Below are positions 1 through 64,000 of a stretch of 64,000 nt of DNA, in pieces. The number at the start of each line of letters is the position of its first letter. Position 1 is the stretch's first letter. Both the position numbers and the translations under genes were made by a program. Source of the DNA: Muriicola sp. Z0-33 (lineage in GTDB: Bacteria > Bacteroidota > Bacteroidia > Flavobacteriales > Flavobacteriaceae); NCBI RefSeq assembly GCF_026126425.1, contig NZ_JAFMPW010000005.1, positions 62,001-126,000 of the forward strand, written 5' to 3'. The notes below the pieces were generated by a model that did no database searches, had not been told where the DNA came from, and was given only the letters and a program-made list of their open reading frames with translations.

Positions 1-87
1 CTAAAAGATCCGGACCAGAACCAGATTATCTTATATTATGCAGGGAAAAACAGAAAAGATCCACCATGGAGAATAAAATCAACATAA
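1..87 (+). CDS. C-terminal fragment of an unidentified protein (5' truncated by the window edge)
   Basis: Frame 1 is open from the first base to a TAA at 85-87 and encodes 28 residues (starting LKDPDQNQII and ending PPWRIKST). There is no start codon inside the window. The next gene begins 11 bases later on the same strand, so the two are probably co-transcribed. The fragment is too short to assign a family; the ThuA-like neighbour suggests a sugar-related role, but that is only inference. Confidence 0.55.
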   Translation, partial: LKDPDQNQIILYYAGKNRKDPPWRIKST

Positions 88-97
88 AATTTATAAT

Positions 98-856
98 ATG
101 AAACTTAAACTAATAATCCTTATTGCAATTGGTCTATGTGCCGTATATGCCGGAGACATGCCAGAGGGGCTGTCACCGCATCCTTTTTCGGGAGACCTGA
201 ATTACACTGATCAGGTCCTTGTATTTACGGCCACCAACGGTTATCGTCATAAATCTATTGAAAAAGGAGTGGCAACTTTAAAGGAGCTGGGAAAAGAGAA
301 CGACTTTCAGGTTTTGCAAACTGAGGACTCCTTGTATTTCACTTCAGAAAACTTAAAGAAATACAAACTAGTGATTTTTTTAAGTACCACTCAGGATGTT
401 TTAGGTCAGGAGCAGGAAGCTGCTTTTAAGCAATACATTAACGATGGGGGAAGTTATATGGGGATTCATGCTGCCGCTGATACGGAATACGAATGGCCTT
501 GGTATGGCAAATTAGTAGGAGCCTATTTCAAGAGTCATCCCAAACAACAAAAGGCCAGGATAGAGGTGGTAGACAAAAAACATCCGGCCACGGCACACTT
601 AGATACAAGCTGGATGCATTTTGATGAATGGTATAATTACAAGAATATCAATCCTGCTATTAAGGTGATCATGAAATTAGATGAAAGCAGCTATAATGGT
701 GGAGAAAACGGCGAAAATCACCCTATTGCATGGTACCATGAATTTGACGGAGGCAAGGCTTTCTATACTGGCCTGGGCCATACTAAGGAAGCTTACGATG
801 ATCCGGCGTTTCGCAAACATCTTCTCGGCGGGATAAATTATTGTTTAGGACGCTAG
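98..856 (+). CDS. Secreted ThuA-like domain protein (trehalose-utilisation / type-1 glutamine-amidotransferase fold)
   Basis: The 252-residue product has a Sec signal peptide (about residues 1-19, ending CAVYAG) followed by one ThuA-like domain over nearly the whole mature length. Diagnostic stretches are VLVFTATNGYRHKSI near the start of the domain, GIHAAAD at residues 122-128, the WPWYGKLVGAYFKSHP segment, and the terminal GLGHTKEAYDD region where a family histidine lies. ThuA proteins have a class I glutamine-amidotransferase-like fold and sit in keto-sugar and trehalose gene sets; the exact reaction in Bacteroidota is not established. The signal peptide puts this one in the periplasm or outside. 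It starts 11 bases after the preceding partial gene, suggesting a shared transcript. Family call is strong; substrate is unknown. Confidence 0.88.
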   Translation: MKLKLIILIAIGLCAVYAGDMPEGLSPHPFSGDLNYTDQVLVFTATNGYRHKSIEKGVATLKELGKENDFQVLQTEDSLYFTSENLKKYKLVIFLSTTQDVLGQEQEAAFKQYINDGGSYMGIHAAADTEYEWPWYGKLVGAYFKSHPKQQKARIEVVDKKHPATAHLDTSWMHFDEWYNYKNINPAIKVIMKLDESSYNGGENGENHPIAWYHEFDGGKAFYTGLGHTKEAYDDPAFRKHLLGGINYCLGR

Positions 857-869
857 TTTGTAGCTAATT

Positions 870-1706
870 TTAATAGGGACGCGCCACCATAATGCCGCTA
901 TTGTTTTTAATCTTTTTTAAATAGTCTGCGAGGGGCAATTCAGAGATTTCTACTTGTCCTGATGAGGAGGCATGAAGCAGGTGAATACGACCGTCTTTCT
1001 CCAATATGGCAAATCCTGTATGGGTGATATCAAGGCCTTTAATGGAGGTAGTCAGGGCAATGATGTCTCCGGATTGCATTTTTTCTTCATTAGCAGCAAT
1101 TGCATCCTGAGCTAAAACACATATCGGCTGGCTATTGAGATAATCCTCTGATTTTTTAATTTTTTTGAAATTGTCATCATTTGCCAGGAAGGGATAAAGA
1201 TCTCTATGAGAGCTCATAAAATTGATCTCTTTAGTGATTTCTTTTCCACCAATCTCAGCGGTAATATTTTTTAGAAGCCCCTTTTTTTCATTGTTGGCTA
1301 TCCACTGGGAAAAATAATGCAAGCGCGATGAATAGCCCGCTAACTTGCCATCCTCATAGCGGATCTTTTCGAGGGTGGTTGTAAAAGTATCAAAATCAAA
1401 ATTTTCACTCCGCAATAAGATACTAAAGGCCAGCACGTTTTCAACATATGTTGTACAATCCAGCCCCTGTAAGTTAATCACCAGTGATTCTTTTTCTCCT
1501 ATTTCAAGGGTTTTCGCTACATAGGGCGTCCCCAAAAAAGTTTTGCCGACATCAATAATGGTTTTCCCAAAGTCATTATCTGACAAGCCCTTAATTTCTT
1601 TTGTCTTTAATTCAAATGCCAGCTTGTCTTCTTCTGAACATACTACATTCTGAGCAATAGAAAATTGCACAAAAAGAAGTATCACGGCAATCAATATTCG
1701 TCGCAT
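870..1706 (-). CDS. DUF1460 N-acetylmuramoyl-L-alanine amidase-like exported protein
   Basis: The 278-residue product has a signal peptide (MRRILIAVILLFVQFSIAQ) and matches the DUF1460 family, a papain-fold cysteine hydrolase group related to NlpC/P60 enzymes that act on peptidoglycan fragments. The likely nucleophile is Cys84 in GLDCTTYVENV and a likely partner is His229 in DITHTGFAI, followed by the HLLHASSSGQVE segment typical of the C-terminal part. Expected location is the periplasm, acting on muropeptides during wall turnover or recycling. It is convergent with the ThuA gene (13 bases apart) and has no co-directional neighbour, so it is probably monocistronic. Start is the ATG at 1704-1706. 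Specificity (amidase or endopeptidase) cannot be told from sequence. Confidence 0.85.
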   Translation of the reverse strand: MRRILIAVILLFVQFSIAQNVVCSEEDKLAFELKTKEIKGLSDNDFGKTIIDVGKTFLGTPYVAKTLEIGEKESLVINLQGLDCTTYVENVLAFSILLRSENFDFDTFTTTLEKIRYEDGKLAGYSSRLHYFSQWIANNEKKGLLKNITAEIGGKEITKEINFMSSHRDLYPFLANDDNFKKIKKSEDYLNSQPICVLAQDAIAANEEKMQSGDIIALTTSIKGLDITHTGFAILEKDGRIHLLHASSSGQVEISELPLADYLKKIKNNSGIMVARPY

Positions 1707-1994
1707 ACTACTTAATTTACATGTAAAAATAATGAAATTTATGGTCCTGTTCCGGCTTTCTGTTTTGTGCGATGCCTATTATCACAGTTTTTAGGGAAAC
1801 TCCCGAAAACATTGAGGCATTAATAAGCAAAACAGGGTAAAATTTCAAAAGAATCCATCAAAAAACGTAACATTTTTGGAATTTTCTATACCTACTATTA
1901 AAGCTTTTCTGCATTCCATTTTATTACTCAAGATTTTTACCGAAATTGAAATACTATTACAAGAAACACTTAACCCTTAAAAATTGACTTTATT

Positions 1995-3335
1995 ATGTCC
2001 GATGAATTTGATTTATTAGAAACCGATTCTTCCTCTGAGCAGGAAAAAGTAGAGGTGAACTGGGGCAAGACCGTTGACCAAATGAAGTCTAAGCTGGCTC
2101 AGGAGGACGATCCGGAAATGCGTCAAAAAATATTAAATGCGACCCTTGATGATGTTGTGGGGATGGCAGAGAAAGATAGAACCTCCCTATTAGAGGCGAT
2201 AAAAGACCTTACTGATTATCAGGATGAAGTAGGCATAATTTTTGAAAAATTTTCTACCCTGAATGCCGCTGAGCAAAAGGTGATAGATGATGCCGAAAAA
2301 GGATTGAACAGGGCCAAGTCTGAATTAGACGAGGCCGAAAAGGTGAAAGACAATTGGTGGAACAACCTCTGGGGCCGCAAATCCAAAATTAAAAAGCGTC
2401 AGGTAGAACTGGCCGCTGCACAGAAAGTCAGGGATGGTGCAGATCTGAAGGCCAAACAAATGTTTCAACAACGCATAGAATCGGCAGATGTTCAAACCTT
2501 GTTAAACGAACTTTCATATAAAAGTCAGGCAGCAGTTGGCCGCCTGAAGAACAGGGAGGTGGAAATCAAAGAGGTAGAGGACAAGTTGCAGGTGGCCATT
2601 GTTGAAGCCAGTAAAAACCACACCCGGGCTCTGGAGAAGAAGAAAGAAACAGAAGATAAGTTAGAGGAACAGTATGCGTTGCTAAAGCAGGCGCGGCAGG
2701 AATTGGAGGAGATCGCCGATAAGCAGTCTGCTGCCTATTCTGAGGCAATTGGAAAAGTTACTACCATAGAGCAAAAAGTAGAGGAACTGGAAGGACTAAA
2801 GAATGCCTATACCACCCTTGCAGCCAGCAAGGATAGTTTTGTCCACAAACATAATTTAACCATTAAGGTACTGACTTCCTTAAGAAGCAACCTGCAATCT
2901 CATAGGGCAAAATTAAAAAGTGATACTGATGAACGGTTAAAATATTATGACGGCTATGTAATTGCCTTAAAAGCAAGAACGGATCAGGAATTTGCAGCCA
3001 TTTTGGAGCATCTGGGAGTTAAAACGGATGAACATATTGGACAGACGCTTGCTGCTATGCATACTGCAAGTGCTAAGGCCCGTCAGGAAATGATGGATAA
3101 TATTCCGGTACATGAAAAAGTGATGCAGGGGGTATACTCCAGTTATGCAGAATCTCTGCAGGAAATTAGAATGAAGGATGCGGAAATACAAAAAGATTTT
3201 GCTAATCGGTATGGTATCGATATGAAAGAGATCTTCGAGGAGTATTACGCAACAGATGGTAATACCGGTCCTGAGGAAAGCCCAGGAGAACCCGAAGCAC
3301 CAGCTCCACCAGCAGAAGATGATCTGCTTAGTTAA
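1995..3335 (+). CDS. Unrecognised cytosolic coiled-coil protein with acidic, proline-rich tail (first gene of AAA+ cluster)
   Basis: 446 residues with no signal peptide or membrane segment. The N-terminus is acidic (MSDEFDLLETDSSSEQEK), a WWNNLWGRK patch lies near residue 121, and the middle (about 85-300) is a long Glu/Lys-rich coiled coil. A more compact helical part follows to about residue 415. The last 25 residues are a flexible Glu/Pro/Ala tail ending DDLLS. It is the first of six co-directional genes running to 9995. I considered TelA-type tellurite/anion-resistance proteins because of the helical make-up, but found no clear match. A scaffold or adaptor for the AAA+ ATPase two genes downstream is inference from context. 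A 288-base non-coding gap upstream must hold the promoter. Confidence 0.8.
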   Translation: MSDEFDLLETDSSSEQEKVEVNWGKTVDQMKSKLAQEDDPEMRQKILNATLDDVVGMAEKDRTSLLEAIKDLTDYQDEVGIIFEKFSTLNAAEQKVIDDAEKGLNRAKSELDEAEKVKDNWWNNLWGRKSKIKKRQVELAAAQKVRDGADLKAKQMFQQRIESADVQTLLNELSYKSQAAVGRLKNREVEIKEVEDKLQVAIVEASKNHTRALEKKKETEDKLEEQYALLKQARQELEEIADKQSAAYSEAIGKVTTIEQKVEELEGLKNAYTTLAASKDSFVHKHNLTIKVLTSLRSNLQSHRAKLKSDTDERLKYYDGYVIALKARTDQEFAAILEHLGVKTDEHIGQTLAAMHTASAKARQEMMDNIPVHEKVMQGVYSSYAESLQEIRMKDAEIQKDFANRYGIDMKEIFEEYYATDGNTGPEESPGEPEAPAPPAEDDLLS

Positions 3336-3443
3336 TTATTTAAAGATCAATTCGCTTTCAATTAACAGCGAAATGGCATTTACTTTTATCATTGCTAATA
3401 GGCCGACATGCGTTGGCGCCAATGTTTTCTTAACTTTAATATA

Positions 3444-4496
3444 ATGGCCTTAAACCAAATTGTAACACCTTTTGATAGTGCTGTTCTTGAGACTAAAGAA
3501 CAGTACAAGGCCTATTTTCAGATAGTGAAACACGCTTTTAAGCAACTGGTGCACAGTATTGCTAAGGAAAAGATTTGCAATGAACTTGAAACCACCCTGA
3601 TTACCCAATATTGCGAATTACTTACTTACTCTCTGGAGGCTTTCAGAATAAAATACCTCTTTAATGACGAGGAGAAAATGAGGATTGACCTTACAGAATC
3701 CGGGTTTCCAAACTATCTTGAATTTCGCTACCTGTACAACGATCTGGAATTGAAGAAAGAACATATGAGCAAATTGCCGGATATTGATAAAATTAAAGAG
3801 GAATTTCTTCATACACTTTTAAGGGATAAGCAACCAATACCTGATCGGAAACTGCACCAGGCCGCCTCCCTTGTATATTATTCATCGGTAGACCAGCAGT
3901 TTATTTTTAAACGTTTTGTTCAGGGAAAAATAATTAAAGTTGAAGAGGATTTTGCCCAATATATGGTGAGTTGGTCTTTTTATGATGTAACCTATAACCG
4001 CCCATTTATTTGTTATATGTATTTTGATCTTCACGATGAGAGCGTTGCGGAGTACAAACCCAAGATTTATGAAGTGCTTCGGAAGACGGCAGACCGAGAT
4101 ATGAGTCTTGATATGATGGCATATGCCATAGATAAAAAATTACCCAATTTATGGCCTAACAGACTGAAAAAGATAGATTTGGGGCCTCTTCATAATGTTT
4201 TTGCCAAAGACGAATTGCAAGTGACACATGCCTTATTAAAGGCTATAGCCAATAAGGTATTAGACCTGGGATCTTACGCCATCTCACTTTCTGTGGATGA
4301 AGTGATTTCTACCGGAGACTTTGCGGAGGGAAGCTTTTTCAGAAAGCAATACCTTCAGTTATGGGAAGCCTCAAAACCCAGAAAATATTTGTTTACTTCA
4401 CATAGAGTGATGCAATCTCTTTATGACAATATTCCGGAAACCCTTAGAGGTTTATCCGGGGAACCTATAGAAATTCCTTCTTTAAAACTCATATAA
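3444..4496 (+). CDS. Unrecognised soluble protein, second gene of AAA+ cluster
   Basis: The open frame begins at 3408, but the ATG at 3444 (MALNQIVTPFDS) is a better start: the 12 codons before it are rich in Arg, Cys, Trp and Asn, unlike the rest, and 3444 follows an AT-rich stretch typical of Bacteroidota initiation regions. That gives 350 residues, mostly helical, with no signal peptide or membrane segment. Near residues 175-210 there is a beta-like segment rich in aromatic residues (VSWSFYDVTYNRPFICYMYF). I recognise no family. The stop codon (4494-4496) directly abuts the ATG of the ATPase at 4497, indicating translational coupling and a shared function with it. Confidence 0.78.
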   Translation: MALNQIVTPFDSAVLETKEQYKAYFQIVKHAFKQLVHSIAKEKICNELETTLITQYCELLTYSLEAFRIKYLFNDEEKMRIDLTESGFPNYLEFRYLYNDLELKKEHMSKLPDIDKIKEEFLHTLLRDKQPIPDRKLHQAASLVYYSSVDQQFIFKRFVQGKIIKVEEDFAQYMVSWSFYDVTYNRPFICYMYFDLHDESVAEYKPKIYEVLRKTADRDMSLDMMAYAIDKKLPNLWPNRLKKIDLGPLHNVFAKDELQVTHALLKAIANKVLDLGSYAISLSVDEVISTGDFAEGSFFRKQYLQLWEASKPRKYLFTSHRVMQSLYDNIPETLRGLSGEPIEIPSLKLI

Positions 4497-6461
4497 ATGG
4501 AACACAATAGTACCTTTCCTATAAAACTATCTGAACTACAGGCCCTGAGAAATGAAGCTACTTCTTACCTCAAGGGCGTGCAATGGGAGCAAGGTGGAAA
4601 GGCAAAAAGACGGAATAAAGATCAGAAAGACGATTCTATTTTACTTTATCTGTCTAAGGCCAATGGCACGGCCGCTAAAGAGGTAATCTCTGTTTCCAAA
4701 ACCATACTTTCTTTAAAAAAGCGACTATTACCAGATTCGGTCGCTATCCCATTACACCTAAATCGTGCACTTTATGCACTTCAGGAGGGGCTTACCATGG
4801 GAATTTGGCTTAAGGATAGCTATTATGATGCTTCCGGCCTTTCTTCACTAAATGAAAGAAAGTCGGTTCTGGATAATGCCCATAGAAGAGAATACGATTC
4901 TAAATTGCATACGGCTACTGCATTTATGCTGCATGGTACGGCATATCGCATATTGTATGATCTTAAACCTGTGGCGTCTGACGACCTGAGCGTAATGAAA
5001 AACAAATTTGCAGGGATACCAGAACTCTCTTTTATGTCACCTCTTAAAGGGATTTCCTGTCTTTTATTCTATTATGATAAATATCTGAATCATCCTGAAA
5101 TTATAACCTCAGATAGGGACGTGGTAGATTTTACTGTAGTCTTTTTTGAAGCCATTATAGACGAGATTCAACTGCGGATTAGCGCTCTGGAATACACTGA
5201 AACTATTACCGATCGTAGTTATAAGCTCGAAAAAAGTGACTTTGCCGTTTCTGGCTGGGAAAATGTATTTGAAGGAACTGCAAAAAGCGTAGAATTCAAT
5301 AAAATTCAATTTGAGGAAATTGTCGGTAACCGCGATGCCAAACATTTTGCGCGAAGACTCACGGAAAGAATGCTTAGTTACGACTTTGCGGCAAAACAAA
5401 ATCCGTTTCTAGAATTGGGAGGCTTTATGCCGGTATTTATGGGTTATGGGATCCCTGGAACCGGTAAAAGTATGCTGATCGCTGCTATTGCTACCCGACT
5501 AAAAGAACATTGTGATCACCTGGAAATTCCATTTTTATTCCATCCAATGCCAGATACGCTTATTTCAACCTTTCAGGGAGGGTCTGCAGAAAAAATGGTA
5601 CAGTGGATGAAACCCCTGCAAGATCCCGGCAAACTAATTTTTGCTCCGATTGATGATGCAGAGAACAATCTACAGGAAAGGACTGCACAGGGGGTTTCGG
5701 CCGGAGTAAAGGAAGTTATTGGGGTATTCTTGAGGTATACGGAAGGAGCTTATGCCATTAATTATGGCAATAGTGCGATAGGATTGTTTACAAATCTGCC
5801 AGAGATGCTTGATAAGGCGGTTATTTCCAGAGTTCAGGGAAGGTTTAAAATAGATGGTGCAAGGACCATTCCTGATTTTATTGATCAGGATTATTTATGG
5901 TGGCGCAAGTTTGATACCACTATGCCCGATTTCGTGAACATGAAAAAACCGGAGAAATATGAATTTCTAAGTGAACAGGGACTGGCTAAAAATCTAGGTG
6001 AAATATTGAATACTTCCGAGAAACCTACCGAAGAGCGTGTTTTGGAGATTTATGAGGAAACAGAAGCTAACCACAAAACAACAGAACATCTCTTTTTTGC
6101 TGCACTGTTTAAAAATATTCAGAAGGAATTTCCATTTTTTTCCTCCAGGGATATCCGCAATATTCAAAGCGCAGTATCGCTTAGATTAACCGACTTTGAT
6201 TTGCCACAAGATTGGTTTGATAATGGGGAATTGTATTTTAAGAAAGATTATGACACCAAACTTTCAATGTTGAAAGAACTCATGAAGGCCAATATGAAAG
6301 GACTCAATTTTTCGGATATAAGAAAGCAGGAAACAGTGCGGTATCTGGATAATGTAGCAACTATTGCCGATACTGATTTTAAACGAAAAGTAGATCAACG
6401 CATACACGATATGAACGTGCAGCAGGAAGCTCAGAAAAAATTTAATTCGGAAGCGCAGTAA
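4497..6461 (+). CDS. AAA+ ATPase, classical AAA-like, of the six-gene cluster
   Basis: 654 residues. A helical N-terminal region of about 270 residues precedes one AAA+ module. Walker A is GIPGTGKS at about 318-325, Walker B ends in Asp386-Asp387 (FAPIDDAEN), sensor 1 is Thr432-Asn433 in TNLPEMLDKAVISRV, and Arg445 and Arg449 are candidate arginine fingers. The TN-P-x-x-L-D pattern resembles classical AAA proteins (FtsH, Vps4, katanin type) rather than MoxR. Walker B has DD where most AAA proteins have DE, so hydrolysis may be slow or altered. A helical C-terminal extension follows. There is no membrane segment, so it probably works as a cytosolic hexamer, perhaps on the membrane proteins encoded downstream (inference). 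It abuts the previous gene and is 2 bases from the next. Confidence 0.88.
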   Translation: MEHNSTFPIKLSELQALRNEATSYLKGVQWEQGGKAKRRNKDQKDDSILLYLSKANGTAAKEVISVSKTILSLKKRLLPDSVAIPLHLNRALYALQEGLTMGIWLKDSYYDASGLSSLNERKSVLDNAHRREYDSKLHTATAFMLHGTAYRILYDLKPVASDDLSVMKNKFAGIPELSFMSPLKGISCLLFYYDKYLNHPEIITSDRDVVDFTVVFFEAIIDEIQLRISALEYTETITDRSYKLEKSDFAVSGWENVFEGTAKSVEFNKIQFEEIVGNRDAKHFARRLTERMLSYDFAAKQNPFLELGGFMPVFMGYGIPGTGKSMLIAAIATRLKEHCDHLEIPFLFHPMPDTLISTFQGGSAEKMVQWMKPLQDPGKLIFAPIDDAENNLQERTAQGVSAGVKEVIGVFLRYTEGAYAINYGNSAIGLFTNLPEMLDKAVISRVQGRFKIDGARTIPDFIDQDYLWWRKFDTTMPDFVNMKKPEKYEFLSEQGLAKNLGEILNTSEKPTEERVLEIYEETEANHKTTEHLFFAALFKNIQKEFPFFSSRDIRNIQSAVSLRLTDFDLPQDWFDNGELYFKKDYDTKLSMLKELMKANMKGLNFSDIRKQETVRYLDNVATIADTDFKRKVDQRIHDMNVQQEAQKKFNSEAQ

Positions 6462-6463
6462 AC

Positions 6464-7699
6464 ATGGAAAAACTTAGGGCAGCAGGATTATTTGGAGGAG
6501 GAATGGTGGCCCTGACCGGCTCCCTGGCAAGGCGTTATAACGAATGCCTTGAGCTTTTGGGCGTGGGAGCTACTAAATTAAAAACCTTTTCAATTGACGG
6601 GATGGGCTGGAGTCCGGAAATTGCGCTTGAAAAGAAAAATAACTTTTATCTCAACAATGGTCCGGCCAATGTAAATGCAATTATCATAACCCCCCGCCAG
6701 AAAGATCTGGCGGTGCATATGCCGTCTCATAGTTTTGACAAAGATGTGATGAAAACGATTTTTTCTGTCTATCCGACAGAGATCAGGGATGTCACAAAGG
6801 ATGCTGCCCTTATTGCGCACCTGGATCAGGATATTGATTCTTTATTTGAACCCTTCGACCTTTTAAGATACAATCAGATCGAAGTTAAATTTAAAGTGCT
6901 TAAAGATCTCTATAAAAAGCAGCAAGAACAACAGGCATTGGTTGCTTTATTCAGGGATAAGAATAATTTCATTAACCGGGAAATTCACAAAGAACTCTTA
7001 CAAACCGCCACGACTTATGGAGACCTCCGTAAACGGAAATTGAATTTTGAACCAATACTTCATGAAGTAGGATCATTTTACACCCGCGCATTTGGGGGAG
7101 TATTTATTTTAAAAGAGTTTATAAAACCCATCCTGGTTTTCGAGGATGAGAAAGTTTTTAAAGGAGCAATTCAGGATACTGCGCATGATGTACTCATCTA
7201 TCACATACGTCATGATGAACTTATGGAAACGCTTGTCAAACATTTGATTCTTGAGAAAAATCTGAAAAAAGCTGCGAAAAGCACCAGATATAAGCGCATA
7301 AAAAATCACAGATTTATTCAGTACTTAGAAAAAAAGGAACATTCACTAAAAGAGATCCTGGACAGCCATTTTCTTTCTAAAAAATACTTGAATCAGCTAG
7401 ATATTGAGACACAAAAGAAAATAGCAGGAGTAGAAATATATTTCCAGAAATTTATTGTGGATAAAAGCCTGAAAATAGAAGACTATGTGGATGAACAATA
7501 CTTGAAATCACTTCATCAACCACATACCTCCCTGGAAATAGAAGACAGGGAGCTCGTTTGGAAATTGCTGACCAAGATAATGCCTAATGATCCTTTGCAT
7601 CTGTATTGGTATGACAAAGAACAGTTTTACAGAGAATACGTAAACTGGGATCCCGACTACAGGGAATGGGTAATAGAATGCATCCTGAAGAACAATTAA
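6464..7699 (+). CDS. Unrecognised soluble protein, fourth gene of AAA+ cluster
   Basis: 411 residues starting MEKLRAAGLFGGGMV, two bases after the ATPase stop, so very probably in the same transcript. The N-terminal third looks alpha/beta, with a Gly-rich start and beta-like stretches such as NVNAIIITPR. The rest is helical and basic, with KNLKKAAKSTRYKRIKNHRF near residues 265-285 and an aromatic C-terminus (LHLYWYDKEQFYREYVNWD). There is no signal peptide or convincing membrane segment. I have a vague recollection of uncharacterised DUF-type proteins of this length beside similar ATPases in other bacteria, but cannot name one securely. Its function is unknown beyond co-occurrence in the cluster. 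Confidence 0.8.
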   Translation: MEKLRAAGLFGGGMVALTGSLARRYNECLELLGVGATKLKTFSIDGMGWSPEIALEKKNNFYLNNGPANVNAIIITPRQKDLAVHMPSHSFDKDVMKTIFSVYPTEIRDVTKDAALIAHLDQDIDSLFEPFDLLRYNQIEVKFKVLKDLYKKQQEQQALVALFRDKNNFINREIHKELLQTATTYGDLRKRKLNFEPILHEVGSFYTRAFGGVFILKEFIKPILVFEDEKVFKGAIQDTAHDVLIYHIRHDELMETLVKHLILEKNLKKAAKSTRYKRIKNHRFIQYLEKKEHSLKEILDSHFLSKKYLNQLDIETQKKIAGVEIYFQKFIVDKSLKIEDYVDEQYLKSLHQPHTSLEIEDRELVWKLLTKIMPNDPLHLYWYDKEQFYREYVNWDPDYREWVIECILKNN

Positions 7700-7711
7700 A
7701 AGATTTAAGAG

Positions 7712-8233
7712 ATGACACTTGAAATTATAGTATTTGTACTCGCCATACTTTTTGGCATCATATGGTTTTGGAGAGAATCCAGAAGCAACAGCTTATACAG
7801 ATTGGCCAATAAAATAACCCATTCCAAAAAGCTGCAAATGAAGTCCGATAACAATAAAGGCTTTGTTCATGAGCAACCCTTTCTGATGAGATTGGTATGG
7901 ATAACGCTGCTTTTTGTAATTGCCGCATCGGTGGTAAGTTTTGTCACACCTATTAATGCGTTTTATATCCAGTATTTTGCCTCTGCTATAGTGGGTACCC
8001 TTGTGGGTACTTATGTAGCATCTGCCCTTATTTTTGCGCAGGATAGTACCAAAAAAGAGAATCTCGAAAAAGTTTTTAAAAAAGGGAAAGAGTTTGTTGA
8101 AGATTTAACCGACTCAGAAGAGGACACAAAAGAGGATAAGACAGCGGAAACAACCGAACCTGAAGCAGCGGAGGAGGAAGAGGTGAAAAAGTCGGCTCGG
8201 GACAGGCTTAAGGATAAAGGAATGATCAAATAA
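7712..8233 (+). CDS. Small inner-membrane protein with three membrane segments and acidic cytoplasmic tail
   Basis: 173 residues. Hydrophobic segments lie at about 3-20, 61-79 and 87-108. The last contains Gly-rich helix packing (SAIVGTLVGTYVASAL). The C-terminal 60 residues are highly charged, with an acidic Glu/Asp/Thr block followed by a short basic end (KKSARDRLKDKGMIK). It starts 12 bases after the previous stop. I recognise no family. The acidic tail resembles the acidic ends of the first cluster protein, and a docking role for the ATPase or coiled-coil protein at the membrane is inference. The next cluster gene follows after 94 bases, which is the loosest junction in the group. Confidence 0.78.
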   Translation: MTLEIIVFVLAILFGIIWFWRESRSNSLYRLANKITHSKKLQMKSDNNKGFVHEQPFLMRLVWITLLFVIAASVVSFVTPINAFYIQYFASAIVGTLVGTYVASALIFAQDSTKKENLEKVFKKGKEFVEDLTDSEEDTKEDKTAETTEPEAAEEEEVKKSARDRLKDKGMIK

Positions 8234-8327
8234 ACGAGATGCATGGGGTGCTGCACCCAACATCTGTTTGATATCTGCAACCTAAAAGAGAAGGCACTTT
8301 TTATAATGAAATCTTAATACAACACCA

Positions 8328-9995
8328 ATGTTTAGATCATACTGGCGAAAAGGGAAGAAACAAAAACGAAACCTCATAGTATTGGGGATTGTATTCTTGT
8401 TGGCATTGTTTTTCCTGAGAGATGATTATCAACCGGCATTACTTTTTCTTAGAAAATACGTTTTTATCATTCTCCTGGTAGGTCTGTTCCTTTGGTTGGC
8501 GGTGTCCAGATTCAGAAATTCCGCTAGTACCGGAAAACGTTTATTAATACTTCTGGGGATTTTTGCTTTTCTAATTTCACTTTGGTTTTTTGGGTGGAGG
8601 TTGAATTTATATCAATATATGCAGACCTATAATGTCTTTAATAATTTAAATAAGACAGAAATTAATGAATTGCCCCTGACACAGAATGAAAGGATACAAC
8701 CATTCAACAATATTGTCACCATGGCGTATGAGTCTATAGGCGAAACTCAGGAAGTATCATTACCTCAGTTGGTAAGAGTAGACAGCACCAACCAATGGAC
8801 CATGGCCGTTCAGCCTGCTAAAGAGTATACCTGGCAGCGTATTAATGACAATACGGAAGAAATCTTTTCCGTAGAAAGCACCTCTCCCTTCCCCAGATTC
8901 TCTAACGAAAACCGCATACCCGTTACTTTTTCGATAGGGGAGTCTCTTGCATTTAGCAGAAATACATATAATGCCGTCGTACAGCGCTTTAATATCTTTC
9001 AACTGTTTACCCTGGAACCCAGTGATGTCTTTTACATGAAGAACGATTCGGGGAAATGGGTACAGGTCGTTAGTTTAATCAAGTGGGAAGGCTTTTTCTT
9101 TCCTTATCCTACCTATGGAGGTGTAATGGTAATTGAAGCCGGAGAACACAGTTTTAAGGACTATCTGGAGCGTATCAGTGTTGGGAAGGGTATTTATATA
9201 CCGCCTTCACAAATTAGTAAATATCCCTATTTGGTTAGCCAAAACACTTTGGCAGAAAAAGTTTCCAGAATCCAGGCGCAATCACTTCAATTCCTGGGAG
9301 GATTTACAGATCCCTTGCCCTGGAATATGAAAACAGCAGTAAAGATTCCGGAACTAGCGGATGATCAGAACCAACAACCTTTTGTGACCGACTTTAATTT
9401 TGACGGCATGAAAATAAATACTAAAGACGGGCTATACCATTGGTTTGGATTAGAACCAATAGGAGATGAAAGAACCAGCCTGGCTTACAGTGTTATGATT
9501 CCTGCCGATGGTACCGACAAGCTCTTCTATTATGACCACTCTGCTAAAAAGGAAGGAATGGCGGGGGTTTCGGCCATGCCATTAAAAGTTATTGAGTCTA
9601 GAAAGGAGTATGACTGGAACGTAAATAAGGCCGTAGAATTCAGGCCATTTATTAAATATATCGCAGGCCGAAAGCGCCTTTTTGTTTTAGGGACAGTTGC
9701 TGCGGTTAGAGATAGCAGTAAACAATTTGATGGAGCCGCTACCCCTGATTTAGCTTTGGTAGACGCCGAATACAGAGATGTAATATGGATAGATGCTAAA
9801 CATCCTTCAAACTGGACTACCACTATTCTGCAACAACTTGGTGAAACATGGAAGGCTTCAGAAAGACTTACAGATGAACAGCTTTACCCCAATAAAATCA
9901 ATTTAGATCTGGACAAGGAAATAGTACGGGATAGCATTGCAATAGATTCAACAGTGGCTCCAATTGCACCCATACAGGCAGATGCATCAAATTAG
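8328..9995 (+). CDS. Membrane-anchored protein with large extracytoplasmic domain, last gene of AAA+ cluster
   Basis: 555 residues. A basic N-terminus (RKGKKQKR) is followed by three hydrophobic segments at about 15-29, 44-60 and 72-90, then about 460 residues without membrane segments. The basic N-terminus inside and an odd number of helices place the large domain outside the cytoplasm. That domain looks beta-rich and aromatic, with no motif I recognise. It ends in an Ala/Pro/Asp tail. Its stop TAG (9993-9995) shares two bases with the stop of the convergent TraB-like gene. As the only cluster product with a periplasmic domain, it is the likely envelope-facing part of the assembly (inference). 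Confidence 0.8.
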   Translation: MFRSYWRKGKKQKRNLIVLGIVFLLALFFLRDDYQPALLFLRKYVFIILLVGLFLWLAVSRFRNSASTGKRLLILLGIFAFLISLWFFGWRLNLYQYMQTYNVFNNLNKTEINELPLTQNERIQPFNNIVTMAYESIGETQEVSLPQLVRVDSTNQWTMAVQPAKEYTWQRINDNTEEIFSVESTSPFPRFSNENRIPVTFSIGESLAFSRNTYNAVVQRFNIFQLFTLEPSDVFYMKNDSGKWVQVVSLIKWEGFFFPYPTYGGVMVIEAGEHSFKDYLERISVGKGIYIPPSQISKYPYLVSQNTLAEKVSRIQAQSLQFLGGFTDPLPWNMKTAVKIPELADDQNQQPFVTDFNFDGMKINTKDGLYHWFGLEPIGDERTSLAYSVMIPADGTDKLFYYDHSAKKEGMAGVSAMPLKVIESRKEYDWNVNKAVEFRPFIKYIAGRKRLFVLGTVAAVRDSSKQFDGAATPDLALVDAEYRDVIWIDAKHPSNWTTTILQQLGETWKASERLTDEQLYPNKINLDLDKEIVRDSIAIDSTVAPIAPIQADASN

Positions 9996-12900
9996 TACAT
10001 CATAAACTGATCTGGCTTGTAGACCATTGCCCTTGATCTGTCTTTTAAAATGAATTCCTCAGTGACGAATTCCATTACTTCCTCATCGGATTCGGTGTCT
10101 TCAATTCGCATTCCTTCATTTTTAAAATAAGGTAAAGTCAGAAGCTTATCGTCATCTTCAAATACCACGATATGCATTTTAAAATTACCATTGTAATTTT
10201 GCTTGTCTCCTAACTTAAAATAATAGCAGTTATAGGTCTTTCCTCTGAAAGAGATATTTTTTTCATCCAGATAATGTAAATCATCCTTCATAGGGTTGTA
10301 TCTCCTTTGACCAAAAAGTGCGGCTGCCGCTAAAGCACTTTGAGAAAGATGAGCTTTTGGAAACAGATGTAACTTATCTATGCGTTCTAAGCCATTGAAT
10401 AGCATTGCCCTGCTATTAATATCAGCAGCAAGCGATGCTAACATTTTATCCGGCATAGGTGAACCGCTATCGGCTAAGAGCGTTGCATATGTAGAGATGA
10501 TCCTGGGGTCCTTTACAAGCTGAAGTCTTTCAAAAAACTGACTCATACCCTTTTCTTTGATAAATGGGTAAAGCAGAATGACGTAGTCTTCGAGCAAGCT
10601 ATTCTGTTGCCTGGCAACTCTGCTATATCGTGGCTGACCATTTTTATTCAAAGACCTTCCCAGATGCCTTTTCAGTTGTATTTTGGCATCGTTCAAAAGC
10701 TGTTTCCTGTATTTTTTATAACTGGATGGTTTTATCATTCCCTCGGATCTGAGTTCGGCCAGGATAGATAATATGGGCGACTTATACTCAGTTATACTGC
10801 TGTAATCAAGGATTTCCGGGTATAACTTTTTAACCAGATTCAGACTATCACTTATAGGTCTGAAAATGTTTTGTATTTCAAAGGTATTGGAGACCAGCGG
10901 AAGGTCCTGAGAAATCAGTTGAAGTAATAATTTAACCGAATTTTCATCTCTTGATTTGGCAATTGCCTGTAAAATCTTTGTTTGAGCTCCTGAATTATTA
11001 TATGATTTTCCATAATAGTCCTTGAAAAAGGATACCACTTTTGGATCGTCTATTTTGCCCATTTTTTGAATAAGATGCGCCTGTATATGTTTTTTATCTG
11101 ATGGGAAATCAAAGTTTTCTATGTAATATTTTAAAGAGTCTATGTGTGATGTGTCAAATTGAATGAATCGGTAACCGGTAAGTACAATACTATCATTTGC
11201 ACGAAGAGCTTTGAAGAATTCCGCTGACTTGTCTTTGAGGATATGCTCCCCCTGGGGTGTCCCTTCTGGCTTGAAGTTTTCAAAAAATTCTGACACAAAT
11301 TTACTAGGGCCGCTTACAGTATCTACTTTTGCTTTTAGCTCATACAAGAAGTTTCCTTTTAAGATATTCTTTACCCGAATATGTCTTGTACTTGCCGTAT
11401 CTGATAGCGTAAGTTGAATTTCGTAATGCCCTTCGTCCGATTTTGATTTGGAAGCCTCGATTACTTTAAATTTTTTATCGGAGTATTGTTTTTTTCTCAG
11501 GGCCCAAACAGAATCTATATTGGAAAATGTCAGGAAATCATGACCCTTTGTAAGCTCTACAGTGATAGCCTCGTTATTTTTGTTCTGGTAAATGGTCTTT
11601 TTGGAATAAGGGGCATATGACTTGGGCTTTTTACCTGTCTGGTAATAGGAATTGCTGTTTTCTACAAATTTTGGCGGAGTTACCGGCGAAACTGTACTAA
11701 AAAAAAGAGCAGTGTCCTTTACCGTTTTAAATCTTTCGGGATAGGAAGAGTCCAGAATATTAAAGGAATCAAAATAATCTTTAGCTGCTTTGCCCGATTT
11801 GGTTAGTGTGCCAAGCAGATAATAATCGCCACGTTTCAGAGTGGTTTTTAAGAATAATTTCTTTCCATTAATAGAATCAAAAGTTGCACTTGATGTAAGG
11901 TCGCTGCCCGTGTATTGATCGTATTTTGGATCTAACTTCAGGTCTTGGTAGAATCTCCTTTGTATTTGCTTCAACTCAAAACTATCTTCCTCAATAAAAT
12001 TGAAATCGTTCAGGGTAACTTTCCTAAGAAAATAATAGTTGTCTTCTTTCGGGTCATAGCTTTCAATATGTCTTTTACCCTTCCTGAATTGGTTACTAAA
12101 AGAATATAGTGCCGGCATCTTTATCTCAAAATCCTTGTAACCCGAAGTTAATCGGACACTCTTTTCGGATACTTCTTTAAATTTCAGGCTGTTGAAAATT
12201 GTATCTGATTCAACAAGCACGTAATCACCTTCTCCTCCCATTTTAAAAATGAGAATTTCTAAAGGAGTGATATAAATTTGATACCGTTGGTAATCCCCAT
12301 TCTTGAGTTTATTCCTGATATCGATACCCTCAAAGCCATTTTTGATAATTTTTGTTTTTTCGATTATGGTTCCAGGAATATTTTCGAAAAGGAGTTCATC
12401 TATATCCGAAATTGAATAATCAGAACTTTGCTTTAAAAATGAGTAAGTAGGGACCCGATTGACCATGAAATAACTTCCATTGGCCAGGTCTGCTGAGAGA
12501 TAAATAGTATTTATATATTCAGAAACAGGGTAGAGTTTGGCAGGTAGTGAAACAGTAAAAAAATTGTCATCCGGACCATAGGTTTCGTATACGTTTTCCC
12601 TTGTTTTAGTTTCAAATTTTGTTTTTAATCTATATCCTTTTTTAGTTGATGCCGAAACCAGAGGCTTTACCGTATACCCTTTTTGTCTAAGTAAGGAAAT
12701 AACTCCTTGTTCTCCTGGCAAATGTGCAGCTCCGATTCCGGCAAATACCTTGGCCGTTTGCATCACAGAGTCCAGACTATGTGCCATATTTTCGTTTCGT
12801 AAATAAAGCATATTCTTTAAGTAATGCCGGGTATACATGGCGCGGTCAATAGAATCTAACAAATTTATATTGCGTTCTCTGTAGGCATCCTGCATCAGGA

Positions 12901-13498
12901 ACATCAGGTCTTGACGCTGCATTTTCTTTTGCAGCCACTCATCCGGTTTTTGTTTAACAGCATTAAGACTGGCTCTTCCTACAAGGGCGGTTGACTCTTC
13001 CAGATTTTCTAATGCAATTACAGGTTTGTTAAACTTACTTCCGGCCTGATAGATGAACATATCTAAATAGGTCTCCTCCTCAAAATTCTGCGAGTACTCA
13101 TTGGTTCTGTATAGAATGTTATTCACCAGCCTGTCTTCAAAGGCCAGGTACCCGGCCAGTTGTTCCTTTGTAGGAGGGCTTATTGTGAAATTTCTGAAAT
13201 AAAACCCTTTGGGGATAAAACCATTGTTTTGAGAATAGCCCGAACTAGTCATGTTAGAGTCGTTTTCGAGCCAGGTTGCCGGGTCCGATTCCAATGCTAC
13301 TTTCTCACTTTTATCAAGGGCTTCATAAAAGACATCATCCAATCTGAAGGCAATTTTTTTGCTTACATGCATAGTGCCATATAGATAAGACGTCTTTTCC
13401 AGACCATTACCGGAAATCTCCCAAAGAAGGCTGTTTTTCTCCTGGGCAAAAATTGGCGAACAAAAACAAAGAATGATTATCGCGATGGTTAAACGCAT
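9992..13498 (-). CDS. Giant exported TraB/GumN-family protein with C-terminal helical-repeat region
   Basis: 1,168 residues with a signal peptide (IAIIILCFCSPIFAQ). Residues about 20-290 match the TraB/GumN family: the opening LLWEISGNGLEKTSYLYGTMHV, a central catalytic-type region, and IGAAHLPGEQGVISLLRQKG, the usual closing motif. TraB/GumN proteins are usually about 300 residues. Family members include the TIKI metalloproteases, whose GxxH and GxAH motifs are echoed here by YGTMHV and GIGAAHLPG. The remaining 850 residues hold beta-rich stretches (300-750) and a helical, HEAT-like region (about 790-1010, for example KTKILQAIAKSRDENSVKLLL). I infer a periplasmic peptidase-like or binding protein. 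Its extra domains have no assigned role. It is monocistronic and convergent with the AAA+ cluster. Confidence 0.82.
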   Translation of the reverse strand: MRLTIAIIILCFCSPIFAQEKNSLLWEISGNGLEKTSYLYGTMHVSKKIAFRLDDVFYEALDKSEKVALESDPATWLENDSNMTSSGYSQNNGFIPKGFYFRNFTISPPTKEQLAGYLAFEDRLVNNILYRTNEYSQNFEEETYLDMFIYQAGSKFNKPVIALENLEESTALVGRASLNAVKQKPDEWLQKKMQRQDLMFLMQDAYRERNINLLDSIDRAMYTRHYLKNMLYLRNENMAHSLDSVMQTAKVFAGIGAAHLPGEQGVISLLRQKGYTVKPLVSASTKKGYRLKTKFETKTRENVYETYGPDDNFFTVSLPAKLYPVSEYINTIYLSADLANGSYFMVNRVPTYSFLKQSSDYSISDIDELLFENIPGTIIEKTKIIKNGFEGIDIRNKLKNGDYQRYQIYITPLEILIFKMGGEGDYVLVESDTIFNSLKFKEVSEKSVRLTSGYKDFEIKMPALYSFSNQFRKGKRHIESYDPKEDNYYFLRKVTLNDFNFIEEDSFELKQIQRRFYQDLKLDPKYDQYTGSDLTSSATFDSINGKKLFLKTTLKRGDYYLLGTLTKSGKAAKDYFDSFNILDSSYPERFKTVKDTALFFSTVSPVTPPKFVENSNSYYQTGKKPKSYAPYSKKTIYQNKNNEAITVELTKGHDFLTFSNIDSVWALRKKQYSDKKFKVIEASKSKSDEGHYEIQLTLSDTASTRHIRVKNILKGNFLYELKAKVDTVSGPSKFVSEFFENFKPEGTPQGEHILKDKSAEFFKALRANDSIVLTGYRFIQFDTSHIDSLKYYIENFDFPSDKKHIQAHLIQKMGKIDDPKVVSFFKDYYGKSYNNSGAQTKILQAIAKSRDENSVKLLLQLISQDLPLVSNTFEIQNIFRPISDSLNLVKKLYPEILDYSSITEYKSPILSILAELRSEGMIKPSSYKKYRKQLLNDAKIQLKRHLGRSLNKNGQPRYSRVARQQNSLLEDYVILLYPFIKEKGMSQFFERLQLVKDPRIISTYATLLADSGSPMPDKMLASLAADINSRAMLFNGLERIDKLHLFPKAHLSQSALAAAALFGQRRYNPMKDDLHYLDEKNISFRGKTYNCYYFKLGDKQNYNGNFKMHIVVFEDDDKLLTLPYFKNEGMRIEDTESDEEVMEFVTEEFILKDRSRAMVYKPDQFMMY

Positions 13499-13691
13499 GC
13501 AGTTCGAGATTTAGGATAAATTAGCCCAATCATGCAGGCTTTATTGCAAAGAGATTCACAATTAACAACACTTTAAGTTAAGTTCTCCGGATGGTATTGA
13601 TATTCCCTATACCAGAATTAGAAATCTGTTTGCTTAATACTAACGGAATTTCCTTGCATGTCGTATTTTTACGCAGCAAAAATTGAAATGA

Positions 13692-14726
13692 ATGAAGGGA
13701 GTATTATTGGTGAATCTTGGGTCGCCAGACAGTCCGACACCTAAAGATGTTAAACCCTACCTGGATGAGTTCCTGATGGACGAAAGGGTGATTGATGTGC
13801 CCAAATGGCTTAGAAATCTTATTGTTAGGGGGATCATCCTCAGAACCAGGCCAAAAAAATCTGCTGAAGCCTATTCCAAAATCTGGTGGGAAGAAGGATC
13901 GCCTCTGGTTGTGATATCGGAGCGGTTCCAGACCAAATTAAAATCTAACACCCAAATCCCCGTCGCATTGGGCATGCGCTATGGTAGCATGACTATAAAA
14001 AATGCATTGAAAGAACTGGCTGATAAAGGGGTTACGGAAACGCTATTGGTCCCTTTGTACCCCCATTACGCTATGAGCTCGTATGAAACGGTGGTTGTAA
14101 AGGTTATGGAAGAGCAGCAGCGCTACTTTCCGGAAATGGAACTCACAACCTTACCTGCGTTTTATAAAAATAAGGATTATATCAAGGTATTGTCAGAAAG
14201 TATTTCCAAAGGCTTAGAAGGTTTTGATTATGACCATATCCTGTTCTCATATCACGGCATACCCGAAAGACATATCAGAAAATCTGATCCTACTAAATTT
14301 CATTGTAAAATAGATGGGCAATGCTGCAACACGAATTCTGTAGCGCATCACAGCTGTTACAGGCATCAATGTTTTGATACAACAAAAAAGGTGGTAGCAC
14401 ATTTGGGTTTACCAGAGAACAAGGTAAGTAACTCGTTCCAGAGCCGTTTACCTAATGATCCATGGTTAAAACCATATACAGATTTTGAGTTTGAACGTTT
14501 GGCCGGGGAGGGCAAGGGAAATTTGGCCGTCATTACGCCCGCCTTTGTAAGTGATTGCTTAGAAACCCTCGAAGAAATCGCCATGGAAGGTAAAGAGCAG
14601 TTTATGGAAGCAGGGGGTAATAATTATATACACATTCCCTGTTTAAACGATAGTGATGCCTGGGTAAAAGTTATGGCAAACTGGATTCAGGAATGGCAAA
14701 ACACCGATGCATTACCCGCATTCTAG
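13692..14726 (+). CDS. hemH: Ferrochelatase (protoheme ferro-lyase)
   Basis: 344 residues. It inserts ferrous iron into a porphyrin at the end of heme synthesis. Supporting segments are the N-terminal GVLLVNLGSPDSPTPKDV, the catalytic SYHGIPERH with His188, and the C-terminal FVSDCLETLEEIAMEG bearing the conserved glutamates. It has an internal Cys-rich stretch just after the catalytic loop: Cys205, Cys211, Cys212, Cys222 and Cys227. Some bacterial ferrochelatases are known to carry a [2Fe-2S] cluster and these residues are good candidates for ligands, though I cannot prove it. There is no signal peptide, so it is a cytosolic or peripheral membrane enzyme. hemJ, for the preceding oxidation step of the protoporphyrin route, lies in the same window at 40541 but is not linked. 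Confidence 0.95.
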   Translation: MKGVLLVNLGSPDSPTPKDVKPYLDEFLMDERVIDVPKWLRNLIVRGIILRTRPKKSAEAYSKIWWEEGSPLVVISERFQTKLKSNTQIPVALGMRYGSMTIKNALKELADKGVTETLLVPLYPHYAMSSYETVVVKVMEEQQRYFPEMELTTLPAFYKNKDYIKVLSESISKGLEGFDYDHILFSYHGIPERHIRKSDPTKFHCKIDGQCCNTNSVAHHSCYRHQCFDTTKKVVAHLGLPENKVSNSFQSRLPNDPWLKPYTDFEFERLAGEGKGNLAVITPAFVSDCLETLEEIAMEGKEQFMEAGGNNYIHIPCLNDSDAWVKVMANWIQEWQNTDALPAF

Positions 14727-14827
14727 CAAGCCTCCGGCGCTATTGATTTTTTAATGCAAGCTATTCTAAAGAGACAGAATAGTACCATCCTATTATTGAC
14801 GAAAATTTGTCGAGATTCAAAAGGCCT

Positions 14828-16228
14828 ATGACCAGAGTTTTATCAGACCAATTAGGAACAGAACCGATAGGGAAACTACTGATAAAACAGGCTGTGCCGG
14901 CCTCTATCGGAATTCTGGTTATGAGTTTGAATATCCTGGTCGATTCAATTTTTGTTGGGAATTGGATTGGTTCCATAGCCATAGCAGCCATTAATGTAGT
15001 ATTGCCGGTTTCCTTTTTTATAGCCGCCCTGGGGATGGCAATAGGCATTGGTGGTAGTAGTATTATTTCCCGGGCGCTAGGTGCAGAAAACAAACCAAAA
15101 GCTTTGAAAACCTTTGGCAACCAGATTACCATAACCCTATTGCTTACGGTAGTTATGGTTATTCTGGGTTTGTATTATGTAGATGATCTAATACCAGCCT
15201 TTGGAGGTAAAGGGGCCATTTTTGATCCTGCAAAAACCTATTACACCATAGTATTGTATGGAGTGCCGTTCCTGGCACTTTGCATGATGGGTAATACTGT
15301 AATCCGGGCCGAAGGAAAACCGAAGTTTGCAATGAACGCCATGATCATTCCTTCAGTGGGGAACCTTTTGCTTGATTATATTTTTATCTATGTATTTGAT
15401 TGGGGTATGGCAGGCGCTGCCTGGGCAACCACTGCAGGGTATTTATTATGTTTCGCATATATAGTCTATTTCTTTCTTTCCAAAGATTCTGAACTTAAGC
15501 TCAGACTTCCGCACTTCTCGTTAAATGGACCGATACTTAAGGAAATTACTTCCCTGGGAATAGTAACACTTTCCAGACAAGCTGTGGTGAGTATTACTTA
15601 CTTGCTAATGAATAATATCCTTTTTGATCTTGGAGGAGAAGCAATGATTGCCGTATATGCCATTATTGGCAGGATGCTAATGTTTGCCCTATTTCCTGTA
15701 TTTGGAGTAACACAGGGCTTTCTACCCATCGCCGGGTATAACTACGGGGCTAAAAAATACCGAAGGGTACAAGAATCTATCAACACTGCAATTAAGTATG
15801 CGGCATTTGTCGCAACACTGGTGTTTATGGGCCTGATGATATTTCCAGGAGAAATTGCGGGCTTGTTTTTAAGTAGCAGATCAGATATGTCTACCATGGA
15901 ACTGGCAACCAATGCTTTTGTTTTGGAACATGCTCCCTCAGCAATGCGCTGGGTTTTTGCTGCTACACCAATAATTGCAATACAACTGATTGGTGCAGCC
16001 TATTTTCAGGCTATTGGAAAAGCCATTCCCGCTTTGCTTTTGACCTTAACGAGACAGGGGTTCTTCTTTATTCCCTTAATACTGATCTTGCCGTATTTTC
16101 TTGGAGAACTTGGCGTATGGATCTCTTTTCCCATTTCTGATGTCCTTGCAACTTTAGTTACGGGGTACTATCTCAACAAAGAGATAAAAACAACTTTAGT
16201 TACTAATCAGGAAGACCTCCCTGAATAA
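14828..16228 (+). CDS. MATE-family multidrug/sodium efflux transporter
   Basis: The open frame can be extended to a TTG at 14807, but the ATG at 14828 (MTRVLSDQLGTEPIGKLLIK) is the usual kind of start for this family, giving 466 residues. About 12 hydrophobic segments form two similar halves. The PASIGILVMSLNILVDSIFVG segment in the first helix and ISRALGAENKPKA in the loop after helix 2 are typical MATE signatures, and PIAGYNYGAKKYRRV is the equivalent in the second half. It is an inner-membrane antiporter exporting organic cations or other compounds against Na+ or H+. The substrate cannot be predicted. It follows hemH by about 100 bases on the same strand, with a 7-bp inverted repeat (14761-14782) between them. 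Confidence 0.93.
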   Translation: MTRVLSDQLGTEPIGKLLIKQAVPASIGILVMSLNILVDSIFVGNWIGSIAIAAINVVLPVSFFIAALGMAIGIGGSSIISRALGAENKPKALKTFGNQITITLLLTVVMVILGLYYVDDLIPAFGGKGAIFDPAKTYYTIVLYGVPFLALCMMGNTVIRAEGKPKFAMNAMIIPSVGNLLLDYIFIYVFDWGMAGAAWATTAGYLLCFAYIVYFFLSKDSELKLRLPHFSLNGPILKEITSLGIVTLSRQAVVSITYLLMNNILFDLGGEAMIAVYAIIGRMLMFALFPVFGVTQGFLPIAGYNYGAKKYRRVQESINTAIKYAAFVATLVFMGLMIFPGEIAGLFLSSRSDMSTMELATNAFVLEHAPSAMRWVFAATPIIAIQLIGAAYFQAIGKAIPALLLTLTRQGFFFIPLILILPYFLGELGVWISFPISDVLATLVTGYYLNKEIKTTLVTNQEDLPE

Positions 16229-16300
16229 ATAACACATAGAAATTTCAAAAATGTAAGTATTTACGCCGTAAAAAGTAGCTATAAACCTAACAATATTATT

Positions 16301-16331
16301 TTTGATTTATCATTATAAATAGCTAATATTT
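16301..16331 (+). promoter_or_regulatory. Candidate Bacteroidota sigma-A promoter for the secreted protein at 16369
   Basis: TTTG at 16301-16304, a 19-base spacer and TAATATTT at 16324-16331 resemble the Bacteroidota promoter form (TTTG, about 19-22 bases, TAnnTTTG) with two mismatches in the -7 box. The predicted start near 16338 would leave a 30-base leader. Confidence 0.35.
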
Positions 16332-16368
16332 AGTAACTTATAACTCTAATAATCAAAAATAACCACCA

Positions 16369-17076
16369 ATGAAAAAATTAATTTTTTGCGCATTGCTATT
16401 TATGGCCTGTGTAGTTTATTCACAAGAGAGCTATTGGACCAGTTATCAATTTATTGTAGAACCCGATCAGGTAGGGACGGTTTACAAATTAACTAACGAC
16501 TATTATTCTGCTAACCAACCGGCAGGGGTTACAGTATCATTATGGGAAAATCATTTTAATGATAATGCCAACAACTTTACCCACGCCATTGTTTTTTCCG
16601 GATCATTAGATGATTTGGGTAATATGTACGGCCAGGATGGAGGTACTGCATGGCAATTGTTTTTAGTTCAGCTAAACCAGCATATTAAAGATGGGCACAG
16701 CTCCCGGATGGGAACCCTTCTTGGGCATCAGGGAGATATGGATCAGGACTTTCCTTTTCAGAGGTATTATATAGTTCATGCCGAAGATGGGGGGAAATGG
16801 AATGCGGCCTATAAGAAGGTCCTTGCGGCTAATACACCGGCGGGAATGCTTGGATTAATGGGGAATTTTACTTCCGGGGTCTCACCTGAGGGAGAAAATC
16901 GCTGGGTCATCCAGGGCTATAAAGATTTCAAAGGAGCTATCGGTGGTGCCGGTGCCATGAGAACTGAAGCAGAAAATGCAGCTGCGGATAAAGTCTGGGA
17001 AACATTTTTAGCGACTAACGGTGAATCTCATTTGGTACGTTCCGGATTAAGGATACGTATGGGCCAGTGGAAATAA
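16369..17076 (+). CDS. Secreted protein of unknown function
   Basis: 235 residues with a clear signal peptide (MKKLIFCALLFMACVVYSQ). The mature part is Gly- and aromatic-rich. Two blocks look similar in layout: each pairs a beta segment like SYWTSYQFIVEPDQVG or FPFQRYYIVHAEDGGKW with a helix and a HAIVFSG-like strand, which hints at a duplicated ferredoxin-like (dimeric alpha/beta-barrel) fold. That is only pattern impression. No catalytic motif is evident. It stands alone, with its own candidate promoter upstream and a strong terminator directly downstream, so it is a monocistronic gene. Function unknown. Confidence 0.75.
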   Translation: MKKLIFCALLFMACVVYSQESYWTSYQFIVEPDQVGTVYKLTNDYYSANQPAGVTVSLWENHFNDNANNFTHAIVFSGSLDDLGNMYGQDGGTAWQLFLVQLNQHIKDGHSSRMGTLLGHQGDMDQDFPFQRYYIVHAEDGGKWNAAYKKVLAANTPAGMLGLMGNFTSGVSPEGENRWVIQGYKDFKGAIGGAGAMRTEAENAAADKVWETFLATNGESHLVRSGLRIRMGQWK

Positions 17077-17096
17077 GTATGATACAGCTTACTAAT

Positions 17097-17123
17097 AACC
17101 CTTCCATCCGGAAGGGTTTTTTT
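17097..17123 (+). terminator. Rho-independent terminator of the secreted protein gene
   Basis: A perfect 9-bp stem (AACCCTTCC with GGAAGGGTT), a four-base loop and a run of seven T residues start 20 bases after the stop codon at 17076. Confidence 0.9.
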
Positions 17124-17191
17124 ATGAACAATAGAAAAGCACCCCAATAGGGTTACTGTGCTATCGGTACGCTATTATAGAAAATAGATTT

Positions 17192-18454
17192 CTAATTTGA
17201 TTTCCCTAAAATAAATGCGGCTAGTTTATCTTCAAATTGCTCTTTAGCCATTTCAGCAGCAAGTTGCTTCGAATTTTCTTTGTAAACAGCATCGGACCAA
17301 AGTGCAGAGAGAAGCGGGCCAATATTTTTAGCATCTAAATTTGTAATTGATGGTCCTTTTGGCCCCACACCTTTCCCGGAAAGTAGCTTATTCCAGAAAA
17401 ATTGATCTATAATATGGGGAATGATGAGCGATACACAGCCGTGTTTTACCGCCATATGTGAAGTTCCCGAGCCGCCATGATGCACAATACCATAGGTTTT
17501 TGGAAGAATAAAATCATAGGGAATCCGATGTACAAAAACAATTAAAGAGGAATCCAAGTCATCAATTTTTACTAATCCACCCCCGGCAGTATTGATTATT
17601 GCAGGAATCCCCAATTGTTCTAGTTTTCTAACAATGAGTTGAGTTTTTTGAACGGGATTTGGGTTGGTCATGCTGCCAAAAGTGATGAGCAGGAATTTGC
17701 TGTGTTCCCGGAGGAATGCCTGAAGTGCAGTATCGGGTTCCCAATTGATATTTTTATTGCGTTCGTGGTAACCAAGTACTTTTGCGTGGTCTGGCCAGCT
17801 TTCAGGTTTTGTAAACAAGCTTGGCGATAAAGTGTATGCCGCTTTATTGGTGTCCAGAGCTTTTCTCGCAAGCCTTGGCGTAATTCTATAGGGCAAACTA
17901 AGGGCCTTTGCGTCTTTAACTATAGTTTTAACCAGTCCCAGCCGGGCTAGTTTATAAGAAAGTATATTTCCCAGTGAGCCCAGATTCCTGTTAAAGACGA
18001 TATGGCTGTACTCTTTTGCCGGGTGCATGGTATAGGGCACAGGGAAGATCAGTACATTTTGTCCGGGATGTGTTAGCTCCCAGATATATCCATATACCGC
18101 CTTGGCGTGGTATACCAATCTATCAGGAGACTCTTCTTCCAGGATGGTAAATTGTCTAACCATCAGACGCTTTCGCATAGGAGCAAAAGTTTTGGCAAGT
18201 TTTATATAGGCGTTGATTTTTTTCCAGGTTGTGGCACTTCCACCCATGGCAGCCTTCCCAAACGGACTCTCCAGCATTTCAATAAATTCTTTCCCCAATG
18301 ACAAAAAACGAAATCCGCTATCCTCTACAAGGCTCCTGAACTGTTCCGGAAAAGCACATACAATTTCATGTCCAAGACGACTTAGCTGCTCTCCTATGGC
18401 AAGGAAGGGCTCCATATCACCTCTGGTTCCTATAGAAAGCAAAAGTATTTTCAT
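17192..18454 (-). CDS. GT1-type (GT28/sterol-glucosyltransferase-like) glycosyltransferase
   Basis: 420 residues with a GT-B fold. The N-terminal domain opens with ILLLSIGTRGDMEPFLAIG, the acceptor-side hallmark of UDP-glucosyltransferases of the sterol/macrolide type. The C-terminal donor-binding domain has LLITFGSMTNPNP near residues 252-264 and VHHGGSGTSHMAVKHG with HGGSGT at 326-331, then the IIDQFFW segment. It should transfer a sugar from a nucleotide-sugar to a lipid or small-molecule acceptor in the cytosol or at the inner membrane. The acceptor is unknown. Gene order gives no help: upstream lies an NTF2-like lipoprotein gene separated by 125 bases that include a 7-bp palindrome. Confidence 0.88.
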   Translation of the reverse strand: MKILLLSIGTRGDMEPFLAIGEQLSRLGHEIVCAFPEQFRSLVEDSGFRFLSLGKEFIEMLESPFGKAAMGGSATTWKKINAYIKLAKTFAPMRKRLMVRQFTILEEESPDRLVYHAKAVYGYIWELTHPGQNVLIFPVPYTMHPAKEYSHIVFNRNLGSLGNILSYKLARLGLVKTIVKDAKALSLPYRITPRLARKALDTNKAAYTLSPSLFTKPESWPDHAKVLGYHERNKNINWEPDTALQAFLREHSKFLLITFGSMTNPNPVQKTQLIVRKLEQLGIPAIINTAGGGLVKIDDLDSSLIVFVHRIPYDFILPKTYGIVHHGGSGTSHMAVKHGCVSLIIPHIIDQFFWNKLLSGKGVGPKGPSITNLDAKNIGPLLSALWSDAVYKENSKQLAAEMAKEQFEDKLAAFILGKSN

Positions 18455-18522
18455 GCCTGTTCAAATGGGTAGTTCTCGTATTAATAAAGGTAGTCCATTA
18501 ATTTGAGCGAATCAGTAGGGTA

Positions 18523-18541
18523 GTACATAAATAATATGTAC
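18523..18541. promoter_or_regulatory. Palindrome GTACATA-N5-TATGTAC, possible operator
   Basis: A perfect 7-bp inverted repeat around AATAA lies in the 125-base gap upstream of the glycosyltransferase (start 18454) and just after the lipoprotein stop. No T-run follows, so an operator is more likely than a terminator. Chance occurrence in AT-rich DNA remains possible. Confidence 0.3.
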
Positions 18542-18579
18542 CGGGTTAAATTTCAATGTCTTTGTTTCAGAATAGGTAG

Positions 18580-19398
18580 TCAGATATTAGAATCCATTAA
18601 TATGCGCCATTCACCGTCTAATGCCTTATGCCAGATCAGCACATAATTGCCGGGATATGACCCCGAACATTGCCCTATTTCATAAGCTATATTTGGACTT
18701 ACCAATTTTATTTCAATAGGGGTTAAATGCAAATTGTAATTGGGGTTGTTCATATATTGATACTCCTGAATAACAGCATTTCTACCAATTATCATCGGCC
18801 TGTGATTGTAATATAAAGTATGTTCAGAATACAAAGCATTCACCAGATCCTCCGCTTTGTGAAGCTGGCATAATCTTATCCATTCTTCCCTTCTTTTTTC
18901 TATCTCATTTAAAGCAGATGTTGGTACGTCAGCAGATCCTTTCACGATCATTTCGAGCTCTCTTTTCAGGACTCCATCCCCCTTTCTCCATATAATGAGA
19001 TGGGAGTAATCCGCTTTATCCGTGGTGCTGAAACCACCTATTTCATACTGTATGGTAGTATTCAAAACTGCTGTAATTCTTATTTTGGTGCGTATTTCTT
19101 CTATTTGAAATTCTTGCTTTTTGTAATGGTCTAATAGTGCCGCCTTACCTTGAATTATAGTCCCATCCGAAGCAATTTTATAGGCATTTTCCGTATATAA
19201 ATGGGGTAGGGAATCTAAAGCTGAGTTAACCCACTTTTTCCATTTCAGGTTAGGGCTATTATCTGTACTTTGTGCAGGTAGATTTGGTTTGTAATTGGCA
19301 AGGGCCAGAGCGTCTTTTTTATTAATGTCTTTACAGCCAAGGACCATAAAAAGTAAAAGCCCCAGCACGTTAAGACGATAAATTATTGCAGCCCGCAT
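18580..19398 (-). CDS. Lipoprotein with two NTF2/SnoaL-like (DUF4440-type) domains
   Basis: 272 residues. The N-terminus is a lipoprotein signal (LLLFMVLGCKD, lipid-attachment Cys at about residue 22). Two similar halves follow. Each has a helical start with a tryptophan, an ENAYKIASDGTIIQGKAALLDHY-like or EHTLYYNHRPMIIGRNAVIQEY-like turn, then strands such as IQYEIGGFSTT / IAYEIGQCSGSYPG and HLIIWRKGDGVLKREL / YVLIWHKALDGEWRILMD. These are the marks of SnoaL/DUF4440 (NTF2-fold) domains, which bind small hydrophobic ligands or act as isomerase-like enzymes. Anchored in the periplasm. Ligand and function unknown. Confidence 0.8.
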   Translation of the reverse strand: MRAAIIYRLNVLGLLLFMVLGCKDINKKDALALANYKPNLPAQSTDNSPNLKWKKWVNSALDSLPHLYTENAYKIASDGTIIQGKAALLDHYKKQEFQIEEIRTKIRITAVLNTTIQYEIGGFSTTDKADYSHLIIWRKGDGVLKRELEMIVKGSADVPTSALNEIEKRREEWIRLCQLHKAEDLVNALYSEHTLYYNHRPMIIGRNAVIQEYQYMNNPNYNLHLTPIEIKLVSPNIAYEIGQCSGSYPGNYVLIWHKALDGEWRILMDSNI

Positions 19399-19511
19399 AG
19401 GTTAGATAGAGTTAAGTTTCGTTTAAGAATGATGTATAAACTTAAAAGATATGAATTATTCTTCCCCAAACACCAAGCATATTCTAAATTGGGTTTGCCT
19501 TGATATTAAAC

Positions 19512-20300
19512 TCAGATATTTTCATAAGATCTCCTAACAACATTGGCGCCATATTTCCTTTCTAATCTCCTTATTGCAAAATGGGCTTCAGCCATCCGCT
19601 GGAAGTGCTGCATAAATGCTAAATTCACCGAGGCACCGCCAGCGGCTCCAATGACAGGAATAGCCTGGGCCACAAATTTTTCTGAAACCTGTACACTAAA
19701 TCTGGCAGCAACTGCAGCTATTACTTTTAGCAGTGGGTTTGTAGACCCGGCAATTAATCCTTGTAATGCTTTTGCACCGCCTTTAACTGTAGTACTAATT
19801 GCAATCCGCGAAGCGTAATAACCTGTTTCAAGGCTGTCATCGTGTTTAGATTTACCCCCTAAGGCGAATACCTGAAGGCAGGCAAGTTGGGTGTCTAAGG
19901 CATCCAAATCTTCACCTTCTGCCCGTGCGATATCCATGATAGAGCGCATCATAAGCTTGGTAGTCAGGGTGAGGTCTGCTGCGAAAGCGGCAGCTCCAAA
20001 GGCCCCTCCTACGGCCCCCGAAGTTGTTACCAGAGCCTTATATGTTTTATTAAGGGGAAGCTGTTTTGCTTTCCCATTTTTCATCGTCAACAAATTGCTC
20101 TTAACAACTGAATGCAAAACCTTGTAGGAAAGCTGCTGTAACCACTTTTGTTGTTTTTGAGGTAATAGTTCAATCTTACTTTCTATGACATTGCCCATCT
20201 TATTGAGCCCTTTCATGGCCCAACCAATGTCTTCCATTTTCTGTTTCGACCATTTCAGGCTGCGAAGATCTTCTGAAGAAAGGGTTTTTGTTTGAGGCAT
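19512..20300 (-). CDS. EcsC-family protein
   Basis: 262 residues matching the EcsC family. The N-terminal WSKQKMEDIGWAMKGLNKMG, the Ala/Gly-rich central helices (SGAVGGAFGAAAFAADLTLTT, with the DLTLTTKLMMRSI motif), and a second Ala-rich part (AIPVIGAAGGASVNLAFMQHF) are typical. Residues about 85-115 and 200-230 may insert in or lie against membranes. EcsC is the third gene of the ecs operon in Bacillus subtilis, but its molecular function is not known, and here it has no ABC transporter partner nearby. Monocistronic as far as can be seen. Confidence 0.85.
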   Translation of the reverse strand: MPQTKTLSSEDLRSLKWSKQKMEDIGWAMKGLNKMGNVIESKIELLPQKQQKWLQQLSYKVLHSVVKSNLLTMKNGKAKQLPLNKTYKALVTTSGAVGGAFGAAAFAADLTLTTKLMMRSIMDIARAEGEDLDALDTQLACLQVFALGGKSKHDDSLETGYYASRIAISTTVKGGAKALQGLIAGSTNPLLKVIAAVAARFSVQVSEKFVAQAIPVIGAAGGASVNLAFMQHFQRMAEAHFAIRRLERKYGANVVRRSYENI

Positions 20301-20465
20301 CTCGATAACATTATCAATAGATAGGTAGCAAATTAGCGCAAATTGTTACATGGCCCCGGCCTAATGCACCTGTCCAGGTCGTTTTTTGAGGAATCAGCAA
20401 AGACAATACCCCTGATCCGCTCTGAACATTATAAACTTAAAACACTCAATAATCGGTCTTTTTCA

Positions 20466-21773
20466 TTATTCGGATGCTGACGAATATAGCAACTCCATTC
20501 CTGTAGAGGAACGTGGTTTAAAACCCGGCCAATCTTTTTCATTGGAATTTTCAGGTATTTCAAGGTATTTAGAATGATCTTCGCCCTTTAAATGAACCCC
20601 TAGAAAGGCAGTAACAAAATGCTGGTTAACATTGTTTATTTTTCGCTGGTCCCAGGTAGAATCTGCATACCTGTAATATTCATCAATATTTAATCCGGGA
20701 GCCAGGGATTCTGCGGGCGGGGGATTAGGCGCAACATTATGTCTGGCATTTTTGTAGGTGAGTAAATAGCGTTGGGCGTTTATCGCTCCATTATAAATGG
20801 CCTTAATACCATTTTCGTATCCGGAGATATCATCCTGGCTGCCAGCAACGAAAAATGTTGGAGTTTTTAAACCTTTTAGGCCCTCGGCATCCCAAACTCC
20901 TCTTGCCATTCCCCATGGGGCGAATGCAACTACGGCTTTGATTCTTGGATCGTTTTGTTCCTGATATTCAGGATTGCTTGCGGCTAAGCCCGTAATAGCA
21001 GTACTACCACCAGTCATTCCTGTAAAAAAGCCCGATAGCCCATCACTATAACCTGCTCCAGCTACGTTTAGCACCCCATATCCCCCCATAGAATATCCAA
21101 GAATCCCGGTATTATTTGCGTCAATAATGCCCGCAAGCGCATCCCCGCCATCAGGGTCGCCAAGTGCAGCCATTTTATCAAGAACAAACCGTACGTCTTT
21201 TGCTCTGTTTAAAAGGGTACTTTGAAAAGCATTTGCATCTCTAAAGGTAGAATCTGTATGGTCAATGGCCACGACAATGTATCCCTTGGAGGCCAGATTC
21301 TCTGTTAAATAGGTCATCAGGTATCTGGAGCCGACATAGCCATGCGAAACAATCACTAATGGGAAGGACCCCATATTAGATTTTGGCAGGGCATCGCGAA
21401 TAGCCCGACCCTTAAATTTAAAAGGAACTAATGGCCTTAAGCTATCACCGGCCGTGCCCATTAATTCATTATAGTTTATGGTCCTGTCATTATTTGCCGC
21501 TGCCGCAGGATACCATATTTCCAATATGAGCCTGCGATCGTATAATGGATCCTGGCCGTCTTTAGAGTTCAGGATATCAATTTGTCCTGGGTTAACCACA
21601 TTCAATGTTCTTACCCCAATATTATATTCCCCGCTTTTAGATAATTCGGGGGCATCCGGTAGCGGATCTCCATAGACAAAAGAAGTATTTTGCGCGCTCG
21701 TAGTGGCATAGAAAGCAATTAAAGCGATTAAACAAATCAGATGCTTAAGTGTAGTATAATTTGTACTTTTCAT
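20466..21773 (-). CDS. Exported alpha/beta hydrolase (PAF-acetylhydrolase/dienelactone-hydrolase-like)
   Basis: The open frame extends to 21818, but the ATG at 21771-21773 starts a clean signal peptide (LKHLICLIALIAFYATTSAQ), giving 435 residues. The fold is shown by the oxyanion strand PLVIVSHGYVGSRY, the nucleophile elbow GYSMGGYG with Ser228, and TPTFFVAGSQDDISG before the acid residue; the catalytic His is probably in KNARHNVAPNPP. The early strand LILEIWYPA and the overall layout resemble platelet-activating-factor acetylhydrolase-like enzymes of bacteria. It probably cleaves an ester in the periplasm or outside the cell; the substrate is not predictable. It is downstream of the small membrane protein gene on the same strand, 56 bases apart. 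Confidence 0.85.
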   Translation of the reverse strand: MKSTNYTTLKHLICLIALIAFYATTSAQNTSFVYGDPLPDAPELSKSGEYNIGVRTLNVVNPGQIDILNSKDGQDPLYDRRLILEIWYPAAAANNDRTINYNELMGTAGDSLRPLVPFKFKGRAIRDALPKSNMGSFPLVIVSHGYVGSRYLMTYLTENLASKGYIVVAIDHTDSTFRDANAFQSTLLNRAKDVRFVLDKMAALGDPDGGDALAGIIDANNTGILGYSMGGYGVLNVAGAGYSDGLSGFFTGMTGGSTAITGLAASNPEYQEQNDPRIKAVVAFAPWGMARGVWDAEGLKGLKTPTFFVAGSQDDISGYENGIKAIYNGAINAQRYLLTYKNARHNVAPNPPPAESLAPGLNIDEYYRYADSTWDQRKINNVNQHFVTAFLGVHLKGEDHSKYLEIPENSNEKDWPGFKPRSSTGMELLYSSASE

Positions 21774-21829
21774 AGTGCAGGTTTTTCTTTTGTGAAGTTT
21801 AAATGTAATCAATTTCACAACGCTCCTTA

Positions 21830-22264
21830 TTAAAATATATCTGAAGAGAAGTTCGCATTAATTATATAATAGATTAATAGTACAGATCGCAGACTCCAGA
21901 ATACAGTTCTGATCCAATTGGTCCGCACTAAAAGGCGCAGATGTTTATGGTTGTACTGTTTAGATAGTTTCCTGTGTAATGGCATCTGTATGGCAAATGT
22001 ACTCACCCAAATAATTCCCAGCCAGACCATATTAATGATAAAAAAGATGCTGAATTTCTCGGAGATAAACCAGAGTCCGCTGCCTAGTTCTAAAAGCATT
22101 ATTGGTCCGACAATCCAGGCCGTTCTATAGTTTTCATTTATGTATTTTGTAAAGTGGGTTTCCCCTATTTCCTTAAAAAGTGGGTAGTGAACTATCTGAA
22201 CAAACCAACAAACCCCGCACATGAAGAAAGTAGTAACAAGATGTATTATAAAAGCACAGGTCAT
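21830..22264 (-). CDS. Small polytopic membrane protein of unknown function
   Basis: 144 residues with about four hydrophobic segments (roughly 3-25, 50-68, 73-92 and 118-138). Charged or polar features between them include HYPLFKEIGETHFTKYINEN and MPLHRKLSKQYNHKHLR. The HYPLF and N-terminal CGVCWFVQIVHYP parts are reminiscent of DUF1772-like proteins, but not firmly. It begins 26 bases after the SGNH hydrolase stop, so it may be the last gene of the long glycan operon. Function unknown. Confidence 0.72.
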   Translation of the reverse strand: MTCAFIIHLVTTFFMCGVCWFVQIVHYPLFKEIGETHFTKYINENYRTAWIVGPIMLLELGSGLWFISEKFSIFFIINMVWLGIIWVSTFAIQMPLHRKLSKQYNHKHLRLLVRTNWIRTVFWSLRSVLLIYYIINANFSSDIF

Positions 22265-22290
22265 TGTGTTTACAGCTTAAAACATTTATT

Positions 22291-24060
22291 TCATTTGTTT
22301 AGCAATTGGAGCAGATCTTCTCTTAGTACCAGATATCCTGCCTGGTTTGGATGCAATCCGTCAGAAAACAGGGATTCATTAATTGTATCATTTTTATCAA
22401 GAAATTTTGTTCCTAAATCAGCATATACTAAATCCAACTCTTGTGCCAGATAGGCAATCCTAATATTTAAGTTGGCGACCCTATCTTCTTGATTTCTCCT
22501 TGGAAGTAAACCAAGTAAATTAAGTTCTGCATTTGGTTGTCTGGCACGTATCGCTTTAAGTAATAATTCCAGGCCGTTAATAATTTCTTTGTCTGTATTT
22601 AAGTGCAGATTGTTGGTCCCAATCATCACAATAATACGTTCTGCAGTAAAGCCATCTAGTTCTCCATGATAAACGCGCCATAGAACATTTTCAATTCTAT
22701 CCCAGCCATAAGCAAAATTACGAACTCCAAGAGGGGTAAAAATTTCTTCCCAGGAGGTTTCTTCTCTTGCAATTTTTGTTCTTGGCAGGCCGCCCCAAAA
22801 GTGAATTATTGAATTTGCAAAAAACACTGTTTTAGGCGGAATGGCAGCATTCATCTCCACGATTTCTCTATGCCGATTTTCCCAATCATAATTCTCAGGT
22901 TCGCGATATTGAGAAACTGGTTGCATGGTAGAGGCCTTTCCCTTTGGCTCTTTTAAAATTGTGCGCAACTTCTTTTCATATGCCTTTGCGTAGCGCATCA
23001 TCCCCAAATCGTTCGGATGAGTGCCATCTACCATATCGTCTAATTGCAAGCCTAATTCTTCATAGCTGAGATAATAGAGCTCAGATATGCCTTCATTTAG
23101 TAACTTTTTAAAGGCGCTTTTTTGAATAGCATTTACCCTGGTATACAGTTGCAGTCGACCAGGCCGTATAAATCCGTCTGTATACCCGGCATGTTCAGTG
23201 AGGAGAATAGGGACGTTGAGGTTGCTCTTTTTTAGTTGGCGCACAGCATTGAGAATTTTATTTTCCAATTCCAGATCATCGTACTGCTCTTCGCGCCAAA
23301 GATTGGGTAGACAATCCAGAATGTAGAGTTTTGCATCTATCTCTGGCATGAGGTCTATCAGCTCTTTTTCTAACCTTCCATTCCCTGAGAAGGCAAGATT
23401 TATCAAAGGGCGGTCCAGTTCACGGCTGAGGATATTGGTCCAGGCCATTCCAGGCCTGGAGGCACATGCACCGTGGGCAATGGAGGTCCCATACACTACA
23501 ATAGGCTTTTCTTTTCTCACTGGAAGGGGTTCAAAGTAGCTATCTTTGGCTACCCCTATTTCTAGCCAGCTCACCGCGTTGAATAAAGGCAGGTTTAGGC
23601 GGTATTCCCTTCCAAGAGCATGATAACGATCATTGCCCCTAAGTCCATTAAAACGATAGGTAACCGTATCTGCAAAGCTTCTTCTTGCATTGGCCCAAAG
23701 CCATTGGCCATCGCTGTTTTTTGCGTAAAGATCAACACCGCTAACTCCTGTAGCTGGCATATGATTCATGCTATATTCACCTTTTACTGAATACCTGACA
23801 ACTATTTCTTCGGCATTGGACCTGAATCTGATTTTTAAGCCCGTAGGGTGTCTGGACAAATTCCATACCGCTTCACGTACTTTTTTTTGGGCTCTTGCCG
23901 GAAGTCTGTCATAAGGAGAAAGCACTTCGGCAGGCCAGGCCCGACCTTCGATAACATTGAATTCGGAGGCTTCAGGATTCCACCATTTAAGGAGAGCCGT
24001 TTTTTGTGAAAATAAAAATGACCCTTGCAATAAAAACAGTAACAGGAATACTCTTGTCAT
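22291..24060 (-). CDS. Exported double-domain SGNH (GDSL) hydrolase with N-terminal GxDLY domain
   Basis: 589 residues with a signal peptide (LLLFLLQGSFLFSQ). Order of domains: a beta-rich N-terminal SGNH-associated domain (about 25-180) with the GxDLY motif in GVSGVDLYAKN; a first SGNH domain with VYGTSIAHG (Ser193) and a closing DGTHPNDLG; and a second SGNH domain with FANSIIHFWGG (Ser417), MIGTNNLH and DGLHPNQAG. Both domains keep the catalytic Ser and the Asp-x-x-His pair. Such enzymes deacetylate or deacylate carbohydrates. Two active domains in one chain is uncommon and suggests two ester positions or substrates. It is the sixth gene of the glycan operon, 10 bases after the Gfo/Idh gene. 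Confidence 0.9.
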   Translation of the reverse strand: MTRVFLLLFLLQGSFLFSQKTALLKWWNPEASEFNVIEGRAWPAEVLSPYDRLPARAQKKVREAVWNLSRHPTGLKIRFRSNAEEIVVRYSVKGEYSMNHMPATGVSGVDLYAKNSDGQWLWANARRSFADTVTYRFNGLRGNDRYHALGREYRLNLPLFNAVSWLEIGVAKDSYFEPLPVRKEKPIVVYGTSIAHGACASRPGMAWTNILSRELDRPLINLAFSGNGRLEKELIDLMPEIDAKLYILDCLPNLWREEQYDDLELENKILNAVRQLKKSNLNVPILLTEHAGYTDGFIRPGRLQLYTRVNAIQKSAFKKLLNEGISELYYLSYEELGLQLDDMVDGTHPNDLGMMRYAKAYEKKLRTILKEPKGKASTMQPVSQYREPENYDWENRHREIVEMNAAIPPKTVFFANSIIHFWGGLPRTKIAREETSWEEIFTPLGVRNFAYGWDRIENVLWRVYHGELDGFTAERIIVMIGTNNLHLNTDKEIINGLELLLKAIRARQPNAELNLLGLLPRRNQEDRVANLNIRIAYLAQELDLVYADLGTKFLDKNDTINESLFSDGLHPNQAGYLVLREDLLQLLNK

Positions 24061-24070
24061 TCCCGAATTG

Positions 24071-25510
24071 TCAAAATTCCCTGTAAGGAGATTCTAAATA
24101 TTGATTTGCTTCTTCTTCAGAAAATTTTGCAGTGGCTGCATCCCAATGTAAAGTCTGGTTCGGGAAACGCCCGGCTATGACGCCAAGCAGAATGGTCTCT
24201 GTAAGTCTGGAAGCATAAGAAAATGGTGCGGTACACTCACCTCTTCCCAAACAGGCTTCCACAAATTGATGATAGTGTTTTGGCCCCTCCGAAGCATAAT
24301 TCCGTATAGGTTTCCCCATATTGTGGGCTTTTTCAACTGCGCTTATTTCTGCAGATATGTCCACATATTCACCATCTACAATTTTCTTAGGTAACTCCAT
24401 AAAGTGAGGTAAAAGCAATCTTCCTTTTTCCCCAATGAACATAGCTCCTTGTTCTGGCAATTGTCCCTGCCCTGTAGTTTTGGTCTCAAGAGACATTTTT
24501 TCTTCCACGCTTGCCTCCCGCTTTTCTGAAACCTTATCAGTTTTATCGGATTTCTTATTGGCCATTGGCAACTTCAGATCTTCATGCTCAGCAGGAGCTC
24601 CAGGGCCATCATACCAAACCCACTTAAGAGCGTCGCCCGTATGTTTGGTGCCGGGAAATTCATAAGTAACGATGTTATTCTCCGGATAACCAAATCCTGT
24701 TGGTTTTCTGCATTCATTTTTAATTGTCCTTGGCACATCTAACTCCAGGGCATTATAAGGAGTGTCAAATATATGCACTCCCATATCTCCAAGAGTACCA
24801 CATCCGTAATCCATTAATTTCCGCCAATTCCCTGGATGATAAACACCTTTTTTATAAGGCCGCTCCGAAGAGGTGCCTAACCAAAGATTCCAATCTAATG
24901 TTTCAGGTACGGGATCGTTTCCTTTAGGAGCTTTACCATCATACCCCCAATTTTTGGGAGACCATGCTCTAACGGTATGTACTTTTCCTATGATTCCTGA
25001 CTGAATAAGCAAAGTCGCCAATTTATAATCATAGAAAGAATGTACCTGAATACCCATTTGAGTAACCAGATTCTTTTCAGTAGCAAGTTTTTTCATTGCC
25101 CTTGCCTCAGATACATGATGGGTTAGGGGTTTTTGACAATACACCGGTTTATTCATGTTCATAGCCATCATAGACGCCGGGGCGTGGGTATGATCTGGTG
25201 TGGATACAATAACGGCGTCAATATCATCAGCCATTTCCTTTAACATCACTCTATAGTCCGAAAACACTTTTGCTTTAGGGTGCATTTTATGAGCGGCAGC
25301 CAGATTGTTAGCATCTACATCAACCAATGCAGTAACATCAACAAGTTTATGAGAAGAAATAGCTTTCAGATCTTCTCCTCCCATATTTCCCACACCAATA
25401 TGAGCTGTTCTCAATCGGTTATGAGGACCCATTTTGCCAATTAGTGAGGGTGCCAGGGCAACCCCAAGTACCCCTAAACTACTCTTCTTAATAAAATCCC
25501 TTTTATTCAT
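24071..25510 (-). CDS. Tat-exported Gfo/Idh/MocA-family NAD(P)-dependent oxidoreductase
   Basis: An upstream TTG exists at 25516, but the ATG at 25508-25510 (MNKRDFIKKSSLGVLGVALAP) is the natural start of a Tat-like leader (KRDFIKK, hydrophobic core). The 479-residue protein has the Rossmann motif AHIGVGNMGGED and a Gfo/Idh/MocA C-terminal domain. The usual EKP is QKP here (VYCQKPLTHH). An insert with Lys/Glu-rich sequence (about residues 315-350) is unusual. Tat export with bound cofactor fits the family in Bacteroidota, and such enzymes oxidise or reduce sugar hydroxyls at C3 or act as redox-assisted glycosidases. It sits between the DUF1080 and SGNH genes, 15 and 10 bases away. Confidence 0.88.
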   Translation of the reverse strand: MNKRDFIKKSSLGVLGVALAPSLIGKMGPHNRLRTAHIGVGNMGGEDLKAISSHKLVDVTALVDVDANNLAAAHKMHPKAKVFSDYRVMLKEMADDIDAVIVSTPDHTHAPASMMAMNMNKPVYCQKPLTHHVSEARAMKKLATEKNLVTQMGIQVHSFYDYKLATLLIQSGIIGKVHTVRAWSPKNWGYDGKAPKGNDPVPETLDWNLWLGTSSERPYKKGVYHPGNWRKLMDYGCGTLGDMGVHIFDTPYNALELDVPRTIKNECRKPTGFGYPENNIVTYEFPGTKHTGDALKWVWYDGPGAPAEHEDLKLPMANKKSDKTDKVSEKREASVEEKMSLETKTTGQGQLPEQGAMFIGEKGRLLLPHFMELPKKIVDGEYVDISAEISAVEKAHNMGKPIRNYASEGPKHYHQFVEACLGRGECTAPFSYASRLTETILLGVIAGRFPNQTLHWDAATAKFSEEEANQYLESPYREF

Positions 25511-25525
25511 TTTCAATTCTTTTAA

Positions 25526-26323
25526 TTATAATTTCTTGATTTTTATGTTTTTGAACCAGATGGGACTGGAATGGTCTTGCAGACCAATATAGCCAGATCT
25601 ATACTTGCCGTAATCCTCACTGTTTTTCCATTTGTCAGAATTCTTCTTTTCATACCATTCATCTGACCAGGGGACAAAAGATAGGACTTTTTTTCCGTTA
25701 AGCCAGTGTTCTACCTTTTCAGGTGTAAATACGATTTTGGAAGAATTCCACTCTCCAACCGGGTGCAAGATCTTTTCATCTGGGTTTGCAGCATGCATGG
25801 CATAATCTGAAGCAGTTTGTTGCAAAGGTTTCAACTCCTCTGGCTTTTCGGTATATCCCAAACTGGTATTATATGCTGTAAGATCATGCATTCTGGCGTA
25901 GTTTTCATCGTCTATAAGCTGATATTCCGGGGAAACTTCAGGAGGTCCTCCATAACCTTCCTTAAGGTGATAAAATATTCCACTATTACCACCTTCCGGA
26001 AGTTTCCATTCCAAATACAATTCAAAATTTTCAAATTCTTCTGCTCCGTAGATGATGTCTTTACCGCCTTTATAATCTTGTTCTAAGCCGAGTTGGGTAT
26101 CAAAAGTGAGTTCCCCATCTTTTACAATCCAACCTGGAGGCAGTTCTTCCCCATTATATGCTCTCCAGCCTTCAGTACTACTGCCATCAAATAAATATAT
26201 CCAGTCATCATCTGTGGCGGTTGTTTCGGTTTTATCTTCCGTATCGGGGAGTGCTTTTTTTGTTTCGCTCTTACAAGCATAAATGGAGACGATGAGCACT
26301 AAAAATGCAATTTTTCTAATCAT
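25526..26323 (-). CDS. DUF1080 lipoprotein (3-keto-disaccharide hydrolase family)
   Basis: The open frame starts at 26371 and would overlap the upstream gene; the ATG at 26321-26323 gives a proper lipoprotein leader (IAFLVLIVSIYACKS) and 265 residues. The concanavalin-like DUF1080 domain spans most of it: WIYLFDGSSTEGWRAYNG, the GGNSGIFYHL strand, and the closing YGKYRSGYIGLQDHSSPIWFKNI. Family members cleave 3-keto-glycosides produced by Gfo/Idh-type or flavin dehydrogenases, releasing the aglycone by an elimination mechanism. Its position directly between two Gfo/Idh/MocA genes fits that route. It is anchored in the outer or inner membrane. Substrate not known. Confidence 0.9.
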   Translation of the reverse strand: MIRKIAFLVLIVSIYACKSETKKALPDTEDKTETTATDDDWIYLFDGSSTEGWRAYNGEELPPGWIVKDGELTFDTQLGLEQDYKGGKDIIYGAEEFENFELYLEWKLPEGGNSGIFYHLKEGYGGPPEVSPEYQLIDDENYARMHDLTAYNTSLGYTEKPEELKPLQQTASDYAMHAANPDEKILHPVGEWNSSKIVFTPEKVEHWLNGKKVLSFVPWSDEWYEKKNSDKWKNSEDYGKYRSGYIGLQDHSSPIWFKNIKIKKL

Positions 26324-26334
26324 GTCGTTGTTAA

Positions 26335-27729
26335 TTAAGTTATTATTCCAAGGGGTTGGGTAGATTTCCAATTTCCTCTTGTGAAATCCGGAAAGGCCTG
26401 AGGCGCGCCGCCATTAGCCACAGAAATTTCACTTAAGGGGCCCACAGCACTCCAATGACAGCCCTCGTAAACATTTTGGTCTATGGGCAATCCATTTTGA
26501 AGGCATTCAACTATTCTGTACATCATCATCCCGTCCATGCCACCATGACCACTATCTTTGGTTTTTTGATTCAGCCTTTTGTATAATGGATGATCGTATT
26601 TTTCGTATAGGACTTCCAACTGATCTCCCTGAGCCCAGCTGTGATGATCATCTGTTACGCCTTCAATTCCGCCTTCCAATGCCACTCTGGTTGGGAATCC
26701 GGCCAGGGTTCCTTTAGTTCCCTGTACAAGATTAAGGCGCGAATATGGCCTGGGGCTTGTTTCATCCCATTGCACCATAATGGTACGCCCCAGCGTAGTT
26801 TTAATTATGGAAGTGTTCATATCTCCACCCTTGTACTCTAGTTGGTTCCACTGGTGGTCTGATGGATAATTATTCTGTGCATAGGCCTTTCGTCCCAGTG
26901 AAGGGGTTGAAAAAGAAACCAGCGATTCAAAATTATCTTCTTGCCTTGCCAGACTCATATACTGTGCCACTGGGCCAAGACCGTGGGTGGGATATAAATT
27001 GCCATTTCTATTTGCATAATGATGGGTTCTCCAGGAGCCTGTGCCTCTTTCAACCTGTTGCATCTGTCCTCTTAATTCATGAATGTATGCTGCCTCGGCA
27101 TGTAATATGTCGCCCAGGATACCTTGTCTGCACATATTAAGGAACATCAATTCATCCCTGTCATAATTCACATTTTCCATCATCATGCAATGTTTCCTGG
27201 TAGCTTCCGAAGCGTCCACAATATCCCACATTTCCTTAAGGGTAACTGCAATAGGGACTTCTACAAAGGCATGAGCCCCGTTTTTCATAGCTGCTATTGC
27301 CATAGGTGCATGGTTGGCCCAATTGGTGGCAATAAACACAACATCTGGTTTTACTTCTTTAAGCATTAGCTGCCATTGATTTTCACCACCGAAATATGTA
27401 GCAATCTGTTTATGGCGATTCCCGCCTCCAATCTCCTCGGCCACATTCGCCCATTTCTTGGCCAGATCCTCATAAAGATCACTAATGGCAACTACTTCGG
27501 TTCCTGGCAAATTGGCAAAGAACTTCATATGCCCGGGACCCCTGGCGCCAACCCCAATAAAAGCTGCGCGAATTGTAGGTAATTTTGGAGCAACAAAATC
27601 TCCCATATATTCAGCGGCTGATGGTCTTTTGGCATATTCAGCGCTCTTAACCGCCACTGGACCCATACTTATTGCTGCCCCGGCCAGGGAAGTTTTTCGT
27701 ATAAAATTTCTTCGGTTGAGCTTTTTCAT
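26335..27729 (-). CDS. Tat-exported GH109-like NAD-dependent glycosidase (Gfo/Idh/MocA fold)
   Basis: 464 residues with a twin-arginine leader (LNRRNFIRKTSLAGA). The Rossmann motif is AAFIGVGARGPGHM. Where simple oxidoreductases have EKP this has EVP (AFVEVPIAV), and the segment NRNGNLYPTHGLGPVAQYM with His249 is the hallmark of glycoside hydrolase family 109. These enzymes, first described as alpha-N-acetylgalactosaminidases, hydrolyse glycosides through transient oxidation by tightly bound NAD. Later members show other specificities, so alpha-GalNAc is likely but not certain. Location: periplasm. Gaps of 26 bases to the GH20 gene and 11 to the DUF1080 gene show an operon. Confidence 0.88.
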   Translation of the reverse strand: MKKLNRRNFIRKTSLAGAAISMGPVAVKSAEYAKRPSAAEYMGDFVAPKLPTIRAAFIGVGARGPGHMKFFANLPGTEVVAISDLYEDLAKKWANVAEEIGGGNRHKQIATYFGGENQWQLMLKEVKPDVVFIATNWANHAPMAIAAMKNGAHAFVEVPIAVTLKEMWDIVDASEATRKHCMMMENVNYDRDELMFLNMCRQGILGDILHAEAAYIHELRGQMQQVERGTGSWRTHHYANRNGNLYPTHGLGPVAQYMSLARQEDNFESLVSFSTPSLGRKAYAQNNYPSDHQWNQLEYKGGDMNTSIIKTTLGRTIMVQWDETSPRPYSRLNLVQGTKGTLAGFPTRVALEGGIEGVTDDHHSWAQGDQLEVLYEKYDHPLYKRLNQKTKDSGHGGMDGMMMYRIVECLQNGLPIDQNVYEGCHWSAVGPLSEISVANGGAPQAFPDFTRGNWKSTQPLGIIT

Positions 27730-27755
27730 TTTAACATTGATTTTAAATAGTTTGG

Positions 27756-29840
27756 TTATTGTGTATTGGCTTGGTTTAACAACTCGCTTTCTAACTTTTC
27801 CAAAAAGAGAATTTCCGCATTAAACTGCCAATCAAAGTTGCGGGTCTGATTGGCTAAATGGGTATGATGGTCCTGATCTAATATGTAGTTTTCGGGTTTG
27901 GAAAGTATACGTGATTGCCCGTAAACTTCTTCGAGGGTAGCCCGGATTTTTTCAAATTCTGACTTCAACTGGCGAATCTCTTTAAGTTTAGCGAGGGCCA
28001 GTTCCTCATTACCAGCTATGTCATAGTCGCGAAGAGCAAGTAACGCTTTGGGAGCAAATTGGGACAATAGATTTACCTGCTCATATATATCCAATGTATA
28101 TCTATTTCTTATGGCTTTGTTTTTTATTCCCTCAATTTTTGATGCAACGCTATCCGAAATGGCGAGCATAATCTCGGCTTGCTCCAATTGACTTTTATGT
28201 GTAGTACTCCATTTTTGCGGAAGATTGCGATCTGGGAGGTCGATAATTGCTGTTACGATCGGATCTTTAGTAGTGGCTAGTTGTCTTCGGTCAATATCCT
28301 TAGTCAGGGCCCGTCCAAGAAATGTTACCGGAGTTTCCAATTGATCAACAAACGCATAGTTGTCTCCAGATACGGCATGCCCAAATTCTCGTTGCCTGTA
28401 TGTAGCTAATAATTCATTTTTGTCTCTTTCCACTCCAGCCCAGGTTTGTTCTGCAAAAGCAAGGATACCACGCCAGTATAATTCAAAATGTGGAGAATCA
28501 TCATCCCAAAGTGTAAGTAATAATCCATTTAAATTTTGCTCTATGGAGCTTTTTGCAAATGATCTAATGTTATCCAGATTTCCACCGTCCTGTGGCATTA
28601 ATATCCATCTTCGTTGACCGGCAGTGGCGCCCATTACCTGCATTCCGTGTTTTTGGAACCAGTCCATAGCTTTGGTATTTCCCAGCGTCTGAGGAGATGC
28701 GTAATTCCAGCGCATATAGATGCAATTTTTGGGAAAAAGATCCAGAAATTCTGACAGCTTGTGTTCATTTTCTGCCCATATCGCTTCTACTTCGGCTTTA
28801 CTTAATTCTGGTTGAAACATTGCCCTGTAAACACCTGCATGTTTCAGCGGCATATCATCCCAGAATATAGGAATCCGGTCGTTGTCTTCTGCAAACTTAC
28901 ACACCTTGTTAAGCCATGTGAGTTGCAGTTCCAGTGCCGATTTTCCACTTCCCCTACCTGTAGTGTGCACTTCATCACCCCCTACGTGAAGGTACCTGCC
29001 ATATGGGGTAGCCTCCATCGCATCTTTATATAGGTTAAACTGTACTTCATAAGTTTTAGGATCCAGCGGATTAAAGGCCCAATCGCTATCAGGATCATCC
29101 CTTAATGATTTGTACTTATCGTGTTTAAGAATAAATGAGGCATGACCAAGGCCTTGTACCAATGGGCTGATTTCAATGTTGCGCGCCATAGCGTATTCGC
29201 TTAAATCTTTCCATTCCGCAATGCTCAGGGCGTCTTCTGAACCAACTAGAGCTTGTCTCTGATATTTAATTTTGTCCTCCAATTCCAGGATAATGGCATT
29301 TACTTTATAGCTTGCCAGCTTATCGATAATTTTATAGTAGTATTCTTTTTTTTCTCTGTGATGTTTTACATCTAGTTGAACAGCCCGGTATGCAAGCATT
29401 GGAAAATCTTCAATACTGCACAAGGGAAGATTTACTTGTTGTTCTTCAGCATCCTGAACTAATTGTTCAAGGCTCATCAGGCCATAACGCAGACCGGCCA
29501 TGTCTTTTGCATTAATGGTAATTTGATGCTCCGATATAGTAAGGGAATAACCTTCAGACTTAAGAGCCGAATTGTTATCTATGGCCAGAAGTAATTCTGC
29601 ATCAGAGGTATTATCAACGGGCAGCATACTGGATAAAAGCGCTGTGCCAGCGGCTAACTTCAATTCTTCAGGAAGGTAATAGTGTTTTAATTCGGATACC
29701 TCCAGATCAGAAACCCCGGTAATGTCAAATTGCTGTGCCTGGGGTAATAATTTAAAGTCGCCTAATTTTTTAGTAGTGTTTTCGCAACTGGCCATTGCCC
29801 CTAAAATAAAGCTGGCGATAATTAATTTAAATATTTTCAT
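27756..29840 (-). CDS. GH20-family beta-N-acetylhexosaminidase-like lipoprotein
   Basis: 694 residues with a lipoprotein signal (IIASFILGAMASCEN). A GH20b-type N-terminal domain (about 30-145) ends in the typical AGLRYGLMSLEQLVQ. The TIM barrel follows, from AYRAVQLDVKHH, with the catalytic pair Asp289-Glu290 in YLHVGGDEVH, the substrate-assisted mechanism residues of GH20. Later parts include IPIFWDDM and LLLTLWDDDSPHF. The enzyme should release terminal GlcNAc or GalNAc at the cell surface or in the periplasm. An extra C-terminal helical region (about 500-694) goes beyond the barrel. It is the second gene of the operon, 9 bases after the PQQ dehydrogenase stop. Confidence 0.88.
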   Translation of the reverse strand: MKIFKLIIASFILGAMASCENTTKKLGDFKLLPQAQQFDITGVSDLEVSELKHYYLPEELKLAAGTALLSSMLPVDNTSDAELLLAIDNNSALKSEGYSLTISEHQITINAKDMAGLRYGLMSLEQLVQDAEEQQVNLPLCSIEDFPMLAYRAVQLDVKHHREKKEYYYKIIDKLASYKVNAIILELEDKIKYQRQALVGSEDALSIAEWKDLSEYAMARNIEISPLVQGLGHASFILKHDKYKSLRDDPDSDWAFNPLDPKTYEVQFNLYKDAMEATPYGRYLHVGGDEVHTTGRGSGKSALELQLTWLNKVCKFAEDNDRIPIFWDDMPLKHAGVYRAMFQPELSKAEVEAIWAENEHKLSEFLDLFPKNCIYMRWNYASPQTLGNTKAMDWFQKHGMQVMGATAGQRRWILMPQDGGNLDNIRSFAKSSIEQNLNGLLLTLWDDDSPHFELYWRGILAFAEQTWAGVERDKNELLATYRQREFGHAVSGDNYAFVDQLETPVTFLGRALTKDIDRRQLATTKDPIVTAIIDLPDRNLPQKWSTTHKSQLEQAEIMLAISDSVASKIEGIKNKAIRNRYTLDIYEQVNLLSQFAPKALLALRDYDIAGNEELALAKLKEIRQLKSEFEKIRATLEEVYGQSRILSKPENYILDQDHHTHLANQTRNFDWQFNAEILFLEKLESELLNQANTQ

Positions 29841-29849
29841 TGTCTCAAA

Positions 29850-32063
29850 TTAGTTAAGTGTAAAAGCCATATAGTTGGCTCCGGAAGGGGTGCCCATTTT
29901 TCCACCACCACATGCAATCACTAAGAATTGTTTCCCATTGATTTCGTAGGTGGCGGGGGTGGCATAACCTCCTGCAGGTAGATCAGTTTCCCATAGTTTT
30001 TTGCCATTCCTCATATTAAACGCCCTTAATTTCTCATCTTTGGTCGCCGCGATAAAAAGCACACCTCCGGCAGTAATGACAGGTCCTCCGTAATTCTCTG
30101 TTCCACTAACCGGAACTTCCGGGTCGTTCAAAGATGCTTCATGACCCAGGGGGACTTTCCAAAGATATTCCCCGGTATTTAAATCAATTGCATTGAGGGT
30201 GCCCCAGGGCGGGTGCATTACAGGGTATCCTCTGTTATCTTTAAATCTGCCAAAGCCTACGATTGCATAGGCCAATCCGTTTGCTTTTTCTGTTCTATGA
30301 TCTCCATCCTCGTTTTGTTTCTTCTCTGTTTCTATTCCACTTAAAAAATCTACAAGGGCACTTATTTCATTCTCATTGAGGCTGGGCATGCCAGGCATTG
30401 CTCCTTTTCCCTTGGCAATAATTGCTGCTATCTGGTCTGGCGCTAATCTCTTATCGACATTTTGCAGTTCAGGGATTGCTCCAAGGCCCTGTAATTCTCC
30501 TCCATGACATCTGGCACAGTGAATCTGACTAAGTGTTTCTCCTTTACCTAGTTTTTTACCATCTTTCCCCCTCACTTTTGCCATTCTGACAATCCAGGCC
30601 ATTTCATTGGCGTTGACATACATTATTCCGTTTCTTGGATCTACGGCAGCTCCTCCCCATTCTGCACCGCCATCAGCTCCGGGGTAAAGAATTACCCCTT
30701 TGGTATCAATGGGTATGAATTGCCCCTCAGAAGTAATTCCTGCCAGCTTTTCTTTTACAGTAGGAGGACTGATGTTTTGATCCTTATCGATAAAATCATC
30801 AACAAACGCAGGCTGATTCGGAGCATAAAGGTCCTCTGCTCTTAGGATTTGCCTTGAAAATGGTGCTGGTTTTGTTGGTAAGGGCTGTGTACTTGCGGCA
30901 GTATCACCTTCTAAGGTGGTCTTGGGATAAGGCTTTTCCTCAATAGGAAAAAGAGGCTCCCCTGTAAGCCTGTTAAAGACAAATACATGACCACTTTTAG
31001 TAATTTGTGCTACTGCCGGGATTATTTCGCCATTTTGCTCAACATCTACCAGGTTGGGTGGGGCTGGTAAATCCCGGTCCCAAATGTCGTGTTTTACCAT
31101 CTGAAAATGCCAGATTCTTTCTCCTGTTCTGGCATTCAGGGCCAATAGTGTGTTGGCAAATAAATTGTCTCCAATCCTATCACCACCATACCAGTCGAAT
31201 GCTGCCGAGCCTGTTGGGACATATACGATACCCCTGTCGTTATCAAGCGCCATACCCGCCCAATTGTTTGCTCCGCCGGCAGTTTTATAGGCTTCCCTGG
31301 GCCAGGACTCATATCCAAATTCACCGGGTTGAGGAATGGTATGAAAGATCCACTCCCTTTTCCCCGTGAGAACATTAAAAGCTCTGATATGTCCGGGGGC
31401 GGCTCCTGGTGATTCAGATGTTCTATGTCCTACTATAATCAGATCATCATAAATGACCCCAGGGGTGGTCATTACAATAGGCACTTTGGCCGGGTCTCTT
31501 CCCAAACCTTCCCTTAGATCTACACTTCCTTTGGCGCCAAAGGAAGTAATTAAGGTGCCACTATCTGCATCAATGGCAAATAACCTGGGCCCTGAAGCGT
31601 AAAAAAGCCTGTATTTTTCTTCAGAATCCGATTGCCAGCTGAGTAATCCCCTGCTTAATCCCAGACCTGTTCCATCTTCAATTTCAGGAGAGAATTCCCA
31701 AAGTTTCTCGCCTGTTCCTGCATCAATTGCGAAAAGTGAATTTGTTGGGCTAATCCCATAAAGCTTATCCCCAAGGATTAAAGGGTTGGTTTGTATTTGA
31801 GTGGTTCTCCCCTCAGGGACATCACCACTGCTATATTGCCAGGCCAAACCAAGTTGGTGCACATTACTGGTGTCTATCTCATTAAGTAAAGAGAAGTGCG
31901 TACGCTGAGGATCACCCAAATAATGGCCCCATGTTTTAAGAGCGATGTTCTTATCGGATATCGCAGCTCTATTGTCCTTAATTTCGTCAGAGCAGTTAAC
32001 AAGCAGCAGGACCATACAAACAATCAGGGTGCCTAAAGTTATCTTCTCTAATTGGATTTTCAT
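29850..32063 (-). CDS. PQQ-dependent sugar/alcohol dehydrogenase-like lipoprotein with inserted cytochrome c domain
   Basis: 737 residues with a lipoprotein leader (CMVLLLVNCSDE). It forms an eight-bladed quinoprotein propeller of the membrane glucose dehydrogenase type: tryptophan-docking segments such as GLAWQYSSGDVPEG, GEKLWEFSPEI, GERIWHFQMVKHDIWDRD, and LWKVPLGHEAS near the end. A cytochrome c domain is inserted before the last blades: Cys516-x-x-Cys519-His520 (IHCARCHGG) with Met ligand in MPGMPSL. It oxidises a sugar or alcohol in the periplasm and can hand electrons to its own heme and then the respiratory chain. It is the first gene of the minus-strand glycan operon, whose promoter must lie in 32064-32320. 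Confidence 0.92.
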   Translation of the reverse strand: MKIQLEKITLGTLIVCMVLLLVNCSDEIKDNRAAISDKNIALKTWGHYLGDPQRTHFSLLNEIDTSNVHQLGLAWQYSSGDVPEGRTTQIQTNPLILGDKLYGISPTNSLFAIDAGTGEKLWEFSPEIEDGTGLGLSRGLLSWQSDSEEKYRLFYASGPRLFAIDADSGTLITSFGAKGSVDLREGLGRDPAKVPIVMTTPGVIYDDLIIVGHRTSESPGAAPGHIRAFNVLTGKREWIFHTIPQPGEFGYESWPREAYKTAGGANNWAGMALDNDRGIVYVPTGSAAFDWYGGDRIGDNLFANTLLALNARTGERIWHFQMVKHDIWDRDLPAPPNLVDVEQNGEIIPAVAQITKSGHVFVFNRLTGEPLFPIEEKPYPKTTLEGDTAASTQPLPTKPAPFSRQILRAEDLYAPNQPAFVDDFIDKDQNISPPTVKEKLAGITSEGQFIPIDTKGVILYPGADGGAEWGGAAVDPRNGIMYVNANEMAWIVRMAKVRGKDGKKLGKGETLSQIHCARCHGGELQGLGAIPELQNVDKRLAPDQIAAIIAKGKGAMPGMPSLNENEISALVDFLSGIETEKKQNEDGDHRTEKANGLAYAIVGFGRFKDNRGYPVMHPPWGTLNAIDLNTGEYLWKVPLGHEASLNDPEVPVSGTENYGGPVITAGGVLFIAATKDEKLRAFNMRNGKKLWETDLPAGGYATPATYEINGKQFLVIACGGGKMGTPSGANYMAFTLN

Positions 32064-32186
32064 TTGGGTTGCGCTTGTAATTAAAATTTCAGTAGAATTG
32101 CTTAGCTAACTTGTCGCATAAAGATAAGCATTAGTTAAGTTCAGCCTGCTTTATTTTCGTATCACAACATTTGGCGCAAAAGATGT

Positions 32187-32226
32187 TTTAAATAGACGCT
32201 GTATAGAGAACTATTGTTTAAATAGA
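32187..32226. repeat. Direct repeat TTTAAATAGA (two copies, 30-bp period) in the divergent promoter region
   Basis: Identical 10-mers lie at 32187-32196 and 32217-32226 in the 257-base gap between the divergent glycan operon and the Asp-box/sulfatase operon. The spacing is close to three helical turns, which would suit a regulator serving both directions. No regulator gene is adjacent. AT-rich composition makes chance possible. Confidence 0.35.
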
Positions 32227-32320
32227 TATATGGTATTTGGTTGAATGAATAGTACCTATTAGTGAACTTTGCTGTGTTTTTTTGTTACATTTAGGCTCGA
32301 CTAATTCCAACGCATAAAAA

Positions 32321-35300
32321 ATGAAAACTTTATACCCAAAAGCAGTTGCACTATTGCTGTTGCTCTTCTTGCAAACTCCTTCAACAGAAGCCCAAAAACG
32401 CAGATCTACTTATACCGACCCTATTCCGGAGACTTTGTATTCCAGTATGGAGTACCGCTTGGTAGGGCCCTTTCGGGGAGGAAGATCTGCAGCGGTTACC
32501 GGAGTGCCGGGAGAACCTAATCTCTTTTATTTCGGTGCAACAGGAGGTGGCGTCTGGAAGACTACAGACGGTGGGCGCAGTTGGGAGAATATTTCTGACG
32601 GTTATTTTGGAGGCAGCATAGGTGCTGTAGAAGTGGCAAAGAGCGATCCGAACGTTATATATGTTGGCGGGGGAGAGAAAACACTTCGGGGCAATGTATC
32701 TTCGGGATACGGCATCTGGAAAACCGAAAATGGAGGTAAAACCTGGACTTCGGCAGGCTTAAAAAATAGTAGGCACGTACCCAGGATCCGTGTACACCCA
32801 AAAGATCATAATATCATTTATGCAGCCGTTCTTGGTAATATTTATAAACCTACCCTGGATCGCGGAATTTACAAAAGTACAGATGGTGGAAAGAATTGGC
32901 GTAAAACTCTTTTTGTAAATGATCAGGCGGGAGCTGTGGACCTGGTATTAGATCCCAATAATCCTCGTATAATGTATGCCTCTACCTGGCGGGCAAAAAG
33001 AACACCGTATAGCCTAAGTAGCGGTGGGGAAGGTTCTGCCCTTTGGAAAAGTACAGACAGCGGAGAGTCCTGGACAGAGATTTCCAGGAATGAAGGTTTC
33101 CCTAAGGATACGCTGGGCATAATAGGTGTCACGGTATCACCTAAGAATTCTGAGAGAGTATGGGCAATTGTAGAGCACAAAGAAAAGGGCGGGTTATACA
33201 GATCAGATGATGGAGGTAAAAAATGGACCCAGATAAACAGCGAGCGAAAGTTAAGGCAACGCGCCTGGTATTATACAAGAGTCTATGCAGATACAGAAGA
33301 TCAGGATGTGGTTTACGTCCTAAATGTGAGGTATCATAAATCTACCGATGGAGGAAAAAGCTTTAGTACTTTCAATGCTCCTCATGGTGACCATCATGAT
33401 TTGTGGATAGCTCCGGAAAACTCTAAACGAATGATAATCGGGGATGATGGGGGTGCTCAAATTTCTTATGATGGAGGGGATACCTGGAGCACTTATTACA
33501 ATCAGCCAACTGCACAGTTTTATCGGGTGACCACAGACAATGCTTTTCCCTATCGTATTTATGTTGCACAACAAGACAATTCAACACTTCGGATAAATCA
33601 TCGTTCTGATGGGAGTAGTATTGATGAAGATGATTGGGAATCAACAGCCGGTGGTGAATCTGCCCATATAGCTGTTGATCCAACCAATAATGATATTGTA
33701 TATGGCGGCAGTTACGATGGGTATCTGACCAGAGTAAACCATAAAAACAATACCGCAAGAGGAATTAATGTATGGCCAGATAACCCCATGGGGCATGGCG
33801 CCGAGGGAATGAAGTATAGATTTCAATGGAATTTCCCTATAATTTTCAGCAGGCACAATCCCAAAAAGTTGTACACCTTTTCCAATCATGTTCACCTTTC
33901 AGAGAATGAAGGGCAAAGCTGGAAATTGCTCAGCGGTGACTTAACCAGGAATGATCCGACGAAATTGGTTTCCAGCGGAGGTCCGATTACCCAGGATAAT
34001 ACCTCTGTGGAATATTACTGCACCATTTTTGCAGCTAATGAGAGCCCTATTAAAGAAGGGCTTCTATGGGTAGGTAGTGATGACGGATTAATCCATGTTT
34101 CAAAAGATGGTGGCCAAAATTGGGAAAACATTACCCCTTCAAATATGCCGGAATGGAGTATGGTAAATAGTATAGAACCATCTGCTTTTGACGAAGGCAC
34201 TTGTTATGTAGCGGCTACCAGATATAAGTTGGGAGATTTTCAGCCCTACCTTTATAAAACTACAGATTACGGGAAGACCTGGACAAAAATAACGAACGGT
34301 ATAAATAAAGAACATTTTACCAGGGTACTACGCGAGGATCCAAAGCAAAAAGGCCTGCTGTATGCAGGAACGGAAACCGGCATGTATATCTCCTTTGATG
34401 ACGGGGCCAACTTTAAGCCTTTTCAATTGAATTTACCTATTGTTCCTATAACAGATCTGGCGATTAAAGACAATAATCTGGTGGTGGCCACTCAGGGGAG
34501 AAGCGTCTGGATATTGGACGACCTTACGGTGTTGCATCAATTGGAGAAATCACAAAAAGATGCAAGGGCCATTTTATTTCAACCAAAAGATGCGTACAGG
34601 ACCAAAGGAACAGCAGCAAGCAAGCCTTCCAAGACAGCAGGGGCAAATCACCCTAACGGAGTGGTAACACATTTCTATTTAAAAGATTTTTCCGAGAAAG
34701 ACAGTGTAAGTTTAACCTATACAACAATTTCGGGTGATACACTTAGCAGTTTTAATTCTAAAGCTAAAGATAAAGACAAGAAACTGAAGGTTAAAAAGGG
34801 AGGCAACACTCATGTTTGGGACACCAAAGGCAAGGAAGCTGAAATGCTGGAGGGGATGGTTCTTTGGTGGGCTAGTCTTGATGGTCCAAAGGCAGTTCCC
34901 GGCAATTACAAGGTGCACCTTAATGTAAATGGGGAGAACATGGAAAAGACCTTTAAAATTGTACCTGATCCCAGGGCGGAGGTAACGGTAGCAGAAATGC
35001 AAAAACAATACGATTTTATTACCGATATCAATTCTACCATAGACAAGGCGCACCAGTCTATTAAGAAAATTCGCAAAATTACCAGGAACCTGGATGCTTT
35101 TATAAATCAGTACAAGGACAATGAAGCTACCGAAGCACTGGTGGAAAAAGCCAAGGCAATGAAGAAAGATTTTGGTGAGGTTGAGAAAGCGCTTTATCAA
35201 ACGAAAAACAGAAGTCGCCAGGATCCGTTAAACTTCCCTATCCGGCTGACTAATAAACTGGGTCATCTGAATAGTTTGGTTGGTATTGATGACTTCCCGC

Positions 35301-35452
35301 CGACGGATCAGGATATTGCAGTTAAAAACGAACTCACCGGAAAAATTGAGAATCAACTTAAAATCTTTGATGCTATGATTTCCAAAGAGATAAAAGAATT
35401 CAATTCCTCTTTTAATGATTTGGACCTGAACTATTTGTTTATAGAGGATTAA
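32321..35452 (+). CDS. Secreted VPS10/sortilin-like Asp-box (BNR) beta-propeller protein, paralogue 1
   Basis: 1,043 residues with a signal peptide (ALLLLLFLQTPSTEAQ). About eleven Asp-box repeats of the form S/T-x-D-x-G-x-x-W run through the first 720 residues, for example TTDGGRSW, STDGGKNW, SDDGGKKW, SKDGGQNW and TTDYGKTW. This predicts one or two beta-propellers as in VPS10/sortilin and sialidase-like proteins. The rest is a linker (KDKDKKLKVKKGG), a beta domain and a helical C-terminus. The sialidase-type catalytic Arg triad is not obvious, so I do not call a sialidase. Probably exported and glycan or protein binding, possibly hydrolytic. It heads a plus-strand set with a paralogue and a sulfatase. 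Confidence 0.87.
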   Translation: MKTLYPKAVALLLLLFLQTPSTEAQKRRSTYTDPIPETLYSSMEYRLVGPFRGGRSAAVTGVPGEPNLFYFGATGGGVWKTTDGGRSWENISDGYFGGSIGAVEVAKSDPNVIYVGGGEKTLRGNVSSGYGIWKTENGGKTWTSAGLKNSRHVPRIRVHPKDHNIIYAAVLGNIYKPTLDRGIYKSTDGGKNWRKTLFVNDQAGAVDLVLDPNNPRIMYASTWRAKRTPYSLSSGGEGSALWKSTDSGESWTEISRNEGFPKDTLGIIGVTVSPKNSERVWAIVEHKEKGGLYRSDDGGKKWTQINSERKLRQRAWYYTRVYADTEDQDVVYVLNVRYHKSTDGGKSFSTFNAPHGDHHDLWIAPENSKRMIIGDDGGAQISYDGGDTWSTYYNQPTAQFYRVTTDNAFPYRIYVAQQDNSTLRINHRSDGSSIDEDDWESTAGGESAHIAVDPTNNDIVYGGSYDGYLTRVNHKNNTARGINVWPDNPMGHGAEGMKYRFQWNFPIIFSRHNPKKLYTFSNHVHLSENEGQSWKLLSGDLTRNDPTKLVSSGGPITQDNTSVEYYCTIFAANESPIKEGLLWVGSDDGLIHVSKDGGQNWENITPSNMPEWSMVNSIEPSAFDEGTCYVAATRYKLGDFQPYLYKTTDYGKTWTKITNGINKEHFTRVLREDPKQKGLLYAGTETGMYISFDDGANFKPFQLNLPIVPITDLAIKDNNLVVATQGRSVWILDDLTVLHQLEKSQKDARAILFQPKDAYRTKGTAASKPSKTAGANHPNGVVTHFYLKDFSEKDSVSLTYTTISGDTLSSFNSKAKDKDKKLKVKKGGNTHVWDTKGKEAEMLEGMVLWWASLDGPKAVPGNYKVHLNVNGENMEKTFKIVPDPRAEVTVAEMQKQYDFITDINSTIDKAHQSIKKIRKITRNLDAFINQYKDNEATEALVEKAKAMKKDFGEVEKALYQTKNRSRQDPLNFPIRLTNKLGHLNSLVGIDDFPPTDQDIAVKNELTGKIENQLKIFDAMISKEIKEFNSSFNDLDLNYLFIED

Positions 35453-35518
35453 AAAGATCTAAAATAAGAAGGGGTCCCAGCCTAAGGCGATCCTGGATTA
35501 AGACTATTGTATAAAGAC

Positions 35519-35542
35519 CATTCAAACATTCAAACATTCAAA
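35519..35542 (+). repeat. Three tandem copies of CATTCAAA in the leader of the second propeller gene
   Basis: Three perfect 8-base units occupy 35519-35542, ending 11 bases before the ATG at 35554. Short tandem units beside a start codon can change copy number by slippage and so alter expression; three copies is few, so this is only a possibility. Confidence 0.6.
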
Positions 35543-35553
35543 TTAAAGTAAAG

Positions 35554-38500
35554 ATGTCTTACAAAAAACTACTACTAATTTGTTTCCTGTCTGTACTGGG
35601 CACACAAGGATTTTCACAAACTGCAGAGATGTTTTTTGATGCTGTGAAGTACAGGAATATTGGCCCGTTTCGGGGAGGAAGATCGGTAACCGCTTCGGGG
35701 GTACCCGGAGATCCTTTAACCTATTATATGGGCACCACAGGAGGGGGACTTTGGAAAACGACTGATGCCGGTCAGCGCTGGGAAAATATTTCGGACGGAT
35801 TTTTTACAACCGGCTCCGTTGGCGCAGTAGCGGTGTCAGCATCAAATCCCAATATAGTCTACTGCGGGATGGGGGAACACGCTCCAAGGGGAGTTATGAC
35901 CTCTTACGGAGATGGGGTATTTAAATCTACCAATGCCGGGAAAACCTGGAAAAAAATCGGACTGGAAAAAACACAGCACATTTCCAGAATTATCGTGCAT
36001 CCTACTAACCCAGACATTGTCTATGTCGCCGCCCAAGGGGCCTTATATGGTCCTACCGAAGATAGAGGAATATACAAATCTACGGATGGGGGAGAAAACT
36101 GGAAGAAAGTGCTTTTTGTGAACAATCTCACAGGTTGTTCGGAATTATCTATAGACGTTCATAATCCCCAGGTGCTTTACGCCGCTATGTGGCATCATCA
36201 AAGAAAACCCAATATTGTAATCAGCGGTGGCCCCGGAAGTGGCCTGTACAAATCTGTTGATGCGGGGGAAACCTGGACAGAGCTTAAAGAGGGTTTGCCA
36301 GAAGAGAAGGGTAAAATGGCGATCGCTGTCAGCGCGGCCAATCCCCAGAAAGTATATGCGCTGATAGAAAGTGACTCTAACGCAGATAAAGGTGGGCTCT
36401 TCTTATCGGAAGACGCGGGTAAAAGTTGGAAAATGGTAAGTGGCGATAATAGGTTGGTACAGCGGGCCTGGTATTATATTGAGGTTTTTCCGGATCCCAA
36501 TAATGAAGATACTGTATATGTCATGAGTGCTCCTGCATTGCGTTCAGAAGATGGCGGAAAAACCTGGGAAAGACTCACAGGGACCCATGGCGATTTCCAC
36601 GACCTCTGGATTAATCCTGCCAACTCAAAAAACATGGTCATCGCTAATGATGGCGGAGCCGCGATTAGTTTTAATTACGGAAAAACCTGGTCTACTCAAG
36701 ACATAATGCCTACCGCACAGTTCTATAGAATTAATGCGGACAATCTTTTTCCGTACAACATATATGGCGGTCAGCAAGATAATAGCTCCGTTAAAATCGC
36801 CAGTTTGTCTGTTGGGAGATCGGGAATTATGGAACGAGACTGGACCTATGCGGCAGGAGGGGAAAGTGCTTTCCTGGGTTTTGACCCTGATGATCCCAGA
36901 TATGTTATGGGAGGTAATTATTTGGGGACGGTAGAATTATTGGATATGCATACTAAATCTTCAACTAAGGTGATGGCTGCTCCTATTCAATATTTGGGCC
37001 GGGAGGCCAGAGATATGAAGTATCTTTATAATTGGAGTGCCCCTATAATTTGGTCCAAACACGAACCGGGCACTTTTTATCACTGCGCTCAACTTGTACT
37101 TAGAACCCGGGATGGTGGAATCAACTGGGAAGAAATCTCACCAGACCTGACGCGTAATATAGATGAAAAGCAAGGTAAAGGAGGAGGTCCATATACCAAC
37201 GAGGCCGTAGGGGCTGAAAATTATGGTACCATTGCTCATATTATAGAATCTCCACATGAAAAAGGAGTACTTTGGACAGGAAGTGATGACGGCCTGGTAC
37301 ATCTTACAAGAGATGGCGGAAACAGCTGGAAGAATGTTACTCCCAAGGGACTTAAGGAATGTCTTGTAAATGCCATTGAGGTCTCCCCTCACGATCCGGC
37401 CACAGCCTATATTGCTACTACAAGGTATAAGTTTAATGATTATACACCTGCGTTATACAAGACTACAGATTATGGTGTAAGCTGGACAAGTATTAGCACC
37501 GGCATTCCCTATGGCGCATTTACCAGAGTTGTAAGAGAAGATGCCAATAGGAAGGATCTCTTGTATGCCGGGACTGAACTGGGAATTTTTGTGTCATGGA
37601 ATGGAGGTAAGTCCTGGGAATCCCTGCAATTGAATTTGCCGGTCACTCCGATAACGGATCTAATGGTGCACAAGGGGGATCTGATTGTAGCTACCTCCGG
37701 ACGGTCTTTTTGGATCTTGGACGATTTAGGAATTTTAAATCAATATAGCCCAGGGAACAGTGAAATCAGGATTTTTAAACCAGAGGGAGCCTATAATGGG
37801 TCCTGGGGCAGTCCTTTAAGCGGGAATTCTAAAAAGTTTAAGGGAACAAATCCGTATAACGGTGTAAACCCGGCCAATGGGATGGTTATATATTATCAAC
37901 TTCCAAAAAAACTGGATACTACTGAAATCACTTTAGAGATTCGGAGTAGCTCCGGGGAATTGGTGAGGACTTTCAGTTCTGAAAAAGACAAAAACTACAA
38001 AAAACACAATGGAGGAGGGCCGCCAATGGCACCTGTATTGTCTAAGCACCAGGGATTGAACAGATTCGTCTGGGATATGAAAACAGGAATAATGCCAGGG
38101 GTACCTGACGTATATATAGAGGCAAATTTTAGAGGACATGTAGTACCACCCGGAGCTTATACCCTTAAGTTAAATGCCGGAGGGCAATCAAGCAGCGTGG
38201 AAGGGCAAATTGTTCCTATGCCGGGGATTTCCATTTCCGATCAGGACTATCAGGAATACCACAGTTTTATGAATAGTGCGGAGCAGAGCCTGACTCTAAT
38301 GCACAATACTTTGAATAATCTCTATGACGCCCAAAAACAGCTAAAGGAAATTATTAAGATTTTGCCCTCTGACGCCCTTAAAACCGATGGCGAGAAATTA
38401 GTTGCAGCTCTTGACAGTTGGGACAAAGAAATGATCCAAAGGAAATCGCAAGCCTATGATGATGTTGAAAATTTCCCGAACAAGTTTACTGCTGAATATC

Positions 38501-38691
38501 TCTTTATGCTTAATCATGCAAACAGCAGCATTCCAAGGGTCACCAGTTCATCAAAAGAAAGGAAGCAGGAATTAGACCAGCAATGGATTCAGCTGAAAGC
38601 AAGAGCGGACACTTTTATAAACAAGAGTATTCCTGAGATGAACAGGCAGTTATGGGAACAAGGAGTGGGAGCGATTAGACTAAAAAACTAG
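35554..38691 (+). CDS. Secreted VPS10/sortilin-like Asp-box (BNR) beta-propeller protein, paralogue 2
   Basis: 1,045 residues with a signal peptide ([17 protein letters not shown]). The layout copies the upstream gene: an opening [18 protein letters not shown] (compare [18 protein letters not shown]), about eleven Asp-boxes ([48 protein letters not shown]), a beta domain with [14 protein letters not shown], and a helical end with [20 protein letters not shown] (compare NFPIRLTNKLGHLNSL). So the two arose by an old tandem duplication. Start 102 bases after the first copy, preceded by a tandem octamer. Role is the same open question: exported binding or hydrolytic propeller. Confidence 0.87.
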
Positions 38692-38732
38692 ATACTCTAG
38701 CTGTAAAGAAATGATAAATTAAGGCTTTAAAT

Positions 38733-40478
38733 ATGAAATCTTTTTTACTGATAATAGCAATGGCACTTCCGTTAATGGCAAGTAGTCAGTTGAAAAGAAC
38801 ACCAAATGTTGTTCTTATTATAACAGATGATCAGGGTTTTGGAGATCTGGGTATCAATGGGAACCCGCATATTAAAACCCCTGTATTAGACAAATTTGCA
38901 CAAGAGAGTGTAAGATTCAATAATTTCTATGTCTCCCCTGTATGTGCTCCAACAAGGGCTAGCCTGATGACCGGCAGATATTCTTTAAGAACAGGGGTGC
39001 GAGACACCTATAATGGCGGAGCTATAATGTCTGCCACCGAGATTACCATAGCCGAACTATTAAAAGGGGCGAATTATAAAACCGGTATTTTTGGCAAATG
39101 GCATCTTGGAGATAATTACCCTTCCAGACCGAAGGATCAGGGGTTTGATGAATCTGTGATACATTTATCCGGAGGTATGGGACAGGTAGGAGATTTTACT
39201 ACCTGGTTTAAAGGAGATAGAAGCTACTTTGATCCGGTGCTTTGGCATAACGGTGTACAACAGTCCTACAACGGATACTGTAGTGATATTTTTGCGGAGC
39301 AGGCGATCAACTTTATTGAACAGAACAAGAAGGCCCCATTCTTTTGCTACCTTTCCTTTAACGCACCACATACCCCTTTACAAGTTCCGGAGCAATATTA
39401 TGATATGTATAAGAATATTGATCCGGCAGCTGGTTTCGAAACGGATAACAGGCCATTTTCCCCAATGAGTGAAAAAAACAAGGAGGATGCTCGCAGGGTA
39501 TATGCCATGGTTAGTAATGTTGACCATAATATTGGCAAGCTTTTACAAAAATTAGAGGATTTGAAACTTGTTGAAGACACCCTGGTCATTTTTATGACAG
39601 ATAATGGCCCTCAGCAAGTGAGGTATGTAGCAGGGATGAAAGGAAGGAAAGGCACTGTATACAGGGGTGGGGTCCGGGTACCTTTTTATATGAGGTATCC
39701 GCAAAAATTTAAAGGAAACAGCACATTGAATGCCCCTGCGGCACATCTTGATGTTTTACCCACTATTGCCGAAATTTGCAATCTGAAACCACCGGAAGAC
39801 AGAATAATTGACGGGAGAAGTCTGGTGCCGCTAATTAATGGAGCCAAAACATCACTGGAAGAAAGACCTTTGTTTTTTTACTGGACCAGAAAGTATCCTG
39901 AAAAGTACTATGGGATGGCGCTTCAGAAGGGAGATTATAAACTTGTAGCATATACAGATTCTGATGCGGCCATCGAGGATTTTGAATTATTCAATATTGC
40001 ATCGGACCCTTACGAACAAAACAACAAGATCTTAGAGCATAAGCAGCTGGCAGGAGAGTTAAAATTTGAATTGGATAGCTTGTATGGCCAACTCATGCAA
40101 TCTAAAAACTTAATTAACCCTCCGCAAATTGTCATAGGAAAGCCGCAAGAGAATCCCATCACATTAAATAGAAATGATGCAGGTGGAGACAGGGGTATTT
40201 GGGATCAGGAAGATGTTTTTGGTAAATGGCATGTGAAAATAACGGCAGGGGATTATAATATCCGATTTAAGTTCATAAAGCCCGTAAAAGGAGGGGGGCG
40301 TATGTTAATGGAGACTGGCGCCGGAGTGCATCAAATTAGGTTAAAGGATGAAATTACGGATATAATTGAAATGAAAGGGGTATCTCTTCCTGCATTGGAT
40401 ACCGATCTTATTCCCTTTTATCTCGTTGATGGCCAAAGAAAATTTCCTTTTTGGGTAGAGTTGGAACTAATTAATTAG
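38733..40478 (+). CDS. Exported arylsulfatase-type sulfatase (Cys-type, formylglycine-dependent)
   Basis: 581 residues with a signal peptide (LLIIAMALPLMASSQ). Metal-binding ITDDQGFGDLG (Asp32, Asp33) is followed by the maturation motif CAPTRASLMTGRY with Cys71, which an anaerobic or aerobic formylglycine-generating enzyme must modify. Other family parts are GIFGKWHLGD, APHTPLQVPEQY and the second metal site FMTDNGPQ. About 120 extra C-terminal residues (from IGKPQENPITLNRND) form an added domain often seen in marine Bacteroidota sulfatases. It removes sulfate esters from glycans in the periplasm or outside. It follows the propeller genes by 41 bases. No formylglycine-generating enzyme gene lies in the window. 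Confidence 0.92.
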   Translation: MKSFLLIIAMALPLMASSQLKRTPNVVLIITDDQGFGDLGINGNPHIKTPVLDKFAQESVRFNNFYVSPVCAPTRASLMTGRYSLRTGVRDTYNGGAIMSATEITIAELLKGANYKTGIFGKWHLGDNYPSRPKDQGFDESVIHLSGGMGQVGDFTTWFKGDRSYFDPVLWHNGVQQSYNGYCSDIFAEQAINFIEQNKKAPFFCYLSFNAPHTPLQVPEQYYDMYKNIDPAAGFETDNRPFSPMSEKNKEDARRVYAMVSNVDHNIGKLLQKLEDLKLVEDTLVIFMTDNGPQQVRYVAGMKGRKGTVYRGGVRVPFYMRYPQKFKGNSTLNAPAAHLDVLPTIAEICNLKPPEDRIIDGRSLVPLINGAKTSLEERPLFFYWTRKYPEKYYGMALQKGDYKLVAYTDSDAAIEDFELFNIASDPYEQNNKILEHKQLAGELKFELDSLYGQLMQSKNLINPPQIVIGKPQENPITLNRNDAGGDRGIWDQEDVFGKWHVKITAGDYNIRFKFIKPVKGGGRMLMETGAGVHQIRLKDEITDIIEMKGVSLPALDTDLIPFYLVDGQRKFPFWVELELIN

Positions 40479-40540
40479 TTTTGAATTCTCAGGGTGAGTA
40501 ATAATATTAAAAGATTTTACTACTTAAGATTTTAAACTGA

Positions 40541-41086
40541 ATGGCGGATTATTATAATTACATCAAATCTCTCCACCTCATTTTTGTGATTACCTGGTTT
40601 GCCGCATTGTTTTATATCCCCCGGCTCTTTATTTATCACATAGAAGCTGCGCAAAAATCCTCTCCGGAGAAGGAGATACTTACAGATCAGCTTAAAATAA
40701 TGTCTAAGCGACTATGGTATATTATTGGATGGCCATCTGCTGTATTATGTACTTTGTTTGCTATTTGGTTGCTAGTGCTACTCCCAGGTTGGCTGCAGCA
40801 ACCATGGATGCATATTAAACTTGGGTTTGTTGTGCTTCTGATAATTTATCATTTAAAAACCCATCAATATTTTCTTCAATTGCAACGAAATGATATCAGG
40901 CACACTTCCAGATATATGCGCATTTGGAATGAGGGGGCAACGCTGATACTTTTTGCAGTTGTTTTTCTGGCCATTTTGAAAAATGCATTTAATTGGGTCT
41001 ATGGCCTGATAGGGATTTTGGTCTTGGGAATTCTTCTGATGTTGGGAATTAGGTTATATAGAAGAATTCGTGAAAAAGACGAATAA
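40541..41086 (+). CDS. hemJ: Protoporphyrinogen IX oxidase HemJ
   Basis: 181 residues with four or five hydrophobic segments. The N-terminal segment YIKSLHLIFVITWFAALFYIPRLFIYH, with His12 and the WFAxLFYxPRLF core, is the signature of HemJ (formerly UPF0093), the heme-containing membrane oxidase that turns protoporphyrinogen IX into protoporphyrin IX. The second conserved part is WMHIKLGFVVLLIIYH. The next enzyme, ferrochelatase, is encoded at 13692. The gene begins 62 bases after the sulfatase stop and may share its transcript or have its own promoter in the gap. A C-terminal fourth or fifth helix and basic end (RRIREKDE) put the C-terminus in the cytosol. Confidence 0.9.
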   Translation: MADYYNYIKSLHLIFVITWFAALFYIPRLFIYHIEAAQKSSPEKEILTDQLKIMSKRLWYIIGWPSAVLCTLFAIWLLVLLPGWLQQPWMHIKLGFVVLLIIYHLKTHQYFLQLQRNDIRHTSRYMRIWNEGATLILFAVVFLAILKNAFNWVYGLIGILVLGILLMLGIRLYRRIREKDE

Positions 41087-41206
41087 ACTGCCGAAAGCTG
41101 AATGCTCAGGCAAGTGTCACAAATGGTTACTCAGGCCGTTAAGTATATTACTTTGGACCGATAATTGCTATCTTTAAACTCAAATTACTTCCCTTTGTTT
41201 AAAAAA

Positions 41207-42640
41207 ATGTCGCTCAGATCCAGAATATTCATCACCATGATCTTATTGGTGGTAATTGCCTCTGTGTTGATTGCAGGAGTTACTATTTATCAATATAGAG
41301 AGCAGAACAAAGATTATCATCAGAACAAGTTAGAAAGGAAAGAAGCACAGATAAAGCAAAGTATAGAATACGCCTTAAAAGAAACTACCTATCCGCCAAC
41401 TACGGCATACCTTGGACTTATTTTTAAAGATGCTATTTATCAGATAGCCGATGTTCAAAATGTAAATTTTAATATTTATGATTTAGAAGGGCAACTGATA
41501 AAGAGTTCCCGGCCTCAGTTCAATAACGATTCTATTACTATATGTTTAGACCCTGTTATTCTAAATCAGCTTAACGAAAGTGTAACAAAACGCTATGTTG
41601 AAAAGAATGCGGCGGCGGGGGATAATTACCAGGCTTCATATACTTATATCACAGACAGAAAATATAAACCAATTGGTATATTAAATTTTCCCTACTTTGA
41701 GGACAATACTTTTAATGATAAGGAATTAAGGGAGTTTCTCTGGCGATTAAGTGGAGTGTATTTGCTGATGTTACTTATTGCAATTGCCCTGGCCTTTTTC
41801 GTTTCCAAATATATAACCAGGTCGCTGCAGACCATATCTGATAAACTGACTGAAACCAATCTGACTAAGCGAAATGAAAAGATTATTATAGAAGATCCGA
41901 GTGAGGAGATCGCCAAATTGGTTGATTCATACAATGGGATGATTGATGAACTGGAACAGAGTCTGGCCAAACTAGCCAGGAGTGAACGAGAACAGGCCTG
42001 GCGAGAAATGGCAAAACAAGTGGCTCATGAAATTAAAAATCCCCTGACACCGATGCGTTTAAGCGTTCAGAGTTTTGAGCGAAAGTTTGATCCTGATGAT
42101 CCAAATATAAGAACCAAGGTAGCCGAATATTCAAAAACGCTTATACAACAGATTGATACTATGAGCAGCATTGCCTCTGCTTTTTCAAACTTTGCAGAAA
42201 TGCCGGCACAACAGAATGAAACCCTTGATGTGGTAAAGATCGTTAAGCTGGCCCTGGATATCTTCAATGAGAATTATATTCATTTTATTGCGGACGAGGA
42301 GGAGATTATTGCAAAATTGGATAGGACGCAACTTATCAGGGTGGTTACCAACCTGGTTAAGAATGCTATTCAGGCAGTTCCTGATGTGGAATCACCTCGT
42401 ATTCTAGTTTCTGTAGTCTCAGAAGGTGAAGTTGTTAAAATTGCTGTCGCGGATAATGGAATTGGGATTTCCGATGAGTTTAAAGACAAGGTTTTTGAAC
42501 CCAAATTCACGACCAAATCCAGCGGAATGGGCCTTGGTCTTGGAATGGTAAAAAACATTGTAGAGACCTACAAGGGAAGTATTGAGTTTACATCACAACC
42601 TGGAAAAGGAACCGTATTTACAGTCAGATTACCCAAATAG
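41207..42640 (+). CDS. NtrY-like membrane histidine kinase (orphan)
   Basis: The open frame starts at a TTG (41165), but the ATG at 41207 (MSLRSRIFITMILLVV) begins a good membrane leader, giving 477 residues. TM1 is about 7-26 and TM2 about 187-206, enclosing a 160-residue sensory domain outside. A HAMP-like linker follows, then the H-box MAKQVAHEIKNPLTP with His274, the N-box NLVKNAIQ, and G-boxes VADNGIGIS and GMGLGLGM. It is like the nitrogen-response kinase NtrY in layout. No response regulator gene adjoins, so the partner is elsewhere. The next gene, an enoyl-CoA hydratase, follows by 23 bases. Confidence 0.88.
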   Translation: MSLRSRIFITMILLVVIASVLIAGVTIYQYREQNKDYHQNKLERKEAQIKQSIEYALKETTYPPTTAYLGLIFKDAIYQIADVQNVNFNIYDLEGQLIKSSRPQFNNDSITICLDPVILNQLNESVTKRYVEKNAAAGDNYQASYTYITDRKYKPIGILNFPYFEDNTFNDKELREFLWRLSGVYLLMLLIAIALAFFVSKYITRSLQTISDKLTETNLTKRNEKIIIEDPSEEIAKLVDSYNGMIDELEQSLAKLARSEREQAWREMAKQVAHEIKNPLTPMRLSVQSFERKFDPDDPNIRTKVAEYSKTLIQQIDTMSSIASAFSNFAEMPAQQNETLDVVKIVKLALDIFNENYIHFIADEEEIIAKLDRTQLIRVVTNLVKNAIQAVPDVESPRILVSVVSEGEVVKIAVADNGIGISDEFKDKVFEPKFTTKSSGMGLGLGMVKNIVETYKGSIEFTSQPGKGTVFTVRLPK

Positions 42641-42663
42641 TTAAACTTTAACAGCACTTAATA

Positions 42664-43446
42664 ATGAGATATAAGAATATTTTAATAGATAAGAAAGATT
42701 CATTGGCAGTGGTGACCATAAATCGTCCGGATAAATTAAATGCACTTAACAAGGCGACTATTTCAGAATTGCATAAGGCATTTAAGGCGCTGGAAGATGA
42801 AAGCGCTATTAAAGCCATTGTACTAACCGGTAGTGGTGAGAAGGCTTTCGTTGCAGGAGCCGACATATCGGAGTTTGCAAACTTCTCGGTTAAAGAAGGG
42901 GCAAAACTTGCGGCCAAAGGCCAGGAGATACTTTTCGACTTTGTAGAGAATTTATCTACTCCGGTGATTGCCGCGGTTAATGGCTTTGCTCTTGGAGGAG
43001 GTTTAGAACTTGCAATGGCATGCCATTTTCGGGTAGCCAGTGATAATGCCAGAATGGGCCTTCCAGAAGTTTCATTGGGTGTTATCCCGGGTTATGGAGG
43101 AACCCAAAGACTTCCCCAACTCGTAGGTAAAGGCAGGGCGATGGAATTGATTATGACCGCAGGGATGATCGACGCCCAAAAAGCACTTAATTATGGTCTT
43201 GTGAATTATGTGGTAGCAGGGGAGGAGCTTCTTCCGCTAAGTGAAAAACTTGCAGCTAAAATATCGAATAATTCATCCGTAGCAATTTCTTATGCAATAA
43301 AAGCCGTAAATGCGGGTTTTAAGAGTAATGCAAAAGGTTATAAAACCGAAATAGAAGCTTTTGGCGATTGTTTTGGTACGGCCGACTTTAAGGAGGGCAC
43401 ATCGGCTTTCTTAGAGAAGAGAAAAGCAGACTTTCCGGGAACATAA
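42664..43446 (+). CDS. Enoyl-CoA hydratase/isomerase (crotonase family)
   Basis: 260 residues, the standard length. The oxyanion-hole segments are KAFVAGADISEF and FALGGGLELAMACHF, and GLPEVSLGVIPGYGGTQRL carries the second catalytic glutamate. Both Glu residues of true hydratases (in GGLELA and LPEVSLG) are present, so hydratase activity on 2-trans-enoyl-CoA in beta-oxidation or amino-acid breakdown is likely. Cytosolic. No other beta-oxidation genes lie nearby, so the pathway cannot be fixed. It follows the kinase gene closely and is followed after 27 bases by an exported protein gene, so it may be co-transcribed with them. Confidence 0.93.
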   Translation: MRYKNILIDKKDSLAVVTINRPDKLNALNKATISELHKAFKALEDESAIKAIVLTGSGEKAFVAGADISEFANFSVKEGAKLAAKGQEILFDFVENLSTPVIAAVNGFALGGGLELAMACHFRVASDNARMGLPEVSLGVIPGYGGTQRLPQLVGKGRAMELIMTAGMIDAQKALNYGLVNYVVAGEELLPLSEKLAAKISNNSSVAISYAIKAVNAGFKSNAKGYKTEIEAFGDCFGTADFKEGTSAFLEKRKADFPGT

Positions 43447-43473
43447 ATTATGATATAATTACGTTTTTGTACT

Positions 43474-45024
43474 ATGAGAAGAAGTTGCATTGTTCTTTTA
43501 GCAGCCCTTGTTGGCTATATTTCTTTTGGACAGGAAATGCCCGTAGACTATAGCTTTGGCGACAAATATAACGATAGGTATAAATATTCAAACCTTTCCA
43601 CCATTTCAGATGATGGCACCGGAGGATATATATTGGTGCGGTCCTATTTCACCGGTATGATCCTGAAACCCAAAGGGTATTTCATTGAACATTATAACAA
43701 GGAACTTCAACTGATAAATGAGTACAACTACAAATTAAAAGGACCCGAATTTGTAGAAGGATATGTTAGGAATGGGCAATTGTATTTGCTTTTCCTGGAC
43801 TATGATTACATAAATGAGACGTATGATTATATGGTACATCGCAGTCCGATTACAGATTTTAATTTTACCCAGGAAAAGCTTATTTCGGTAAAATCAAAAC
43901 CGGTACGAAACCCCCTGGAAAGAAATTACTACAATCGTAATTTTAATTCGGGCTTTACTACAACTGCCCTTTTTGATGATGATAAATCAGCTTTCATTAT
44001 AAGTACACATTTTAAAAAAGGAAAGATAAACCAGCACCGCATCCATGTTTTCAATGCCTCATTGCAGAAATTAGTGGAACATGATTTTTCTGCGGAGGTA
44101 GAAGATAAGAATTACGCTTTTGAGAATATAGCATTTTCAAAAGACCTTAAGAATGCTTACATAATAGGCAAGGCCTATTTTAAGAAAAAGCGTTTTACCG
44201 CACTGGAAAGGAAATTTCAATACGAGCTAATTAAGGTGAATAGTGCTGGTGCAAAGACGCAAACTTTTGATAAAGAAGGGAAATACTCCGAAGGTCTGAA
44301 ACCAGTATTCAGAGACGGGAAACTAATTTGCGTAGGTTTTTATGCAGACCGAAAAGACAATAGGTATAATGGCCTGGGGTATTTTGAAGTAGACCCTGGC
44401 AACCTTAATATCAGAACTCAGAAATACAACCCATTTTCGGATCAGTTTATGTTCGATAAATTTGGGAAAGATAATGCAGAGCGGGTAAAGAATCTTGTAT
44501 TCAAGGATGTGAGCTTTACATCTGATGGGTCTGTACTTTTTAATGCCGAGGAATATTTTGTCACCAATAGTGTTCAGGCAAATTCCAGCGGTGGCCGGCT
44601 TAGGGTAGAACGTTTTCACCATAATGATATAGTAAGCGCAAAAATAGATGCCTCAGGGAATATGATCTGGGCCAGAAATATAAACAAGGCGGAGGTTACC
44701 CAGGGTGATGGCTCATATGCTTCCTATAGTTCATATACTAAAAATGGCAAAACATATTTCTTTATAAGCACCTCATCCGAGAATCCCCAGTTACTTAATA
44801 ACGAACGACTTATATTTAAACAAGGACTTAGCAGAAACAGAAATGTCTTTGTTATTCAGCTAGACGAATCCGGAAAAATAAGTTATGAAAAGATCATCGA
44901 CGATCAGGAAGCCCGCTTACCTCTTATGGTTTCAAAACCCTTGGTGAATTCCAAGGAAGATGAAATGCTGTTCTATGCTAAAAGAGGAACTAAAAAACAG
45001 CTGGTCAATGTCGCTTTAAAATAG
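43474..45024 (+). CDS. Exported protein of unknown function, possibly propeller-like
   Basis: 516 residues with a signal peptide (CIVLLAALVGYISFGQ). The mature protein is rich in Tyr, Phe, Asn and Lys, with repeated beta-hairpin-like units (YNKELQLINEYNYKLKG, FNASLQKLVEHDFSAEV, IDASGNMIWARNINK, LDESGKISYEKIID). Those units resemble the blades of irregular propellers seen in flavobacterial secreted proteins, but no named family is certain. No catalytic motif is seen. It starts 27 bases after the enoyl-CoA hydratase stop. Confidence 0.75.
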   Translation: MRRSCIVLLAALVGYISFGQEMPVDYSFGDKYNDRYKYSNLSTISDDGTGGYILVRSYFTGMILKPKGYFIEHYNKELQLINEYNYKLKGPEFVEGYVRNGQLYLLFLDYDYINETYDYMVHRSPITDFNFTQEKLISVKSKPVRNPLERNYYNRNFNSGFTTTALFDDDKSAFIISTHFKKGKINQHRIHVFNASLQKLVEHDFSAEVEDKNYAFENIAFSKDLKNAYIIGKAYFKKKRFTALERKFQYELIKVNSAGAKTQTFDKEGKYSEGLKPVFRDGKLICVGFYADRKDNRYNGLGYFEVDPGNLNIRTQKYNPFSDQFMFDKFGKDNAERVKNLVFKDVSFTSDGSVLFNAEEYFVTNSVQANSSGGRLRVERFHHNDIVSAKIDASGNMIWARNINKAEVTQGDGSYASYSSYTKNGKTYFFISTSSENPQLLNNERLIFKQGLSRNRNVFVIQLDESGKISYEKIIDDQEARLPLMVSKPLVNSKEDEMLFYAKRGTKKQLVNVALK

Positions 45025-45122
45025 TTGAAAGATCATCTTCTCTGGAAGGGCCATAATTTCAAGATATTATTTGTATTCACTTCTTTTCCGATTAGTACGG
45101 TTATTTAAACGAGAAATATATT

Positions 45123-45130
45123 TATATTTG
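45123..45130 (+). promoter_or_regulatory. Exact Bacteroidota -7 box TATATTTG before the radical SAM gene
   Basis: TATATTTG matches TAnnTTTG exactly. The -33 region is weak. The predicted start near 45137 would leave a 27-base leader that carries the palindrome at 45136-45153. Confidence 0.45.
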
Positions 45131-45135
45131 GTATA

Positions 45136-45153
45136 ATTCCATAAATATGGAAT
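45136..45153. promoter_or_regulatory. Perfect palindrome ATTCCATA-AA-TATGGAAT at the predicted transcription start
   Basis: Two 8-bp arms around AA overlap the expected start of the radical SAM mRNA and end 10 bases before the ATG at 45164. A third half-site-like TATCCATA follows at once. It may be a repressor operator or may form a hairpin over the ribosome entry site. No adjacent regulator gene. Confidence 0.45.
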
Positions 45154-45163
45154 ATATCCATAC

Positions 45164-46237
45164 ATGAACTACAATCAATACCGAAAAGGAAGAGGAGCAC
45201 AAAAAAACACGTCCAACAAATTTCTTGAATTCCGTCATGAAACCAGGGATGATTTCCTGGAGTTTTGCATAAAAGATGGGGAGGAAGTGGCGTCTAATAA
45301 AACTCGTTATATTCCGGTTTTTCCGAAGTCTGTAGTTAATAAAGTGGATAGTCCGGATGTTGGGATGCAATACTCTATGAATCCTTATCAGGGATGTGAA
45401 CACGGATGTATTTATTGCTATGCAAGAAATACACACGAGTATTGGGGGTATAGTGCGGGAATAGATTTTGAAAGCACAGTGCTTATAAAAAAGGATGCCC
45501 CAGCTTTGCTGGAATCAAAATTAAAATCAAGAAGTTGGAAAGCCTGTACAATAGTCCTATCGGGGAATACGGACTGCTATCAGCCTGCCGAAAAACAATT
45601 TAAAATAACACGTGCATGTCTCGAGGTCTTTTTAAAGTACCGTCATCCGGTGGGCATAATAACCAAAAATGCGTTGATATTAAGAGACTTGGACCTATTG
45701 AAAGAATTGGCAAAAGACAGGCTAATAGGGGTAAATATTTCGGTAACCACACTTTCGGAAAGTACCAGGCGCATTCTGGAACCAAGAACCACAACCATTA
45801 AAAAAAGACTTGAAACCATACGGGTTTTATCCGAAAACAATATTCCGGTTAATGCCATGTTCGCTCCTATTATACCAGGTATAAACAGTCATGAAATCTT
45901 AAATTTGGCGAAAGCAGTTTCAAAAGCCGGAGCACTCTCTTTTGCACTTATGATAGTCCGGTTAAATGGATCTATTGGCCATATATTCACAGATTGGATT
46001 AAAAAGGCGCTGCCTTCCAAAGCAGACAAAGTACTGCATCAGATCAGGGAATGTCATGGCGGTACCTTAAACGACAGCAGATTTGGAATTAGGGGTAAAG
46101 GCGAGGGTGAAATTGCCCAACACATTCACGGTATGGCCAGAATCGCTAAACAAACCTATTTCAAACACAAAAAGTTCCCAAAACTAAATCACGAAATGTA
46201 TGCTACCTACAAGGATGGCCAAATGAAATTGTTTTGA
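45164..46237 (+). CDS. PA0069-type radical SAM protein
   Basis: 357 residues. The iron-sulfur site is Cys78-x3-Cys82-x2-Cys85 in NPYQGCEHGCIYCYAR, the pattern of the PA0069/SplB-related group rather than the commonest CxxxCxxC with phi at other places. Supporting segments are VLSGNTDCYQPAEKQ, GIITKNALILRDLDLL and NAMFAPIIPGIN, typical of this family. It should bind a [4Fe-4S] cluster and S-adenosylmethionine and make a 5'-deoxyadenosyl radical; the substrate of the PA0069 group is unknown, although similarity to spore photoproduct lyase suggests nucleic-acid repair. Convergent with the next gene, 17 bases apart. Confidence 0.88.
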   Translation: MNYNQYRKGRGAQKNTSNKFLEFRHETRDDFLEFCIKDGEEVASNKTRYIPVFPKSVVNKVDSPDVGMQYSMNPYQGCEHGCIYCYARNTHEYWGYSAGIDFESTVLIKKDAPALLESKLKSRSWKACTIVLSGNTDCYQPAEKQFKITRACLEVFLKYRHPVGIITKNALILRDLDLLKELAKDRLIGVNISVTTLSESTRRILEPRTTTIKKRLETIRVLSENNIPVNAMFAPIIPGINSHEILNLAKAVSKAGALSFALMIVRLNGSIGHIFTDWIKKALPSKADKVLHQIRECHGGTLNDSRFGIRGKGEGEIAQHIHGMARIAKQTYFKHKKFPKLNHEMYATYKDGQMKLF

Positions 46238-46254
46238 ATGTGGATTGGAAGTTC

Positions 46255-47664
46255 TTAGCTCAATTCCCAACCTTTTCTATACGTGCCTTTGACCCACTCA
46301 TTGGCTTTCTCGTAGTTGGTAACCCTCATGTTTTCTCCATCCCAGAGAATTTTACGCCTTCCAGGGTAGGTAAACCCGCGGCCATTAGCATTCTTCACCT
46401 TAAATTGAAAAGATTTTATAGCAAGATTCCCCATAAGCACGGCTTCGGTTAAAGGGCCCGAACGCTTAAAATCTGATGAGGTTTCAGTACCGTTTAAACA
46501 GCCTTCTACCCAATTGCTTTGATGCCCGCCGATGTCGCCTTCAATTCTTTTCAGGTAGGGCGCCGGCGCATTTAAAAGCTTCATGGTTTTCGAAGGAAGT
46601 AATCTGGCATTTCTTGAATAAGTGTCGCAGATCAGGATGCCCCGGCTTCCGTAAAAAATACTTCCACCCCCACCATCTCCAATGGTTTCACCGTCTTGTA
46701 ATTCGTCCGGCAAGTCTGGTAATAGTCCACCGTCATACCAGTTTAAAGCAATATCGCCATGCTCTTTGGTATTGAATTTGAGTCGGACAATTGAAGAAGA
46801 AGGGCAAGAATGACTGTAATCTGCTTCTACAAAATCTCCCACCCAGTTAGTAGTGCAACTGGCTTCGGCCTCTGTAGGATATCCTAAATCCAGAACACCA
46901 AAAGGGGTTTCCATAATATGGCATCCCATATCGCCCAGAGCTCCAGTGCCAAAATCCCAGAAACCTCTCCATTTAAAAGGAAGATAGGCATCGTTATAGT
47001 CGCGCATTGCTGCTGTTCCCAGCCAGAGATCCCAGTCCAAACCATCCGGAATATTGTGTTTTTCGGTAGGCATAGGAACTCCCTGTGGCCAAACTGGTCT
47101 ATTGGTCCAACAATCTACCTTATATACTTTACCTATAACTCCAGACTGGATCCACTCTTTGGCTTCCCTGCTGCCGTCGCTCGAAGCCCCTTGATTTCCC
47201 ATTTGAGTGACTATTCCATTTTCTCTGGCAATATTGGTCATCAAACGTGCCTCATTGATATTATGAGTAAGCGGTTTCTCCACATATGCGTGTTTTTTAG
47301 CCTTCATAAAAGGCAGCGCAATAGTTGCGTGCATATGGTCTGGTGTTGCCACCATTATGGCGTCCATTTCACTGAGATGATTGTCGTATACTTTTCTGAA
47401 GTCTTTGTATTTAGGCACTTTAGGATGCCTCTTAAATGTGTTTGCGGCTCGTCTGTCATCAACATCACATAGCGCAACATATTTTACTTTCTTAGTTTGA
47501 TCCAGCCCTCGCATTACTCCCTGGCCGCGACCCCCAACACCAAAAGCACCAACATATAATGTATCGCTGGGAGGAATGTGGGTCTTCCCCATAACAAAAC
47601 TTGGTACAATTGAAAAGGCGGCAGTAGAAGCCGCTGTGTTCTTAATAAATTTTCTTCTTTGCAT
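46255..47664 (-). CDS. Tat-exported Gfo/Idh/MocA-family oxidoreductase
   Basis: 469 residues with a twin-arginine leader (MQRRKFIKNTAASTAAFSIV). The Rossmann motif is VGAFGVGGRGQGV and the standard EKP is kept (AYVEKPLTHN), with catalytic-site histidines in GDMGCHIMETPF. It is similar in layout to the enzyme at 24071, so it is a dehydrogenase rather than a GH109 glycosidase. Expected in the periplasm with a bound NAD(P), acting on a sugar or keto-sugar. It stands apart from the other glycan genes, convergent with the radical SAM gene and 92 bases from the HD gene upstream, so probably has its own promoter. Confidence 0.87.
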   Translation of the reverse strand: MQRRKFIKNTAASTAAFSIVPSFVMGKTHIPPSDTLYVGAFGVGGRGQGVMRGLDQTKKVKYVALCDVDDRRAANTFKRHPKVPKYKDFRKVYDNHLSEMDAIMVATPDHMHATIALPFMKAKKHAYVEKPLTHNINEARLMTNIARENGIVTQMGNQGASSDGSREAKEWIQSGVIGKVYKVDCWTNRPVWPQGVPMPTEKHNIPDGLDWDLWLGTAAMRDYNDAYLPFKWRGFWDFGTGALGDMGCHIMETPFGVLDLGYPTEAEASCTTNWVGDFVEADYSHSCPSSSIVRLKFNTKEHGDIALNWYDGGLLPDLPDELQDGETIGDGGGGSIFYGSRGILICDTYSRNARLLPSKTMKLLNAPAPYLKRIEGDIGGHQSNWVEGCLNGTETSSDFKRSGPLTEAVLMGNLAIKSFQFKVKNANGRGFTYPGRRKILWDGENMRVTNYEKANEWVKGTYRKGWELS

Positions 47665-47756
47665 TATTGTTGAGGTTTAAATAAGCCTTGAAGATATAAA
47701 ATAGAGATGAAAATTTGGGTTCAAATTGGTTCATTTATGATAAAAGGGATAAAAAT

Positions 47757-48416
47757 TTAAGCAATTCCATTCCACTCTGCGTAGAAGTGTTCCAGAAATT
47801 CTATCATAAATTGATGCCGTTCCTCTGCCAGTTTCTTCCCCTGTGCAGTATTCATTTTGTCTTTAAGCAACAGCAGTTTTTCGTAGAAGTGATTTATCGT
47901 TGGCCCTTTAGCCTTTTTGTAGTCCTCCTTTTTCATATTAAGATTAGGAGCAATCTGGGGATCATATAATATCCTATTCTTAAAGCCCCCATAATTGAAG
48001 GCCCTTGCAATGCCTATGGCGCCAATAGCGTCTAACCGATCAGCATCCTGAACCACCTCCAGTTCTTTGGAAGAAAAGGGTTTTGAGCGCTCACCTAAAG
48101 TGTTTTTAAAAGAAATGTGTATTATGATATTTTCCACATGGGTTATAATCTCTGGCTTAATGTGGAGCGATCTTAAAAAATCTCTGGCCATCTTTGGGCC
48201 AATAGTTTCATCCCCTCCATGGAATTTGGCGTCTGCGATATCGTGTAATAAAGCCCCCAGACTTACTACCAAAAGATTCACATCTTCTTCTTTTGCAATT
48301 AACATTGTGTTATTAAATACCCTTTCAATGTGAAACCAATCGTGCCCGCCTTCTGCATCTTTGAGGACCTCTTTCACAAAGGCTATCGTCTTTTCTACTA
48401 TTTCTGCATTATTCAT
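47757..48416 (-). CDS. HD-domain phosphohydrolase
   Basis: 219 residues. The HD metal site is formed by GGHDWFHIERV (His25, Asp26, His30), LLHDIADAKF with His58-Asp59, and QDADRLDAIGAIGIARAF further on. This is the layout of the YpgQ/YedJ-like HD hydrolases that cleave nucleotide phosphates. Its start codon overlaps the stop of the acyltransferase gene by four bases (48413-48416), so the two are translationally coupled. Substrate unknown. Confidence 0.88.
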   Translation of the reverse strand: MNNAEIVEKTIAFVKEVLKDAEGGHDWFHIERVFNNTMLIAKEEDVNLLVVSLGALLHDIADAKFHGGDETIGPKMARDFLRSLHIKPEIITHVENIIIHISFKNTLGERSKPFSSKELEVVQDADRLDAIGAIGIARAFNYGGFKNRILYDPQIAPNLNMKKEDYKKAKGPTINHFYEKLLLLKDKMNTAQGKKLAEERHQFMIEFLEHFYAEWNGIA

Positions 48417-49150
48417 TTAAATGAAATTACCTGCTCTGAGATCTGCTTTTCTATTTCCGCAATAACTTCTTCAGCATTGGATGAATTTTCAATTGGAGGA
48501 TGCACATGGAAAGTGAGGTGATTACCAATGCCGTAAGGGAATTTACCATACCGCAGCATTTTCCAGGAGTTATTTATGCTGATAGGTACCAGGAGGGCGG
48601 AAGGTGCTTTCTTCATTAATACTTTAAGGCCGGTAGTTTGAAATTTCTTTGGATGACCTGTTCTGCTTCTTGTGCCTTCCGGGAATATCACAGCGCTGCG
48701 TCTGTACTTTTCAATATAGGTTCCTAATTTTGAAATTTCTGTAAGTGCCTGCTTCCCATCTTTTCTGTCTATGAGTACAGAACCTCCATGTCTGAGGTTG
48801 TAGGATACGCTCGGAATTCCTTTACCGAGTTCCTGCTTGCTAACAAATTTTGGATGATAATCTCGCATAAACCAGATAATGGGCGGAATATCGTTCATGC
48901 TTTGGTGGTTGGCAATGATTATCAGAGGTCTGTCTTCCGGGATTTTATGTGGATTAGTAAAGGTGTATCTGGTACCTAGAAAATGTGTACAACGTATTAG
49001 GCAGAGATTTAAAATGCTGACACTTCTTTTGTGGGCTTCATATCCAAATATTTTGTGACAGATTATTTGGATGGGGTGAAATATAAGCAGTGTTAGTCCA
49101 AAGAATAACAAATATAAAATGGTAAGAGGATATGCCAATAGTTTTTGCAT
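48413..49150 (-). CDS. plsC: 1-acyl-sn-glycerol-3-phosphate acyltransferase (PlsC family)
   Basis: 245 residues. An N-terminal membrane segment (about 5-28) is followed by the catalytic block NHQSMND (His82, Asp87), the acceptor-phosphate motif FPEGTRSR (156-163), and the ALLVPISINNSW region. It transfers an acyl chain to lysophosphatidic acid in phospholipid synthesis at the inner membrane. More than one PlsC-like protein is usual in Bacteroidota, so the exact acceptor is not certain. A strong hairpin terminator lies only 17 bases upstream of its start, leaving no room for a promoter in between. It overlaps the HD gene by four bases. Confidence 0.9.
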   Translation of the reverse strand: MQKLLAYPLTILYLLFFGLTLLIFHPIQIICHKIFGYEAHKRSVSILNLCLIRCTHFLGTRYTFTNPHKIPEDRPLIIIANHQSMNDIPPIIWFMRDYHPKFVSKQELGKGIPSVSYNLRHGGSVLIDRKDGKQALTEISKLGTYIEKYRRSAVIFPEGTRSRTGHPKKFQTTGLKVLMKKAPSALLVPISINNSWKMLRYGKFPYGIGNHLTFHVHPPIENSSNAEEVIAEIEKQISEQVISFK

Positions 49151-49166
49151 ACTGCTAAAATAAAAC

Positions 49167-49199
49167 AGACCTGCCGGGTTTTCAAAACCTGGCAGGTCT
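49167..49199. terminator. Strong bidirectional hairpin terminator between the bacilliredoxin and plsC genes
   Basis: A 16-base inverted repeat (AGACCTGCC-G-GGTTTT against its complement, with one G-T pair) around a single base is flanked by T-rich runs on both strands. On the minus strand it ends the bacilliredoxin transcript and lies 17 bases upstream of the plsC start. Confidence 0.85.
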
Positions 49200-49256
49200 T
49201 TTCTTAATGTATTTTAAATAACTATTCTAAGTTATGCGGCTTAATGATAAGAGAAT

Positions 49257-49667
49257 CTAGCAGAATTCGTTATAGGCTTCTGTTAAATTTTCGGCAATCA
49301 TTTCTGCTGGCCTTCCTTCTATATGATGGCGTTCTATCATATGCACCAATTCACCATTCTTGAATAGCGCCATACTGGGCGAAGAAGGGGGGAATGGGAT
49401 CATTAAATTTCTAGCGGCATCTACAGCTTCTGTATCGACACCGGCAAAAACGGTAATTAGATGATCTGGTTTTTTATTGTTTTCCAGGCTCATTTTAGCC
49501 GCTGGCCTGGCATTGGCAGCAGCACAGCCACAAACCGAATTTACCACCACCAATGTGGTGCCATCCTGATCGATAGCATTTTCAACAGCCTCAGCTGTAT
49601 ATAACTCTTCAAACCCGGCAACGGCCAGATCTTCTCTCATAGGTTTTACTAATTCTGCGGGATACAT
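49257..49667 (-). CDS. BrxA/BrxB-family bacilliredoxin
   Basis: The open frame begins at a TTG (49673), but the ATG at 49665-49667 (MYPAELVKPMREDLAVAGF) is the usual start of this family, giving 136 residues. The redox motif is Cys46-Gly-Cys48 in VNSVCGCAAANARPA; the closing part is VHMIERHHIEGRPAEMI. In Firmicutes, bacilliredoxins remove bacillithiol from protein thiols; many Bacteroidota also make bacillithiol, but its synthesis genes are not in this window. Cytosolic. It has a consensus promoter (49693-49726) and its own terminator. Confidence 0.93.
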   Translation of the reverse strand: MYPAELVKPMREDLAVAGFEELYTAEAVENAIDQDGTTLVVVNSVCGCAAANARPAAKMSLENNKKPDHLITVFAGVDTEAVDAARNLMIPFPPSSPSMALFKNGELVHMIERHHIEGRPAEMIAENLTEAYNEFC

Positions 49668-49692
49668 AGACAAATTTATTTTTTATGGATTA

Positions 49693-49726
49693 CAAAGATA
49701 ACGAAATTGTCGTATTTGCCAGCAAA
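49693..49726 (-). promoter_or_regulatory. Consensus Bacteroidota sigma-A promoter for the bacilliredoxin gene
   Basis: Read on the minus strand: TTTG, a 22-base spacer and TATCTTTG, an exact match to TTTG / TAnnTTTG. The predicted start near 49686 leaves about 20 bases of leader. Confidence 0.65.
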
Positions 49727-49768
49727 AGCTTAACCCTTGAGCCAGCTTAATTTTCGAAGTCAAAGTCA

Positions 49769-49776
49769 TATCTTTG
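49769..49776 (+). promoter_or_regulatory. Exact -7 box TATCTTTG before the TerB-DnaJ gene
   Basis: An exact TAnnTTTG match 20 bases upstream of the ATG at 49796. The -33 region lacks a clear TTTG, so the promoter is less certain than the divergent one for the bacilliredoxin. Confidence 0.45.
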
Positions 49777-49795
49777 CCAAAATTTGAAATTCACT

Positions 49796-50527
49796 ATGAT
49801 AAAGTGGTTCGCAGCAATGCTAGGATATTTTTTGTTCAGGTTCCCAGGAGCAGTTGTAGGATTTCTAATTGGAAGTTTTATAGACAACGCAAGTGGGGGC
49901 AATAAAGCAAGAACGGTGTTTAGCGACATGAGAAGACAAACTGTCTCCCCGGCCGATTTTGAACTCCATCTTTTATCGCTTTGTTCTTTGGTAATTAAGG
50001 CAGATGGGCAGATAAGTCAGAAAGAATTAGACTATGTGCGCCAGTATTTCCTAAGCACATATGGCAAGGATAAAGCCAATGCGATATTCAGAACTTTTAA
50101 TGAGGTTATCAAAAAACGCGAAATTTCAGCCCAGCGGATATGTACCTTCCTCAACCAGCGTACCCGTTACGAAGTAAGATTGCAACTTCTGCATTTCTTA
50201 TTTGGAATTGCCCAGGCTGATGGAATTGTTAGTAAGGCCGAAATTGATAAAATCAGAGAAATCGCAGGATATTTAAGGGTGGGTCCTAACGATTTTGAAA
50301 GCATAATGGCCATGTTTGTGAAGTCTGTTGACAATTCCTATAAGATACTGGAGATAGAAAAGACAGCTACAGATAATGAAGTGAAGAAGGCTTACCGTAC
50401 CATGGCAAAAAAATATCATCCGGATAGAGTAATCACCGAAAATGAAGCTATTAAAAAAGGCGCCGAAGAAAAGTTTAAACAGGTTCAGAAGGCTTATGAA
50501 CAAATACAGGCAGAAAGAGGGCTCTGA
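49796..50527 (+). CDS. DjlA-like TerB plus DnaJ-domain membrane protein
   Basis: The ATG at 49796 is chosen over a TTG at 49784 as it starts a membrane segment directly (MIKWFAAMLGYFLFRFPGAVVG); 243 residues. Domains: an N-terminal Gly-rich membrane segment (about 5-28), a TerB-like helical domain (about 50-165, with LVIKADGQISQKELDYV and IAQADGIVSKAEIDKI), and a C-terminal J domain (about 178-243) with the HPD motif at 208-210. This is the order of DjlA, a membrane co-chaperone that stimulates DnaK ATPase. Location: inner membrane with J domain in the cytosol. Confidence 0.9.
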   Translation: MIKWFAAMLGYFLFRFPGAVVGFLIGSFIDNASGGNKARTVFSDMRRQTVSPADFELHLLSLCSLVIKADGQISQKELDYVRQYFLSTYGKDKANAIFRTFNEVIKKREISAQRICTFLNQRTRYEVRLQLLHFLFGIAQADGIVSKAEIDKIREIAGYLRVGPNDFESIMAMFVKSVDNSYKILEIEKTATDNEVKKAYRTMAKKYHPDRVITENEAIKKGAEEKFKQVQKAYEQIQAERGL

Positions 50528-50591
50528 TAGTACTTTAACCGGCAGACAATAGCGTCACGTTTACCAATACAACTATTGATTTCAATAAAAT

Positions 50592-51176
50592 ATGGAGGAA
50601 TTTTGGTTCTATATTACCCTTGGCTTTAACCATGTAATGGATCCCAATGCCTATGATCATATTTTATTTCTTTGTGCACTGGCCATTCCCTTCACTTTTA
50701 AAGGATGGAAGAAAGTAGTGGTACTGGCTACAATTTTTACCGTAACTCATTGTATTTCATTGGGAATCTCCGCCTATGGAATCCTGAGTATAGAGGTGCC
50801 ACTCATAGAATTCCTAATACCTGTTACGATCATTTTGACTGCAGCATTCAATATCTTTTGCGTAAAATATCAATCTTTTAACCTGAAATTCAATCTGCAT
50901 ATTTTGGCCACAGCCTTTTTTGGATTTATCCACGGTTTTGGATTCTCTAATTATTTCAATATGCTGATGGCCGAAGAGGATGAGAAAATAGTCCCTTTGC
51001 TGGGTTTTGCCGGGGGGATTGAAATTTCACAATTGTTGATACTGCTTGTTATCCTTTTAGCAACAAGCAGTATACCAGTATTTTTGAAGATAAAGCAGGC
51101 AAATTTTATCATTTTGAGCTCTATTGTTATCACAATTATTACCATACCGCTGCTATTAGCTTCTGTTCCGGGCTAA
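50592..51176 (+). CDS. HupE/UreJ-family membrane protein
   Basis: 194 residues with about six hydrophobic segments. The N-terminal FYITLGFNHVMDPNAYDHILFL, with the His and Asp residues, and ATIFTVTHCISLGIS are the HupE/UreJ_2 hallmarks; HGFGFSNYF closes the second half. HupE/UreJ proteins are thought to carry nickel or cobalt, but in Bacteroidota the family is found without urease or hydrogenase genes, as here, and its role there is not known. Inner membrane. It follows the TerB-DnaJ gene by 64 bases on the same strand. Confidence 0.88.
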   Translation: MEEFWFYITLGFNHVMDPNAYDHILFLCALAIPFTFKGWKKVVVLATIFTVTHCISLGISAYGILSIEVPLIEFLIPVTIILTAAFNIFCVKYQSFNLKFNLHILATAFFGFIHGFGFSNYFNMLMAEEDEKIVPLLGFAGGIEISQLLILLVILLATSSIPVFLKIKQANFIILSSIVITIITIPLLLASVPG

Positions 51177-51254
51177 TGCCTGCTATTAACTTTGTAGAAT
51201 ATGCAGGGTCATCTTACCTATTAACGTTTTTAATAGAAAATTAACCGTTTAGTG

Positions 51255-51285
51255 TTGTAGGGGTTTTTCAAAGCAGGTATCTTAG
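51255..51285 (+). promoter_or_regulatory. Candidate promoter for the dCMP deaminase / S41 protease pair
   Basis: TTG at 51255-51257, a 20-base spacer and TATCTTAG at 51278-51285 (one mismatch to TAnnTTTG). Predicted start near 51292, about 37 bases before the ATG at 51329. Confidence 0.4.
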
Positions 51286-51328
51286 TGCTTTGCCTGTAAA
51301 ATGGCAGTCAATAAATAAGACTTTTTTA

Positions 51329-51766
51329 ATGAAGGAAAGCAAGCAGGAGAAATATGACAAGGCCTATTTACGAATGGCACATGAGTGGGGAAAGTTATCC
51401 TATTGCCATCGAAAACAGGTTGGGGCTATAGTAGTTAAGGACAGAATGATCATTTCTGACGGTTATAACGGAACACCCACGGGTTTTGAAAATTTTTGCG
51501 AGGACGAGGAGGGGTACACCAAATGGTATGTGTTGCATGCAGAGGCCAATGCCATATCAAAAGTAGCCTCTTCTACTCAATCTTGCGAGGGAGCAACCTT
51601 ATATATTACCCTATCCCCATGCAGGGAATGTAGCAAACTCATTCATCAGTCTGGCATTAAACGTGTAGTATACCAGATAGAGTATAAAGACGATTCAGGA
51701 TTACAATTTTTAAAAAGGGCCGGTGTGGCGCTAGAGCATTTACCGGTTATCGAAAGTTTAGTTTAG
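51329..51766 (+). CDS. Deoxycytidylate (dCMP) deaminase family protein
   Basis: The open frame reaches back to a TTG (51290), but the ATG at 51329 (MKESKQEKYDKAYLRMAHEW) is the usual start; 145 residues. Zinc ligands and catalytic Glu are in VLHAEANAI (His70, Glu72) and SPCRECSKL (Cys98, Cys101). The N-terminal WGKLSYCHRKQVGAIVVKD and the NGTPTGFENFCED loop are typical of dCMP deaminases and the related ComE proteins. It should convert dCMP to dUMP, supplying thymidylate synthesis. Twelve bases separate it from the protease gene, so they form an operon. The class Ia reductase genes lie 7.5 kb away, unlinked. Confidence 0.92.
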   Translation: MKESKQEKYDKAYLRMAHEWGKLSYCHRKQVGAIVVKDRMIISDGYNGTPTGFENFCEDEEGYTKWYVLHAEANAISKVASSTQSCEGATLYITLSPCRECSKLIHQSGIKRVVYQIEYKDDSGLQFLKRAGVALEHLPVIESLV

Positions 51767-51778
51767 CGTAAAGGAGCT

Positions 51779-53401
51779 ATGAAGAAGAGTTATTACATAT
51801 TACCCACCATAATTGCCCTTGCTTTGGCCGTGGGTATTTTTGTTGGAGGGAAACTTCACTTCAATGATACGCCCGAAAAATTATTTACCACAAACTCCAA
51901 AAAGGACAAGTTAAACAGATTAATAGACTATATAGACTATGAGTATGTAGATGACATAAATACGGACAGCATAGTAGATGTGACGGTAAATAACATCCTG
52001 GATAAACTGGATCCACATTCAGTATACATCAGTAAAAATGAAATGCAGAGGGTCTCGGAGAATATGAAGGGAGATTTTGTGGGGATTGGGGTTAGTTTTT
52101 ATATGGTTAACGATACTATTTCTGTTATAAGGACAATAGAAAGAGGGCCCAGTTATTTAAAAGGAATAAAGCCGGGGGATAGAATTTTATTAGCAGATAA
52201 TGACACCCTTTATGGCAGAAATATGCCTAGTGACAACGTGGTAAGCGCACTTAAAGGAAAAATAGGGACTTCCGTAAAATTGGAAGTATACCGGAAATCT
52301 GAGGATAGAAGATTTACTGTATCTATAAAAAGGGATAGAATTCCTATTAAAAGTGTTGATTCTTATTTTATGCTAACGCCTAAGATGGGTTATATTAAAG
52401 TAAATCGGTTTGCAGAATCTACGTATAAAGAATTTATGGCGGCCCTTAATAGCTTAAAAATGCAAGGAGCTAAGAAGTTAACTTTAGACCTGCGAGACAA
52501 TCCAGGGGGCTATTTGGGGATTGCGGAACAAATGGCAGATGAGTTCCTGGAAGACGGGAAGCTCATTTTGTTTACCAAGAATAAAAAAGGCAAAATAGAT
52601 AAAACCTTTGCCACCAAACGCGGGAGTTTTGAAGATCAGCAGGTGTATGTACTGATAAACGAAAGATCTGCTTCAGCAAGTGAAATTATTGCCGGCGCAC
52701 TTCAGGATAATGACATTGGTATAATAGTTGGCAGGCGATCGTTTGGCAAGGGGCTTGTGCAAAGGGAAATGGAATTGGGAGACGGTTCTGCTGTGCGTTT
52801 AACGGTATCCAGATATTATACTCCTACCGGAAGGTCTATACAGAAAGATTACCAGAATGGAAGCAAGGATTATTACGAAAAATTTACAGAGAGATATCAC
52901 AGTGGAGAGCTAGTTTCTGTAGATAGTATAAAAGTCACTGATTCGTTAAAATTTAGAACGCCAAAAGGTAAAGTTGTTTATGGGGGAGGCGGTATAATTC
53001 CGGATGTTTTTGTCCCTATTGGCACCAATGAAGAAGAAGCGGTGGAAAGTCTGGACAGTGTTGGTTTCTTATCCAGATTTATCTTTAACCACCTGGAGGA
53101 AGACAGAACAAGGTATGCCCATTATTCAAAGGAGGAGTTCCTGAGAGAGTTCCGGGTAGACGACATTATGTTCGAAAATTTTGTTGACTTCGCCATAGCC
53201 AGTAATTTGAAAATGAATTTCTACGACTTTGAAAATAAGTTGAAACTACATATTAAAGGGGCATTGGCCGAGCAATTATACTCTTCTAATGTACAGGCGA
53301 TGATAAAATCTGCTTCAGACGCCATGCTTCAAAAAGTAATAGACCTGGAGCGTCCTCAGATTGAACAGAGTGAGGCAGATAAAATTGAGACAGTAAATTA
53401 G
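51779..53401 (+). CDS. S41-family C-terminal processing peptidase (CtpA/Prc type)
   Basis: 540 residues. An N-terminal signal anchor (ILPTIIALALAVGIFVGG) is followed by a PDZ domain (about 85-170, from GDFVGIGVSF to PGDRILLADND) and the S41 core. The nucleophile is probably Ser299 in RSASASEIIAGAL, with Lys324 in SFGKGLVQ; their 25-residue spacing equals that of Escherichia coli Prc. A C-terminal helical extension (about 410-540) is usual for Bacteroidota members. It trims periplasmic proteins at their C-termini. The start has a rare Shine-Dalgarno-like AAGGAG a few bases before the ATG. A hairpin terminator follows at once. Confidence 0.94.
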   Translation: MKKSYYILPTIIALALAVGIFVGGKLHFNDTPEKLFTTNSKKDKLNRLIDYIDYEYVDDINTDSIVDVTVNNILDKLDPHSVYISKNEMQRVSENMKGDFVGIGVSFYMVNDTISVIRTIERGPSYLKGIKPGDRILLADNDTLYGRNMPSDNVVSALKGKIGTSVKLEVYRKSEDRRFTVSIKRDRIPIKSVDSYFMLTPKMGYIKVNRFAESTYKEFMAALNSLKMQGAKKLTLDLRDNPGGYLGIAEQMADEFLEDGKLILFTKNKKGKIDKTFATKRGSFEDQQVYVLINERSASASEIIAGALQDNDIGIIVGRRSFGKGLVQREMELGDGSAVRLTVSRYYTPTGRSIQKDYQNGSKDYYEKFTERYHSGELVSVDSIKVTDSLKFRTPKGKVVYGGGGIIPDVFVPIGTNEEEAVESLDSVGFLSRFIFNHLEEDRTRYAHYSKEEFLREFRVDDIMFENFVDFAIASNLKMNFYDFENKLKLHIKGALAEQLYSSNVQAMIKSASDAMLQKVIDLERPQIEQSEADKIETVN

Positions 53402-53402
53402 C

Positions 53403-53434
53403 AATCAGTTTTTAAACTGATTACGCTTTTTATT
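53403..53434 (+). terminator. Rho-independent terminator after the S41 peptidase gene
   Basis: AATCAGTTT and AAACTGATT form a 9-base inverted repeat around TT (about 7 bp stem with a TTTTAA loop), followed by a T-rich run, beginning two bases after the stop codon. Confidence 0.75.
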
Positions 53435-53529
53435 GGCCAATGATTACGTTTCTGGAATAGTATAAATGCCGTCCGAAATGAAACCTATTCATATCAACAA
53501 GGGAAAGTTACAATCAGCAGAAAATAGAA

Positions 53530-53733
53530 CTAGTCTTCTTCTATTTTGTTCTGGATTTTTTTTGAAGTAATAAAAATAAGCAGCAAAACAATGGCACAAA
53601 GCGCAGCTAATATGCCAATTATTGCAATGATGCTGTTGCCTTCCAATGGCTGCTCAAAGTCTACTATAGTTATATTATAGGCAATAAGCAAAATTGCGAG
53701 TATAATGAGTACTACCGTTACTGTCTTGTTCAT
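53530..53733 (-). CDS. Small two-helix membrane protein of unknown function
   Basis: 67 residues with two hydrophobic segments: about 5-20 (VTVVLIILAILLIAYN) and 35-58 (SIIAIIGILAALCAIVLLLIF), joined by a short polar loop, with a charged C-terminal end (KKIQNKIEED). It starts with an ATG (53731-53733) and lies between oppositely oriented genes, where no longer frame competes. Pattern and codon use suggest a real gene. No family recognised. Confidence 0.6.
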   Translation of the reverse strand: MNKTVTVVLIILAILLIAYNITIVDFEQPLEGNSIIAIIGILAALCAIVLLLIFITSKKIQNKIEED

Positions 53734-53838
53734 TCTTGAAAACTATGATATTAAAGATGTACAAATAACCCCCTAACTTTAATTTTAAGGCAAATGTACA
53801 TTTAATTATATGCTTTGAAAATACTGGTTGGGAAATTA

Positions 53839-53872
53839 TTTGATCTACAATCTTCTTAAAAAAGTATATTTG
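53839..53872 (+). promoter_or_regulatory. Consensus promoter for the DUF3109 gene
   Basis: TTTG at 53839-53842, a 22-base spacer and TATATTTG at 53865-53872, exact matches to both Bacteroidota sigma-A boxes. The predicted start near 53879 leaves only about 12 bases before the ATG at 53891. Confidence 0.65.
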
Positions 53873-53890
53873 CGGCAATAAAAAACGGAA

Positions 53891-54460
53891 ATGTTTCAGC
53901 TGGGAGATACTATTGTTTCGGAAGAGATTATTGAAAACGACTTTGTATGTAACCTCAATGCGTGTAAGGGTGCGTGCTGTATTGATGGTGAGGCAGGAGC
54001 CCCGCTTGAAGATAAGGAAACCGAGATTTTGGTAGATATCTACAGCAAGGTGAAACCTTTCCTAAGGAAAGAAGGGGTTGCCGCTATAGAAGAACAAGGC
54101 GCTTTTGTGAAGGGCGAAGATGGGGAATGGGAAACGCCACTGGTGAACAAGAGCGAATGTGCCTACGTCATATTTTCCGATTCCGGAATTGCCAAATGTG
54201 GATTGGAAGAGGCTTATAACAAGGGAGCCATAAGCTGGAAGAAACCTATTTCCTGCCATCTTTACCCGGTGCGTGTTAAAGAGTACTCGTCATTAACCGC
54301 TGTTAACTACCACAAATGGCAAATATGTGATCCGGCCTGTGCCTTAGGGGATGAACTCCAGGTCCCGATTTACAGGTTTGTGAAGGAAGCATTAATAAGA
54401 AAATTTGGAGAAAAGTGGTATGCGGAATTAGAGAAAGTTGCGCAGGAACATACTAAATAG
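53891..54460 (+). CDS. DUF3109-family cysteine-rich protein
   Basis: 189 residues. The N-terminal Cys cluster (FVCNLNACKGACCIDGEAG, Cys20, Cys25, Cys29, Cys30) and later SECAYV, AKCGLEEA, ISCHLYPVRV and ICDPACALG segments make at least nine conserved cysteines, typical of DUF3109 and related to YkgJ-type putative metal-binding proteins. A bound zinc or iron-sulfur centre is probable but not proven. Cytosolic. It has a consensus promoter with a very short leader. Its 3' end overlaps the convergent histidine kinase gene by eight bases (54453-54460). Confidence 0.9.
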   Translation: MFQLGDTIVSEEIIENDFVCNLNACKGACCIDGEAGAPLEDKETEILVDIYSKVKPFLRKEGVAAIEEQGAFVKGEDGEWETPLVNKSECAYVIFSDSGIAKCGLEEAYNKGAISWKKPISCHLYPVRVKEYSSLTAVNYHKWQICDPACALGDELQVPIYRFVKEALIRKFGEKWYAELEKVAQEHTK

Positions 54461-56420
54461 TTGGGACGTGCAGCACTACCTTCGTTCCACTTGGGGTGCC
54501 ATTATCGTCAAAAAGATCTATAATCTCAACTTCAAAGTTGTTCTGGAAATCTTTTGAGAAATTAGCTAATCTTTCCTTGGTAATATCTATTCCTACAGAC
54601 TTCCTTTTAAGTACCTTGCTTTCCTTTAGCTTTTCGGCCATGGCTCTTCCGACTCCATTGTCGGTTATAGATATTGTAATAAACCCATTTTTCCCTTTGC
54701 CTACATGAAGTTCAATTTTCTTTTCACCCTCTTTAGATGATAATCCATGCCACAAGGCATTTTCAAGGAAAGGCTGAAGGATAAGAGACGGAACTTTTAC
54801 CAGATGGGGGTCAATTTCCTCATCAATATTAGTTTCAAATATTATTTCATTAGAAAAACGAATATTTTCAATATTCATGTACAAACCAACGGTCTCTAAT
54901 TCCTCTGCCAAAGGGATTTCCTTAAGCGAAGAGGCTTCCAGAATTTTACGTACGAGTTTCGAGAACTTATTGAGGTAATGAACGGCATTTTTCTTTTCGT
55001 TATTAATGATATAGAGCTTAATAGAATTCAATGAGTTGAACAAGAAATGAGGGTTCATCTGACTCCTTAGCATACTCTGCTCCAGGGTTAACATCTTTTT
55101 ATCGCTCTTAAGCTGGCTTTGTCTGTATAGGATGTATAGCAGAAAAGTAAACAAGGCCAATAACAATGCACTTATTAATAACGTATTTTGATTTCTTCGC
55201 AGCCTTAAGATTATTATTTCATTCTCTTTAGCGAGCACGTCAATCTGATTGCTCTTTTTTTCGGACTCCGATAGCGCTATCAAATCGGCTACGTAGCGTC
55301 TATTTCTATCATTGGAAATTTTCTTCTCAACATTTCCAGCCTGGATAAAAAATTCTTTAGATTTTTTAAAATCATCCTGCGCTTCCCATAAATCAGCTAA
55401 GAAAGAGTATGCCTCTTCCATCTCGCTAAGCAGATTGTATTTTTTGGCCAATTCCAGCCCTTGATTTAAATTGTAATTGGCTTTTTCAGGGTTGTTATTT
55501 TGGATGTGTGCCCAGCCTATGTTTATATGTATGGCCGCGATAATCTTCATATCTCCAAGACTTTTAGACAACGCGACTAAGGGTTCAAAGATTTCAAGGG
55601 CTTCCTTTATTTTGCCCTGATGTACATAAATATGCCCGATGCCCAAATTTGATAATAAATGAATTCGATCAGAGTTGGCCGCTTCATTGTAAGCCAGCGA
55701 TTTTTCATAATTTTGATACGCTTCTTCAAGCTTGGCCTGAGCCTCAAGACATTCTCCAATGGCCATATAATTCATGGCGAGCTGCAGCGGATTGCCCAAT
55801 TCCTCCACAAACGCATTTGATTTCTTAAAATTGGTAATTGCCAGGTCAAATTCGCCTAAAGTCCTATAGATATGGCCAATATTGTTTAGAGAAAGATTTA
55901 AATTACTTCTTATATCCACATTGGGGTTCTCAATGTTCTCTGCGAACGTAATGGCTTTTTGGGCACAGTCCAGGGCAGACGGGATGGCCTCTGTTAGCCT
56001 ATAGACGGCCCCTAACATGGTTAAGCTGTATATTTGAAATTCTGTATTATCACTAGTCTCGGCAATCTCTAAAGCCTTTTTATGCAGGTTAATGGCCTTG
56101 TCATATAGTGAATAATCCCGATACGAAACACCTAGTTTATTATAGGCATAAGAGGCACCATGGGAGTAATTTTCATTTAATGAAGCATTAGCAAAATAGC
56201 GCATCAAACTGGTGTCTCGTTGTATGTGACTAAGGACAGTTTCGAGTTCATTGTAGGTCTTCGGACTTTTGGAAATAAGGTTTTCAGTGATTTCCTTGAA
56301 GTTTTCTGAGTTCTTCTGGGCACCAACTACGTTTACAAAGAGCATCAGAAAAACTAAAAAAGCCCATGAATAATTGGCAACAACAAGGGGTATAAGGGGG
56401 AGGTAAGAATTCTTTAACAT
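54453..56420 (-). CDS. TPR-domain sensor histidine kinase of the LytS/YehU type
   Basis: 655 residues. A hydrophobic leader (about 12-35, AFLVFLMLFVNVVGAQ) is followed by six or seven tetratricopeptide repeats (about 70-370), a short coiled segment, and a membrane helix (about 411-430, LLISALLLALFTFLLYILY). The cytosolic kinase has the LytS-type H-box SQMNPHFLFNSLNSIK with His458 and the ATP site ITDNGVGRAM plus a C-terminal GTKVVLHVP. The TPR part is periplasmic and may sense a protein or peptide. The regulator gene lies directly upstream (18 bases), forming a two-component operon. The LytTR operator candidate near 57420 suggests what it controls. Confidence 0.92.
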   Translation of the reverse strand: MLKNSYLPLIPLVVANYSWAFLVFLMLFVNVVGAQKNSENFKEITENLISKSPKTYNELETVLSHIQRDTSLMRYFANASLNENYSHGASYAYNKLGVSYRDYSLYDKAINLHKKALEIAETSDNTEFQIYSLTMLGAVYRLTEAIPSALDCAQKAITFAENIENPNVDIRSNLNLSLNNIGHIYRTLGEFDLAITNFKKSNAFVEELGNPLQLAMNYMAIGECLEAQAKLEEAYQNYEKSLAYNEAANSDRIHLLSNLGIGHIYVHQGKIKEALEIFEPLVALSKSLGDMKIIAAIHINIGWAHIQNNNPEKANYNLNQGLELAKKYNLLSEMEEAYSFLADLWEAQDDFKKSKEFFIQAGNVEKKISNDRNRRYVADLIALSESEKKSNQIDVLAKENEIIILRLRRNQNTLLISALLLALFTFLLYILYRQSQLKSDKKMLTLEQSMLRSQMNPHFLFNSLNSIKLYIINNEKKNAVHYLNKFSKLVRKILEASSLKEIPLAEELETVGLYMNIENIRFSNEIIFETNIDEEIDPHLVKVPSLILQPFLENALWHGLSSKEGEKKIELHVGKGKNGFITISITDNGVGRAMAEKLKESKVLKRKSVGIDITKERLANFSKDFQNNFEVEIIDLFDDNGTPSGTKVVLHVPTI

Positions 56421-56438
56421 TTGTAATTCTAGAATTGA

Positions 56439-57173
56439 TTAGAGCAAATCTAAAAAATCGGATTTCTTTTGACGTGAAACGGGAATCTTATGGTTAGATT
56501 GTAAAACCACATACCCATCCGTTTTAAGAAACTCCTTAATTTTTGTCAGGTTGATAATATAAGAATTATGAATCCTAAAGAAAGAATCACTAGGGAGTAA
56601 TTCATTAACCTCTTTTAGTTTTTTGGTCAGAACAATTTTTTGACCATCGGCAAGATAAAGCGTACTGTAGTTCCCATCAGATTCAGCATATAGTATCTCA
56701 TCGTTCTCCAAAAACAATAATTTGCCATCTGTATTTAGAGTAATTTTCTTGTGTATTGAGCTAGAATTGAAATTAATCAGGATTTTTTCTAAACGTTCAG
56801 CGGTATAATTCTTTGCGTTGTGCTTTTTAATTTTAACGATAGTATCTTTTAGGTCGTCCGTGTCTATTGGTTTAAGAAGATAATCTATCGCCTCATTCTT
56901 CAGCGCTTTTATGGCGTATTGGTTATAAGCGGTGGTGATCACTACTGGGAAATCCTGGTTTTTCAACTTTTGAATAAATTGAAAACCATCCATGGTGGGC
57001 ATTTCAATATCTAAAAAAAGACAATCCGGCGTGTTATTATCCAAATAACGCAATGCTTCAAAAGGGTCGGTGAAGGATGCGCCAACATTGATTTCATCGC
57101 TGAAATTAGTCAATTCCCAGGAAAGACTTTGCAATGCTTTTATTTCATCATCTACAATTACTGCTTCAATCAT
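56439..57173 (-). CDS. LytTR-family response regulator
   Basis: The open frame begins at a TTG (57206), but the ATG at 57171-57173 (MIEAVIVDDEIKALQ) is the standard receiver start, giving 244 residues. The receiver domain has the acidic pair in VDDE, the phosphoacceptor Asp55 in FLDIEMPTMDGF, and the Lys in DYLLKPID. The LytTR DNA-binding domain (about 140-244) includes ILYAESDGNYSTLYLADG and SFFRIHNSYIINLTKI. LytTR proteins bind two direct repeats on one DNA face, about 21 bp apart. A consensus promoter drives the operon from 57204-57237. It is the partner of the TPR kinase downstream. Confidence 0.94.
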   Translation of the reverse strand: MIEAVIVDDEIKALQSLSWELTNFSDEINVGASFTDPFEALRYLDNNTPDCLFLDIEMPTMDGFQFIQKLKNQDFPVVITTAYNQYAIKALKNEAIDYLLKPIDTDDLKDTIVKIKKHNAKNYTAERLEKILINFNSSSIHKKITLNTDGKLLFLENDEILYAESDGNYSTLYLADGQKIVLTKKLKEVNELLPSDSFFRIHNSYIINLTKIKEFLKTDGYVVLQSNHKIPVSRQKKSDFLDLL

Positions 57174-57203
57174 TTGGCTGAGAGCTATATAAGGTAATAT
57201 AAC

Positions 57204-57237
57204 CAAAATTAGTAGTATTGAATGTTAAGGAGACAAA
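57204..57237 (-). promoter_or_regulatory. Consensus promoter of the LytTR regulator / kinase operon
   Basis: On the minus strand TTTG, a 22-base spacer and TAATTTTG match the Bacteroidota sigma-A boxes exactly. The predicted start near 57197 leaves about 24 bases of leader before the ATG at 57173. Confidence 0.6.
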
Positions 57238-57318
57238 AAAATGTACCAATAGGGTTGTTTTGCGTGTGATTGGTAAAAAATGGATTAGGATTGGAGTTAT
57301 AGCTAGAATCAGTTAATA

Positions 57319-57340
57319 TTTGTAGTATTTATACTACAAA
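57319..57340. promoter_or_regulatory. Perfect palindrome TTTGTAGTA-TTTA-TACTACAAA
   Basis: Two 9-base arms around TTTA lie between the divergent two-component operon and the small-protein genes, about 80 bases upstream of the regulator's promoter and 80 bases upstream of the LytTR-type repeat. No T-run follows. It looks like an operator for a dimeric regulator. Confidence 0.5.
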
Positions 57341-57419
57341 AAACTATAATAAAAAACATAGGTAACAACATGAATATCAATTACTTATGATTTTATGAAT
57401 TAGGCGTCAAAAAAAGTCA

Positions 57420-57455
57420 TACCGTTTATACAAAAATTCTTACCAATTATACAAA
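57420..57455 (+). promoter_or_regulatory. Probable LytTR operator: two direct repeats with 21-bp period
   Basis: The 15-mers TACCGTTTATACAAA (57420-57434) and TACCAATTATACAAA (57441-57455) differ at two positions and start exactly 21 bases apart, the arrangement bound by LytTR regulators such as AgrA. The second copy ends about 43 bases upstream of the predicted start of the plus-strand transcript, ideal for an activator. The LytTR gene is adjacent. Confidence 0.65.
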
Positions 57456-57483
57456 TACTATATGGTTATCAGGGCGAACACTT

Positions 57484-57491
57484 TACTTTAG
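57484..57491 (+). promoter_or_regulatory. -7 box TACTTTAG of the predicted LytTR-activated promoter
   Basis: One mismatch to TAnnTTTG, with no good -33 TTTG at the proper distance, as expected for an activator-dependent promoter. Transcription would begin near 57498, upstream of the small exported protein genes. Confidence 0.45.
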
Positions 57492-57548
57492 AGATATGAA
57501 TTAGTCCTAATTATGTAGGAAGTTCATATGTTTTTAAAACACCAAGTC

Positions 57549-57719
57549 ATGAAAAAATGCCTCATCTTTTTCACCCTTCTTCTCCTGACTATTGCATTTG
57601 CCATAATTATGCAGCAAAATGAACGTCTTCCATCTATTGATGAAGTCGTGATAAATGATGTTGCTTCGGATGATTTGTTGGTTGAAGATAAAACACTTGC
57701 CTTAGATTATACCTACTAA
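57549..57719 (+). CDS. Small membrane-anchored or exported protein, candidate LytTR target
   Basis: 56 residues from the ATG at 57549 (an in-frame ATG at 57528 would add seven). An N-terminal hydrophobic segment (CLIFFTLLLLTIAFAIIM) is followed by an acidic tail (SIDEVVINDVASDDLLVEDK) ending LDYTY. It looks like a precursor of a short exported peptide or a one-helix membrane protein. It lies directly downstream of the LytTR-type repeat and is followed by the 182-residue gene after 20 bases. Nothing similar is known to me; whether it is a signal peptide substrate sensed by the adjacent TPR kinase is speculation. Confidence 0.55.
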   Translation: MKKCLIFFTLLLLTIAFAIIMQQNERLPSIDEVVINDVASDDLLVEDKTLALDYTY

Positions 57720-57739
57720 CCTTCTGAGAACACATTATT

Positions 57740-58288
57740 ATGCCCCGAAACTTTATTAGATCTGTCCGATTAGCAGTTTGGTTTGTAATGCCTTTTGTCT
57801 TTACATCTTTTGTTTCACCATTTGAAGAGGGGAATGATAGGGCCCTGGTTGAAGGCAGATATCATCTTACTACCTCAGATAGTAAATCGAAGTTACTGGA
57901 AGGGGCCGTCTCATTTAGTACTGCCATAGAGATTTCAGCAAAGGGTAAACCTTTTTCTGTTATCAGACTGGATCTTGAGAATAACGAAAATAAAAAGGCC
58001 CACTCCATGGGTTTTCTGATAAGTAAACAGAATTGGAGTAAAGAACTCAGACGGGGGAATTATAAGGTCCCTGTAAAAATAAAAGGCCTAATTAAAGATT
58101 TTGAAGGAGTATTTGGATTTGCCGATATAAAAGAGATTGGTGAGCTTCCTTTTTTTGCTGAAAATGGGAATATTAATATTTCTTATGTAGGCCCCGAGCT
58201 ACTTATAGGTAGTCTGGAAATAGAATTGAAGAATAGTGAGGGGAAACTACTGAATATTAATGGGGAGTTTACCGCCACTAGAAAATAA
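57740..58288 (+). CDS. Exported protein of unknown function, candidate LytTR target
   Basis: 182 residues. The N-terminus is a signal peptide or anchor (RLAVWFVMPFVFTSFVSP). The mature part is beta-rich: RALVEGRYHLTTSDSKSKL, AVSFSTAIEISAKGKPF, FSVIRLDLENNENKKAHSMG, and a closing IGSLEIELKNSEGKLLNINGEF. It resembles small periplasmic beta-sandwich proteins, but no family is certain. It follows the 56-residue gene by 20 bases and shares its presumed LytTR-controlled promoter. Confidence 0.68.
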   Translation: MPRNFIRSVRLAVWFVMPFVFTSFVSPFEEGNDRALVEGRYHLTTSDSKSKLLEGAVSFSTAIEISAKGKPFSVIRLDLENNENKKAHSMGFLISKQNWSKELRRGNYKVPVKIKGLIKDFEGVFGFADIKEIGELPFFAENGNINISYVGPELLIGSLEIELKNSEGKLLNINGEFTATRK

Positions 58289-58644
58289 ATAGATTAAAAG
58301 AACAGATTTTAACAAGACTAAAATAACACTGTCAGACCTTAAATTCGGCTCTATTGGGAGTAATGTTAATTTTAACATTCCCTCGTGTAATAACGATCTC
58401 AAAGGTGTAGATGCTAATTGAATTGCCAGACCAACATGTTGGCCATGGAATTTGCTAGATTATCAGGTTTCGGGGGAACTACCTAGATCAGCATATTATT
58501 ATGATTCAAAATATTTCTCACCTCAGAGTCGAAAGGTTTGGCGGTATTTTTTTTACCAGTACCATTTCCTTTTTTAGAAACATCCCTATTTTTTAGTTAT
58601 CTATATTTTAACTTAATTCTGTATATAAGGTAATTTGTAATCAC

Positions 58645-58694
58645 AAACCAGGAAGATTTCTTTTTTATACTTCTTGGTTTATTTTTTTGATTAT
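58645..58694 (+). terminator. Rho-independent terminator in the nrdB upstream region
   Basis: AAACCAGGAAG pairs with CTTCTTGGTTT (11 bp, one G-T pair) around a 14-base loop, followed by two T-runs. It lies 357 bases after the last upstream stop codon, so it closes either a long 3' UTR or a separate RNA. Confidence 0.75.
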
Positions 58695-58720
58695 TTTTTT
58701 ATACAAATTTTTAAATTTTG
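58686..58720 (+). promoter_or_regulatory. Candidate nrdB promoter
   Basis: TTTG at 58686-58689, a 22-base spacer and TAAATTTTG at 58712-58720, which has one base too many inside the -7 box. It would give a leader of about 175 bases before the ATG at 58902. Confidence 0.35.
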
Positions 58721-58901
58721 GCAAGTCCAGTAAACATCTATTGCCAACCTACATTTCAACATCCCATGTTAAAAACTTTGAAGGCTAATTCAAAAAACTG
58801 CCTTTACATTTCGATAACATTTTCCAATCTTTGTCAGTCCCAGCCGTAAGGTAATTTTCATCCTACAGAATAAATTCATTAACAATTAAAAATATATAAC
58901 T

Positions 58902-59888
58902 ATGTCTGCACAGATTGAACCCATTTTAGAGGAAAACGATGATCGTTTTGTGATTTTTCCAATACAACATCATGATCTCTGGGAATGGTACAAGAAGTGT
59001 GAGGCCTGTTTCTGGACTGCGGAGGAGATAGATTTACACCAGGATTTGACAGATTGGTCTAATAAACTCAGTGCAGATGAGCAGTATTTTATAAAACATA
59101 TTCTGGCATTTTTTGCAGCCTCAGACGGCATTGTTAATGAAAATCTGGCGGAAAACTTTGTAAGTGAAGTGCAGTACACAGAAGCCAAGTTTTTCTATGG
59201 TTTCCAGATTATGATGGAGAATATTCATTCCGAAACTTACTCCCTTCTAATAGATACCTACGTAAAAGATGAGAAGGAAAAAGGAATTTTATTTAAGGCC
59301 ATAGAAAATTTCCCGGCTATTAAAAAGAAAGCAGATTGGGCTTTAAGATGGATAGATTCTCCAAGTTTCGCAGAACGGCTTATTGCATTTGCAGCTGTGG
59401 AAGGGATTTTCTTTTCCGGAGCTTTCTGCTCTATATTCTGGTTAAAAAAGAGAGGTCTGATGCCTGGACTTACCTTTTCAAATGAGTTGATTTCCCGAGA
59501 TGAAGGAATGCACTGTGACTATGCCGTACACCTTCATAATAAGCATTTGATCAATAAGGTGCCAAAATCCAGAATAACAGACATTTTAACCAACGCCTTA
59601 GATATTGAAAGGGAGTTTATCACAGAATCTTTACCAGTAAGCCTTATTGGAATGAATTCTAAGTTGATGACACAATACCTTGAATTTGTAACCGATCGTT
59701 TGCTGGTAGAACTAGAGTGCGAAAAGGTTTATAATGCGACGAATCCGTTCGATTTCATGGATATGATCTCTCTTCAGGGAAAAACCAATTTCTTTGAAAA
59801 AAGAGTTTCTGAATATCAAAAAGCCGGGGTTCTCAACAAAGAGAAAGATACAGATTCGCAGAAGATCAGCTTTGATGCAGATTTCTAA
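58902..59888 (+). CDS. nrdB: Class Ia ribonucleoside-diphosphate reductase, small (beta) subunit
   Basis: 328 residues. It holds the di-iron/tyrosyl radical that starts deoxyribonucleotide synthesis. Iron ligands and radical residue can be placed against human RRM2: Asp44 (EEIDLHQD), Glu106, His109 and Tyr113 ([11 protein letters not shown]), Glu167 (AAVEGIFF), Glu201 and His204 (RDEGMHCD). The spacings equal those of the human protein, and the C-terminal SFDADF is like the human alpha-binding tail. This places it with the eukaryote-like class Ia enzymes. Cytosolic. It precedes nrdA by 130 bases that contain two hairpins. Confidence 0.97.
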
Positions 59889-59915
59889 CAGATAAATTAA
59901 TAATTACAAAATTCA

Positions 59916-59931
59916 AAGGCTTTATAGCCTT
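59916..59931 (+). repeat. Short hairpin AAGGCT/AGCCTT after nrdB
   Basis: A 6-base inverted repeat with a four-base loop 27 bases after the nrdB stop. It has no T-run. Confidence 0.4.
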
Positions 59932-59950
59932 GAAGATCAATCATTTACAA

Positions 59951-59981
59951 GTATCTTTTGTCTTAGGACCTCAAAAGATAC
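59951..59981 (+). promoter_or_regulatory. Perfect 10-bp inverted repeat between nrdB and nrdA
   Basis: GTATCTTTTG and CAAAAGATAC flank an 11-base loop, 37 bases before the nrdA ATG. There is no T-run, so a processing, stabilising or translational-control hairpin, or a protein operator, is more likely than a terminator. Confidence 0.6.
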
Positions 59982-60018
59982 GATAACCGACGTATAACCA
60001 AAAAATAATTGTAGCAGC

Positions 60019-62496
60019 ATGTTTGTAGTAAAAAGAGATGGAAGAAAAGAGCCGATAATGTTCGATAAGATCACGGCTAGGGTTCGAAAATTATGTTACG
60101 GACTCAACGAACGCGTAGACCCTATTAAAGTATCTATGCGGGTTATAGAAGGGCTTTATGATGGAGTTACCACATCAGAGCTGGATAATCTGGCTGCAGA
60201 AATTGCGGCTACCCTTACCACAGCTCATCCTGACTACGCCAAACTAGCTGCACGTATTTCTGTCTCAAACCTTCATAAGAATACTAAAAAGTCTTTCTCA
60301 GAGACCATGAAGGACCTTTATGAATACATCAATCCCAGAACGGGGAAGAAAGCTCCGTTATTGTCGGATGAAGTGTTTAAGGTAATTTCCGAAAATGCAG
60401 ATAAATTAGATTCTACTATAATCTATAACCGAGATTTTGGCTACGATTATTTCGGTTTTAAAACATTAGAACGGTCCTATCTTTTAAAATTGAATGGTAA
60501 AATTGCTGAAAGACCTCAGCATATGCTAATGAGAGTCTCCATAGGTATTCACCTTGATGATCTGGATGCTGCTATTGAAACCTATGAGTTGATGTCTAAA
60601 AAGTATTTTACACACGCTACTCCGACGCTTTTCAATTCAGGAACACCAAAGCCACAGATGTCTTCCTGCTTCTTACTCGCCATGAAAGATGACAGTATAG
60701 ATGGGATTTACGATACCCTGAAGCAGACAGCAAAAATATCTCAGTCTGCAGGTGGGATAGGATTATCTATCCATAATGTAAGAGCGACAGGCTCTTATAT
60801 AGCAGGAACAAATGGTACCTCTAACGGAATTGTTCCCATGCTAAGAGTATTCAACGACACGGCCAGATATGTGGATCAGGGTGGTGGAAAACGGAAAGGT
60901 AGTTTTGCTATCTATGTAGAACCCTGGCATGCAGATATTTATGATTTTCTGGATTTAAAGAAGAATCATGGGAAGGAAGAAATGCGGGCAAGAGATCTCT
61001 TTTACGCAATGTGGATTCCCGATCTTTTTATGCGTAGGGTAGAGGCAAACGAAGAATGGACCCTTATGTGTCCTAATGAATGCCCGGGATTGTTTACTAA
61101 CCACAGTGAGGAGTTCGAGAAGTTATACCTAAAATACGAAGAAGAGAACAAAGGGCGTAAAACTGTTAAAGCCAGAGAGCTTTGGGAAAAGATCCTGGAA
61201 TCTCAAATAGAGACCGGGACACCTTATATGCTTTATAAAGACGCGGCCAATAGAAAGAGTAATCAGAAAAACCTGGGAACAATCAGGTCTTCTAATTTGT
61301 GTACGGAAATATTAGAGTACACTTCTCCGGATGAGGTTGCCGTATGTAATTTGGCGTCTATTGCCCTGCCTATGTTCATTAAAAATGGAAGTTTTGATCA
61401 TAAAGAACTTTTTAAGGTAACCAAGAGGGTTACTAAAAACCTGAACAGGGTGATAGATAGAAACTACTATCCTGTTAAGGAAGCTGAAAACTCCAACATG
61501 CGTCATAGACCAATAGGGCTTGGCGTTCAGGGATTAGCCGATGCTTTTATCATGCTAAGACTTCCATTCACCAGTGATGAGGCTAAACAGTTGAACCAGG
61601 AGATATTTGAAACTTTATATTATGCTGCAGTTACTGCTTCTATGGAAGCTGCAAAAGAAGAAGGATCGTATTCCTCATATGAGGGTTCTCCAATTTCACA
61701 GGGTGAGTTTCAACACAATCTGTGGGGTATAAAAGACAACGAACTTTCCGGAAGATGGGATTGGGAAAAATTGCGAAAGAATGTTAAAAAGCACGGGGTG
61801 CGTAATTCCTTGCTAGTAGCTCCAATGCCAACAGCAAGTACTTCTCAGATTTTAGGGAATAATGAGTGTTTTGAACCTTATACCTCCAACATCTATACCA
61901 GAAGAGTGCTTTCAGGAGAGTTTATAGTAGTAAACAAGCATCTGTTGGAAGATTTGGTAAAACTTGGATTGTGGAACGAAAACCTTAAGCAAGAGTTGAT
62001 GCGGGCAAATGGTTCTATTCAGCACATAGATATTATTCCTGATGATATTAAAGAGCTTTATAAGACCGTTTGGGAATTGAGTATGAAAGACATAATTGAT
62101 ATGTCAAGACAGAGAGGCTATTTCATAGACCAGAGCCAGTCGCTCAACCTATTTCTGGAAAATGCCAACTACGCCAAACTTACTTCAATGCATTTTTATG
62201 CGTGGAAAAGTGGTCTAAAAACCGGAATGTATTATCTGAGAACCAAGGCCGCTGTTGACGCTATTAAATTTACTCTGGATAACACTAAAAAGAAAGAAGT
62301 GCCAATTAGCATAGCTGCTGAAGCGGAAGTTACCGCTGCTTCCCCGGAAGCCGCTGCAGCTTTACCGGTAGAAACCACCCCTATTAAAGCTCAGGAGACA
62401 GAAGTTGAACCTATGTCTCCGGAAGAGATGAAACAATTGATCGCTAAGGCCAAAGAGGGCCAGGCAGATGATGATTGTCTTATGTGCGGATCATAG
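60019..62496 (+). CDS. nrdA: Class Ia ribonucleoside-diphosphate reductase, large (alpha) subunit
   Basis: 825 residues. An N-terminal ATP-cone (about 1-90, from [17 protein letters not shown]) senses ATP/dATP. Active-site cysteines are Cys217 ([11 protein letters not shown]), Cys428 (SNLCTEI) and Cys443 (VAVCNLASI); each is one residue before its human RRM1 counterpart (218, 429, 444), showing near collinearity with the eukaryotic enzyme. The swinging C-terminal pair is Cys820 and Cys823 in CLMCGS, identical to the human end. A linker rich in Ala, Pro and Glu (about 760-800) is the only divergent part. It reduces NDPs to dNDPs with NrdB. Confidence 0.97.
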
Positions 62497-62546
62497 TTTC
62501 ATATACCTGGTAATGAACTTGCCAGGCTAGTGTTTATTGTAAAAAG

Positions 62547-62591
62547 TACCTCGGAATATACCACCCCACGAATACGGTAGATTTCGGGGTA
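62547..62591 (+). terminator. Stem-loop after nrdA, probable terminator
   Basis: TACCTCGGAAT pairs with ATTTCGGGGTA (11 bp with two G-T pairs), with a possible inner TACC/GGTA stem. Only a weak T-rich tail (TTTAATTTT) follows. Fifty bases after the nrdA stop. Confidence 0.55.
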
Positions 62592-62684
62592 TTTAATTTT
62601 AGTAAAACTTAAGATTTAATCAGCAGGCATAAAAAAATTACACAAAAAGCAAGTTGCAATCAGTGGTAATTATGTGAAGCCCGT

Positions 62685-62771
62685 CTATTTATTAAAATAG
62701 GGCCTCAAGACATTATAGGAAATAACAAATAATGCAGAATAGATAAGTAATAGAATGACGTAATTGTCCAT
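62685..62771 (-). CDS. Possible 28-residue single-helix membrane peptide
   Basis: An ATG at 62769-62771 begins MDNYVILLLIYSALFVISYN and ends LRPYFNK, a single hydrophobic helix with a polar start and a basic end, as in many small bacterial membrane peptides (KdpF-like in size and shape, though no kdp genes are near). It is preceded by a purine-rich GGGG stretch. The frame is too short for statistics and could be chance. Confidence 0.3.
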   Translation of the reverse strand: MDNYVILLLIYSALFVISYNVLRPYFNK

Positions 62772-63154
62772 ATCAATGCCCCTAATGATAAGGTTTTTTA
62801 TATATACGCAACTTATCAAGAAAAAGATTACGGGAACCTAAATATTTTGTCAACTTAATGTTAAAGTTTGCAGAAAGAACTTAAGTTGGGGAAAAGACAG
62901 ATCAATTTTTTACGAATTGACGATAAGCCATCCTTACCGCTACCAGTAGCAGGCAATAAACGACGAGTATGTATAGGTAGGTGTCCATTTGGGTTTAGAC
63001 GCTTCCCAAATAGGGAAACTTTCATATACAACGTTAAAATTGTCGATTTATTGAACGAACATCAAAAAAAAGTAATAAAAAACCTACAGTAAATATGTCT
63101 GTACGGCTTATTACAGCTGTTATTAGTATTCCGGGAAGTTTACTGATTAAATTA

Positions 63155-64000
63155 TTATAGAAAGGAATCTACTTCTTTGTAAGCAGCAATTACGGCCTGT
63201 TCACCGGCTTTATCCGCTTTAGAATTTCCGTGTTCCATGCCCATTATTCCGTTGTATCCTTTTGAATGGATATATCGAAAAACATTTTTATAATTAATCT
63301 CTCCTGTGGTAGGTTCTTTGCGACCCGGATTATCCCCAATTTGGAAGTAGGCAATTTCATCCCAACACGCCTCGATATTCGGAATTAAATTACCTTCCTG
63401 AATCTGCTGATGATAGATATCAAAAAGGATCTTACAAGAAGGAGAATTTACTGCCTTGCAAATTTCATAAGCCTGTGGAGACTCGGTAAGGAACAAACCA
63501 GGATGGTCTCTGAAATTCAATGGCTCTAAAACCATTATTAGATTGTGAGGCTCTAAAATGGCAGATGCCTGTTTAAGAGATTCTACGACATTGGCAGTCT
63601 GATATCCCATAGACAATTTCAAATCTACGTGTCCGGGAACCACGGTCATCCACTTTGCATTAACTCGCTTGGCCACATTAACGGCCTTGTGGATATCATC
63701 AAGGAATTCTTTGCGTTTATCTTTATCCCCTGAGGTTAAATTGGGCTTGGTCCAATAAATCTTATTTGCGACAAATACCCCCATTTCCAAACCTCTGTCT
63801 TTCATTGTTTCAGCCATCTTTAGCTGAAGCGCCAAATCTCTTCCGCCCATACCATTATCTTCGAGGGCTGTAAAGCCCTGATCCGCCATAAAATTTAGCT
63901 GATCAATAGGATCTGCCCCTGCATGATGTTTAAACATGCCCAAATGAGGAGCGTATTTTAAGTTGAACTTATTGGGATTCTCAGGAGAATTATTTTTAGA
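63155..64000 (-). CDS. Hydroxypyruvate isomerase-like TIM-barrel sugar isomerase/epimerase (5' end outside window)
   Basis: The frame is open to the window edge: a TTG at 63943 is not the start, since in-frame codons before it encode NKFNLKYAPHLGMFKHHAG, the usual entry to this family. At least 281 residues are present. Features of the xylose-isomerase-like TIM barrel are the metal-site segments VLEPLNFRDHPG, KILFDIYHQQIQEG, IGDNPGRKEPTTGEINY and GMEHGNSK. These enzymes isomerise hydroxypyruvate or keto-sugars. The missing N-terminus probably carries an export leader, as close relatives often do. It may act with the Gfo/Idh/MocA enzymes on keto-sugars. Confidence 0.88.
   Translation of the reverse strand, partial: SKNNSPENPNKFNLKYAPHLGMFKHHAGADPIDQLNFMADQGFTALEDNGMGGRDLALQLKMAETMKDRGLEMGVFVANKIYWTKPNLTSGDKDKRKEFLDDIHKAVNVAKRVNAKWMTVVPGHVDLKLSMGYQTANVVESLKQASAILEPHNLIMVLEPLNFRDHPGLFLTESPQAYEICKAVNSPSCKILFDIYHQQIQEGNLIPNIEACWDEIAYFQIGDNPGRKEPTTGEINYKNVFRYIHSKGYNGIMGMEHGNSKADKAGEQAVIAAYKEVDSFL

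Follow-up and report, generated by a model that had tools for sequence, protein, structure and literature searches.

The window, a stretch of 64,000 nucleotides from Muriicola sp. Z0-33, carries six open reading frames between positions 1995 and 9995 (g1 to g6), all of them co-directional and, like every feature given below, on the plus strand. The initial annotation had described six co-directional genes with junctions of 0, 2 and 12 bases, which the ORF coordinates bear out: these are the gaps at g2-g3, g3-g4 and g4-g5, respectively, with wider spacings at g1-g2 (72 bases, or 108 with the corrected start of g2) and at g5-g6 (94 bases). The start of g2 was moved from 3408 to M13 at 3444 since the similarity of relatives begins mostly at ORF residues 12-18 and their median length among the best 80 of 256 loci is 350 residues, making this the likelier start.

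The first gene (g1, 1995..3335) encodes a coiled-coil protein of 446 residues, a core component; with a pI of 4.96 it is acidic, as first proposed, and it has no membrane segment. It terminates in the motif EDDLLS (3315..3332), the final four residues of which fit the pattern [DN][LM]L[SG] that closes 74 of 74 g1 proteins from the best 80 of 256 loci, and the motif is likely a docking or recognition tail. A weak structural model (pLDDT 61) places long helices at residues 166-239 and 246-326. With this model Foldseek returned zero matches at E <= 0.001 (best E 0.022), and those listed appear to be generic long helices, for example of alpha-pore-forming toxin subunits, which we read as meaningless. 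No fold was prominent in the VIA list for the same pLDDT 61 model either: Shrub/Snf7 (Z 9.5, rmsd 3.4, 112 aligned), VIPP1 (Z 9.2, rmsd 5.2, 133 aligned) and Asgard ESCRT-IIIB (Z 8.9, rmsd 8.5, 133 aligned) appear next to an SMC arm (Z 10.3), so that ESCRT-III-type chains are tied with unrelated coiled coils. PspA is a bacterial ESCRT-III protein. A kinship of g1 with PspA was rejected at the sequence level, as hhalign against 13 PspA proteins, a subset of the 17 above the cut-off in 199 Flavobacteriaceae genomes, gave E 0.08-0.44 against 0.05-0.10 for the reversed sequences; nor did ESCRT-III, PspA_IM30 or Snf7 match g1 in Pfam up to E 5.

By eye, g1 resembles TelA (PF05816) in size and layout, the rhizobial g1 proteins included, and TelA genes likewise adjoin a partner ORF. 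It is nevertheless quite improbable that the operon is a stress-resistance locus of the Tel/Ter type: the partners at TelA loci differ from those of g1, none of the six proteins has a TelA or Ter match in Pfam, TelA was not found in the genome, and hhalign of g1 against eight TelA proteins gave E 0.33-0.88, with reversed controls at 0.25-0.77, leaving no detected sequence relation.

The third gene (g3, 4497..6461) encodes a classical AAA ATPase of 654 residues, with the AAA domain at about residues 265-460. It belongs to PF00004 (E 2.6e-8, 34.8 bits, cut-off 21.2), as do its homologues from Vibrio (50.1 bits) and Sinorhizobium (41.8 bits). Motifs were assessed in an alignment of 87 homologues, 81 flavobacterial and 6 proteobacterial. 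In the Walker A motif GIPGTGKS (5448..5471), G318, P320, G321, T322, G323 and K324 are fixed in all 87 and residue 325 is S or T. Pore loop 1 (F359-Q360-G361, 5571..5579), the role of which is ascribed from the AAA family, has its aromatic position filled by F in 81 of 81 flavobacterial and by Y in 6 of 6 proteobacterial sequences, followed by Q-G throughout the 87, and the F aligns with Y/W in the corresponding loop of the VCP-like ATPase. R445 and R449 (5829..5843), both R in 87/87, occupy the positions of the arginine fingers of classical AAA proteins and probably act as such; the sensor-1 N is constant too. The D-D Walker B of the initial annotation was recovered (D386-D387, 5652..5657), the second acid being D, not E, in 87/87. 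Classical AAA proteins usually have D-E here, a common feature that the Pfam cut-off does not demand. We read D-D as a variant inside the classical AAA family, one with which hydrolysis could be slow or absent.

Among solved structures, the nearest relatives of the g3 AAA domain are the VCP-like ATPase (top match, 2.6e-9) and Cdc48, followed by i-AAA and Vps4. It differs from VCP/Cdc48 and the FtsH type, with which it shares the AAA domain, in possessing a single PF00004 stretch, an N-terminal portion of about 260 residues that matches no family, no protease domain, and the D-D Walker B. With Vps4/CdvC it shares a classical AAA domain, an aromatic pore loop and the two Arg, and Vps4 chains are among the nearest sequence matches; yet g3 scores only 20.8 bits against the NCBIfam CdvC model (cut-off 650). 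For the N-terminal portion of g3, Pfam gave no MIT match up to E 5.

The two remaining soluble proteins had been called unrecognised, and the ATPase the only member of a named superfamily. This stands for g2 (3444..4496, 350 residues), which has no described family, and for the naming of AAA; g4 (6464..7699, 411 residues), a further core component, however belongs to PF20343, DUF6638 (E 1.3e-22, 80.8 bits, cut-off 27), itself an uncharacterised family without function. Comparison of g2 with g4 found no relationship.

The hydropathy of g5 (7712..8233, 173 residues) and that of g6 (8328..9995, 555 residues) show three hydrophobic segments per protein, which supports the three-helix membrane proteins first proposed. 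Applied by eye, the positive-inside rule would put the acidic tail of g5 in the cytosol and the roughly 460 residues that follow the hydrophobic segments of g6 outside the inner membrane, and it is on these predictions that the link of the operon to the envelope depends. The g5 tail (KSARDRLKDKGMIK, 8189..8230) is a conserved motif and likely a docking tail: SAR-[DEQ]-R-[LF]-K-[DN]-KG is found near the end of 70 of 74 g5 proteins from the best 80 of 256 loci, the other four having a K/R change. A weak NCBIfam hit of g5 to the MAG0920 family (26.4 bits) is below the cut-off of 43, and the AlphaFold2 model of g6 (pLDDT 46.7) was unusable. Both membrane proteins are more variable than g1 and g3.

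Searches of Pfam, NCBIfam, PADLOC and PHROGs yielded no named system for the six proteins, the matches of weight in these libraries and in solved structures (g5 being outside the structure comparison) being limited to the AAA domain and DUF6638. Five of the six have no assigned function in the libraries used here. The expectation that the locus would fit no known system, Tel/Ter and MoxR included, holds in these searches: a MoxR locus combines a MoxR-type AAA protein with a vWA partner, and no MoxR or vWA model matched any of the six in Pfam up to E 5, and the g1-TelA comparison was no better than its reversed controls.

We surveyed 199 Flavobacteriaceae genomes, one per genus. Both g1 and g3 were present in an identical 62 of these genera, of which 61 carry g5 and, likewise, 61 carry g6; in 58 of the 62, g1, g3 and g6 lie near each other on one contig. 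We then inspected 80 loci, the best of 256 confirmed ones. All six genes are full-length in 69 of them, and every one of these 69 keeps the gene order, whereas the commonest other neighbour family reaches at most 34 of the 80, so that the association exceeds chance and the six genes are one conserved unit. The initial annotation had made its proposal conditional beforehand on the genes co-occurring elsewhere, and they do so in the 62 shared genera and the 69 ordered loci. Across the same 13 loci, the mean identity to the window is 88.4% for g1 and 84.7% for g3, above the 77.9% of ferrochelatase. No other protein of the operon is as well conserved as these two. Together, the conserved motor, the coiled coil and the outer-domain membrane protein suggest that this large bacterial family has an envelope process still to be described.

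Nature has also dissected the operon. In G492, a single-contig genome, it lies in three places with all six genes kept (g1-g2-g3 at 1.83 Mb, g4-g5 at 2.58 Mb and g6 at 2.68 Mb), whereas in G526 g1-g4 and g5-g6 lie inside two separate contigs. Two genomes lack g1, g3 and g4; G557 retains g5-g6 and G554 retains g6, and hence the membrane part can persist alone. Natural splits accordingly divide the core (g1-g4) from the membrane pair (g5-g6), congruent, together with the hydropathy of g5 and g6, with the soluble core plus membrane parts of the original proposal. Such cases of gene loss and scattering make the proposed envelope process testable in harmless hosts, Sinorhizobium meliloti being one.

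The four-gene core was also found in Vibrio and Rhizobiaceae, extending the occurrence from Bacteroidota to Proteobacteria, as had been envisaged. These data stem from 72,556 plasmid records, with g3 in 10 and g1 in 11, and seven stretches were examined. Homology of the core across the phyla is evident from hhalign for g1 (E 8.3e-9, or 3.8e-10 with more rows; reversed control 0.13) and g2 (E 6e-18; reversed control 0.24), and from DUF6638 members in Vibrio and Sinorhizobium (E 1.6e-58 and 8.2e-76). The membrane pair was undetected in the Vibrio and rhizobial stretches of 15.8 to 25.7 kb that carry g1-g4, and g6 had no homologue in the plasmid records at E 0.01. The core of Sinorhizobium and Shinella is followed by a DUF2333 protein, the N-terminal part of which contains one to three hydrophobic stretches. 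One R. leguminosarum plasmid holds a g1-like gene and DUF2333 alone, in the same gene context without g2-g4, tying g1 to a membrane protein. In R. leguminosarum TP16, on the other hand, the core is present but DUF2333 is missing, and the Vibrio core has no identified membrane gene beside it. As DUF2333 (PF10095) moreover has no detectable homology with g5 and g6, with no Pfam match and hhalign E of 0.31 and 0.35, the core does not always come with a membrane module outside Flavobacteriaceae.

The initial annotation had likened the set to a remodelling or secretion-type machine. This reading is borne out in part, by the conserved unit, the soluble core with membrane parts and the occurrence in two phyla; any remodelling or secretion is putative, as is an action of the ATPase on the coiled-coil protein or the acidic tails. 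Two further explanations were weighed. An envelope secretion or export machine, energised by the AAA protein and with g6 as its outer part, would suit the make-up of the operon, in which an ATPase and a coiled-coil protein stand beside a membrane protein whose predicted outer domain is large. We consider it unlikely, given that none of the six matches a secretion-system component in Pfam, NCBIfam, PADLOC or PHROGs and that g5 and g6 were undetected beside the Vibrio or rhizobial core. Anti-phage defence through an AAA ATPase, on which the weak IetA matches of g3, the patchy presence (62 of 199 genera) and an endonuclease-like DUF559 gene between g3 and g4 in two Sinorhizobium loci could be brought to bear, appears very improbable. 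The DUF559 gene is missing at this place in Shinella and TP16, the six include neither nuclease nor protease, each genome has one g3 match, with identity above ferrochelatase, and no ATPase homologue was found in phages and viral contigs (51 candidate stretches in one search, none confirmed). The IetAS system, an IetA-type ATPase with a protease partner, was likewise rejected for g3: the weak PADLOC IetA matches (best 4.3e-5) are confined to the AAA part and the NCBIfam score is 15.7 bits against a cut-off of 510.

Our tentative preference, to which we assign a probability of about 0.38, is an ATP-driven two-module machine in which g3 pulls on a membrane-docked g1 assembly, in a logic resembling that of Vps4 acting on ESCRT-III. 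Here the motor would be g3, a classical AAA protein that is soluble, presumably forms a hexamer and grips its substrate through the aromatic pore loop, with g2 and g4 as soluble partners that help it act upon g1. The g1 assembly, as substrate or scaffold, would be pulled apart or rearranged, whereas g5 and g6 may anchor or control it at the inner membrane and reach the periplasm, the DUF2333 protein perhaps standing in for them in Sinorhizobium and Shinella; the role would be envelope maintenance. In favour of this reading are the same 62 genera for g1 and g3, the scattering in G492 with all six genes kept, the splits between core and membrane pair, the g3 motifs unvarying in 87/87, the identity of g1 and g3 above ferrochelatase and the pairing of g1 with DUF2333. 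The TP16 core without DUF2333 lowers our confidence. Also weighing against the reading are the inconstant membrane module beyond Flavobacteriaceae, the membrane genes that persist without the core in G554 and G557, and the D-D Walker B with its possible effect on hydrolysis. A weak argument is the contrast with PspA, which shares only one genome with the operon where 5.3 were expected (17 of 199 genomes above the cut-off; hypergeometric 0.012, uncorrected for phylogeny).

A somewhat less likely possibility is that the machine follows the logic of FtsH or VCP: aided by the adaptors g2 and g4, the AAA protein would extract, assemble or check complexes of membrane proteins. In this case g5 and g6 would be substrate or dock, and g1 a scaffold or a protein that delivers substrates, rather than a polymer that is taken apart. 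The ranking of VCP-like ATPase and Cdc48 ahead of i-AAA and Vps4 would fit, as would the greater variability of g5 and g6 and the conserved C-terminal tails of g1 and g5, which resemble recognition tags. However, Pfam assigns none of the six to a protease or ubiquitin-like family, and the g1-like gene that accompanies DUF2333 without g2-g4 argues that g1 is not merely an ATPase adaptor.

Returning to the two-module machine, the Vps4-like logic would be a resemblance, as homology of g1 to PspA was undetected and the g1 model ties with other coiled coils. Shared with Vps4/ESCRT-III and PspA/Vipp1 are a coiled-coil partner gene adjoining the ATPase gene and a membrane setting; in sequence, however, g1 shows no kinship with PspA or Snf7, and unlike Vps4 systems the locus adds the partners g2 and g4, together with a membrane protein whose outer part is large. 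A bolder version, which we regard as doubtful, is a second, non-homologous bacterial counterpart of ESCRT-III/Vps4, with a membrane-docked coiled-coil polymer driven by the ATPase, adaptors of its own and, in the periplasm, a sensor or an anchor, that would replace PspA in many Flavobacteriaceae and be shared by some Vibrio and rhizobia with other membrane parts. Should g1 form ATPase-controlled polymers, this would represent a new bacterial solution to membrane remodelling.

Literature searches, mostly judged by listings and abstract openings, found no paper on this operon. Bacterial operons with PspA/Snf7 coiled coils, AAA ATPases and membrane proteins have been described, with ATP-dependent membrane remodelling suggested, and in the portions of that source available to us the six-gene set is not among the PSP-associated AAA operons (Ravi et al. 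2024, PMC11237479). A full-text search combining DUF6638 and DUF2333 returned PMC5256989 alone, and not PMC11237479; an excerpt of the former reports amidase, duf2333 and NUDIX genes in a row in P. fluorescens. In S. meliloti, according to an excerpt of PMC3687685, a ChvI-bound fragment is contained in SMc02733. This gene may belong to the S. meliloti core locus, and our argument makes no use of it.

The initial annotation was right in its observation of a six-gene cluster. Six open reading frames on the plus strand occupy positions 1995 to 9995 of the window, encoding proteins of 446 (g1, an acidic coiled coil), 362 (g2, soluble, counted over the whole ORF), 654 (g3, an AAA ATPase), 411 (g4), 173 (g5) and 555 (g6) residues, the last two being membrane proteins. 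The gene for g2 is better placed at 3444-4496, since the similarity of its relatives mostly starts at residues 12-18. Junctions of 0, 2 and 12 bases were confirmed, the outer two being wider with 72 (or 108) and 94 bases. The genome is a 99.9% complete draft of 4.15 Mb in 49 contigs, with the Flavobacteriaceae as closest named relatives. Only two of the six proteins exceeded a Pfam cut-off, g3 (AAA, PF00004) and g4 (DUF6638, PF20343); the earlier statement that the ATPase alone belongs to a named superfamily is not quite right, g4 being a member of an uncharacterised Pfam family. NCBIfam, PADLOC and PHROGs returned nothing for the six proteins beyond weak or sub-cut-off matches, the best being general AAA for g3 and MAG0920 for g5 (26.4 bits versus a cut-off of 43), and profile comparison with solved structures gave no convincing match for g1, g2, g4 and g6 (best E 0.026).

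A genome contig scan confirmed 256 relatives of the ATPase, the best 80 of which were kept for neighbourhood counts. The titles of these records give Flavobacteriaceae, Flavobacteriales, genera within those groups, or Bacteroidia/Bacteroidetes not named further. Counting as full-length any gene that aligned over 70% or more of the query and had its stop codon inside the locus, all six genes recur in identical order in 69 of these best 80 loci, the other 11 stretches breaking off in or near the operon; in one of these 11 (L047) g1 is absent from the 1.1 kb upstream of g2. Individually, g3 is present in 80, g2 in 79, g1 in 77, g4 in 76, g5 in 73 and g6 in 70 of the best 80, while the commonest neighbour family beyond the operon reaches 34. 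A further sample took one Flavobacteriaceae genome per genus, 199 in all; g3 was recovered in 62, g1 in the identical 62, g6 in 63 and g5 in 62. Both membrane proteins accompany g1 and g3 in 61 of the 62, the 73% complete genome G548 having g1 and g3 without g5 and g6; g6 is additionally found in G554 and G557, and g5 in G557, which are devoid of g1 and g3. In 58 of the 62, g1, g3 and g6 lie near each other on one contig. DUF6638 was detected in 5 of 395 genomes of a phylum-wide sample, all Flavobacteriaceae. Co-occurrence elsewhere is hence established, and it is well supported that the six belong together as one unit, unnamed in the libraries used.

Breaks in the operon set apart two parts, g1-g4 as its core and g5-g6 as a membrane pair. 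G492 is one contig of 2.95 Mb on which the genes stand in three places, g1-g2-g3 (1.83 Mb), g4-g5 (2.58 Mb) and g6 (2.68 Mb); the order is gone, yet all six genes are retained. G526 carries g1-g4 within one contig and g5-g6 within another, G557 maintains adjacent g5-g6 with the core, g4 included, absent, and in G554 g6 adjoins a NUDIX gene without g1, g3, g4 and g5. G349 and G126 are no exceptions, because their upstream genes sit past inserted genes. G349 has an inserted gene for a 453-residue protein without Pfam family between g4 and g5 (L109:7737-9098).

The core extends beyond the phylum, to Vibrio and Rhizobiaceae, the only groups among the 10 of 72,556 plasmid records matching g3 by tblastn, all on replicons of at least 0.88 Mb. 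Two Vibrio records examined encode two proteins, then the ATPase and then a DUF6638 protein, and the four core genes were also found in S. meliloti Ak57, Sinorhizobium K101, Shinella and R. leguminosarum TP16. The proteins ahead of the proteobacterial ATPase align by hhalign with g1 (E 8.3e-9, and 3.8e-10 against 0.13 for the reversed control when rows were added) and g2 (E 6e-18, reversed control 0.24). Neither g5 nor g6 was detected in the examined Vibrio and rhizobial stretches. Two Sinorhizobium loci hold a DUF559 (endonuclease-like) gene between g3 and g4 (L094:13914-14318; L096:13906-14349), followed by an insertion sequence in Ak57. In Sinorhizobium and Shinella the core precedes a DUF2333 protein whose N-terminal part has one to three hydrophobic stretches; TP16 lacks it, and it has no detectable relation to g5 or g6. 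On plasmid pSK03 of R. leguminosarum BIHB 1148, a g1-like gene (32% identity) and DUF2333 (L106:8989-11343) stand alone between choline transporter and thymidine kinase genes on one side and formate-THF ligase on the other; g2-g3-g4 are absent, in a context where Ak57 has them. This pairing connects g1 with a membrane protein in the absence of the ATPase.

Across 87 aligned g3 proteins (81 flavobacterial, the window included, and six proteobacterial), the Walker A residues, the Walker B D-D, sensor-1 N433, R445 and R449 are invariant, upholding the proposed DD Walker B with its constant second acid; the pore loop has an equally invariant Q-G after an F or Y. Among solved structures, VCP-like ATPases match best (2.6e-9), followed by Cdc48, i-AAA, Pch2, SKD1/Vps4, Pex6 and proteasome ATPases. 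Such a profile is that of a classical AAA protein of the substrate-threading kind, the threading being suggested by the family.

The g1 model (pLDDT 61) is all-helical, with long helices at 166-239 and 246-326. Foldseek returned no match for it at E <= 0.001, and the VIA Z values lay near 9-10 for many structures, among them SMC arms, F-BAR domains, Shrub/Snf7 and VIPP1, under the reference of about 13 for helical proteins. Sequence profiles related g1 to neither PspA nor TelA. All 74 of 74 g1 C-termini match [DN][LM]L[SG], and 70 of 74 g5 C-termini match SAR-[DEQ]-R-[LF]-K-[DN]-KG, with a K/R change in the other four; the fixed ends suggest that both may serve as docking tags. Both g5 and g6 show three segments by hydropathy, congruent with the three-helix proteins first described. 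Judged by eye with the positive-inside rule, the g5 tail would be cytosolic and about 460 residues of g6 periplasmic. Conservation of g6 is good, with 53 relatives at 63-81% identity to the window protein; its model was too poor for use (pLDDT 46.7). Aggregated, we tentatively favor, at a probability of roughly 0.4, an ATP-driven machine that works on a coiled-coil assembly docked at the membrane.

PspA exceeds its Pfam cut-off in 17 of the 199 genomes (21 at E <= 0.001) and coincides with the operon in one, G590, versus 5.3 expected for 17 (hypergeometric 0.012, uncorrected), a contrast that could stem from shared ancestry. In 23 of the best 80 of 256 loci (for example L061, L062, L077 and L088), from one set of genera, g3 is followed inside the operon by a NUDIX gene that starts 1921-2681 bases past the g3 start; by a tighter rule it lies strictly between g3 and g4 in 16 of those 23. 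The NUDIX hydrolase directly adjoining g6 in G554 (L111:6972-7571) belongs to the YffH/AdpP subfamily, near NudK, and is 44-79% identical to the NUDIX proteins of the 23 loci. P. fluorescens MFE01, too, has a duf2333 gene next to genes for a NUDIX protein and an amidase (PMC5256989). Divergent from g1, an amidase-like protein (PF07313) is encoded on the minus strand at 870-1706 of the window; as the family recurs in 15 of the best 80 of 256 loci, a peptidoglycan link is conceivable. The NUDIX, duf2333 and amidase contexts represent leads only.

Directly after the operon, at 9992-13498 on the minus strand, lies a gene for a TraB/GumN-type protein (PF01963) of 1168 residues, whose long C-terminal part has no clear family; in some of the relatives, too, this gene adjoins the operon. 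Farther along, positions 20466-40478 hold minus-strand genes for esterases, GH109-type and GH20 glycosidases, oxidoreductases and a PQQ/cytochrome c protein, then plus-strand genes for two Sortilin/BNR-type proteins and one sulfatase, a set that looks like glycan use.
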